Virus record (IMG/VR): IMGVR_UViG_3300031952_000106 | Location: 1 to 28,602 of that record | From: a virus | DNA: 28,602 bases | Reading direction: 5' to 3' (one strand) | Shown: positions 1 to 28,602 of the stretch, piece after piece | Layout of the letters: each line of letters begins with the position of its first letter | Position numbering within the stretch: the stretch's first letter is position 1 | The notes under the pieces: generated by a model | Seen by the model: only the letters and a program-made list of their open reading frames with translations | Told to the model about the DNA's origin: nothing | Database searches by the model: none | Made by a program: the position numbers and the translations under genes

Positions 1-59
1 GGAACAAGATTCCGGATCTGATCCACGACTTCATATCCAACATTTGATATACCGGCCAT
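1..59 (-). CDS. Partial virion gene, 5' end only
   Basis: Only the first 19 codons lie in the window; the gene continues off the left edge. The ATG at 57-59 follows a strong GGAGGG ribosome site about 8 bases upstream, and the reading frame stays open to the edge. The start, MAGISNVGYEVV, resembles the MAGFYVN start of the next gene upstream, so both may use a similar N-terminus. It is co-directional with, and 20 bases downstream of, that gene's stop, so it probably belongs to the same late operon. Function cannot be assigned. Confidence 0.6.
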   Translation of the reverse strand, partial: MAGISNVGYEVVDQIRNLV

Positions 60-79
60 AATTAACCCTCCTACGGTTA

Positions 80-1174
80 TTACTCTGAAAGTTGATGAGT
101 TTCGGACAACTGTTCGCTTCCCTGGTAGCTCTTGCCAACGGTAGCTCCACCAGAAATATGAGCCTGGATGGAAACACCGGAGAATATCCCCGAAGCCATA
201 GCAGCGGCAATCCTTCCACCGGCATCGGCGGCGGCAACTCGCAACTGAGCCATGGCCTCGAAATTCTTCATGGCCATTTCGATCTGTTTTAAGGAAATCT
301 GCGCCCTGGCAACGGTCATATTAATCTCTGCTTCGGCAGCCTTAACATCTACCGTGGCAATGGCCGCCTGAGCATCGGCCTTGGCACGATATACCTGACC
401 GCTTGCCTCAAAAACCTTAACTTGAAATCCCAGTTTTTCGATAGCTAACTGGATCTTCGATTTAAAGACGTCGATTTCGGCTTTATAACTATCGATCAAA
501 AGCTCATTTCCCTTGGCAACTGCGGTAATCAATAGATTTTCCATGGCTAAAATTTGCTGAATGATAAACTGCGTATTCTGGAAGGCAGACTCATACTGCT
601 TGATGGCAATATCCCTGGAGAGATCGAGACGTTTGTGCGTGTACTCCAATTCAATCTGGTTGATTGAAGACACCAACACCCCATCGGGAAGGGTCCATCC
701 CCTTTGGCCCCACTCGGATGCGGCCTTTTCTTTAGCCTCATCCAGAGCGATAACCGCTCTTTCTGCTTCACGATTCCAGATCTCATTTTCAACATTAGCA
801 TTCACACCGGTTGCACCATTGGCAAGATTTTCTTCGAGCCGAGCCTGAATTGCGGTAACGAGAGCTATCGCATTGAGGGTCGGGTACACCGGGAAGGCGG
901 GAAGGTATATTTCCGCTTCGGGAGCTACCGGTGCTTCTCCGATATTGAATTTGTAGGAAATCGCGGCAGGAAAGGATGGATTGATGCTGGCGGGTATAAA
1001 AATACCACTGGCGGCACTTTGCAGGGAACTTAAAAAGCCCGCCGCATCCTGCATAACGCCATCGGCATACCCCATGGCCTCCTCAAAACGGGCCGTCACG
1101 AGGGCCTGGGAATCGGAAATTAGACTTTCGACTTCCGTTGATGTCGTGCTTGGATTTACATAAAAGCCAGCCAT
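80..1174 (-). CDS. Long alpha-helical virion protein (tail/ejection type), 364 aa
   Basis: The protein is dominated by Ala/Glu/Lys/Gln-rich helix from about residue 100 to 320, with heptad-like stretches typical of coiled coil. The C-terminus is Gly/Ala-rich with low complexity (IAAAMASGIFSGVSIQ and following). No enzymatic motif is visible. It is the penultimate visible gene of the distal virion block, and its ATG overlaps the upstream stop as TAATG, implying translational coupling. Long helical proteins at this place in podophage late operons are often internal ejection or tail-needle proteins. That is inference from position and composition only. Confidence 0.6.
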   Translation of the reverse strand: MAGFYVNPSTTSTEVESLISDSQALVTARFEEAMGYADGVMQDAAGFLSSLQSAASGIFIPASINPSFPAAISYKFNIGEAPVAPEAEIYLPAFPVYPTLNAIALVTAIQARLEENLANGATGVNANVENEIWNREAERAVIALDEAKEKAASEWGQRGWTLPDGVLVSSINQIELEYTHKRLDLSRDIAIKQYESAFQNTQFIIQQILAMENLLITAVAKGNELLIDSYKAEIDVFKSKIQLAIEKLGFQVKVFEASGQVYRAKADAQAAIATVDVKAAEAEINMTVARAQISLKQIEMAMKNFEAMAQLRVAAADAGGRIAAAMASGIFSGVSIQAHISGGATVGKSYQGSEQLSETHQLSE

Positions 1175-3261
1175 TATTCAACCCTCCTTAAAATATCCAA
1201 AAGGCCTGTCGCGGCCACGATGTCGGTCTGATTGTCGAATTCGGAATAGCCAAAGATCCCCTCATTTTTGCCGATCCCTATGGCTCCGACGCAAAATTTT
1301 CCATCTACCCATGCCTCGGTTTCGGTATCAAGAATCAGGTTCATGTCTTCCAACGGAGACGGATATGGCATGGGATCGGTATTGGAAAGTCCATCTCCAA
1401 ACCAATTAAAATTAGAGGCTGTTGCCGTTGAAATTTTTGCCTTAAAATAATCTGTGGCATTGGCGCCGGTGCCACCGAAGGTCTCTTTATTGAAAGAGAA
1501 AACCGCATAGTCCTTATTCATCTGGCAGGAGACACCGTAAATACGTTCTCCTACACCATCTTCTTCTGAGGTACAGATGCGGGTTCCAGTAATATCAACT
1601 CCATCATCTTCACCAATAAAACTCATCTCGGTATCACAGGAACCATCAAAGGTTTCCAATAGTCTCTTGGTGAGAACTCCGTCGATTATAGTTGCCAAGT
1701 AATATTCGACTTTGCGTGTTGATGTTCCTATTCTTGAATCCGTAACCACCCGGTTTGGTGGCATAATCGAATACGCCCCGGAATTAGAATATGATCTCGG
1801 CCAACTTATAACTTCCGTGATCTTCTTATAGAAAACAATTGAGTTGCCTTGATGGTTGGAGTAATCCAAGACTTCAGCCCATCGATAAGTAGCCGTAAAG
1901 GTTTCTTCGATGATTTCAGAGTAAGTTCCTATTGGCCAGACACCGGTAGCCACTATAACAATGTCTCTACTATATGTTTTTTCTATATTACTGACCAGTG
2001 ATTCAATTAACGTATCGCCAGCATAAAATTCTTGAGTTATATCCTCAACACAACTGGAACTGGCAGACGATGTTCCAGCCGGACCCTCCCCGCTCCATAT
2101 TTCAGGGTAAGACCAATCCTCAACAAACGAATTGGTTGTTTCCTGCTCCAAACTATTTTTTAGATAAAGAAATTTTTTGTTGCCGATGGCTGCAATGGGC
2201 CAGTAGGTTACACCTGATCCAGAGCCATTACCGCCAGTTTCAGCATAAGAAAGGGTTTCCGTCCAGTAGTCTTCGGTGGTTTGGGTGCCATCATCATCCT
2301 TATATTTCATCGAGTAGATTTTGGGCACCTTGCGGGCATTGAGAGTACCAATGATCGGCCAACTATACCGGCCAAACCAATGTATGCTTGATAGGTCAGT
2401 TGATCCGTTAACATTAAAAGTATATGGTGCGTTTTCTTGTTCGCAAATCCTCTCGCCCCAGCTTTTGGCATATCTTTTATCGGTATCTAGGGTGATGTTA
2501 TTTTTACCGATCACGTCGGTGGTTCCGGCATAGGTGTTGTGATCCAAAACCGTCCACACTGGATTTCCGTCAACCAGTTTCGGGAAATAAAGATGGGGAT
2601 TATAAAAGGATGATCTACCGCCGGTTATACGGAATCCATTCACCATCCGGAAAGCCATTTGGAACACGGTGCCATAATCGGGATCTGGGAATGGTTTTGT
2701 ATATAGGTACCTGTCTTCATAGGTAATGTTCATATTCCAAAACACCGAACCTATATTCTGTGTGATTAGCCAGTCTTCATAATTCAGCCCCCGGGAAACA
2801 ACATGGTCTTTCCTGATAAGAAAATCTTCTACCCGAGTTGGTTTGCTGATAATTCCAGGGGCCGTTCCGGTGTCCGAATCTACAAGATGAAATAGAAACT
2901 GAGTGGGGGTCTTGTTGGTCTCTTCGGTTACGATGGCCCCATCTTTGCTTTTGATCGAATAAATTTTAAAAGAATCGTCCAGGTCAAAATCGATATTCCG
3001 AATGCAGATAATGTACAATGCCGGCTCATAACGCTTTTTTTCGGCAAGTCGAATAAACGGGGAATTAATCTCCACGATGTCAACGCCATTGAGCGATCCA
3101 ACCCTGATAATCGTCTTGTCGAAACAGGTTCGGGATCTCCATCCGCATTCAACACCGGTATATTGCAGGTCGTTTTTAAGCTGAAAGAGAACCCTCTTGG
3201 CTTCGCCCCACCACATGGCAGCCCTATCTGTATCTCCCGAAAGTCTTGTGGCAAGAGGCAT
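1174..3261 (-). CDS. Large virion/tail protein of unknown function, 695 aa
   Basis: This large, mostly beta-type protein is rich in Tyr, Trp, Asp and Thr, with frequent short aromatic/charged turns. No signal peptide, membrane segment or recognised catalytic motif is visible. It sits between the DNRLRE-like protein and the helical protein, with TAATG stop/start overlaps at both ends (3261 and 1174), so the three appear co-translated and probably assemble together. The N-terminus (SGDTDRAAMWWGEAKRVL) looks helical and amphipathic. Size and position suit a podophage tail or adhesion protein, but I do not recognise the family. Confidence 0.6.
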   Translation of the reverse strand: MPLATRLSGDTDRAAMWWGEAKRVLFQLKNDLQYTGVECGWRSRTCFDKTIIRVGSLNGVDIVEINSPFIRLAEKKRYEPALYIICIRNIDFDLDDSFKIYSIKSKDGAIVTEETNKTPTQFLFHLVDSDTGTAPGIISKPTRVEDFLIRKDHVVSRGLNYEDWLITQNIGSVFWNMNITYEDRYLYTKPFPDPDYGTVFQMAFRMVNGFRITGGRSSFYNPHLYFPKLVDGNPVWTVLDHNTYAGTTDVIGKNNITLDTDKRYAKSWGERICEQENAPYTFNVNGSTDLSSIHWFGRYSWPIIGTLNARKVPKIYSMKYKDDDGTQTTEDYWTETLSYAETGGNGSGSGVTYWPIAAIGNKKFLYLKNSLEQETTNSFVEDWSYPEIWSGEGPAGTSSASSSCVEDITQEFYAGDTLIESLVSNIEKTYSRDIVIVATGVWPIGTYSEIIEETFTATYRWAEVLDYSNHQGNSIVFYKKITEVISWPRSYSNSGAYSIMPPNRVVTDSRIGTSTRKVEYYLATIIDGVLTKRLLETFDGSCDTEMSFIGEDDGVDITGTRICTSEEDGVGERIYGVSCQMNKDYAVFSFNKETFGGTGANATDYFKAKISTATASNFNWFGDGLSNTDPMPYPSPLEDMNLILDTETEAWVDGKFCVGAIGIGKNEGIFGYSEFDNQTDIVAATGLLDILRRVE

Positions 3262-4652
3262 TATGACTTCTTCCTGGCATGTCCTTCGCCATACACCTGA
3301 ATTTCGTCAATGTCGAAATCCGATCCGTTTTTATTCTTCAACTCCAGGCTGAAGTAGATGGGATCGATCCCCCGGGGAATTTTGGCGCGGGCCTCATATA
3401 GGGTCTCCAGGAGATAGGGCACGGTTACTTCCTTTTCCGTGTCCTCATCGGACGTAATGACCAGAGCCATCAAACCCGATGCCCTACCTAAAATATAAAC
3501 ATCCCTTGGCTTATTGGCACCCACCGGTATCTGACCAAGGCTCATGATCGAGTCGATGGGAAGCCCATTGTTCTGATCTCCTTCCAGGAGGTGGATTCCG
3601 GTTGACTTGGCTCCGATGTACTCCCCATTGAAGTAGGCGAAGCTGTTAAAGCCAGACCAGTCGTATTCGCTTACCGCAAGGTTTTTGGTGTTCATAAGAA
3701 TGACGGCATATGCGGTGGCGGTGGCTACCGCACCGCCCGAAAACATCACCCTCAGACTCGGCAGAGTAAGATCAAATTTCCACGGGATATTCGTGTATCC
3801 GGCAAATGATACCGCCAAGGATGGAAGGTTAAATTCTACGCTTCCAACATCGCCACCAACCCCGCTGGCCGCAAACTGAAGTTTCGGAAGGACAAGGTTG
3901 ATATATCCGGTGGAACCAGTCGATCCCGTTAGTTCCATCGACAGTGCGGGTAGATCCAGATTTAAAGACCCACTTCTCGAAGTTCCTGTGGCAGAAAACG
4001 TCAAGGACGGAAGGGTGAGGGCGAGATCGCCGCTAAGGTTGAGGGCGGGATCGCCGCTAATGACCATGACAAAAGTTAGTTCCGACGTTGCCGCAAGCGG
4101 CGTAGATGTAAAATCTTTAGTTGAGATCGATCCATAGGTGATAGATAACTTGGCCTTTTTGCTTCCGCTATCGTAATCAATCGCATACCACTTGCGGATA
4201 GCCGAAGTGTTATAGGACATGACAAGCTGGATGTCTTGTCCAGATACCCATCCTTCTCGGTCCATTACTTCTTGAAGAACGGCGCTGAAATCGGGGGTCG
4301 TGTATTCGCTATCCGTCGTGGTGGAAGGAACATTCCACTCCACAACCTCGTCCGTCAGCGCGAGACCGTCCAGTTCGCCCTTAGACGTTGGGGCCACGGC
4401 GTCGTCCACGTCATTAAAATAGATACTAACGCTCGGCGGTCCGGCGGATAAGTTAGCATAGGCGGTAAGCGTTAAGGTGGCCGTAAAGATGGACAAACCG
4501 TCCGGAATGGTTACTCCAGGAAAGCGAAAGAACATCTTGCCATAGTATGTTCCGCCGTCATTTCCAAGGTTGACGTAATTGGTATTATTCTCAAATCCGC
4601 CGTCCTTGCTATGTCCGTCGTCTCCGCTTGCCGCTGGATAAAAATCAGCCAT
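3261..4652 (-). CDS. Virion protein with DNRLRE-like N-domain and beta repeats, 463 aa
   Basis: Three regions are visible. Residues 1-175 resemble the DNRLRE/CBM96-like beta-sandwich fold, with alternating patches such as TYYGKMFFRFP, ATLTLTAY, VEWNVPSTTT and a late WYAIDYDSG; such domains often bind carbohydrate. Residues about 206-307 hold five roughly 20-residue repeats of the form L-x-L-P-x-L-x-x-x-x-x-G. The C-terminal ~140 residues (NLAVSEYDWSGFNSFAYFNGEY onward) look like a separate beta domain that recurs in phage distal-tail proteins. The start follows GGAG 7 bases upstream. Role inferred: surface or adhesion component of the virion. Confidence 0.6.
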   Translation of the reverse strand: MADFYPAASGDDGHSKDGGFENNTNYVNLGNDGGTYYGKMFFRFPGVTIPDGLSIFTATLTLTAYANLSAGPPSVSIYFNDVDDAVAPTSKGELDGLALTDEVVEWNVPSTTTDSEYTTPDFSAVLQEVMDREGWVSGQDIQLVMSYNTSAIRKWYAIDYDSGSKKAKLSITYGSISTKDFTSTPLAATSELTFVMVISGDPALNLSGDLALTLPSLTFSATGTSRSGSLNLDLPALSMELTGSTGSTGYINLVLPKLQFAASGVGGDVGSVEFNLPSLAVSFAGYTNIPWKFDLTLPSLRVMFSGGAVATATAYAVILMNTKNLAVSEYDWSGFNSFAYFNGEYIGAKSTGIHLLEGDQNNGLPIDSIMSLGQIPVGANKPRDVYILGRASGLMALVITSDEDTEKEVTVPYLLETLYEARAKIPRGIDPIYFSLELKNKNGSDFDIDEIQVYGEGHARKKS

Positions 4653-4664
4653 TCACCACTCCAG

Positions 4665-5318
4665 TTAGGTCAGGTTAAGGATAATGCCAGTCAATCGAAG
4701 CATTCCCGTGTCCGTTAAGGTGTAATTTTCACCGAAACTCAAGTATCCGATGATGACATCTCCCGTGGAGTCTGGATCGTATAAGATTGCCCCAGCCATC
4801 GGTCCAATATCCCCGCCGGACGCTATCCAATCCACATTACTGCACGTGAATTGCATTCTATCGCCTGAATCATTTTCCGCTATAGCCTTGCCCAAAAGCT
4901 CTTTTGTGTCCTGGGCATATCCATAGTTCGCTGCCAGTTCATCGTCTGCCGTGACAGTCTTGGAAACAGTCTCGCCAACGAAAGTTGCCGCAGAGCATGT
5001 GATGGTCAGGTCGGCAATGGTGGTGACATAGAACGGGCCAGGATTATTGGCTGAATCCGTAGTGATCTTATTCCCGACCACGAATCCGTCATCAATAAAA
5101 CTTCCAGACCCGCGAACGATCGTCTTGGCAGAATTGCTAAAGGTGATAGAAAGCGCCCCGGAGGTGGCTTTGATGTTACTCAGGGTGGAATGGGTAGCTT
5201 TGTTGAAAACAAACCCCGTGCGCATCAGAAGAATCCTGATGATATCAGAATCCAGGTCAATCAGTTTATTGGCCAAGGCATATTTAAAATGATTTGAGAG
5301 AGTAGCCGAAAGGGCCAT
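4665..5318 (-). CDS. Phage structural protein, 217 aa
   Basis: The opening, MALSATLSNHFKYALANKLIDL followed by DSDIIRILLM, is of a kind I have seen in uncharacterised phage virion proteins. The rest is Ser/Thr/Gly-rich beta sequence with a C-terminal YLSFGENYTLTDTGMLRL strand region. An AGGAGG ribosome site sits 6 bases before the ATG. It lies between two other likely virion genes in the same operon. A minor capsid, decoration or tail role is plausible, but there is no direct evidence for which. Confidence 0.6.
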   Translation of the reverse strand: MALSATLSNHFKYALANKLIDLDSDIIRILLMRTGFVFNKATHSTLSNIKATSGALSITFSNSAKTIVRGSGSFIDDGFVVGNKITTDSANNPGPFYVTTIADLTITCSAATFVGETVSKTVTADDELAANYGYAQDTKELLGKAIAENDSGDRMQFTCSNVDWIASGGDIGPMAGAILYDPDSTGDVIIGYLSFGENYTLTDTGMLRLTGIILNLT

Positions 5319-5346
5319 AACAACCTCCTATCATGTTGGCTTATTC

Positions 5347-6120
5347 TTAGCTGGCCGGTATGGTGATAAATCCCGTTTCAATGGTTTGCGTGGAGCCGAT
5401 GACAACATTGAGATTGGTCATATTACACTCCGCCCCGGAAGTGGAAACCAACCCCTGAATGCGCATGTCGTTTGCGTCCGCGTCCAGACCATCTGAAGAA
5501 GTAACCAACCGGAAGTACGTTGCTGTTCCGGAAGCCGTGGCCACCCCGGACCAAACATCGGCGCTCTTAGACAGCACGCCGGTATTGGGAGCCCCGAACT
5601 GAATCGTGTTGGCCCGAGCCGCAGCCGTTACTTGTGTTGCGACCGTTGCGCTCAACCATCCAGTACAGGAACCCTCCGTAAGTGTAAAAGAGACGCCGGC
5701 AATACGGCCCTGAACGTATAGGACTCCATCCGCACCAGTGGCAATAGCATCAACCTGTGCGCAGTCGTTCAGCATCCTGGCGACCTTTGTGGCAACCTTG
5801 GTAACGCTGCTGTCGGCAGTCAACACAACGTAGGTCAATGTCGTTCCATCCAACACCAATACAACGGTGTCTCCCGCGTTGGGCGCCCCAGAGTGGCCGA
5901 TCGTAATCTTCTCAAGCTGGGAGGTTGATCGATCTCCAGCCGTCACGCCATCACTTGCTTTCGTTACTTTATAAAGCAAGTTTGCTGTTCCGGGAGCCTC
6001 TTCCACCGTGGCGGGTGCGGTTCCGCCATAGACATACAAAACGGCATCCTCAAACGCCTTTCTTATAGTGCCTTCCCCGGCGAGAAAATTTCGTAATCCC
6101 GTGCTCAATTTCAAACTCAA
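5347..6120 (-). CDS. Phage structural protein with TTG start, 257 aa
   Basis: The protein begins MSLKLSTGLRNFLAGEGTIRKAFE, an opening I have seen in unannotated phage virion proteins. It continues as Ala/Thr/Val/Gly-rich beta sequence ending in a QTIETGFITIPAS tail. The initiation codon is TTG at 6118-6120, chosen because AAGGAGGA is spaced 5-6 bases upstream and no ATG or GTG with a ribosome site is nearby. The TTG start may lower expression relative to neighbours. Virion role is inferred from composition and neighbourhood. Confidence 0.6.
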   Translation of the reverse strand: MSLKLSTGLRNFLAGEGTIRKAFEDAVLYVYGGTAPATVEEAPGTANLLYKVTKASDGVTAGDRSTSQLEKITIGHSGAPNAGDTVVLVLDGTTLTYVVLTADSSVTKVATKVARMLNDCAQVDAIATGADGVLYVQGRIAGVSFTLTEGSCTGWLSATVATQVTAAARANTIQFGAPNTGVLSKSADVWSGVATASGTATYFRLVTSSDGLDADANDMRIQGLVSTSGAECNMTNLNVVIGSTQTIETGFITIPAS

Positions 6121-6237
6121 TTTAGTCCTCCTTCAATTCCCACAATAGGTGAGAATTTGTTAGATTTTTCGGCGTTTGCCGTTCTTGTTAAAATTTGCAA
6201 ATTATTTTCTACGTAAGTTAAAAGTCCATACTCGTCT
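6121..6237 (-). other. Non-coding spacer with a 12-bp palindrome
   Basis: This 117-base spacer separates the DUF4406-like gene from the TTG-start virion gene. It is AT-rich, lacks a convincing gene, and contains the perfect palindrome AATTTGCAAATT at 6192-6203. It does not carry the G-rich pentamer array seen in the three spacers to its right, so the array pattern stops here. Confidence 0.4.
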
Positions 6238-6669
6238 TTATTGCTTCTTGAAGATTCTGGGGCCAGCCGTTTCTGACCCCCATTTCTCAAAAAGAGCATC
6301 CATCGTCGGATCCAGCGGAAAGCAAAAATAATTCAGAAGATCATTCGGCTTATAGAAAACGGGGATGTTGCATCTTACATGCGCGTGCATAACTTCCCGG
6401 TTGGTTCCTTTGGAATTCTCGGAATGCGGAAGAACCAACATGGCGTCACAACTATCAATCCACTCCAGACTGGCCTTATGAAACTGTTCCGTTGTTGGTC
6501 TGGCATAATCCTCTGATCTCAAAAGCGCATATACGAAATCGAGACATGGACAATACGGGGACATCCCCACTTGCCATAAATGAGTCGAGATCACCATCAT
6601 GCGGCGCATATTTTCCAGGTAATCAAGCTCCGGGCCGCTCAGCGCTCCCGCCACGTAAATCTTAACCAT
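6238..6669 (-). CDS. DUF4406 / nucleoside deoxyribosyltransferase-like protein, 143 aa
   Basis: The N-terminal strand and loop YVAGALSG (residues 5-12), the helix-strand SLEWIDSCDAMLVLP (67-81) and the GTNREV motif (88-93, Glu92) followed by NIPVFY match the layout of DUF4406 and the nucleoside 2-deoxyribosyltransferase superfamily. That superfamily acts on nucleoside or nucleotide glycosidic bonds; phage members are thought to help nucleotide salvage or modification, but the substrate here is unknown. An AGGGGG ribosome site precedes the ATG, just after a G-rich pentamer array (6687-6731). It is the last of three consecutive non-structural genes. Confidence 0.7.
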   Translation of the reverse strand: MVKIYVAGALSGPELDYLENMRRMMVISTHLWQVGMSPYCPCLDFVYALLRSEDYARPTTEQFHKASLEWIDSCDAMLVLPHSENSKGTNREVMHAHVRCNIPVFYKPNDLLNYFCFPLDPTMDALFEKWGSETAGPRIFKKQ

Positions 6670-6686
6670 AAATCCCCCTTTTAAAA

Positions 6687-6731
6687 AATCCTTGCCCTAC
6701 CTTGCCTTGCCAGGCCCCGCCACGCCCCGCC
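6687..6731 (-). repeat. Degenerate GGNNN pentamer array A (9 units)
   Basis: On the minus (mRNA) strand this spacer reads in perfect 5-base phase as nine units, all starting GG: GGCGG GGCGT GGCGG GGCCT, then GGCAA GGCAA GGTAG GGCAA GGATT. It fills the gap between the metallophosphoesterase stop and the DUF4406 ribosome site. Two sister arrays lie in the next two spacers to the right. Regular GG tracts spaced by three bases could form two-layer G-quadruplexes in RNA or DNA; that is inference. Confidence 0.75.
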
Positions 6732-6737
6732 AAAGGA

Positions 6738-7619
6738 CTAAAGCGAAATATGAATCAGCGGCCTGAAATACTTTGACTGATGAATCTGCTCAAAACTCAA
6801 ACCTATTGCCAGACTTCCAAGAGCCGAAGGAATAAGGGACTTTTGTTCCACGTACGTTCCGCGGGAACTGACGGCCGGCTCATCCAGGCTTAGCGGTTCG
6901 GTAGAGGAATATGCCAGGAGCCATGATCCAGTACGAGCAAACAATTTCGTCCGGTGGGTGTGAACTCCATCCGGGGTAATGTGTTGCTGATCGATGGGGG
7001 CAGCCACCTTAGAGTGACTATGACCCATCAGGTAAATATCCGCATCGAAAGCCTTGAGCATATTTTCAACCTTATTCAAGGTCCCACCCTGAGTTTGGGC
7101 CGATCCCGTTCCGTGATGAGCGAACAAAACGCAATCCGCCTCATGATGACCCCTGGGAACACCATCAAATTTGAAACGTACGATTGCATCCGTTCCGAGA
7201 AATTTGCTTTCCATATACCGGGCTATAAGTTGATCAGCAGATTTACCGTCCCGAAAATCGTACCGATGATTACCCTCCAGAAAGCCTATCCACCTTCCTC
7301 GGGTAGGTTGAAGCAAATCGATAAGCTTCAGGGCCCTTTCTTTCATCATGTCATCCATCAACTCTTTGGCCGAATCACGCATGGGGCCGATCAGTGCTCT
7401 CTGGGAATCCGAAAAGGCATCCAGGTAATCACCCATACCAAAGAAATAGGCCCCTCGATCCATACCCCATTCGAGATGTATCTTGAATTTGTGCTCCGGC
7501 CAATTTCGGCTTCCGTAATGGATGTCGCCAATGGGCATAATTAGAGCTTTTTGATCCTCCACTAAATCAAGTTTCTTTTTCGGATTATGCTTGCCGAATT
7601 CAAAGACAAAGTGAACCAT
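6738..7619 (-). CDS. Calcineurin-like metallophosphoesterase, 293 aa
   Basis: The signature blocks of a dinuclear metallophosphoesterase are present in order: GDIHYG (residues 31-36), GMGDYLD (61-67), EGNHRYD (115-121), AHHG (167-170) and MGHSH (198-202). These supply the Asp, His and Asn metal ligands, so the enzyme should be active on a phosphodiester or phosphomonoester. The substrate (nucleic acid, nucleotide or cyclic nucleotide) cannot be read from sequence. The start is an ATG 6 bases after AAGGGGG. The gene lies between two pentamer-array spacers with a DUF4406-like gene downstream, so a nucleotide-metabolism or defence-related job is plausible. Confidence 0.85.
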   Translation of the reverse strand: MVHFVFEFGKHNPKKKLDLVEDQKALIMPIGDIHYGSRNWPEHKFKIHLEWGMDRGAYFFGMGDYLDAFSDSQRALIGPMRDSAKELMDDMMKERALKLIDLLQPTRGRWIGFLEGNHRYDFRDGKSADQLIARYMESKFLGTDAIVRFKFDGVPRGHHEADCVLFAHHGTGSAQTQGGTLNKVENMLKAFDADIYLMGHSHSKVAAPIDQQHITPDGVHTHRTKLFARTGSWLLAYSSTEPLSLDEPAVSSRGTYVEQKSLIPSALGSLAIGLSFEQIHQSKYFRPLIHISL

Positions 7620-7636
7620 TTAACCCCCTTCCGTAA

Positions 7637-7676
7637 GAACCCTACCGTGCCACGCCATGCCATGCCACACCCCGCC
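7637..7676 (-). repeat. Degenerate GGNNN pentamer array B (8 units)
   Basis: The minus strand reads GGCGG GGTGT GGCAT GGCAT, then GGCGT GGCAC GGTAG GGTTC, eight in-phase pentamers that all start GG. It fills the spacer between the 192-aa gene and the metallophosphoesterase. As in arrays A and C, a GGTAG unit stands at or near the 3' end and a GGGGG-type ribosome site follows. Confidence 0.75.
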
Positions 7677-7680
7677 ATAT

Positions 7681-8259
7681 TCAAATGAGTTTGATTCCTG
7701 AAATAACAAACCTTCCAAATGGACCACGTTTTGCTGGTCGATAATCCCCAATCCCAATTCTGCTCCCGGCAATTTCCAAAAGAGGTTTCAAAACATATTC
7801 GGTAAAATCTTCTCCTTTTCCCAAAAACTGCGATTCCCAGCAAGTGGTAAACTCCAGTTTCCAGGTTTTTAGATTCGGACGACTCCGAAAAATTCTTTGC
7901 CTCTGAATAACCGCCGTACAGGTGAAAATTTCATAATCCGTAGTGTTGAATGGAACCATATCCGGTTCGATGTGAAAATCGCCGCAAAGAATCGGAATGA
8001 GAGCCATCTTTTTATTTCCGGGAACCTTCATTCCACTGGCTGCATGAAGAATGGTAGCGTGAATGTTGCGTGCCGGAAAGGCGATCGACTTTTTATCTTC
8101 CGTCCAGTAGAGACCGCGCTCCGCCTCATCTTCCGGGGTTGGAATCTGTTTTTTAATTCCCTTGGCCCCCACACCAACCGACGTCGGATTGTGTAAAAGA
8201 ATACCGGGCGAAACCCCCACGATGGAAACCGTCGCTTTGTTGCTGTGCAAATTCTCCAT
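7681..8259 (-). CDS. Unknown phage protein with Gly-rich C-terminal loop, 192 aa
   Basis: The N-terminus reads VSIVGVSPGILLHNP, followed by EDEAERGLYW, an AFPARNIHATILHAAS helix, and a C-terminal GIGDYRPAKRGPFGRF segment. This order (small strand with a 'GxSPxLxHN' turn, 'PA..I...L..AA' helix, Gly-rich loop) recalls ferredoxin-like RAMP folds of the Cas7 kind, but sequence similarity by eye is weak and no Cas genes are nearby. I do not assign a function. It is the first of three non-structural genes with array leaders and has an AGAGGGGG ribosome site. Confidence 0.6.
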   Translation of the reverse strand: MENLHSNKATVSIVGVSPGILLHNPTSVGVGAKGIKKQIPTPEDEAERGLYWTEDKKSIAFPARNIHATILHAASGMKVPGNKKMALIPILCGDFHIEPDMVPFNTTDYEIFTCTAVIQRQRIFRSRPNLKTWKLEFTTCWESQFLGKGEDFTEYVLKPLLEIAGSRIGIGDYRPAKRGPFGRFVISGIKLI

Positions 8260-8294
8260 TCTTCTCTTCCCCCTCTTGAGATTTTGGATTTTTA

Positions 8295-8344
8295 CTACCC
8301 TGCCCAGCCTTACCTAACCCAATCTCGCCATACTAGACCTGGCC
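8295..8344 (-). repeat. Degenerate GGNNN pentamer array C (10 units)
   Basis: The minus strand reads in phase GGCCA GGTCT AGTAT GGCGA, GATTG GGTTA GGTAA, GGCTG GGCAG GGTAG. Eight of ten units start GG, and the array ends in GGTAG like the others. It is the most degenerate of the three arrays. It separates the nozzle-like virion gene from the 192-aa unknown gene, marking the right boundary of the non-structural cassette. Confidence 0.65.
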
Positions 8345-8353
8345 CCGGAATTT

Positions 8354-9256
8354 TTACCATACAGAAGAAAAAAAATGCGTTGCATTACCGGTCTTTTTTA
8401 GAATTGCATACCCTTCGGTTTTACCGGAAACGTTATAGGTGTTTTTGGTCAATTCTTTAAAATATCCATCGGCGCCACCGAGACACACCCCATTTTTTGA
8501 AAGCCACAGAATAACCTTACCGGAAATATCCAGCCCATCAACATCCTGGGAATCGCACGTTACCGACGTTCCTAAGATGGCCGGTTTGTCTGATTTTTTA
8601 ATCAGAGAGGAATCCTTGATGTCTGCACCGGATAAGAAATAGACGTTTTGCTGATCGGAAACCCATAGACCGTTCTGGACCGATCCCATCATGGAAATTC
8701 TGGACGGAAAACTCTTGAAATTTCTGCGCTCATCCATAATTCCCGGATACATGGCGTCTGAATACCAGATGTCATTACCTCTCGCGACCAGCAACCGACC
8801 GTTGTACCAACCGATCAGGTGCCCGGCTGGCATCAAGATTTTATAGGTCATTTCGGACGGAAGGGTAAAGGCACTGAAAGTTAAGTCCTGGACATAGCCG
8901 ATGATACTCTCATTCGTTAAAAAGATTTTAGGTGGAATATCGACGTAGGACATTCTTCCCGATCCCCCGGAAGCTTGCAGGAGAGAAGGAGAATGAGCGG
9001 CATCCATGATTTTAAGGTCATTCCCATGGACGAACAGGCACACGCTTCCGTTCGACCAAAGCGAGTGTATTCGCGTTCCCGAAACGACGGCGGTTTCATA
9101 CCCTGAGCTCCGGTGCGGCATCAAGTCGTTGTCAATATCGACGTTTATGCACTCCGTAAGATAGGCCAGTCCTCTCTTAGGAACCACTCGGGCGGCATCA
9201 CTGACGTTGTTCTTGCCGAGAAAGCCTTTAATTTTTATAATCTCTTGGGTATTCAT
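8354..9256 (-). CDS. Tail nozzle / stabilisation-like virion protein, 300 aa
   Basis: Residues 27-55 (KRGLAYLTECINVDIDND followed by a RSSGYE turn) match the opening seen in podophage stabilisation or nozzle proteins of the T7 gp12 / P22 gp10 kind. Later segments such as HLIGWYNGRLLVARGNDIWYSD look like beta-propeller blades. At 300 residues it is much shorter than T7 gp12, so it would be a minimal form. Its ATG overlaps the adaptor stop (TAATG at 9256), so the two are translationally coupled, as expected for proteins that stack below the portal. Confidence 0.6.
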   Translation of the reverse strand: MNTQEIIKIKGFLGKNNVSDAARVVPKRGLAYLTECINVDIDNDLMPHRSSGYETAVVSGTRIHSLWSNGSVCLFVHGNDLKIMDAAHSPSLLQASGGSGRMSYVDIPPKIFLTNESIIGYVQDLTFSAFTLPSEMTYKILMPAGHLIGWYNGRLLVARGNDIWYSDAMYPGIMDERRNFKSFPSRISMMGSVQNGLWVSDQQNVYFLSGADIKDSSLIKKSDKPAILGTSVTCDSQDVDGLDISGKVILWLSKNGVCLGGADGYFKELTKNTYNVSGKTEGYAILKKTGNATHFFSSVW

Positions 9257-9930
9257 TATCCCGAATATCCTCGGTGCAGGGCCACTGGCCCAGGCAAATT
9301 AAATGCCTGATAATTCTCCCGGAAAGCCTTGGAAATATTCGCTGTAAATTTTACGTAATACTCCATGGCCAATTTCTTGTCGAAGGTTTCGGCGTCCTGC
9401 TTCAGGTAAGCCTCGGAGAGAATCCCATCCATGAGGTATTTTTGAAACTTCTCGGGGATCTCCGGAGATGCGGTAAGGGCCGTTAGAACAAGGTCATTCA
9501 GTGGAAGCCGGTAAACGATCAAATTCGCCGTGTAGGAAGTGCCGGGGGCCGGGATAAAGGTAATTTTACCCGTGGTCAGATCTTCGGAGAAATATTTGGG
9601 GAGGTCGGGCGTTGCGATTTGCCATGTAGTATAAAATTGCTGAAGCCAATCCAGATCAACGATGCCCATGGAAGTGGTTTGCCCGAGAATCCTGGCCTGC
9701 CTCACCTTCACGATCTTGGAATGCTTCGTATAGTCGGCACCGGCAGCAAGCGTCAAGGCTATCTGGCACACCGCCGCCGTGGTTGCGTCGGAAATTAGAT
9801 ACGCACCTTCGGCCAGACGCCTCTCCGCCCGGTTGGCGTAGCGAAGCAGTTCCTTATCGGCCCACAGATAAGGGGTCGATTCATCGTCAAGTTTTTCTCT
9901 GACTTCTTCAAGAATCTCTCTTAGGATCAT
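9256..9930 (-). CDS. Head-tail adaptor (DUF6682-like), 224 aa
   Basis: The N-terminus MILREILEEVREKLDDE, then YLWADKELLRYANRAERRLAE, is the helical opening of phage head-tail adaptor proteins of the DUF6682 type (T7 gp11 / P22 gp4 analogues). The middle (GKITFIPAPGTSYTANLIVYRLPL) is the usual beta insertion, and the C-terminus returns to helix (YYVKFTANISKAFRENYQ). It would dock under the portal ring and connect to the nozzle-like protein encoded immediately downstream. It overlaps the upstream 9908-10174 gene by 23 bases. Annotation rests on pattern and position. Confidence 0.7.
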   Translation of the reverse strand: MILREILEEVREKLDDESTPYLWADKELLRYANRAERRLAEGAYLISDATTAAVCQIALTLAAGADYTKHSKIVKVRQARILGQTTSMGIVDLDWLQQFYTTWQIATPDLPKYFSEDLTTGKITFIPAPGTSYTANLIVYRLPLNDLVLTALTASPEIPEKFQKYLMDGILSEAYLKQDAETFDKKLAMEYYVKFTANISKAFRENYQAFNLPGPVALHRGYSG

Positions 9931-10174
9931 TTGACGGCACTCCGTTGGGATACATAATGGGGATTTTATTTATATCGAGTCTCTTGGGTATGGGCAGCGC
10001 CACAATCTTCACCTCGGTAATTGGCACTGGAGAAGCCCCGGAAAATGTAAAGATTGGGTTCATAATACAAAAATACTTCTCTAAGACCGCGTTGATTTCC
10101 TTGGCGCATTTTTGGGCTCGTACATCTTGCCCAACCTCTTCGTCGGTCTTTAATTCCGTCTTTTCATCGGACAT
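9908..10174 (-). CDS. Small hypothetical protein, first gene of second late transcript
   Basis: This ~88-aa protein begins MSDEKTELKTDEEVGQDVRAQ and has an acidic N-terminus, a helical middle (AKEINAVLEKYF) and a Pro/Ile-rich C-terminus. The ATG at 10172-10174 is preferred over the in-frame GTG at 10180 because AAGGGGG lies about 7 bases upstream of it. It is the first gene after the internal promoter at 10260-10288 and overlaps the adaptor gene. No family recognised; a small virion-assembly or adaptor partner would fit the position. Confidence 0.6.
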   Translation of the reverse strand: MSDEKTELKTDEEVGQDVRAQKCAKEINAVLEKYFCIMNPIFTFSGASPVPITEVKIVALPIPKRLDINKIPIMYPNGVPSNDPKRDS

Positions 10175-10233
10175 ACACACCCCCTTAAAAATTAGGAATG
10201 GTTATCCGGCATTCCATTCCCGAACTTTGGGCC

Positions 10234-10243
10234 CCACCGGTGG
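10234..10243. promoter_or_regulatory. Palindrome just downstream of the internal promoter
   Basis: The perfect 10-bp palindrome CCACCGGTGG sits inside a longer imperfect inverted repeat, about 10 bases downstream of the predicted transcription start of the 10.27-kb promoter. It could be an operator or an mRNA 5' hairpin. Nothing else identifies it. Confidence 0.35.
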
Positions 10244-10259
10244 ACCCCCGGCTGAACAG

Positions 10260-10288
10260 AATATAAAGCAAGAGTGTAGAAATGTCAA
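10260..10288 (-). promoter_or_regulatory. Internal late promoter, TTGACA-17-TATATT
   Basis: Read leftward, a perfect -35 TTGACA (10283-10288) is followed by a 17-base spacer and the -10 TATATT (10260-10265). It lies directly after the terminator at 10315-10360 and before the 9908-10174 gene, so it should start the adaptor/nozzle/distal-virion transcript. Its -35, spacing and -10 are identical to those of the 26.9-kb promoter. The inverted repeat CAAGT-GT-ACTTG lies just upstream and could be an activator or operator site. Confidence 0.8.
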
Positions 10289-10314
10289 GGGGCAAGTACA
10301 CTTGTGTTGTAATG

Positions 10315-10360
10315 AAAAAGGAGCGGACCCTTTCCAGGGGGGTTAGATTGGGTCCGCTCC
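10315..10360 (-). terminator. Rho-independent terminator after the capsid module
   Basis: An 11-bp perfect stem, GGAGCGGACCC at 10320-10330 pairing with 10350-10360, encloses a 19-base loop. On the minus strand it is followed by TTTTT (10315-10319). It follows the last gene of the capsid module (10415-10672) and precedes the internal promoter by about 27 bases. This forms a clean end/start boundary in the late region. Confidence 0.85.
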
Positions 10361-10414
10361 CAGCCCTAAGTTCTCGTGGAATTTAGGGGGTTTTATACAT
10401 CCAGTTTAACCATT

Positions 10415-10672
10415 TTAGACATCAAGCTTTACCATTATGTCATCGAGGTTGCTACTCATTTTCTGCATACCGTAAACCGCAGAATCGAGCATTGCCTTGA
10501 TGGCATCTACCTTATTGGAAAGTGCCACCGCTAAAACCCTGGCCGCTTCTGCCTTTTCTGCGGATAATAAGGCAGCATTTCCGGCAGCCACCGCATCGGA
10601 TCTTACCAACAAGGTTAGGTCTTCTAAGTCGGAGAAAAGAGTGCTTAATTGAAAGTTTTTCTTGTCAGACAT
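10415..10672 (-). CDS. Small alpha-helical protein, ~85 aa
   Basis: The protein MSDKKNFQLSTLFSDLEDL onward is Ala/Leu/Lys/Glu-rich helix throughout (AGNAALLSAEKAEAARVLAVAL), ending in a short acidic tail (DDIMVKLDV). The ATG at 10670-10672 is chosen over the ATG four codons upstream because GGAGG then falls 5 bases before it. It is the last gene before the 10.3-kb terminator. Function unknown; probably a coiled-coil oligomer. Confidence 0.6.
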   Translation of the reverse strand: MSDKKNFQLSTLFSDLEDLTLLVRSDAVAAGNAALLSAEKAEAARVLAVALSNKVDAIKAMLDSAVYGMQKMSSNLDDIMVKLDV

Positions 10673-10699
10673 GTAGACCTCCATGTGGATCTTGAATTA

Positions 10700-10721
10700 T
10701 GGGGGGATGAATATCCCCCCA
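10700..10721. other. Strong 9-bp intergenic stem-loop
   Basis: TGGGGGGAT and ATCCCCCCA form a perfect 9-bp stem around a GAAT loop, in the short gap between the beta-helix gene and the small helical gene. No U-tract follows on the minus strand, so it is not a typical terminator. It may stabilise the upstream mRNA end or modulate coupling. Confidence 0.5.
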
Positions 10722-10741
10722 CTATTTTAATGAACTTGGAA

Positions 10742-11689
10742 TTACGCTATATCTACAGCTTTTCCGCCAAGTTCACCGGCTATTGCAGAACCATTGGATA
10801 CGTAGATCCTGGAATTGGTTCCTGCGTCCAATTCATCGACCCCCACGAAATTGCAATTCGTGAAGATCACCTTTCCGTGAGCGGGAGTCCCACTGGCACA
10901 TAGTCCAGTTACCGAAGTACCAAGTCCAAGAAACTTGCAATTATCGAACAGGGTGTAAACATACTCGGATGTCGAATCTACAACATGAATCGGCTTGAAT
11001 GTAGCCGCCGTTGTATTCCACATGATCACGCAGTCCATGAAACTCCAGGAAGTATGTTCGCCCGCAAGGTGAATCTGATGTCCGGTTGTGGAACTACATT
11101 GCTGGTTCCATTGACCAATCGTACAACGCCGGAATGTATTGGATCCATTAGCTCCGGCACCAGACAAATTCCTGAAAGCTGCCGCTCCAAGGGAAGCCAT
11201 GATCGGGGCATCGAACTGACAATCTTCGAAATAGTTATAGGATGCACCCGCTCCTACGGTTACATTCTGCACTCCGAGGGCACTGTCAAAGTTTCTCTGC
11301 CAATGGATGGTCTTAAAGATATTGCCAATTCCCGTAATACTGAATAGGATAGTGGCAAATGCCGCCGTATCATAAACCCTGCATCTCCCGCCGTATACCC
11401 CAGGACCAGCCAGACCGATCAGGTGCGTAAAACTCTTGCCCCATACAAACGTTTCGGTCAATCCGTGATAACTTGCTCCCGGAAGCAAGCATAATGCTTG
11501 GTTCTTATTTGTTTTGAGCAAGGCATACCCGGCCGCCAATGTTTTCTTGGCATTGGTCAGACTTGTTCCAGGGTTTCCATCGCTTCCATTCACCGGATCC
11601 ACGTAAAACTTTTTGGTGAACATATCCAGGCCACCGCCACGGATCGTATCAACCGTTAATTCTCCAATACTGAAATCTTCTTTTCTCAT
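10742..11689 (-). CDS. Right-handed beta-helix virion protein, 315 aa
   Basis: After a short N-terminal segment, residues about 27-50 read FYVDPVNGSDGNPG, then TNAKKTLAAGYALL. This is the entry motif of parallel beta-helix (pectate-lyase-like) proteins. It is followed by coil-like repeats such as NYFEDCQF, NTFRRCTI, WSFMDCVIM, YTLFDNCKF and VIFTNCNF, each with an aromatic-x-x-C pattern. The ATG at 11687-11689 is preferred over an upstream in-frame GTG because AAGGAG lies about 9 bases before it. It lies downstream of the capsid and decoration genes. A head-fibre or tailspike role with possible polysaccharide binding is inferred; no catalytic residues are obvious. Confidence 0.65.
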   Translation of the reverse strand: MRKEDFSIGELTVDTIRGGGLDMFTKKFYVDPVNGSDGNPGTSLTNAKKTLAAGYALLKTNKNQALCLLPGASYHGLTETFVWGKSFTHLIGLAGPGVYGGRCRVYDTAAFATILFSITGIGNIFKTIHWQRNFDSALGVQNVTVGAGASYNYFEDCQFDAPIMASLGAAAFRNLSGAGANGSNTFRRCTIGQWNQQCSSTTGHQIHLAGEHTSWSFMDCVIMWNTTAATFKPIHVVDSTSEYVYTLFDNCKFLGLGTSVTGLCASGTPAHGKVIFTNCNFVGVDELDAGTNSRIYVSNGSAIAGELGGKAVDIA

Positions 11690-11754
11690 TAGAATTTCTC
11701 CTTTGGTTATTCGGTGCGTCTGAGCTTCCCAGCCACCTACGGTTAAGTTGGTCA

Positions 11755-11777
11755 CTCCCACGGTATCCCCGTGGGAG
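11755..11777. other. 9-bp stem-loop in the 173-base spacer
   Basis: CTCCCACGG and CCGTGGGAG form a perfect 9-bp stem with a 5-base loop in the spacer between the second decoration-like gene and the beta-helix gene. No T-tract follows on either strand. It could be an mRNA-stability or processing element. The rest of the spacer (11690-11862) shows no gene. Confidence 0.5.
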
Positions 11778-11862
11778 AGTTAGAGTTAATCTGGTATCCG
11801 GGCCTGGACTTATGCCGGAATGCCGACGCCGGGGCAACCGGAGACCGCGAAATGAGACCCGC

Positions 11863-12345
11863 TTATCGCAGGTCTTTGCAAATCGCGATGAAGGTGATGA
11901 TGCCGTTATCAATCGTATGGTCATCATCATTCTCACATCCGAGAACCCAATCGGTTGCTCGAACGAAGCCAACGGTGCCGTTGGTGATGCTGTAGGTTTC
12001 GCCGGCAACATCTCGAACGTAAACCGGGGCCGCAACGGTTCCCGTTGTGGTATAGATCGTGGCGCCATCGATGAATCCGTCGGCGACAATAGCCGTTCCA
12101 TCTTCCTCAAAGGAACCCACGTCCAGAGCATCGCAGTCAGAATCGGCGTTTTCGGTTATCAGCAAGATAACTTCCTCGACCAGAACGCCACCCGGAATGG
12201 GCATAAGAGCCATGTGGCAATCGTGGGCAAGATTATTTGCGGCAACTCCGAAATCGACCGTTTTCTTAATGACGAAGTGCTTGTTGAGGCCATCCCAAGG
12301 CAGGGCGACCCCTTCGTTTTCGGTTAAATCAACAGTAAATGCCAT
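11863..12345 (-). CDS. Capsid decoration-like protein, paralogue 2, 160 aa
   Basis: The protein starts MAFTVDLTENEGVALPWDGLNKHF, nearly identical to the gene immediately upstream (12373-12852). The two stay alignable to the end (both finish with a D-N-G-I/V-I-x-F-x-x-x-C-x-DLR pattern), so this is a diverged tandem duplicate. The central region is acidic and beta-rich with no catalytic motif. Placement directly after the major capsid gene and the small beta fold suit a capsid decoration or head-stabilising protein. AAGGAG precedes the ATG. Confidence 0.65.
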   Translation of the reverse strand: MAFTVDLTENEGVALPWDGLNKHFVIKKTVDFGVAANNLAHDCHMALMPIPGGVLVEEVILLITENADSDCDALDVGSFEEDGTAIVADGFIDGATIYTTTGTVAAPVYVRDVAGETYSITNGTVGFVRATDWVLGCENDDDHTIDNGIITFIAICKDLR

Positions 12346-12372
12346 GATAAATCTCCTTTTTTGAGTTTTCAG

Positions 12373-12852
12373 TTACCGGAGGTCTATGCAGACCACCATG
12401 AATTCGATAACTCCATTGTCAAGTTCCTGCGCATCGCTATTAGCGCAAGTGAGAACCCAATCACTTCCACTAACGTATCCGGCGGTGCCGTCGGCGATTG
12501 CATAAATCGCATGCGTATCAACGTCCGGATCTCTTACGTAGGCGGGAACGGTAGCCTGGTAGGGATTTTTGGCATAAATAAAACCATGCCCATCAATCTC
12601 CGCGGCTGCCTTGGTGTAGGCTCCGACCTCAAAAGTAGTGGTGTCGGAGTCAGCGGAAGTCGTAACCTTCAGTATTACTTCTCTCACCAAAACCCCGGCC
12701 GGAATGTTCATGAGGGCCATGATCTGGGCATTAGTAAGATGGTTAGCGGCCTCGCTGAAATCTACAACCTTTTTGACAACGAAGTGCTTATTGAGACCAT
12801 CAAACGGCATGGCCACGCCTTCGTTTTCGGTTAAATCAACTGTGAACGCCAT
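12373..12852 (-). CDS. Capsid decoration-like protein, paralogue 1, 159 aa
   Basis: This is the first copy of the tandem pair: MAFTVDLTENEGVAMPFDGL opening, GVLVREVILKVTTSADSDT core, and VIEFMVVCIDLR end. It follows the major capsid gene by about 70 bases with an AAGGAG ribosome site. The best-conserved parts between copies are the first 30 residues and the strand around GVLVxEVIL, which may form the capsid-binding face. Decoration role is inferred from position and size. Confidence 0.65.
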   Translation of the reverse strand: MAFTVDLTENEGVAMPFDGLNKHFVVKKVVDFSEAANHLTNAQIMALMNIPAGVLVREVILKVTTSADSDTTTFEVGAYTKAAAEIDGHGFIYAKNPYQATVPAYVRDPDVDTHAIYAIADGTAGYVSGSDWVLTCANSDAQELDNGVIEFMVVCIDLR

Positions 12853-12921
12853 AATAAAACTCCTTCTCGGGTTACGCCCCCCGCAATTCTATAAATAGAA
12901 AAGCAGGGGATCGGTTAGTGG

Positions 12922-13854
12922 TTAGCCCTTACAGCAGTACAAGGTACCCAGAGCTTCGGGGTGGAACACTTTCCGCCCGAAGACGTTCAGGACCCGGATA
13001 AGTTCCGCAAAGGTACTTTCGGGGGCGGGGATATGCTGGGTCTTTTCCAGTTGGGTGGCGAATGAAATGGCCATGGGATGACCAAACATTGCCTGCCAGC
13101 ACTTGGGTCCAGTAGAATCCGTGGCGGTAGCCAGGTTGCTGGAACCGTAAATCGTGAAGCGATCAATTGTGCCCAGGCGACCGTTCGGCAGAGTTGATTC
13201 TACCCCGGTCATGGAAGCATCTTTCAAATCGGACTTTTTCAGTGTGGCCGTAGCCCATTTCGGGAGTACGATCCAACGTCCGGTTTCGGGAACTTGCTGC
13301 TCATCCAGTACCAATCCGCAATCGACTATTACTTCAAGGATATTGGTCTTGGTCAACTGAAGGGGAGCACCGGAAGCACCAAGAAGAATGTCTTCAGATT
13401 CTTTACCGGCGGTATTGCCCCTGTTGTGGACAGCCTCAGAAAGTGGGTGGGCATAGGCCAGGATGTTGGCATCGATAGCAATGGCCATCTTGCGCCCGCC
13501 GTCGTCGGTCCAGGAATCCATCAGTTTGATGTTGGATTGTTTAGCGATAACATCATCGCACTTAAAGGCAAAGTAATACCCCTGATCGATTCTCATTTCG
13601 ACCGGCTCGGAATTGGGTAATTGATAGTTAAGGCTTTGACCAATCACGAAGGGACTGATCGTGATGTCGGGATTGGTTCTCACGATGACCGTATCGCCGT
13701 ATTTGCTAATCATTCCTTCGTAATCGGTATTGCTTATCTCGCCAAACACGGTAGTAAGATAGAGCTTCTCCAGCAGCTTTCCGGCAAGTAGTTCCGGAAT
13801 GAAGAATGCTCCGGAAGCGGTATAGTCGGGATGTCCAGGTGTAACGTTAAACAT
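12922..13854 (-). CDS. Major capsid protein, HK97-like fold, 310 aa
   Basis: The sequence carries the pattern typical of one group of phage coat proteins: FFIPELLAGKLLEKLYLTTV, then a NTDYEGMISKYGDTV-type strand, PEVRT-like and IDQGYYFAFKCDDV strands with a conserved QSNIKLMDSW helix, and a C-terminal domain with GRLGTIDRFTIYGSSNL. It follows the scaffold gene by about 30 bases and is followed by two decoration-like genes, as in many podophages. The start follows AGGGAGA. It would form the icosahedral head shell together with the scaffold. Confidence 0.85.
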   Translation of the reverse strand: MFNVTPGHPDYTASGAFFIPELLAGKLLEKLYLTTVFGEISNTDYEGMISKYGDTVIVRTNPDITISPFVIGQSLNYQLPNSEPVEMRIDQGYYFAFKCDDVIAKQSNIKLMDSWTDDGGRKMAIAIDANILAYAHPLSEAVHNRGNTAGKESEDILLGASGAPLQLTKTNILEVIVDCGLVLDEQQVPETGRWIVLPKWATATLKKSDLKDASMTGVESTLPNGRLGTIDRFTIYGSSNLATATDSTGPKCWQAMFGHPMAISFATQLEKTQHIPAPESTFAELIRVLNVFGRKVFHPEALGTLYCCKG

Positions 13855-13886
13855 TGGTTATTTCTCCCTTTAGAGATCAAGAGGAG

Positions 13887-14939
13887 CTATGAATTCAAAA
13901 TCAATCCTTTAGCCACGGCTTGGTCGATCTTGGCCTTGATTGCTTTTTCTTCTGCAACTCGGCCTCGATATGCTCCACGCGCCACGTCTTGATAGAACTG
14001 ACTAATAAAGCCCCTCGCTATGTACTCCGGCTGTGCCCCGGTAGAAGTTAGAGCCGCAGCGTGCCCACTCGGAGGAAATACCGTAGGAGGCGGAGTAGGG
14101 GTTAATGGATTCGACGGGGGATGGGTCCCCGTACCAAATTCCTTCTGAAAATCTTTCAGTAGATTGATGACTGTGGAATAATTCCACATCTGAGAGGCAT
14201 CTTTAAGAAGATCGAGTTTCTTCTTGCCGGAATACGGCTCCACGGCATTCAAAAAAACCGGCCAGTTCGGATCTTCCTGACAAATAGTTTCCCAGCCCGG
14301 AACCTTACTTCCCAATTCAGTCAAGAATTTCTCTTGCGCACTGACGGCGTTTCTCTGTTCGACGCTTTCCAGGCGCTTTTCGGTTTGCTGAATTGTCTTG
14401 CCGGCGATCATATCCGCGGCGTTCGCCACAAATTCGAACATGTCGGGAAAGTTTTCCCTGAAGGTCTTCGTCTTCTCGTCGGTACTGTTGCGCAACATCT
14501 CTCCGATGGCAGAGTTCATAGCTGCGCTCATTGTATTCGGCGAGGCGAGTGAGGCCGTAGGTTCGGCGACTTGTCTTTTTAAGTCGTCAATCTGATTTTC
14601 CAAAAAGGCTATACGGTACGTTAAGCGGGGAACCTCCTTGTCGTACTTACCCTGCAAAACGGAATATTTATGCTCCTGTTTGGAGCAGTTTTCACATGGT
14701 GCAGGAGACTGAGGTATCGGCGCCACTGGCTCGGGTATAGCGGGCGCTTCAGGGGGCGGTTCGATCACCGTCCCTGGTGGAGTTACGGAAGCTGGGCCGA
14801 GGGGAGTCACCACCGAAACGACGGGTGGGGTATTCGCCTGGGGTACCGGGTCAGCCGGAGGGTTTTGACCAGATACAATCTGTTTCTGAATTGCTTCTGC
14901 AAGATCCACTTGTTTTTTAATACTGTCTGGAACTCCCAT
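13887..14939 (-). CDS. Capsid scaffolding protein, 350 aa
   Basis: The first 23 residues form a helix (IKKQVDLAEAIQKQIV). Residues 24-80 are Pro-rich and probably disordered, a CENC pair lies at 82-85, and 88-125 form a charged coiled coil (EHKYSVLQGKYDKEVPRL onward). A long helical, acidic body is followed by a C-terminal helix (RVAEEKAIKAKIDQAVAKGLI). This build, and its place directly before the major capsid gene, are typical of phage scaffolds. The Cys pair is unusual and could bind zinc or form a disulfide. GGAG lies 9 bases before the ATG. Confidence 0.75.
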   Translation of the reverse strand: MGVPDSIKKQVDLAEAIQKQIVSGQNPPADPVPQANTPPVVSVVTPLGPASVTPPGTVIEPPPEAPAIPEPVAPIPQSPAPCENCSKQEHKYSVLQGKYDKEVPRLTYRIAFLENQIDDLKRQVAEPTASLASPNTMSAAMNSAIGEMLRNSTDEKTKTFRENFPDMFEFVANAADMIAGKTIQQTEKRLESVEQRNAVSAQEKFLTELGSKVPGWETICQEDPNWPVFLNAVEPYSGKKKLDLLKDASQMWNYSTVINLLKDFQKEFGTGTHPPSNPLTPTPPPTVFPPSGHAAALTSTGAQPEYIARGFISQFYQDVARGAYRGRVAEEKAIKAKIDQAVAKGLILNS

Positions 14940-14983
14940 TTCTTTTCTCCTTTCGAGTCCGTTGCCGGGTGTTCGTTGGTTGG

Positions 14984-15018
14984 CCCGCCGGAGCCCTGGG
15001 TTTAGGTGTTCCGGCGGG
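14984..15018. other. GC-rich stem-loop upstream of the scaffold gene
   Basis: CCCGCCGGA (14984-14992) pairs perfectly with TCCGGCGGG (15010-15018) around a 17-base loop. No T-tract follows on the minus strand. It sits between the 15.1-kb terminator and the scaffold ribosome site, so it may act as a 5' mRNA stabiliser or processing site for the capsid transcript. Confidence 0.5.
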
Positions 15019-15053
15019 GAAGGTTGTTTAGGGTTGTGTGTGATTCGGGCAAT

Positions 15054-15096
15054 AAAAAAGGGGAAAACATGGTGGTATGGGCACCATACTTGCCCC
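15054..15096 (-). terminator. Rho-independent terminator after the lysis module
   Basis: Read leftward, GGGGCAAGTATGGTG pairs with a complementary arm ending CCCC: about 15 positions with one mismatch and two G-T pairs, around a 7-base loop. TTTTTT follows (15054-15059). It ends the transcript coming from the lysis genes. No good promoter is visible between it and the scaffold gene, so capsid expression would need read-through, antitermination or an unrecognised promoter. Confidence 0.8.
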
Positions 15097-15106
15097 TGTA
15101 TCTTAG

Positions 15107-15132
15107 TTCCCCCGGTTGGCCGACCGCGGGAA
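15107..15132. other. 26-bp imperfect palindrome before the terminator
   Basis: The sequence reads as an inverted repeat, TTCCC-C-CGGT to ACCG-C-GGGAA about a GGCC centre, with one mismatch and one wobble. It lies just upstream of the terminator in the leftward transcript. It could be a protein operator or a second mRNA hairpin such as an antitermination or processing element. Confidence 0.45.
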
Positions 15133-15161
15133 TTGCCCGAAAATAAAATTACTTCATTTCT

Positions 15162-15317
15162 TTAAATCATAAACTTTACCTCCCTACAGATATGATTTTT
15201 AATTTCCTGAAGAAGATGCAGAGCTCTTTTGACATGGCTTAGGTCGCCACTCTTAATGGCCTCCAAAAGTAGCATTTCGATTATGAGAATCTTTTCTTGC
15301 GTCTTAGAAAAGCTCAA
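15162..15317 (-). CDS. Small helical protein after the holin, ~51 aa
   Basis: The protein is almost entirely amphipathic helix (KTQEKILIIEMLLLEAI, then HVKRALHLLQEIKNHI). The TTG at 15315-15317 is chosen because ACAGGA lies 4 bases upstream and it directly follows the holin stop (TAAATTG). A GTG at 15347 in the same frame would add ten residues but has no ribosome site and overlaps the holin. It is the last gene before the terminator. A lysis regulator is possible, with no direct evidence. Confidence 0.5.
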   Translation of the reverse strand: MSFSKTQEKILIIEMLLLEAIKSGDLSHVKRALHLLQEIKNHICREVKFMI

Positions 15318-15318
15318 T

Positions 15319-15720
15319 TTATCCTGTCCGTAATTTAAAGCGATCACCCATCCAAGAAGTCACGACCATCTCAAAGGTCGCCCTCGCTCCGGGATCCAAG
15401 TTAATTACTTCGGTTAAGCCATCAAGGAAAAGGCAAATTAACGCGGCGGCAACCGTCAGGGGCCTTATACAGGCCCGCAGATCCCTTACCCACGGGGAAA
15501 CTTCCCCGACCACATCCCGATTGAAGTAGTTTTTTTCGGCTTCTTTCAGTGTAGCAATACTCTTAACATATTCAGGAAGAATTTCGGGCTTGGTCGTGGC
15601 CAGCGTTCCGGCCGTGGCCTCGGGGGTATCATTCTCCCCCTTGATGAATTTCTTCTTGATGAAATCATATGCCGGGGGAATAATCAGACCAGCCAATGAA
15701 GCAACGATGTCTAAAACCAT
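15319..15720 (-). CDS. Holin, Holin_3TMs-like, 133 aa
   Basis: The sequence MVLDIVASLAGLIIPPAYDF, KKKFIKGE linker, then KSIATLKEAEKNYFNRDV, SPWVRDLRACIRPLTVAAAL and a final hydrophobic stretch match the Holin_3TMs family of gene-transfer agents and phages. It would make lesions in the inner membrane to release the endolysin encoded just upstream. The ATG at 15718-15720 is chosen over a 46-codon upstream extension that runs through the endolysin gene, because GGAGG lies 4 bases before it. The ribosome-site region is tandemly duplicated (see separate entry). Confidence 0.8.
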   Translation of the reverse strand: MVLDIVASLAGLIIPPAYDFIKKKFIKGENDTPEATAGTLATTKPEILPEYVKSIATLKEAEKNYFNRDVVGEVSPWVRDLRACIRPLTVAAALICLFLDGLTEVINLDPGARATFEMVVTSWMGDRFKLRTG

Positions 15721-15742
15721 AAAGCCTCCATAAAGCCTCCAT
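15717..15742 (-). promoter_or_regulatory. Tandemly duplicated holin ribosome site
   Basis: An 11-base unit (plus-strand ccataaagcct) occurs twice in a row plus a partial third copy, giving two ATGGAGGCTTT modules before the holin ATG. The upstream ATGs are out of the holin frame and open short reading frames. Competing starts at two ribosome sites could slow holin translation and set lysis timing; that is inference. Confidence 0.6.
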
Positions 15743-16129
15743 TTACACCAAAAACAAGACTTCTTGCGGCAAGTCGCGCCGGTTATCGACATGTATCCAG
15801 AGTTTTCCGTCCTTCTTGCCAAATTCGATACGCCTAAATCGCTTAATAAGATCCACACCCTTCATGTACATATCGTGAGAATCGGAACATCCAATATCCG
15901 CGGCGTGGCATAGGCCATCTGAATAAGGGAGATGAGCGGAATTTTCTTTTCCACCAGCTTCTTGATTCTTTTTTTTGCACCGGCACCCCGAGTTGATCGG
16001 ATAACTCAGGCCGGTCGCCGTCCTGGAGTGTTGCAAATTTGCAACAAGATCGGGGTCGATGGAATCGAGACCGCAGCCATCCTTACAGGCAAATTCGGAA
16101 CGAGAAAAATTAAGCGTTAGGTCGCCCAT
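15743..16129 (-). CDS. Endolysin, M15_3 peptidase-like, 128 aa
   Basis: The protein opens NFSRSEFACKDGCG and has the core SGCRCKKKNQEAGG, then SAHLPYSDGLCHAADIG (His66, His75, Asp78) and GKLWIHVDN (His113). These are the zinc-ligand and catalytic positions of Peptidase_M15_3 / D-Ala-D-Ala carboxypeptidase-like endolysins, which cut peptidoglycan peptides. Five cysteines (15, 19, 49, 51, 74) are an uncommon addition and may bind a structural metal. The holin lies just downstream. Codons 29-34 (VANLQH) carry an 18-bp perfect palindrome identical to one in the origin region. Confidence 0.85.
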   Translation of the reverse strand: MGDLTLNFSRSEFACKDGCGLDSIDPDLVANLQHSRTATGLSYPINSGCRCKKKNQEAGGKENSAHLPYSDGLCHAADIGCSDSHDMYMKGVDLIKRFRRIEFGKKDGKLWIHVDNRRDLPQEVLFLV

Positions 16130-16289
16130 CTGCTAAAATCTCCATTGCATCGTCGATCGCCCGGTTCGCCTCCCTCATAGCCGTTACCATTTTTGAAGTT
16201 TCTGTGGTCTGCCATTTATTATAGGCCCTGGTAAGCCAGCCAGCGGAAGCAATAAGTTTATTTAAAAGTCTGTCTTCTTTCTCGGTCAT
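16110..16289 (-). CDS. Small helical protein upstream of the endolysin, 59 aa
   Basis: The frame MTEKEDRLLNKLIASAGWL, then TRAYNKWQTTETSKMVTAMR, ends in EILADGRPNA. It is a soluble-looking, charged helical protein that overlaps the endolysin start by 20 bases, which suggests coupled translation. Its ribosome site is weak (CCGAGA about 8 bases upstream). It fills an otherwise empty 200-base gap. Function unknown. Confidence 0.55.
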   Translation of the reverse strand: MTEKEDRLLNKLIASAGWLTRAYNKWQTTETSKMVTAMREANRAIDDAMEILADGRPNA

Positions 16290-16328
16290 TTTATATTTCT
16301 CGGAGCAAAATGTTCTATCCCCCGGTCC

Positions 16329-16766
16329 TTAAATTTCGATCTTTATAAGGTGATCCCTAAATACTGACATTAAATCCGCTTTGTCAACGCGGGTAAAAAT
16401 CCCGGTTACTGCCCCTGTTTTTATAAATCCCAAATCCTCATAACATTCTGGCTCGGATCCTTTTTTATTGGCATAGAAGACGGCAAAGGCAAGCAAATAT
16501 ACTTTTTCGCTTTTTTTGCACCACAAGGAAATGACCCTAACCCGTTCGTCCTGGTTTGCTGACTGAACAGTATAAAGGGAATTCCCATTCGGATAAACTT
16601 CGCTGGCCATTAAACTCGCGTTCCAGTTGAAAAATTCCGGGGCCAGTTCCGGGACGGTTATGGTAAGCCCCACGCTCTTATCGTAAAGGATTTTAGTTTC
16701 TTCCGCAAAAGCAAAGGAGACGCACAGTATCAGAATAGCCAGTAACACCAAAACTATCTTTTTCAT
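16329..16766 (-). CDS. Secreted/periplasmic protein with signal peptide, 145 aa
   Basis: The N-terminus MKKIVLVLLAILILCVSFAFA is a classic Sec signal peptide with a likely signal peptidase I cut after AFA (residue 21). The Cys at 15 lies inside the hydrophobic core and does not form a convincing lipobox. The mature part is a small alpha/beta protein (GLTITVPELAPEFFNW, VRVISLWCKKSEKVYLLAFAVFY). Its location among lysis genes suggests an envelope role such as lysis timing or superinfection exclusion. It does not look like a canonical spanin. Confidence 0.65.
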   Translation of the reverse strand: MKKIVLVLLAILILCVSFAFAEETKILYDKSVGLTITVPELAPEFFNWNASLMASEVYPNGNSLYTVQSANQDERVRVISLWCKKSEKVYLLAFAVFYANKKGSEPECYEDLGFIKTGAVTGIFTRVDKADLMSVFRDHLIKIEI

Positions 16767-16770
16767 TTAC

Positions 16771-17052
16771 CTACCCACCAAATTTTTTTATTAGAAATTG
16801 CGTCAATCCCGATATAAGAGCGATAAACGCTGTCCCTACGCCACCCCATACGATTTTGGTTTTAATCCTTGACTCGGCCATATCTAATTTGAAATCGCTA
16901 AAATTCATATCGCTTTTGATCCTAGCATTCCCCTGTTGAGCCAATATGCTTTTGATCTCCAAAATCTCACGGCACATAAATTCTTGGTTTGCTTTTATTG
17001 AACCAATATTTTCCATTAAATTTCCATGTGCTGGGCAAGTTTCTGGCGGCAT
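16771..17052 (-). CDS. XhlA-like membrane-anchored lysis protein, 93 aa
   Basis: The N-terminal segment CPAHGNLMENIGSIKAN and helix (REILEIKSILAQQ) lead to a single C-terminal transmembrane helix at about 68-88 (IVWGGVGTAFIALISGLTQFLI) with a basic KKFGG tail. This is the build of haemolysin XhlA-type phage lysis accessories, which sit in the inner membrane beside the holin. AGAGAGGA precedes the ATG. It is in the lysis module, four bases upstream of the secreted-protein gene. Confidence 0.65.
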   Translation of the reverse strand: MPPETCPAHGNLMENIGSIKANQEFMCREILEIKSILAQQGNARIKSDMNFSDFKLDMAESRIKTKIVWGGVGTAFIALISGLTQFLIKKFGG

Positions 17053-17064
17053 AGGAATTCCTCT

Positions 17065-17151
17065 CTAAAAGCGATAGCCGCAGTTGCGGCATTTAAACTT
17101 CCCATTTCCGAGAACGGTAATTTTTTTCGATTTACAAACCGGGCAACGCAT
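17065..17151 (-). CDS. 28-aa zinc-ribbon mini-protein
   Basis: A complete reading frame encodes a protein that opens MRCPVCKSKK and closes FKCRNCGYRF: two CxxC knuckles (Cys3, Cys6, Cys21, Cys24) about 14 residues apart. That is a minimal rubredoxin/zinc-ribbon unit. GAGAGG lies about 9 bases before the ATG, and its stop overlaps the ribosome site of the next gene. The conserved spacing of all four cysteines in so short a frame argues that it is translated. Role unknown. Confidence 0.6.
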   Translation of the reverse strand: MRCPVCKSKKITVLGNGKFKCRNCGYRF

Positions 17152-17178
17152 CTTCAATAAACCTCTCTAAAATTCCCA

Positions 17179-17433
17179 TCATGGCTGGATTTTGGATTCA
17201 TTCATTTTCATCACGCCGGATTCGTCTCTGGAAGCATACTTCTCAAGAAGCTTTTTTCTGGCCTCTTCAAGTTCCTGAAATTCTTTATTTATTCCCTTCA
17301 GCTTCTGCGCGAAGCTCCCTTGAAGAACTTCTTGTTTGAAGGCAAATAGAACATCCAGACTCTTCCCCGGAATGGTCACATTATCCAAAATCTCCAGTAT
17401 GATTTTTCTTTGCTCCTCTTTGTCAAATACCAT
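17179..17433 (-). CDS. Small helical hypothetical protein, 84 aa
   Basis: The protein is charged and helical (EEQRKIILEILDNV, then GSFAQKLKGINKEFQELEEA with ARKKLLEKY), with coiled-coil character from about 45 to 66. A GGGGGAGA ribosome site precedes the ATG. It lies between the tail-fibre gene and the lysis module. A fibre-assembly chaperone is one possibility for a small helical protein directly after a fibre gene, but nothing in the sequence proves it. Confidence 0.6.
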   Translation of the reverse strand: MVFDKEEQRKIILEILDNVTIPGKSLDVLFAFKQEVLQGSFAQKLKGINKEFQELEEARKKLLEKYASRDESGVMKMNESKIQP

Positions 17434-17447
17434 ATTTTTCTCCCCCT

Positions 17448-19004
17448 TTATGCAGCAGAGGCTAAAAGTCCGTGTGCCTCAAGCCGTGTTAAGAGTGTGT
17501 TAAACTGCGCAACTATCGTTCCGGCATCTGCATCAACAACATGCGCGCCTTGATTCCCAACCACCTGCACGTCATCGATTTTGAGCACGCCAGTGGCGTT
17601 GATGTTACCTGCTACGTCGAGAACTTCGCCTGGAGCAGTATCGCCAATGCCAACGTTGCCGCCGCCTGGCTGAAGTGATAAATTTTGCCAAGCGGTAGCT
17701 TCATCACATGCTTCAATAAAGCCATAAAAACTTGTCGTATCGTAACCAATGTTTAATTTTTGCGTGCTATCAGCTGTACCCCTAATTGCCAATTGAGAAT
17801 AATAACCCGAATTAGAATGAACCAAATCATCAGCCACATCCAACTTCCGTGTTGGAGTGGTAGTTCCGACGCCAACCTTGCCCGCGCTGTCAATTCGCAT
17901 TTTCTCCGTAAGGTTTGCTCCACTTGCGCGGGTCCAAAAATTCAAATAGGATGCGTTATTACTCTCGGTTGCGTTTTCCTTTCCCCCTTTAACTATTCCG
18001 TAAGCCGAAACTGTGGTTCCTGTACCAATACCCCTAAATACAATTGCGCCACCGTTATCTTTTGCGAAAGATGCGCTATCATCAACACTCAAATGTGACG
18101 GCACACCGCTACCGCCAAAGGCCGCTCCGGCGCTATAAACATTTAAAGTTGTTGCCGGTGCAGTTGTTCCAAGGCCGAGTCTGCCGATATTTGTGATCCT
18201 CATCACTTCGGCGGTGAAAGCGTCTCCAGCCGTAACATTGTTTGCATTGGCATGAAAAACTATACCGGAAAGGTAGTTCAGCTCTATAGCTCGGGCACCA
18301 TACCCCCCGGCGCTTGTGGTCATTATCTTTATACCCTCAGCCGTATCCGGGTTTGCTATTGCGTTGTGTCCTAATACCGCAGACCCAATTGAGTACATAT
18401 TACCCAATGACGTCCAAGCGCCAAGTCTTATATTGATGCCGCTATTATCTTCAGCTCCGACAGACAGTTTTTGGGTTGGACTTATCGCCCCGATGCCTAC
18501 ATTGCCGCTTCTTAAAATAGTTACTAAATCAGTAACATACCTTGTAAATTTAAAAGCGGCGCTCGTCATCGTTGCATAGTCCGTACTATCGGACTCCCTA
18601 ACACTAAGCTCCATGTCTGCCCTTGAATTTGTATCATTTGTAGCACCTACAATAAATAACCCAGGAGCATCAACAGCTGTTGTTTTACCTGTCATACCTG
18701 GCCAGTCTACGCTTGCATCAGAAAATGCGATAGTCCCAGTTGCCTGGGCATTAATATCCATACTTGGAGCAGGGGCATTAATATCAATAACTAACCGCGA
18801 CAACGGACTCGTCATCCCGATGCCTACATTACAGTTACTAAAACTAACAAAATCCGTCGTAGCCTCGTCATCAAACTGGATCAGTCCCTTGCCAGGGCCA
18901 AGGCCGATTGTGCCTGCGTCTGGGATAATAACACCAGCAGGCATTGTTACGGTGCCCGTAAAGGTGGGAGATTCGGTATAGGCAAGTTTTTTCCAGACCG
19001 CCAT
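17448..19004 (-). CDS. Tail-fibre protein with VGIG repeats, 518 aa
   Basis: The N-terminus MAVWKKLAYTESPTFTGTVT is shared with two neighbouring genes. The body carries five copies of a [N/K/R]-[V/L]-G-[I/V/L]-G-x-x-x-P-x-x-x-L-x-V motif (NVGIGMTSPLSRLVID, NVGIGAISPTQKLSVG and others), the repeat seen in many phage tail fibres and bacterial adhesins of the intramolecular-chaperone type. The usual S74 autoprocessing chaperone is not visible; instead the chain ends in a short helix (AQFNTLLTRLEAHGLL). It probably forms a trimeric receptor-binding fibre. It starts at a TAATG overlap with the upstream gene. Confidence 0.75.
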   Translation of the reverse strand: MAVWKKLAYTESPTFTGTVTMPAGVIIPDAGTIGLGPGKGLIQFDDEATTDFVSFSNCNVGIGMTSPLSRLVIDINAPAPSMDINAQATGTIAFSDASVDWPGMTGKTTAVDAPGLFIVGATNDTNSRADMELSVRESDSTDYATMTSAAFKFTRYVTDLVTILRSGNVGIGAISPTQKLSVGAEDNSGINIRLGAWTSLGNMYSIGSAVLGHNAIANPDTAEGIKIMTTSAGGYGARAIELNYLSGIVFHANANNVTAGDAFTAEVMRITNIGRLGLGTTAPATTLNVYSAGAAFGGSGVPSHLSVDDSASFAKDNGGAIVFRGIGTGTTVSAYGIVKGGKENATESNNASYLNFWTRASGANLTEKMRIDSAGKVGVGTTTPTRKLDVADDLVHSNSGYYSQLAIRGTADSTQKLNIGYDTTSFYGFIEACDEATAWQNLSLQPGGGNVGIGDTAPGEVLDVAGNINATGVLKIDDVQVVGNQGAHVVDADAGTIVAQFNTLLTRLEAHGLLASAA

Positions 19005-19198
19005 TAGGTTTTCTCCGCATTCGATTCGGTTAAAGTCTTTGCGATAAACGCCTCAGATGCTTTAGTAAGCGTATTCTGCATGAGTTCCAGTACAAGAATG
19101 GCCTCAAGCGGAGTCGCCTTCGAGGAGTCGATCAACTCCACTAACTTATTATTCAACTCGGCCATCGCTTCTACCCGGCCCTTGCTCATCTCAAACAT
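19004..19198 (-). CDS. Small helical protein before the tail fibre, 64 aa
   Basis: The protein MFEMSKGRVEAMAELNNKLV, then a SSKATPLEAILVLELMQNTL helix, is wholly helical. The C-terminus is charged (TESNAEKT). A GGGGGG-type ribosome site lies upstream and the stop overlaps the fibre start as TAATG. Its tight coupling to the fibre gene suggests an assembly partner. No family recognised. Confidence 0.6.
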   Translation of the reverse strand: MFEMSKGRVEAMAELNNKLVELIDSSKATPLEAILVLELMQNTLTKASEAFIAKTLTESNAEKT

Positions 19199-19207
19199 TG
19201 TCCCCCC

Positions 19208-19597
19208 TTACAATACGGTGCAGATATACAACGCCAAATCCTCCGCATCGAAGTATGGCTTGCCGAGAACTGCGGCGGGTGGCGTGGAAGCCGTGTGTAT
19301 CACTATATTCAAACACTCCTGGCCATTAAGGTTTACAGCATCGGCAGCAACGAGATCGCTCAACAGCAAGACGTCGGATACTCCATCGTGTTTGTGAGTG
19401 TCGGCATGATGTACTGGTGCCGCAGGTGGATCCCATGCCGGCAGACCTGCCGCCAGAGTCAAAACATCTCCATCGTCTTCTATGCCCAGGGCAGCCAGAG
19501 CACCCGCACCAGTACCATAAATAATATCCCCATCGGCAGTGAACTCGTCATTTTCAATACATTCAATAACGAAAGCCACTTTTTTCCATGTCGCCAT
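19208..19597 (-). CDS. Tail-fibre-associated protein, paralogue B, 129 aa
   Basis: The N-terminus MATWKKVAF matches the MAVWK[KQ]LAY starts of the upstream paralogue and the large fibre. The middle GDIIYGTGAGALAALGIE, then GDVLTLAAGLPAWDPPAAP, is the tail-fibre 'GDILY...VLTL..GLP.W' motif. A His-rich HHADTHKHDG turn and a C-terminal KPYFDAEDLALYIC follow. It looks like a small fibre or adaptor that shares its virion-attachment end with the large fibre. TAGGAGA precedes the ATG. Confidence 0.65.
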   Translation of the reverse strand: MATWKKVAFVIECIENDEFTADGDIIYGTGAGALAALGIEDDGDVLTLAAGLPAWDPPAAPVHHADTHKHDGVSDVLLLSDLVAADAVNLNGQECLNIVIHTASTPPAAVLGKPYFDAEDLALYICTVL

Positions 19598-19607
19598 TTC
19601 ATATCTC

Positions 19608-20009
19608 CTACGGGTCTAACTCTGTGCAGATATACGCCGACAGATCGGTATCAAAATAAATCATACCGAGCACTTCAGTTATCAACTCCGGGGGTGCGGC
19701 ACTATTCGGCAACACCATGTTTGTAGCCTGTTTACCGTTGAAATCCACTGCCGCGCCTGCAACACCTAATTCATCTAAATGAAGATGATCATCGCCCGCG
19801 CCCTTATGACTCGTAGCGTGAGCAGCAGCCGCTGCCGGTGTTGCCCAAACCGGCAATCCAGTATCCAGAGTCAACACGTAACCATTGGTTGCGGCGTGTA
19901 ATGCGTCGTAGGTAGCCACATCCGTCGCATAAAGGATATCTCCAGCGGCCGTAAAGGCCGATTTGGGTACCACGTCCAACGCATAAGCCAGTTGTTTCCA
20001 GACCGCCAT
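19608..20009 (-). CDS. Tail-fibre-associated protein, paralogue A, 133 aa
   Basis: The protein shares MAVWKQLAYA, GDILYATDVATYDALHAA, a YVLTLDTGLPVWATPAAAAAH segment, the His-rich ATSHKGAGDDHLHLDEL turn, and GMIYFDTDLSAYICTEL with the next gene downstream. The two are tandem paralogues. The shared N-terminus with the 518-aa fibre argues for a common docking site on the virion. GGGAGG precedes the ATG. Confidence 0.65.
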   Translation of the reverse strand: MAVWKQLAYALDVVPKSAFTAAGDILYATDVATYDALHAATNGYVLTLDTGLPVWATPAAAAAHATSHKGAGDDHLHLDELGVAGAAVDFNGKQATNMVLPNSAAPPELITEVLGMIYFDTDLSAYICTELDP

Positions 20010-20018
20010 AATGCCTCC

Positions 20019-20180
20019 CTACTTCTTTACTGTGGAAAGTTCACCTTCCAAAACCGTTACTTTATTGTCATCAAATACGAACTGCGGAGAGGTGAGTTCA
20101 ATAGTTGCCGTCGGCACCTTGGTAGGATCGCCTATAAATAAAGTCACCTTTCTGTCTTTAAGAAATATCGTTCCCTTCAT
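20019..20180 (-). CDS. Small beta protein, 53 aa
   Basis: The frame MKGTIFLKDRKVTLFIGDPT, then ATIELTSPQFVFDDNKV, ends in VLEGELSTVKK. It encodes a compact beta-rich protein with a very strong GGGGAGGGG ribosome site 4 bases before the ATG. It fills the gap between the 122-aa protein and the fibre paralogues, and its stop abuts the next ribosome site. A small virion or fibre component is likely; function not known. Confidence 0.65.
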   Translation of the reverse strand: MKGTIFLKDRKVTLFIGDPTKVPTATIELTSPQFVFDDNKVTVLEGELSTVKK

Positions 20181-20195
20181 AACCCCTCCCCTTAT

Positions 20196-20540
20196 TTAAG
20201 GCTCCGTAGCAGCCCATAAATGATCGTCGTCACTATCAAAATAAACCGTGCCTCTTGGGCCCGTAGAAGATGGCTTAGGTGTTAAATAAATTTCCCCATA
20301 AAGACCCTGGGACCCCTCATTGATTTTCACAATCGCTACCTTTTCTTCGACTACCGCTACCGTCTGCGTCTGCTCCTGAATCGAGATTGGCCGCGCCACA
20401 CCTTCGTCGGCCTGAACGCGGACGTTAATCTCGCCATCGGTCAGGAGGATTTGAAAGGACTCATCGGTAGGCTGAAGTATCTGGTCAGCCCCATCGATCT
20501 TGATATATTGCTTGATTTCGGTAACTGCAATGTTGGACAT
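20196..20540 (-). CDS. Tail-tip-type protein, ~114 aa
   Basis: The protein begins MSNIAVTEIKQYIKIDGADQ and ends GTVYFDSDDDHLWAATEP. The C-terminal G-x-x-YFD signature matches those of the two fibre paralogues downstream (GMIYFDTD, GKPYFDAE). An internal helix and strand segment (TQTVAVVEEKVAIVKIN) links the two. The ATG at 20538-20540 directly follows the upstream stop (TAATATG), so the upstream in-frame ATG is unlikely. Probably a minor tail-tip or fibre protein. Confidence 0.55.
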   Translation of the reverse strand: MSNIAVTEIKQYIKIDGADQILQPTDESFQILLTDGEINVRVQADEGVARPISIQEQTQTVAVVEEKVAIVKINEGSQGLYGEIYLTPKPSSTGPRGTVYFDSDDDHLWAATEP

Positions 20541-20541
20541 A

Positions 20542-21123
20542 TTATTTCGATAACTCGATTTCACCCTGAAACAATCGGGTCACAAAAAAGCTTGGGGTCG
20601 GCGCCTTGGCATAGAGTCGGTATTGAAGAACCGAGAAATCCATCGCCAACGTTTCCTCTTCCGTCCAGGTAAAACTAAATTTACCAAGCAAGGGGTTGGC
20701 ATTGATGTCGATGCCGTGGGTTACGGTTACGACGGTGATCGTGCAGGCCGTTCCCGAACCACCAGTAGTAGCCTTTACCCCGGTTGTATAGGCAGATCCC
20801 TCGGCCAGAATACTTACTGAGGTCACGACTCCCCCAATACCCACGGTCAAAACAGTTACAGTACCTGCGGTGCCTCCGGCAACGGTCAAGACGTTTCCCA
20901 CAACGTACCCGGTCCCGCCGGCAGCAACTGCCACCGCGTACAGGCTATCGTAATTCGATAAATAGAGTACGGGTTCGGCATCATCCAGGTCCTGGTAGGC
21001 TTTAAGCCAAAACAGGTAGCTGGTCAAATTGACCACTACTCCGGCGTCGTCTGTCCAGGTGCATTCCCTGGGCCCAAACGTGGCACCTTTTTCAATGGTT
21101 ATGGGGTATGTTCCTGCGGCCAT
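20542..21123 (-). CDS. Tail protein with inserted Gly-rich beta domain, 193 aa
   Basis: Residues 1-60 (ITIEKGATFGPRECTWTDDA, LTSYLFWLKAYQDLDD) and 135-193 (GKFSFTWTEEETLAMDF, VTRLFQGEIELSK) look like the two halves of one small phage beta-sandwich domain. Residues 63-134 between them are a different, Gly/Thr/Val-rich module (AAGGTGYVVGNVLTVAGGTA with VTSVSILAEGSAYTTG) of a kind that recurs in phage tail proteins. So a domain has been inserted into a loop. AAGGA precedes the ATG. Fibre or receptor-binding accessory by context. Confidence 0.6.
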   Translation of the reverse strand: MAAGTYPITIEKGATFGPRECTWTDDAGVVVNLTSYLFWLKAYQDLDDAEPVLYLSNYDSLYAVAVAAGGTGYVVGNVLTVAGGTAGTVTVLTVGIGGVVTSVSILAEGSAYTTGVKATTGGSGTACTITVVTVTHGIDINANPLLGKFSFTWTEEETLAMDFSVLQYRLYAKAPTPSFFVTRLFQGEIELSK

Positions 21124-21133
21124 GATTGAATCC

Positions 21134-21490
21134 TTATTCGTAGGAGAAATCGCAAACGACGGCTTGGGTAGTTCCAGCGTTAAAGGTGAATGTAACCGTC
21201 AGTAACGATTCCGAAGCAGAAACATCGATCTCAAGACGATGGTTGCCGTCGGCGTTGAGAGTTACAGTAATCGGCGCCAGGGTGGCAGTAGCAAAAAGTC
21301 CGTGCTGGAAAAGAGTACTGGCATGGACGTGAGGATTTACAGATCCAACTGTAAAGGCAACACTTGTTCCGTTTCCTTTGGTATACGCCACATAAACATA
21401 TATTTTCCCTTGGTTGCCGCGGATCCTGAATGTGCAAACGGTATCGGATCCGGAAATAACGCCAGTTTTCGAAGTTACAGCGTTAGCCAT
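21134..21490 (-). CDS. Small beta-rich virion protein, 118 aa
   Basis: MANAVTSKTGVISGSDTVC leads into alternating strands (FRIRGNQGKIYVYVAYTKG, VTLNADGNHRLEID), ending in a TQAVVCDFSYE tail. No enzymatic motif is seen. The ATG at 21488-21490 is chosen over the one 7 codons upstream because GGAGGA sits 6-8 bases before it. It is the first gene after the tRNA. Probably a head or tail decoration protein. Confidence 0.6.
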   Translation of the reverse strand: MANAVTSKTGVISGSDTVCTFRIRGNQGKIYVYVAYTKGNGTSVAFTVGSVNPHVHASTLFQHGLFATATLAPITVTLNADGNHRLEIDVSASESLLTVTFTFNAGTTQAVVCDFSYE

Positions 21491-21505
21491 GACCATTCCT
21501 CCGTT

Positions 21506-21522
21506 GTTCATTAAAAATGAAC
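21506..21522. promoter_or_regulatory. 7-bp inverted repeat before the 21.5-kb gene
   Basis: GTTCATT and AATGAAC flank a 3-base loop just upstream of the GGAGGA ribosome site and partly over an unused upstream ATG. It could fold in the mRNA or bind a protein. No further evidence. Confidence 0.4.
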
Positions 21523-21611
21523 GATATAAATTCTTGTACGATTGACCTACTTTTTGCTATCCCCTTACATCGTGAGGTTGGAGTCCGGTTCTATGTCCGG
21601 CAACACAGGCT

Positions 21612-21685
21612 TGGTTGCGGCACCCCGGGTTGAACGGGGAACTCCAGGGTATGGGCCTGGCAAGCTACCATTGCTCTATGCCGCG
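21612..21685 (-). tRNA. Initiator-like tRNA-Met (anticodon CAU)
   Basis: A complete 74-base cloverleaf is readable. The acceptor is CGCGGCA / TGCCGCA with a C1-A72 mismatch. The D arm is GAGC-AATGGTA-GCTT, the anticodon arm CCAGG-CCCATAC-CCTGG, the variable loop AGTT and the T arm CCCCG-TTCAACC-CGGGG, followed by an encoded A-CCA. The C1xA72 mismatch and the A11-U24 pair are hallmarks of bacterial initiator tRNA. The anticodon stem keeps G30-C40 and G31-C39 but has A29-U41, so only two of the three initiator G-C pairs are present. Position 33 is C instead of the near-universal U. It lies inside the late operon between a 57-aa gene and the 118-aa virion gene. Confidence 0.85.
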
Positions 21686-21703
21686 TCAATCTATTTTCAG
21701 TTT

Positions 21704-21877
21704 TTATTTTGTCGATTTCATGTGCTTGAACATCTCGACCCTATTTTCGGATTTTTGAATCCTTGCAGGGCTTGGTCTTTTTTCTCCGAACCATTCCAGC
21801 ACCTTTCCTGGTGTCTTGGTTGACACCAAAGCGTATTCTTTTCTACCGGTCTTTTCGTTATAACGATGTGCCAACAT
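21704..21877 (-). CDS. Small basic protein, 57 aa
   Basis: The frame MLAHRYNEKTGRKEYALVST, then KTPGKVLEWFGEKRPSPARI, ends EMFKHMKSTK. It is lysine/arginine-rich and probably binds nucleic acid or an acidic partner. TAGGAG lies 8 bases before the ATG. A longer frame in another phase over the same bases lacks a ribosome site and has low-quality composition, so this frame is preferred. It sits just upstream of the tRNA. Confidence 0.65.
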   Translation of the reverse strand: MLAHRYNEKTGRKEYALVSTKTPGKVLEWFGEKRPSPARIQKSENRVEMFKHMKSTK

Positions 21878-21886
21878 TGGAATCTC

Positions 21887-22159
21887 CTACATCGGAACAT
21901 TGCCCGGAGTTTCGGCGGCCTTGCGCATCATTTCATCCAGTAATGCGCTGGCATTTATAGGATTCATACTTTTCATCAACTCCGCCAGAAGTCCAGCTCT
22001 GCCTTGAAATTTCTTCATCATAAGATCATCGGTCATGACAGGCCATGCCTGTAAGATTACATTTTGATATTGTCCCAAGCCTTCGCGGATTTCATTAAAA
22101 TCCTTGCTGGTATGGAGACTGATGACGGCCTTCAAGAAGCGATCGCTCGGTTTAAACAT
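21887..22159 (-). CDS. Hypothetical helical protein after portal, 90 aa
   Basis: MFKPSDRFLKAVISLHTSKD leads to helices with a LMMKKFQGRAGLLAELMKSM core and a SALLDEMMRKAAETPG end. The ATG overlaps the portal stop as TAATG, so it is probably translated by reinitiation after the portal. No membrane segment or known motif. A portal or head-assembly partner is a guess from position only. Confidence 0.6.
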   Translation of the reverse strand: MFKPSDRFLKAVISLHTSKDFNEIREGLGQYQNVILQAWPVMTDDLMMKKFQGRAGLLAELMKSMNPINASALLDEMMRKAAETPGNVPM

Positions 22160-24243
22160 TACACTCCCCCTTCATTGAATTGTCTGAAGTCCTGGCCCAC
22201 GACCGGGTTTCCGTCCGGCCCCAGGGTTTGCGGTTTCGGTTGCGAAGCGATGGGCTGGCCCAATTGGCCCATATTTGGCCCATCTTCCTCGAACATTCCC
22301 TTACCAGGAACCACCATGTCCTCTTCGAGATCCATCGATCGCGCCGTGCTGCGAAGTAGATATTTCCTTCCTTCTGGACCCATCAGCGTTATATCGGTCG
22401 GGTTGTTTGTCATTTGCATAAATTCTACGCGCCGAATGGATTGCTGTTCTTTGGCCAGCAACGCCGTTGCGCCCTTAGCCACGATCTTGAAGTCCGGGAC
22501 GATGCCGATGTTTTCATGCTGCGTGATTTCCCGGAAAAACTGAGCCCTGACGGTTTTGGAGATGACCTTGGTATCGATGTTTTTAATTAAGTTTTTAATG
22601 CCACGTGCGGCTTGGGTAATAAGCATCGAAAGACCGCTTGCGGTATTACCTCCTCCGCCCACTTGCGGGTCGCCATGGGCGTATGCCGGTACGCCGCTGT
22701 ATTCGTCCGCCAGCTTCGAGAAGAAGTTATAAACCATGATAAGGCGCTCGACGACCATCGGGGGAGAGTAAAAGTTAATTGCCTTGCCGGTATTCATCTG
22801 ATCGTCAGTAGTGAACCACACGCGCCACGGGGTCAATTTCTTGGATTCTCCAGGAGCCAGGCGTTCAATATTGACTTCCACTTGGGGACCGGAAGCTATA
22901 CCAGTATTCTGAATGATCGCCCTGGTGGCTGAATTACAACCACGTTGGTTATCCACTATAATTTCAGGAAGTCCGTCACCCCAAAAACAATCCGCCTTTT
23001 CCTTGTAAGCTACCTTAGAAAAAGGTTTCTTTCTCAGTGGATCGGGGTTTAAAATGGCCCCCACCACGATGTCCTTGATGAGCCATGCGCAAATATCGTA
23101 TTCGCCAAGTTCCATAATGTTGTTACCGGCCATGCCCCACTCTTTCAGGAGTTTCCCCTGGACCGTACCCCAAAACTCCAGGCAATCGATATTTTCCCCG
23201 GCGTGCAAAAATTGCGTGCCGCTCCCCTCAATAGCCTTTTTCTCCGACTCGAAACTGAGCCATTCCCTAAGACCACCGGTGCGGAAGGTGGACAGAACCA
23301 AGTCGATGTTCGTCGAATTGTATCCGTCGATCCCCTTTAATGCTTCGAGATCCCTTGGCTGAAAACTTATAAGATCGATCAGATACCCGTCCTCAATGTT
23401 CGTTGACTTTGGCTGCGGATAGATATTAAACGGAGATCTCCGCTCGTAGCGATCGATAATTTCTTCTTTCACCTTCACGACGTACTTTCCACCCGTTCCC
23501 ACTTTGACCTTAAGGGTCGGTTCTCTCCGTTTAATCGGCCCCTTGACGAATCCGTTTTTCAGACGAACCACGTCTCCCACGAATTCTTCGATCGCTTCGT
23601 ACCATCCACCTTCCGTCAGAGCATCATCCACTTTCTCTTTTATCTTTTCGGTTCGGCGTTTAGCTTCTTTTTTAACGAGCGCGTTCATCTCTTCTTCAAA
23701 CTTGGGGAGCATCGAACGAACTGATCCAAAAATACCCATCGGATCGACTTCCTCACCCTTGGCGGCTATCATTGTGGCGATCGTCTGAAAGGTCTGAGAG
23801 ATGAACTTTTGTCGAATAGTATTGACCACATCTTCGGGCAACTCAGGTGATGGAGTGGGCTCTAAGTCCCACGGTTTATATCCAGGTTGGCAGATAACTT
23901 CCTTGATCCACGCCTCAGCCGCCCGACACTTCGCGTCGGTCAACATCATGAAATATTCCGGGGCATCGGCGGCCCTGATATGCGCAAGCATATCGACCTC
24001 GTACTGCCCGGCAATTTGACGCATGTTTTTCATCATCTGCGTCTCAATGTCAACCTTCTCGCGCTTGGCTTCTTCCCAGCACTTCCGAATATATCCGGCC
24101 AGGTTCGCGGCAACTTCCGCAGTCTTTTCGGTTCCGTCCACGATGGACGAATCCTTCGCTTTGACCGCTTTGGCCGCCGTCACTTCCGAGGGCGTCATCA
24201 CGTTAAGAAGGCCAAAGGTTGTACTGGGTTGTTTGTCTGCCAT
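22159..24243 (-). CDS. Portal protein, podophage type, 694 aa
   Basis: The protein is long (694 aa), in the range of P22/N4-like podophage portals, with a helical N-terminal body, a central region with RYERRSPFNIYPQPKS, and a conserved GNTASGLSMLITQAARGIKN motif followed by the KNIDTKVISKTV helix, as in portals of this class. A Pro/Gln-rich disordered C-terminus (GQPIASQPKPQTLGPDGNP) may face the capsid interior or bind the adaptor. It follows terL closely. It would form the dodecameric DNA channel at the head vertex. Confidence 0.75.
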   Translation of the reverse strand: MADKQPSTTFGLLNVMTPSEVTAAKAVKAKDSSIVDGTEKTAEVAANLAGYIRKCWEEAKREKVDIETQMMKNMRQIAGQYEVDMLAHIRAADAPEYFMMLTDAKCRAAEAWIKEVICQPGYKPWDLEPTPSPELPEDVVNTIRQKFISQTFQTIATMIAAKGEEVDPMGIFGSVRSMLPKFEEEMNALVKKEAKRRTEKIKEKVDDALTEGGWYEAIEEFVGDVVRLKNGFVKGPIKRREPTLKVKVGTGGKYVVKVKEEIIDRYERRSPFNIYPQPKSTNIEDGYLIDLISFQPRDLEALKGIDGYNSTNIDLVLSTFRTGGLREWLSFESEKKAIEGSGTQFLHAGENIDCLEFWGTVQGKLLKEWGMAGNNIMELGEYDICAWLIKDIVVGAILNPDPLRKKPFSKVAYKEKADCFWGDGLPEIIVDNQRGCNSATRAIIQNTGIASGPQVEVNIERLAPGESKKLTPWRVWFTTDDQMNTGKAINFYSPPMVVERLIMVYNFFSKLADEYSGVPAYAHGDPQVGGGGNTASGLSMLITQAARGIKNLIKNIDTKVISKTVRAQFFREITQHENIGIVPDFKIVAKGATALLAKEQQSIRRVEFMQMTNNPTDITLMGPEGRKYLLRSTARSMDLEEDMVVPGKGMFEEDGPNMGQLGQPIASQPKPQTLGPDGNPVVGQDFRQFNEGGV

Positions 24244-24252
24244 GCTTCGCTC

Positions 24253-25716
24253 CTAATAGTAAGCCTGAACCGGCGGTAATTTTGTGGATGTTCCATCGTG
24301 GCCGCCAAGCGGCCCGACGGTCGGGGTAATTCCACGCTGGATGGTCATGCACGCATACTGCAAGGCGTCGTGAGGATGGGATACCGGGTTCTTCTCGGCG
24401 GCCTCGGCGTAAACCTCCATACCCACAACCTGAAGTTTTCTGCGTTTGTATTCTCCATTGAAACCCTTGCGCAGCATTTTACATGATGGGTCCAACTTAA
24501 AAGCCGGCTTGCCATCGATCATCTTTGTAAGAAAATCATCGACTGACGTAAATCTTGGCTCCAGAGCGTTGGAATATGCCAATTTCACCGGGAAGCCCGC
24601 CTCCCTCAGTTCCTTGTAACAGGATTTCGTCTCGTCGAATTCAGACCGCCTGGCTCCAGAAGGATCGCACCCAGAAACAAAACGGTATCCGTTGAAATTT
24701 GCGATCAAAAATGGCTTAACAACGTCTCGGGCGAACCGCTTGACCCCCATTTCGGTAGCGCAGAGTTCGCGTAGGACGTGTAGCACGCCCTTTGGATGGT
24801 ATTGAGTGATAACACATGCCGGCGTAAGCCCGAAATCAAATCCGAGCGTCAGGTGAACTCCAGGCCATGGTTTTAGCGGGGTATCCGAGCAATGGGAAAG
24901 ATCATTGTAATTCGAGTAAATGATCTTGCCTTCCCGGACATAACCGTACTCACCACGGATATAAACCTTGATGTAGTTATCATCTTTCCCAACGGCTAAA
25001 TCTTGATAATAGTTCTTGGAAAGATGGGTTAGGTTTTCAGCATCTGCTGAAAGACCGGACGGCTGGTGAAAATAGTCGTAAAATTCCTGAAGCTGTAAAT
25101 CGTTTGGAAGATCTTCGACAAATAATTTATACAGCCAGTGATCTGTATCACATGGGTTTGTGTCGAGGATGATTCCGCCCCACGTTGCTCCGCCGTCTTT
25201 TTGGGCCGGGTATTGATTGATACGGCCATCCATGGTGTCAAAAATGACTTTCGGAATTTCCCGGGCCTCGTTGAACCATACTCCCGTTACTTCTAAAGAC
25301 CAAAGATTCTTGACATGCTCTGGTTTGTCAAGGGCCCTAAAAAGAATCTCGCACTCAACTTCTGTTCCATCGGAAAACTTTTGATGAATCGTATAATCTG
25401 GTCTGGGGTTTGAACGATAATCGTTTCCAAAATACTCCGGTGGAAACCAGTTGAGAAATGTCTTAATGGTCGTATCGAATAATTCTGGATAGGTATTACG
25501 AACTATTGCCCATCTCGTTTTCCGTTTTCCATATTTGTCGGGGGCCTGCTCGCAGGCTTTCGTGTAAACTTCCACGGAACATGCCGAAGACTTACCACTT
25601 CGGAAGGGACCTACAATTAAGCGAATTCTTTTGCGACTATCGCTGAACTGTTTTAAGGTTGAGGCATCTCGGTAACTGTAGACGATTGTATGGTTATTTG
25701 TATGGTTATTATTCAT
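24253..25716 (-). CDS. terL: Terminase large subunit, 487 aa
   Basis: This is the packaging motor ATPase and nuclease. The Walker A motif GPFRSGKS lies at residues 36-43, Walker B at about 143-153 (VTGVWFNEARE), and the coupling motif LDTNP at 184-188. The RNase-H-like nuclease domain has its metal ligands in GFDFG (Asp294), SGCDPSG (Asp351) and HPHDALQYA (Asp450). Length is typical. The ATG overlaps the terS stop by ATGA, so translation is coupled. A His/Asn-rich N-terminal tag of ten residues is slightly unusual. Confidence 0.95.
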   Translation of the reverse strand: MNNNHTNNHTIVYSYRDASTLKQFSDSRKRIRLIVGPFRSGKSSACSVEVYTKACEQAPDKYGKRKTRWAIVRNTYPELFDTTIKTFLNWFPPEYFGNDYRSNPRPDYTIHQKFSDGTEVECEILFRALDKPEHVKNLWSLEVTGVWFNEAREIPKVIFDTMDGRINQYPAQKDGGATWGGIILDTNPCDTDHWLYKLFVEDLPNDLQLQEFYDYFHQPSGLSADAENLTHLSKNYYQDLAVGKDDNYIKVYIRGEYGYVREGKIIYSNYNDLSHCSDTPLKPWPGVHLTLGFDFGLTPACVITQYHPKGVLHVLRELCATEMGVKRFARDVVKPFLIANFNGYRFVSGCDPSGARRSEFDETKSCYKELREAGFPVKLAYSNALEPRFTSVDDFLTKMIDGKPAFKLDPSCKMLRKGFNGEYKRRKLQVVGMEVYAEAAEKNPVSHPHDALQYACMTIQRGITPTVGPLGGHDGTSTKLPPVQAYY

Positions 25717-26297
25717 TTTTCGATAATAAAATTCACCATAAATCCAACCTTACCCTTATTCGATCCACCACCACTCGATTCTTTATCAAACAACTTGTTT
25801 TCTCTACGATTTTTATCTACATTAGTATAGATCGTTACTGCGTCTTTGGCCTTGCCTATTTTGGCCACTGGGTCGAGGATAACCTTGGTTGGATTAAATG
25901 GATCTGGTATAAAACATTCCTTCAATACGCTAAGCGCCAGACGAAACGCCGCGTCATCAATTACCTCTCCAATTCCCCTATGTTCGTATTCACGAACTCG
26001 GTCTTTCCATTTAAAGCGATAAGACCACTCTGCTACCTTATTTCTCTTCAGTTTAAGTTTTTCAGCAACCGCACTAAGGCTCCGAAACTCCCCGAGAACC
26101 AGATATTGCTCGAAGGCTTCTTTCTGGACTTCATTTTCTACCGGCGCCTTTCTCTTTTGGGCTGTAGGATCGACCTCCACGGATTCTACAGAAACTTTCG
26201 GCGGGCGACCACGCCTCCCGGGCGGCCTAAGCCTCTTGAGCGGCTTAATCACAACTCCAGGATTAACCGGCACTAAAGATTGACATTGTGAATTCAT
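25713..26297 (-). CDS. terS: Terminase small subunit-like protein, 194 aa
   Basis: The N-terminus has an AT-hook-like GRRGRPPK (27-34). Residues about 61-101 form a helix-turn-helix (AFEQYLVLGEFRSLSAVAEK, then RNKVAEWSYRFKWKDRVREY) of the type found in small terminases. It is followed by a helical oligomerisation region and a Lys-rich C-terminal end. It overlaps terL by 4 bases and is the usual neighbour. It would recognise the pac/cos site and recruit TerL. Recognition is by context and HTH only. Confidence 0.75.
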   Translation of the reverse strand: MNSQCQSLVPVNPGVVIKPLKRLRPPGRRGRPPKVSVESVEVDPTAQKRKAPVENEVQKEAFEQYLVLGEFRSLSAVAEKLKLKRNKVAEWSYRFKWKDRVREYEHRGIGEVIDDAAFRLALSVLKECFIPDPFNPTKVILDPVAKIGKAKDAVTIYTNVDKNRRENKLFDKESSGGGSNKGKVGFMVNFIIEK

Positions 26298-26524
26298 AAT
26301 ATGGATCCAGCATTCTCCGCGGGGGCATCACCATCACACTCGATAAAATCAAAAGGAGTAAGGGTTCCTATACTCTTAAGATCACGAACAAAAAAACCCA
26401 CCGAGTGGCCACCCTCAAGACCGACCCCAGCCGAAGGATCTCTTGGCAATCCAAGGCACGCCGCACACGTTTTCGTAGTCAAAAGGTGCTTACACCTTGG
26501 CTTTATCTTTAGACTCGGGGCCAT
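26294..26524 (-). CDS. Small protein with Cys/His cluster, 76 aa
   Basis: The N-terminus has CKH (Cys11, His13) and CAAC (Cys20, Cys23), a CxH...CxxC arrangement that could bind zinc. The remainder (GVGLEGGHSVGFFVRDLKSI and an acidic ECDGDAPAENAG tail) has no known motif. The stop overlaps the terS start by 4 bases, and GGAG lies about 10 bases before its ATG. It is sandwiched between a peptidase-like gene and terS. Function unknown. Confidence 0.55.
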   Translation of the reverse strand: MAPSLKIKPRCKHLLTTKTCAACLGLPRDPSAGVGLEGGHSVGFFVRDLKSIGTLTPFDFIECDGDAPAENAGSIL

Positions 26525-26888
26525 AAAAAGCGTTCTCCATTCTCCTTACGATTACATGTTCCTCGGTTTCGTACACACCCTGAACCGACCACCGTTCCTG
26601 ACCCAAAATCACAAGATTCGCTAACAACAAATGCACAACCTCATGAAACCCCGACCTCTTTACCCTTTGATTCGAAACGGGATCATCTCCCCACGACCTC
26701 GCAAGACCAAGACTGGAAATCTTATTGCTAAAATCAGCGTGAAACCACGCCCTGCAATTACCAAGATCAGTATCGTCCTCATGGAAAAAACGAACTTGCC
26801 AATCTTTCAATCCAAGCCTATCGATCCATAAAAGGGCCTCCTTCTTAAAAAGCTCAAAGTGTTTTACCGATGTGAGATTCTTTTTCAC
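26490..26888 (-). CDS. HExxH metallopeptidase-like protein, 132 aa
   Basis: The GFHEVVHLLL motif (HEVVH at 82-86) is the zinc-binding gluzincin signature, and the downstream acidic helix EEHVIVRRMEN (from about 109) would supply the third ligand, as in phage minigluzincins. The N-terminus (helical, with WQVRFFHED) is the usual lead-in for this class. It starts with GTG at 26886-26888, only about 14 bases from the predicted transcription start, with a poor ribosome site. It is the first gene of the late operon and could process virion or host proteins. Confidence 0.65.
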   Translation of the reverse strand: MKKNLTSVKHFELFKKEALLWIDRLGLKDWQVRFFHEDDTDLGNCRAWFHADFSNKISSLGLARSWGDDPVSNQRVKRSGFHEVVHLLLANLVILGQERWSVQGVYETEEHVIVRRMENAFYGPESKDKAKV

Positions 26889-26908
26889 AATAGGTCTACC
26901 GTGATATC

Positions 26909-26937
26909 AATATACCAAATTAAACTTCGAATGTCAA
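26909..26937 (-). promoter_or_regulatory. Late operon promoter, TTGACA-17-TATATT
   Basis: Read leftward, TTGACA (26932-26937), a 17-base spacer and TATATT (26909-26914) form a near-consensus sigma-70 promoter. The predicted start is near 26902, about 14 bases before the GTG of the first gene. Upstream, GTGTAGATCACAC (about 26948-26960) is a near-palindrome and AAGTGT is repeated, possible operator or activator sites. The core elements are identical to the 10.27-kb promoter. Confidence 0.85.
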
Positions 26938-27526
26938 GTATAAGTGTAGATCACACAGTAAGTGTTTAAAATTATAGGGAAAAAATTATAACTTTTAAAA
27001 ACACAAAAATACACCCGTGGTAATGAACCATTCGATAATACCGAAGAGTTCATAAGAAATAATCAAAAATGATGATTTATCTAATCAATAATCAACTATT
27101 TAAAAATAAGAAAAAGAAGGCTCTATTTCTTACAAAAAAAATGAAAGTTTCGAAATTAAAAAAATTATAAATTATGAGGACTACGTGCTTGAGAGGATAC
27201 TAATGTAGTACCCGACCTCGTTGAGTAGACCGGGATCTCGACTCCCCCCCCTGACCCTGCCACCCATGTCACCCTTCGGGATTTCCATGGTCGCAGTCAA
27301 GGCCAAGCCCCCGAGAATTTCTAAACTTGAAATTCAAAACCCTATTATCTATTCGTCTTGTCGATCTGAGTCATCAAGTGGACAGTTGCCTTATAGGCAG
27401 GAAGTCGGGCTGATAAAAGCTCATCATTGTATGGACATGACGTGGATTCATCTTTCCCGGTTGCGGGTATGGTTGCGGGTAGAGCGCAGTTCCTTTTAAA
27501 ATTGTCTTTTCTCTAAGTAGAATTTT
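26938..27526. other. Gene-less intergenic region
   Basis: No convincing gene is visible on either strand. It holds the upstream promoter region, an AT-rich block (about 26.96-27.18 kb) with three copies of AAATTATA, and the 11-base direct repeat GGTTGCGGGTA at 27459-27469 and 27471-27481. A short plus-strand frame here has no ribosome site. It probably contains control DNA between the divergent late and early sides. Confidence 0.5.
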
Positions 27527-27535
27527 TTATCCACA
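27527..27535 (+). promoter_or_regulatory. Perfect DnaA box 1
   Basis: TTATCCACA is the consensus DnaA-binding site. It lies just left of the hexanucleotide array and is the first of three perfect copies within about 710 bases. Confidence 0.7.
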
Positions 27536-27556
27536 AATAGGTGATCGGGTCCACCC

Positions 27557-27608
27557 TTCTCTTTCTCTTTCTCTTTCTCTTTCTCTTTCTCTTTCTCTTT
27601 CTCTTTCT
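27557..27608. repeat. Hexanucleotide repeat, 8 perfect CTTTCT copies
   Basis: Eight perfect tandem copies of CTTTCT (27561-27608) are preceded by a partial copy. It is a pure polypyrimidine/polypurine tract that could adopt triplex or slipped structure, and its copy number is likely to vary. It lies between DnaA box 1 and the 12-bp repeats. Confidence 0.95.
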
Positions 27609-27634
27609 AGGTACCTACCTGGTAACCAGACCCA

Positions 27635-27680
27635 TAAACGGGCTGTTAAACGGGCTGTTAAACGGGCTGGTAGACAGGCT
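27635..27680. repeat. 12-bp direct repeats (TAAACGGGCTGT)
   Basis: Units begin at 27635 and 27647 (identical), 27659 (last base differs) and 27671 (partial, diverged: TAGACAGGCT). Tandem 12-bp units beside DnaA boxes and an AT-rich element look like protein-binding repeats of a replication origin. Confidence 0.85.
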
Positions 27681-27720
27681 ACATCCCAAAACTCTCATTT
27701 CTTCTTAACGAAAAGCTTCC

Positions 27721-27770
27721 TATATTTATATATATCTATATATTTATTAATTATAATTGAATTTATTAAG
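27721..27770. other. AT-rich putative unwinding element
   Basis: Only three of 50 bases are G or C, with tandem TATAT steps and TTTATTAA motifs. It lies between the 12-bp repeats and the iterons, where a DNA unwinding element would be expected. Confidence 0.6.
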
Positions 27771-27994
27771 AAGTCATCTTCGAGGAGACCCGGCTGGTCG
27801 GCATTGCTTCTCGTTTTTCCTTTATTTTCTTCTTTATGAATACTTAATAATTACATCCTAATACAACATAGTGTGTCATTATTGCAACACGGTGTTGCAA
27901 ATTTGCAACAATGTAAGTATGTGATATGTTTGTTAGTTCAGCAATCAGCAATAAACCCAGTGTTTATTTTGCAACACATATAGGGAATATGTCT

Positions 27995-28010
27995 TTTCGT
28001 TAAAACGAAA
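27995..28010. other. Stem-loop TTTCGTT-AA-AACGAAA
   Basis: A perfect 7-bp inverted repeat with a 2-base centre lies within the iteron region. It may be an operator or a structural element; no other evidence. Confidence 0.45.
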
Positions 28011-28183
28011 GGTCTTATAAGGCTATGATATTATAGGCAAACTCATCATTTTAAAATCTTCAGCTCAAGTGTATAAATGGCATGTGTATTGCTTGTTATA
28101 GATTGCCACCGGGAGAAATCTGGGGTGATGCAAAAACGACACACTAAGAAAGGAGAAAGAGTCTAAGTTGGGGCAAAAATGGC

Positions 28184-28192
28184 TGTGGATAA
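28184..28192 (-). promoter_or_regulatory. Perfect DnaA box 2 (reverse)
   Basis: TGTGGATAA is the reverse complement of the consensus DnaA box. It lies between the second and third good iterons and is oriented toward box 3. Confidence 0.7.
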
Positions 28193-28227
28193 AACAAGCT
28201 TTTTAGTTCTGATACGTACTATAAAAA

Positions 28228-28236
28228 TTATCCACA
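28228..28236 (+). promoter_or_regulatory. Perfect DnaA box 3
   Basis: TTATCCACA lies 2 bases from the third good iteron and about 40 bases before the plus-strand gene at 28277. The tight DnaA-box/iteron pair suggests joint binding of DnaA and a Rep-like protein. Confidence 0.75.
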
Positions 28237-28276
28237 ATGTGTTGCAAAAACGACACACAAGGGAGGGAGGATGGAA

Positions 28277-28492
28277 ATGGAAAAGGGATTTAAAGAGCTG
28301 GCGAAACAGAAGGGGGGGATATTTGGAGACAAGCTCCGAGCTGAGAAGCTCATGGAAATTCTGGCCCCATGTCTGACCACGACCGATCGTGAACCGCACT
28401 GGCAATCAGAGCGGTATAATACCACATGGGGAACTAAGTCGTATCTCGGCATGGTTGCCGTGATATGCCGTGTAATGTATGAGGATCAATAG
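28277..28492 (+). CDS. Hypothetical protein of the rightward operon, 71 aa
   Basis: The protein MEKGFKELAKQKGGIFGDKL, then RAEKLMEILAPCLTTTDR, ends YLGMVAVICRVMYEDQ. It is soluble and mixed alpha. The second ATG (28277) is preferred because GGGAGGGAGG then has normal spacing; using the first ATG at 28271 would put the ribosome site too close. The start lies 18 bases after an iteron, so the gene may be autoregulated with replication control. No family recognised. Confidence 0.6.
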   Translation: MEKGFKELAKQKGGIFGDKLRAEKLMEILAPCLTTTDREPHWQSERYNTTWGTKSYLGMVAVICRVMYEDQ

Positions 28493-28494
28493 CC

Positions 28495-28602
28495 ATGAAA
28501 AGACTTCTTGAAAACTTCCTTGTTTCGATAATTCTCGGGGCCGGGTTGACTTTGGGTGCCGCCATCGTAATTGGGTGGATTATCCTTCTTAGGTCTACCC
28601 TT
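28495..28602 (+). CDS. Partial small membrane protein, 5' end
   Basis: The frame is open to the right edge (36 codons seen). After MKRLLENF it has one long hydrophobic stretch, VSIILGAGLTLGAAIVIGWI, ending in a basic turn, so it is a membrane protein with an N-in anchor. GAGGA lies 9 bases before the ATG, overlapping the end of the upstream gene. Function cannot be seen from the part present. Confidence 0.55.
   Translation, partial: MKRLLENFLVSIILGAGLTLGAAIVIGWIILLRSTL

What the first reader, a model, noticed from the sequence alone, without database searches (positions are those of the whole stretch)
6687..8344. Three consecutive gene spacers made of in-phase degenerate GGNNN pentamers
The spacers before three successive non-structural genes (192-aa unknown, metallophosphoesterase, DUF4406-like) each consist of 8-10 pentamers in exact 5-base phase. 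Almost all start GG on the mRNA strand, each array has GGTAG at or near its 3' end, and each is followed by a GGGGG-type ribosome site. No other spacer in the window has them. The unit content differs between arrays while the phase is kept, so selection seems to act on the 5-base GG periodicity rather than on exact sequence. Possible roles: two-layer RNA G-quadruplex leaders controlling translation, binding arrays for a pentamer-reading protein, or recombination seams that let these genes move as cassettes.
Basis: partly seen in the sequence, partly recalled or inferred. Interest (0 to 1): 0.8.

Follow-up and report, generated by a model that had tools for sequence, protein, structure and literature searches.

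The report
Phage RNA-guided VIPR locus
The odd five-letter repeats between three phage genes are guide-RNA genes of VIPR, a recently described RNA-guided weapon that phages use against rival phages, and the unknown gene between two of them encodes the guide-binding protein.

Summary
Three spacers on the minus strand (6690-6731, 7637-7676, 8295-8344) are in-phase pentamers beyond shuffled controls. The unit is better written GGYNN (Y = C/T) than GGNNN. The arrays belong to a known system, VIPR (Viral Interference Programmable Repeat; preprint PMC13142463, 2026). The "192-aa unknown" (7681-8259) is its protein, Vipr: its family profile finds the solved SUSP1 Vipr (PDB 36pp, E 1.1e-42), and its AlphaFold model is a Csm3/Cas7 RAMP (Z 12.9). 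Degenerate GGYNN arrays are widespread in phage contigs; 93 of 116 array contigs carry the same protein. All 12 cultured carriers examined have pentamer arrays beside it. Among 77 phage loci chosen only for a relative of the neighbouring metallophosphoesterase, two carry Vipr, and exactly those two carry arrays. So the arrays are almost certainly vrRNA guides: GGY is the protein-bound scaffold and the NN letters spell a gapped DNA target. Less usual here: each vrRNA sits directly before a ribosome site, and the operon includes a PolD-DP1/Mre11-like nuclease fold, found in the same order in one other VIPR phage. No target was found, and the guides are short, so activity is unproven. New member of a known kind.

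The parts
7681..8259 (-). vipr gene: 192-aa RAMP (Cas7-like) guide-RNA-binding protein; N-terminal strand with I-x-G motif, C-terminal G-loop GIGDYRPAKRGPFGRFVI
   Evidence: Profile from the 63-member family hits PDB 36pp SUSP1 Vipr, E 1.1e-42. AlphaFold model pLDDT 93.5; Csm3/Cas7 fold, Z 12.9. PHROG 4652, unknown function.
8295..8344 (-). vrRNA array before vipr: 10 pentamers, 8 start with GG; ends GGTAG
   Evidence: Two units (AGTAT, GATTG) off pattern.
7637..7676 (-). vrRNA array between vipr and the metallophosphoesterase: 8 GGYNN units, ends GGTAG GGTTC
6690..6731 (-). vrRNA array between the metallophosphoesterase and the DUF4406 gene: 8 GGYNN units plus GG, ends GGTAG GGCAA GG
6738..7619 (-). 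metallophosphoesterase, candidate accessory gene (vap): PolD-DP1/Mre11-like nuclease fold with metal motifs GDIH, GMGDYLD, GNH, HHG, GHSH intact
   Evidence: phrog_7339 'DNA repair exonuclease' E 2.2e-15. Model pLDDT 88.1; VIA Z 16.2 to PolD DP1 (6t8h_A), 13.4 to Mre11. Same order vrRNA-vipr-vrRNA-MPE-vrRNA in L306; beside arrays in L092.
6238..6669 (-). DUF4406 / nucleoside 2-deoxyribosyltransferase-like gene, downstream of the last array; probably a neighbour, not a part
   Evidence: PF14359 E 4.7e-5, phrog_355 E 8.4e-11. No relative near Vipr in the other loci held.

Best explanation
The three spacers are vrRNA genes of a phage-borne VIPR system and the 192-aa gene between them encodes Vipr. 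Shown here: the arrays; their phase and GGY/NN make-up; Vipr homology and its Cas7/Csm3 fold; the tight linkage of arrays to Vipr in unrelated phages; constant 3' end units within a genome. Inferred from the published work on SUSP1 (PMC13142463): Vipr subunits line up along the array RNA, holding GGY and presenting each NN pair. The NN pairs then read double-stranded DNA as NN-x-NN with one skipped base, and the complex silences the target, usually in a competing phage or satellite. Inferred only: one Vipr per pentamer, the arrays are transcribed with the operon and processed from it, GGTAG-GG begins the constant 3' handle (leaving about 6, 6 and 9 guide pairs), and the nuclease-fold gene inside the operon is an accessory protein.
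For: Array statistics. In 394 degenerate arrays on 116 contigs (window included) position 3 is C or T in 98%, position 4 leans to purine, position 5 is near even, and arrays lie on one strand in 114 of 116 contigs. In bacterial genomes the same kind of pattern is mostly perfect microsatellite. 87 of 116 array contigs carry the window protein's family in the held DNA, 6 more elsewhere in the record. Family = solved SUSP1 Vipr, E 1.1e-42; Cas7/Csm3 fold. SUSP1 itself shows the same arrays with my finder. All 12 cultured carriers examined have arrays. Felixounavirus and relatives: four vipr+ phages have arrays; four vipr- phages have none of 5 or more units; one vipr- phage has two orphans. Independent sample: of 77 metallophosphoesterase loci 2 have Vipr and exactly those 2 have arrays; whole records agree for arrays, 2 of 48. 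3' end units are the most constant within a contig. VIPR code and function: PMC13142463.
Against: The guides are short: about 8 clean units against 9-16 described, and the array before vipr has two off-pattern units. The long pattern from that array (20 bases) hit nothing in 2.9 million viral contigs; an 18-base version hit once and not in wobble phase. The other two arrays gave 8 and 11 hits, which do not stand out from chance. There are no RNA data. No 3' tail as long or structured as that of SUSP1 is evident, and Rfam finds nothing. The window Vipr alone matches SUSP1 Vipr only weakly (E 0.0067); the profile is needed.
Confidence: 0.92

Rival explanations
1. The locus is a VIPR in decay: the protein is kept but the vrRNAs are worn down and no longer target anything.
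For: Short arrays, two broken units in the array before vipr, no target hit. Vipr-less Felixounaviruses keep worn remnants with the vrRNA tail, so decay does occur.
Against: Two arrays have no broken units, the vipr gene is intact with the family motifs, and strand and phase are preserved.
Confidence: 0.2
2. The arrays also act in cis: bound Vipr or the G-rich leader controls translation of the gene that follows.
For: In the window all three arrays end within about 35 nt of a ribosome site and start codon, as in L121, L031, L123 and L306. Over all contigs 111 of 394 arrays (28%) are followed within 70 nt by a ribosome site and start, against 306 of 1970 random positions (16%).
Against: Most arrays elsewhere are not followed by a gene start, and many contigs stack arrays in tandem.
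Confidence: 0.12
3. Two-layer RNA G-quadruplex leaders.
For: (GGN3)n fits the formal two-quartet pattern.
Against: It does not explain the fixed pyrimidine at position 3, the linkage to one protein family, or the constant 3' units. In a diverged array set with its own Vipr the code is DGYNN and most units have no GG at all.
Confidence: 0.02
4. Recombination seams that let genes move as cassettes.
For: The arrays flank genes; in humlepung the vipr pair is missing and two arrays remain.
Against: Arrays follow Vipr, not gene cassettes in general. The variable NN letters give poor homology for recombination.
Confidence: 0.03

Closest known systems
VIPR systems (Vipr + vrRNA), PMC13142463 / bioRxiv 2026.04.26.720920; Escherichia phage SUSP1 as the characterised example (PDB 36pp)
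   Same: Homologous Vipr protein; GGY/NN pentamer arrays beside it on one strand; phage-borne; compact locus.
   Different: Shorter arrays; each array directly before a ribosome site; a metallophosphoesterase and not the ~146-aa gene of SUSP1 follows vipr; Vipr about 16-38% identical to the other members aligned. Which of the seven types it is could not be assigned, because the supplement was not readable here.
Type III CRISPR-Cas Csm3 / Cas7 backbone subunits
   Same: Fold (Z 12.9, 164 residues, rmsd 3.7), Gly-rich loop, expected filament on a guide RNA.
   Different: 10% identity; no CRISPR repeats and spacers; 5-nt unit and not the 6-nt period of Cas7; single RAMP.
MPE + Vipr contigs L306 (IMGVR_UViG_3300049927_000040) and L092/L324 (IMGVR_UViG_3300033143_005875)
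   Same: vipr, vrRNA arrays and a related metallophosphoesterase in one operon; L306 has the window's exact order.
   Different: Vipr proteins are distant from the window's; L306 MPE has lost some metal motifs (GDIQ, GHH, GHTT).

Membership tests
VIPR | Vipr: RAMP homologue with single RRM core, G-loop and thumb, about 20 kDa | tested here: met
   Profile hit to SUSP1 Vipr 36pp E 1.1e-42, Cas7/Csm3 fold, 192 aa. The thumb was not examined separately.
VIPR | Alternating GGY/NN array(s) next to vipr, NN hypervariable | tested here: met
   Three arrays, same strand as vipr.
VIPR | 9-16 YNNGG repeats per vrRNA (as reported for characterised vrRNAs) | tested here: inconclusive
   8 units in two arrays and 10 (two broken) in the third. 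Among 394 arrays counted here the range is 6-47 and 58 have 6 or 7 units, so the published range is not a strict limit.
VIPR | Invariable 3' tail after the repeats | tested here: inconclusive
   All three arrays have GGTAG at or near the 3' end; beyond it the sequences differ apart from the ribosome site. End units are the most constant part in other contigs.
VIPR | Accessory gene (vap) beside vipr | tested here: inconclusive
   A nuclease-fold gene lies between two arrays, in the same order in L306; not shown to be one of vap1-6.
VIPR | Location mainly in phages | tested here: met
   The window is a virus record with terminase, portal, adaptor and head-closure genes.
VIPR | Targets readable by the 1-nt skip rule | tested here: inconclusive
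   No hit that stands out from chance in viral contigs; true competitors may not be in the collection.
VIPR | vrRNA expressed and bound by Vipr | not testable with these tools
   Needs RNA sequencing and pull-down.
CRISPR-Cas class 1 | Identical repeats separated by unique spacers | tested here: not met
   The arrays are degenerate pentamers with no repeat-spacer structure.
CRISPR-Cas class 1 | Cas7-type RAMP fold | tested here: met
   the fold alone does not make membership.

The most novel reading that the evidence does not exclude
A phage-carried VIPR in which an active PolD-DP1/Mre11-like nuclease is the accessory, so that a phage uses gapped RNA guides to cut rival DNA rather than only to silence it. 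The preprint reports predicted nucleases only in types III and V, which are enriched in host defence islands.
Probability: 0.2. Interest if true: 0.65.

Novelty: new member of a known kind. Interest (0 to 1): 0.42.

Why it matters
VIPR is a guide code that skips letters and may be older than CRISPR, and in the library searched it rests on one preprint. This work reaches the same system from raw sequence, ties PHROG 4652 to Vipr, shows that arrays and Vipr travel together in a sample not chosen for arrays, and adds a branch with no cultured member among the sequences compared, in which a nuclease-fold gene sits inside the vrRNA operon. That makes the question of cutting versus silencing testable.

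Tried and rejected
Close relatives of the window by megablast and by single-protein scans: none. BLAST with a bare array against phages: no match, probably masked as low complexity. Literature by "pentanucleotide" and "pentameric" terms: nothing relevant. Target prediction: full patterns of the three arrays in viral contigs gave 0, 8 and 11 hits. Some are in wobble phase (portal-like peptide ELVTIITP in L260, L261, L263; peptide FLFLSPTP in L266, L267, L269, L272), but the number of independent families is about what chance gives, and the search wrongly included the likely constant GGTAG end. Self-targets in the window: none above shuffles (the perfect 3-skip matches there are only the arrays themselves). 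Rfam on the array region: nothing. Hammerhead ribozymes or other Rfam families at gathering threshold in 12 array sources: none. DUF4406 as accessory: not found near other Viprs. Assigning one of the seven VIPR types: not possible without the supplement.

Full report
WHAT IS THERE. The window is a 28.6-kb virus record with terminase, portal, adaptor and head-closure genes on the minus strand. Between the head-closure gene (8354-9256) and further genes of the same strand lie three genes, each preceded by a short spacer made of in-phase pentamers: 8295-8344 before a 192-aa gene, 7637-7676 before a metallophosphoesterase, 6690-6731 before a DUF4406 gene. The best in-phase GG count over eight units at period 5 is 6, 8 and 8; 200 dinucleotide shuffles of the whole window reached 4 to 6. 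No other spacer has more than 3 GGY in phase. The third base of every GG unit is a pyrimidine, so the unit is GGYNN.

HOW COMMON IT IS. With the window it holds 394 degenerate arrays on 116 contigs of roughly 38-71% GC. Position 3 is C (74%) or T (24%), position 4 leans to purines, position 5 is near even, all 16 NN pairs occur, and the arrays of a contig lie on one strand in 114 of 116. In bacterial genomes the ten-unit pattern is mostly perfect microsatellite; the few degenerate arrays lie mainly on metagenome-assembled contigs.

THE PROTEIN THAT GOES WITH IT. The gene beside the arrays often ends in the motif GxGDxRPxxGRFxV, and so does the window's 192-aa protein. A profile grown from the window protein finds a member in 87 of the 116 array contigs in the DNA held and in 6 more elsewhere in the record. 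The family is PHROG 4652 and has no Pfam entry. The AlphaFold model (pLDDT 93.5) matches Csm3 and other Cas7 proteins. A profile search of the PDB sequences hits one entry well: 36pp, SUSP1 Vipr protein, E 1.1e-42.

INDEPENDENT TESTS OF THE LINK. Cultured phages that carry the protein (Gordonia, Mycobacterium, Pseudomonas, Escherichia, Vibrio, a cyanophage) were fetched; all 12 have arrays near the gene, 11 with GGY units (only one short run in prophiBWHA-1) and the Vibrio phage with GCANN units. In Felixounavirus and relatives, vipr+ phages wV8, SUSP1, LMP34 and H12 have arrays; vipr- phages FO1a, EC6, GEC_vB_B1 and Michonne have no run of five or more units (the first three keep a worn remnant); vipr- humlepung has two orphan arrays. 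The cleanest test is a sample chosen without reference to arrays: of 77 viral loci that encode a relative of the metallophosphoesterase, two have Vipr and exactly those two have arrays. In the 48 whole records searched, two have arrays, and both have Vipr. A third record has a diverged Vipr with a diverged array code, DGYNN.

WHAT IS KNOWN. The full text of PMC13142463 describes VIPR: Vipr, a phage RAMP, binds vrRNAs of 9-16 YNNGG repeats; the NN letters recognise double-stranded DNA with one skipped base between pairs; the complex silences genes of competing phages; an accessory gene (vap) is usual; there are seven types. The window fits in protein and array. My finder recovers arrays at the SUSP1 locus, which serves as the positive control.

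WHAT IS PARTICULAR HERE. (1) In a tree of 100 Viprs the window groups with L121, L152 and L026 (96/82, but all on long branches, so the place is unsure), a group with no cultured member among the rows compared. (2) Each array stands directly before a ribosome site; L121 and L152 show the same habit and carry a ParB-like 227-aa gene there. (3) In the window that place is taken by a metallophosphoesterase whose model is closest to archaeal PolD DP1 (Z 16.2, rmsd 3.5, 208 aligned) and then Mre11 and LpxH (Z 13.4), with its metal motifs intact. L306 has exactly the window's order vrRNA-vipr-vrRNA-MPE-vrRNA; L092/L324 has MPE, arrays, vipr, array. As the three Viprs are distant, the pairing looks like more than one event, but the gene is also common without Vipr (75 of 77), so an accessory role is only a candidate. 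(4) Within contigs the last array units are the most constant; by that rule GGTAG-GG in the window is the start of the constant end, leaving 6, 6 and 9 guide pairs, fewer than described.

TARGETS. Searches in viral contigs with the 1-nt skip rule gave 0 (20 bases), 1 (18 bases, not in wobble phase), 8 and 11 (16 bases each) hits. The targets remain unknown, and the possibility that this VIPR is in decay is kept as the main rival.

VERDICT. Real feature, already explained in kind by the VIPR preprint, here as a new, uncultured member with a possible nuclease accessory.

Noticed in passing
L363 (IMGVR_UViG_3300018080_000104, 181500-187000): A diverged Vipr (L363:2609-3283, minus strand) with about 15 arrays on the same strand in a relaxed code DGYNN (first letter mostly A, T or G; C only 6%) and a constant tail near GCACACTTTAC. 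A GGYNN search misses it.
   Followed up: partly
L364:2477-2920 (minus strand, same 195-kb contig): A second short Vipr-like protein (147 aa) in the same virus contig, without arrays that the period-5 scan could find.
   Followed up: no
L249 (Vibrio phage 1.266.O) 5936-5980, 6738-6800, 6843-6900: Arrays beside Vipr use GCANN units instead of GGYNN, so the scaffold letters differ between lineages.
   Followed up: partly
L280 (Escherichia phage humlepung) 1659-1831; L278, L279, L285 in the spacer after the DNA ligase: Orphan vrRNA arrays without vipr (humlepung), and worn single-array remnants with the vrRNA tail in vipr-less Felixounaviruses (FO1a, EC6, GEC_vB_B1).
   Followed up: partly
L012, L028, L077 and 20 more array contigs: 23 of the 29 array contigs without Vipr in the held DNA lack PHROG 4652 in the whole record, some over 70 kb: orphan guides, diverged Viprs or fragments.
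   Followed up: partly
L121:3731-4414, L152:5437-6120: A 227-aa ParB-like gene stands right after a vrRNA array in two phages whose Viprs group with the window's; a candidate accessory gene for that branch.
   Followed up: partly
window 26889-28227: A 1.3-kb AT-rich stretch without a clear gene, with a perfect (TTCTCT)x8.7 repeat at 27557-27608 and a 12-base tandem repeat (TAAACGGGCTGT) at 27635-27680; possibly an origin or regulatory region.
   Followed up: no
L245 (Medea1), L247 (LittleE), L251 (ODay): As in the window, VIPR sits among virion structural genes in several phages, next to tape measure or other tail genes.
   Followed up: no

Follow-up and report, generated by a model that had tools for sequence, protein, structure and literature searches.

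The window, i.e. the whole stretch of DNA analysed (28,602 nt), encodes a phage initiator tRNA whose anticodon loop is altered at two positions, with C33 in place of U33 and C38 in place of A38. This tRNA falls within a wider tendency. Judged from the sequences compared, phage initiators tend to relax the 29-41 pair, base 38 and, rarely, base 33, which are nearly fixed in chromosomes, while a non-strong 1-72 pair is almost always kept.

ARAGORN, when run on the whole window, returned only one tRNA, tRNA-Met(cat) on the minus strand (Table 1). The gene scored 49.3 bits with the Rfam tRNA model RF00005, compared to a gathering score of 29. It was not called in the Rfam scan of the whole window at the gathering threshold, presumably due to the fast filters. 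The initial annotation had read the tRNA from the letters and proposed a check with a tRNA model, and these two results bear out its call. A total of one ARAGORN match was obtained from 300 block-shuffled windows, making a chance origin negligible. The tRNA reads CGCGGCA-TA-GAGC-AATGGTA-GCTT-G-CCAGG-CC-CAT-AC-CCTGG-AGTT-CCCCG-TTCAACC-CGGGG-TGCCGCA-A-CCA, and its stems are fully paired except for G10-U25 and the C1xA72 mismatch. The unconstrained MFE fold differed from the cloverleaf; non-cloverleaf MFE folds are common for unmodified tRNA.

Table 1. Features of the tRNA gene and of its surroundings in the window
Feature	Position	Strand	Basis
Head-closure protein, downstream	8354-9256	same strand	
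SU10-type adaptor, downstream	9256-9930	same strand	
Major head protein (phrog_267), downstream	12922..13854	(-)	
Next gene downstream (125-aa ORF to 21511; start 21490 with SD GGAGG), no assigned function	21134..21490	(-)	
Gene of an initiator-type tRNA-Met(CAU), 74 nt with the encoded CCA	21612..21685	(-)	ARAGORN, RF00005 49.3 bits, sequence
3' CCA, encoded	21612..21614	(-)	sequence
A72, opposite C1	21616	(-)	sequence
Anticodon stem-loop CCAGG-CCCAUAC-CCUGG; A29-U41, G30-C40, G31-C39	21644..21660	(-)	sequence
C38 replacing A38; 5' side of the 38-39 bond cut by VapC in tRNA-fMet	21649	(-)	sequence, PMC4105405
Anticodon CAU	21651..21653	(-)	ARAGORN
C33 replacing U33	21654	(-)	sequence
D arm core: A11 (21675) and U24 (21663), initiator-type purine11-pyrimidine24	21663..21675	(-)	sequence
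C1, unpaired against A72 (21616), initiator acceptor mismatch	21685	(-)	sequence, structure
60-aa ORF immediately preceding the tRNA, without a family assignment	21718..21900	(-)	
Portal / head-tail connector protein (phrog_332, SU10_portal)	22159..24243	(-)	
Terminase large subunit	24253..25716	(-)	
Terminase small subunit, upstream of the tRNA	25713-26297	same strand	

The determinants of formylation and P-site entry (PMC7949028) are an unpaired 1-72, G2-C71, C3-G70, A11-U24 and an anticodon stem with three G-C pairs. The window tRNA has no strong pair at 1-72 (C1xA72), as in bacterial tRNA-fMet, and the formylation aids G2-C71, C3-G70 and A11-U24 are all present. Among the three anticodon-stem pairs, 30-40 and 31-39 are G-C and 29-41 is A-U. 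This AGG/CCT form was also observed in some chromosomes (G442, G494 and G372) and in many phage copies, indicating that three G-C pairs are not strictly defining for initiators. The loop has CAU but reads CCCAUAC instead of CUCAUAA. The paired 1-72 and Y11-R24 of elongator tRNA-Met and tRNA-Ile2(CAU) are absent, and both these readings are excluded on sequence by C1xA72 and A11-U24. Among ~2,500 tRNAs parsed from the fetched loci, the 12 nearest were all of initiator type, the second-nearest being a C33 copy from Erysipelotrichaceae (L305). The initiator assignment made in the initial annotation, as well as the CAU, C1xA72, A11-U24, C33 and two retained G-C pairs that it had described, thus held on direct reading and on comparison with the nearest tRNAs; the second loop departure, C38, was absent from it.

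The window tRNA resembles bacterial tRNA-fMet (E. coli metY/metZWV type) in CAU, C1xA72, G2-C71, C3-G70, A11-U24, G30-C40, G31-C39, A37 and the encoded CCA, and differs from it in C33, C38, A29-U41 (not G29-C41), a 7-nt D loop and a 4-nt variable loop. The eukaryotic cytoplasmic initiator also has C33 (PMC9023262), whereas C1xA72 and the T loop of the window tRNA are of bacterial type, and the likeness is a parallel, not a relationship.

The gene is located inside a late head/packaging operon of a podovirus-like contig, on the same strand as the late genes, in agreement with the earlier placement of the tRNA in a structural operon. Its initiator hallmarks and the genes that share its strand, which include those for the terminase, the portal and the major head protein, mark it as a phage-encoded initiator-type tRNA. 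It starts 32 nt past the 60-aa ORF and ends ~120 nt ahead of a gene with a clear Shine-Dalgarno (SD) sequence, and no terminator-like site was found around it. A promoter of its own was rejected, the sole minus-strand match ending 3 nt before the tRNA and being within chance expectation. We infer that the tRNA is co-transcribed with the late operon. The source record is a 28.6-kb virus contig whose ends do not match, and the phage may therefore have further tRNAs that this contig lacks.

We found no DNA similarity of the tRNA region to GenBank phages and no close relatives of the window terminase in IMG/VR. Annotated terminase relatives had no tRNA near the terminase, and hence none conserved in synteny with that of the window. 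tRNAs were present in 9 of 80 IMG/VR terminase relatives, and CAU tRNAs in five of the 80 (L556, L562, L569, L583 and L595), with no obvious ortholog of the window tRNA among them. The CAU tRNA lies just upstream of the terminase in the first four; in L595 it is on the other strand and has C33 and UxU at 1-72. The CAU tRNAs of L556 and L569 mix an initiator-like C1xA72 with D and anticodon stems of elongator type, and that of L562, whose D and anticodon stems are also of this type, was grouped with them as of mixed identity. In the relatives L558, L559 and L572, 6-7 tRNAs (Pro, Tyr, Asn, Trp, Thr and Ser) form a conserved cluster upstream of the terminase.

Hundreds of contigs in IMG/VR carry an initiator-type tRNA. 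The U33 initiator pattern gave at least 120 matches there, and the IMG/VR pattern matches that were printed are nearly all true tRNAs with intact stems. GenBank isolates having an initiator-type tRNA include D3, Donnerlittchen, GodonK, CcrSC, phi-pp2 and phiEa21-4, and tRNA-fMet genes have already been annotated in phages (PMC10747093, PMC12429752). A phage-borne initiator tRNA is in itself not new, and the earlier argument that phage tRNAs are usually elongators, so that an initiator copy is unusual, was too strong. Among viral contigs, L655, L750 and L753 have initiator tRNA 5' halves with an interrupted anticodon loop (in L753 by an insertion of ~26 nt after CAT); these are possibly introns in phage initiator tRNAs.

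The six isolates named above share with the window tRNA the initiator core and a weak or mismatched 1-72. Among 13 isolates inspected, C33 was present in D3 (a Pseudomonas phage) and Donnerlittchen (a Janthinobacterium phage), a base other than A38 in pEa_SNUABM_44, DSS3_MAL1 and CBW1004C-Prop1, and GGG/CCC was kept in five. Unlike the window tRNA, D3 and Donnerlittchen combine C33 with A38 and GGG/CCC, and the Donnerlittchen tRNA adjoins its terminase gene, whereas that of the window stands alone inside the head operon. C33, C38 and A29-U41 are found together in the IMG/VR copies L007 and L036, and the 17-nt anticodon arm of L007 is identical to that of the window tRNA. Both copies differ from it in having TxT at 1-72, and the L007 tRNA belongs to a cluster of at least four tRNAs, unlike the lone tRNA of the window. 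Within the compared set, C33 and C38 occur together only in these three tRNAs.

The C33 initiator pattern was found in at least 117 viral contigs in IMG/VR. In samples chosen regardless of base 33, C33 accounted for 8 of 111 tRNAs (about 7%; stem CCAGG sample) and ~3% (D-arm sample), and the proposal that C33 is typical of phage initiators was rejected. Non-bacterial loci yielded 92 distinct sequences with C33, and these formed 24 clusters at 80% identity, which points to several origins. That C33 is phage-specific was also rejected, as it is the chromosomal state in some bacteria. Bacterial C33 initiators were found in at least 119 stretches, including those of Weissella, Leuconostoc, Saccharibacteria, Elusimicrobia and Erysipelotrichaceae. 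In Weissella and Elusimicrobia the only matching initiator copies carry C33, which indicates that C33 is compatible with bacterial initiation. Among 250 Bacillota genomes, a non-U33 base at the matched tRNA was observed only in the C33 seed genome and in one other, where the C33 copy lies beside a U33 copy. A Nocardioides MAG also has one U33 and one C33 copy, the latter amid phage-like genes (phrog_908, a replication initiation protein and a phage zinc-binding domain). C38 was found in none of the bacterial C33 tRNAs, A38 being present in 120 of 120 among the matches listed. The initial annotation had correctly referred to C33 in higher-eukaryote initiators (PMC9023262), but the state is not restricted to eukaryotes, being native in several bacterial lineages. 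The bacterial C33 tRNAs bear on the role of position 33 in initiation, which has so far been discussed mainly for eukaryotes.

We compared the phage copies as a class. The 1-72 pair was not strong in 385 of 391 distinct CAU tRNAs with A11-U24 from non-bacterial viral or phage loci (6 G-C/C-G, 107 weak A-U/G-U and 278 mismatches), position 1-72 being outside every search pattern used to gather them. G1-C72 was present in 36 of 110 CAU tRNAs with other cores. As 1-72 is rarely strong even though the searches did not select for it, selection appears to keep initiator identity in the phage copies. In the anticodon arm, 22 of 94 phage-contig initiators were non-A38 and only 15 of the 94 kept GGG/CCC, in a D-arm sample chosen regardless of the loop and restricted to a 7-nt D loop; the IMG/VR set includes some host DNA and prophage ends. 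Non-A38 was observed in 5 of 248 Bacteroidota genomes, always in an extra copy beside a further initiator copy. Chromosomal matches listed for three phyla other than Pseudomonadota were almost all GGGCTCATAACCC. The 13 inspected isolates show the same tendencies as the IMG/VR sample. We found no description of this anticodon-arm relaxation in phage initiators in the open-licence literature searched. The extra Bacteroidota copies (G274 C3:244999, G258 C2:583464, G143 C17:2091, G252 C5:593066 and G098 C13:192634) are possibly mobile-element copies.

The window gene is probably a functional phage initiator, produced from the late transcript and adding to or replacing the host pool. Intact stems, the encoded CCA, collinearity with the late genes, the class-wide retention of a non-strong 1-72 and the bacteria whose only matching initiator copies carry C33 argue for this reading. 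Counting against it, one of the three conserved G-C pairs is lost through A29-U41, the MFE fold mentioned above is not the cloverleaf, and no close relative was found that would show the gene to be conserved, the annotated terminase relatives being without a tRNA near the terminase. The tRNA would most likely be transcribed with the portal/terminase message, excised from it by host tRNA-processing enzymes, charged by the host methionyl-tRNA synthetase via CAU and A73, and formylated by the host formyltransferase on account of the unpaired 1-72, G2-C71, C3-G70 and A11-U24 (determinants from PMC7949028). It would then enter the host initiator pool while the late proteins are made, a stage at which initiator may be in short supply or damaged, with the ribosome presumably tolerating C33 and C38. 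The likeliest benefit of C33/C38, if any, would be a weaker action of host factors reading CUCAUAA, e.g. VapC-type nucleases cutting between 38 and 39. The initial annotation had considered a bias in start-codon use, with several late genes using TTG or GTG; such use by several genes was not supported, and the bias has little support. Among the surveyed genes, only that at 5347-6120 has TTG with a strong SD, and most of the ORFs starting with GTG either contain an in-frame ATG preceded by a better SD or have a poor SD only. A need of the late genes for unusual start codons was rejected from this survey. Its other suggestion, replacement of a damaged host initiator, is plausible and has some indirect support from C38 and the phage-wide pattern.

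A selective version of the functional-initiator explanation, which we consider rather unlikely, is that the host's own initiator is cut or modified by the host during infection, and that C33, C38 and the altered 29-41 pair were selected for letting the phage copy escape. VapC of Shigella and Salmonella cuts tRNA-fMet between A38 and C39, that of Leptospira also cleaves this tRNA (PMC4105405), and the AtaT toxin targets it by acetylation (PMC7180214). The window tRNA has C38 at the bond cut by VapC (PMC4105405) and could be a poor substrate of such an enzyme. The excess of non-A38 in phage-contig initiators (22/94) over Bacteroidota genomes (5/248, in extra copies) points the same way, as does the general alteration of phage tRNAs at nuclease sites in the anticodon loop; however, phages are reported to tend not to encode tRNA-fMet in cases where it is a target of VapC (both PMC10264068), and U33 and A38 are kept in most phage initiators. 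Extending such escape to phage initiators at large, as a recurrent counter-defence that would keep the formylation features and change the positions (33, 38 and 29-41) read by host enzymes that target the initiator, VapC for example, with the C33 and C38 of the window tRNA placing it among the most altered, is a proposal that we regard as unlikely. Relaxed drift would yield the same pattern: in a redundant copy, C33, C38 and A29-U41 may be near-neutral and have no specific role. The diversity of phage initiators at these positions, with otherwise conserved stems, is consistent with such drift, which is possible if somewhat unlikely; alone, it leaves the retention of a non-strong 1-72 in 385 of 391 copies unexplained.

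It is also conceivable, though quite improbable, that the host lineage itself has C33 and that the phage captured its initiator. C33 is native in several bacterial lineages, and the second-nearest tRNA is the Erysipelotrichaceae copy. Against a captured copy, none of the bacterial C33 tRNAs compared has C38, and no host copy is closely similar (best alignment score 57 of 74). Moreover, the hosts of the terminase relatives are mostly Proteobacteria, which have U33 in their E. coli-like ASL, and D3 and Donnerlittchen carry C33 despite their Pseudomonas and Janthinobacterium hosts being expected to have U33 initiators. Finally, the gene might not be used as a tRNA at all, serving instead as an attP integration site or as a signal for processing of the late mRNA by RNase P/E. 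tRNA genes commonly serve as phage integration sites, many U33 IMG/VR matches are near locus ends, and the window gene sits between genes of one operon. But the tRNA is complete and lies in the midst of structural genes, the window proteins that were scanned included no integrase, and CAU, the 1-72 mismatch and CCA would not be required of a mere processing signal, which makes such a use highly improbable.

It has long been asked why phages carry tRNAs. For an initiator tRNA, codon compensation in elongation cannot be the explanation, and this isolates the alternatives, namely that it adds to the capacity for initiation in late infection, or that it takes the place of a host initiator destroyed by defence enzymes. 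With the C33 form present in D3 and in the Janthinobacterium phage, the question can be addressed in laboratory systems.

Apart from the tRNA, the last 1.7 kb of the window (26900-28602) is lower in GC (0.39) and lacks convincing genes; it contains a (TTCTCT)8.7 repeat and another, 12-bp tandem array, and may be a chimeric or non-phage contig end. A 132-aa ORF at 26490-26888 (minus strand), without a Pfam match, has an HEVVH motif and is possibly a metallopeptidase.
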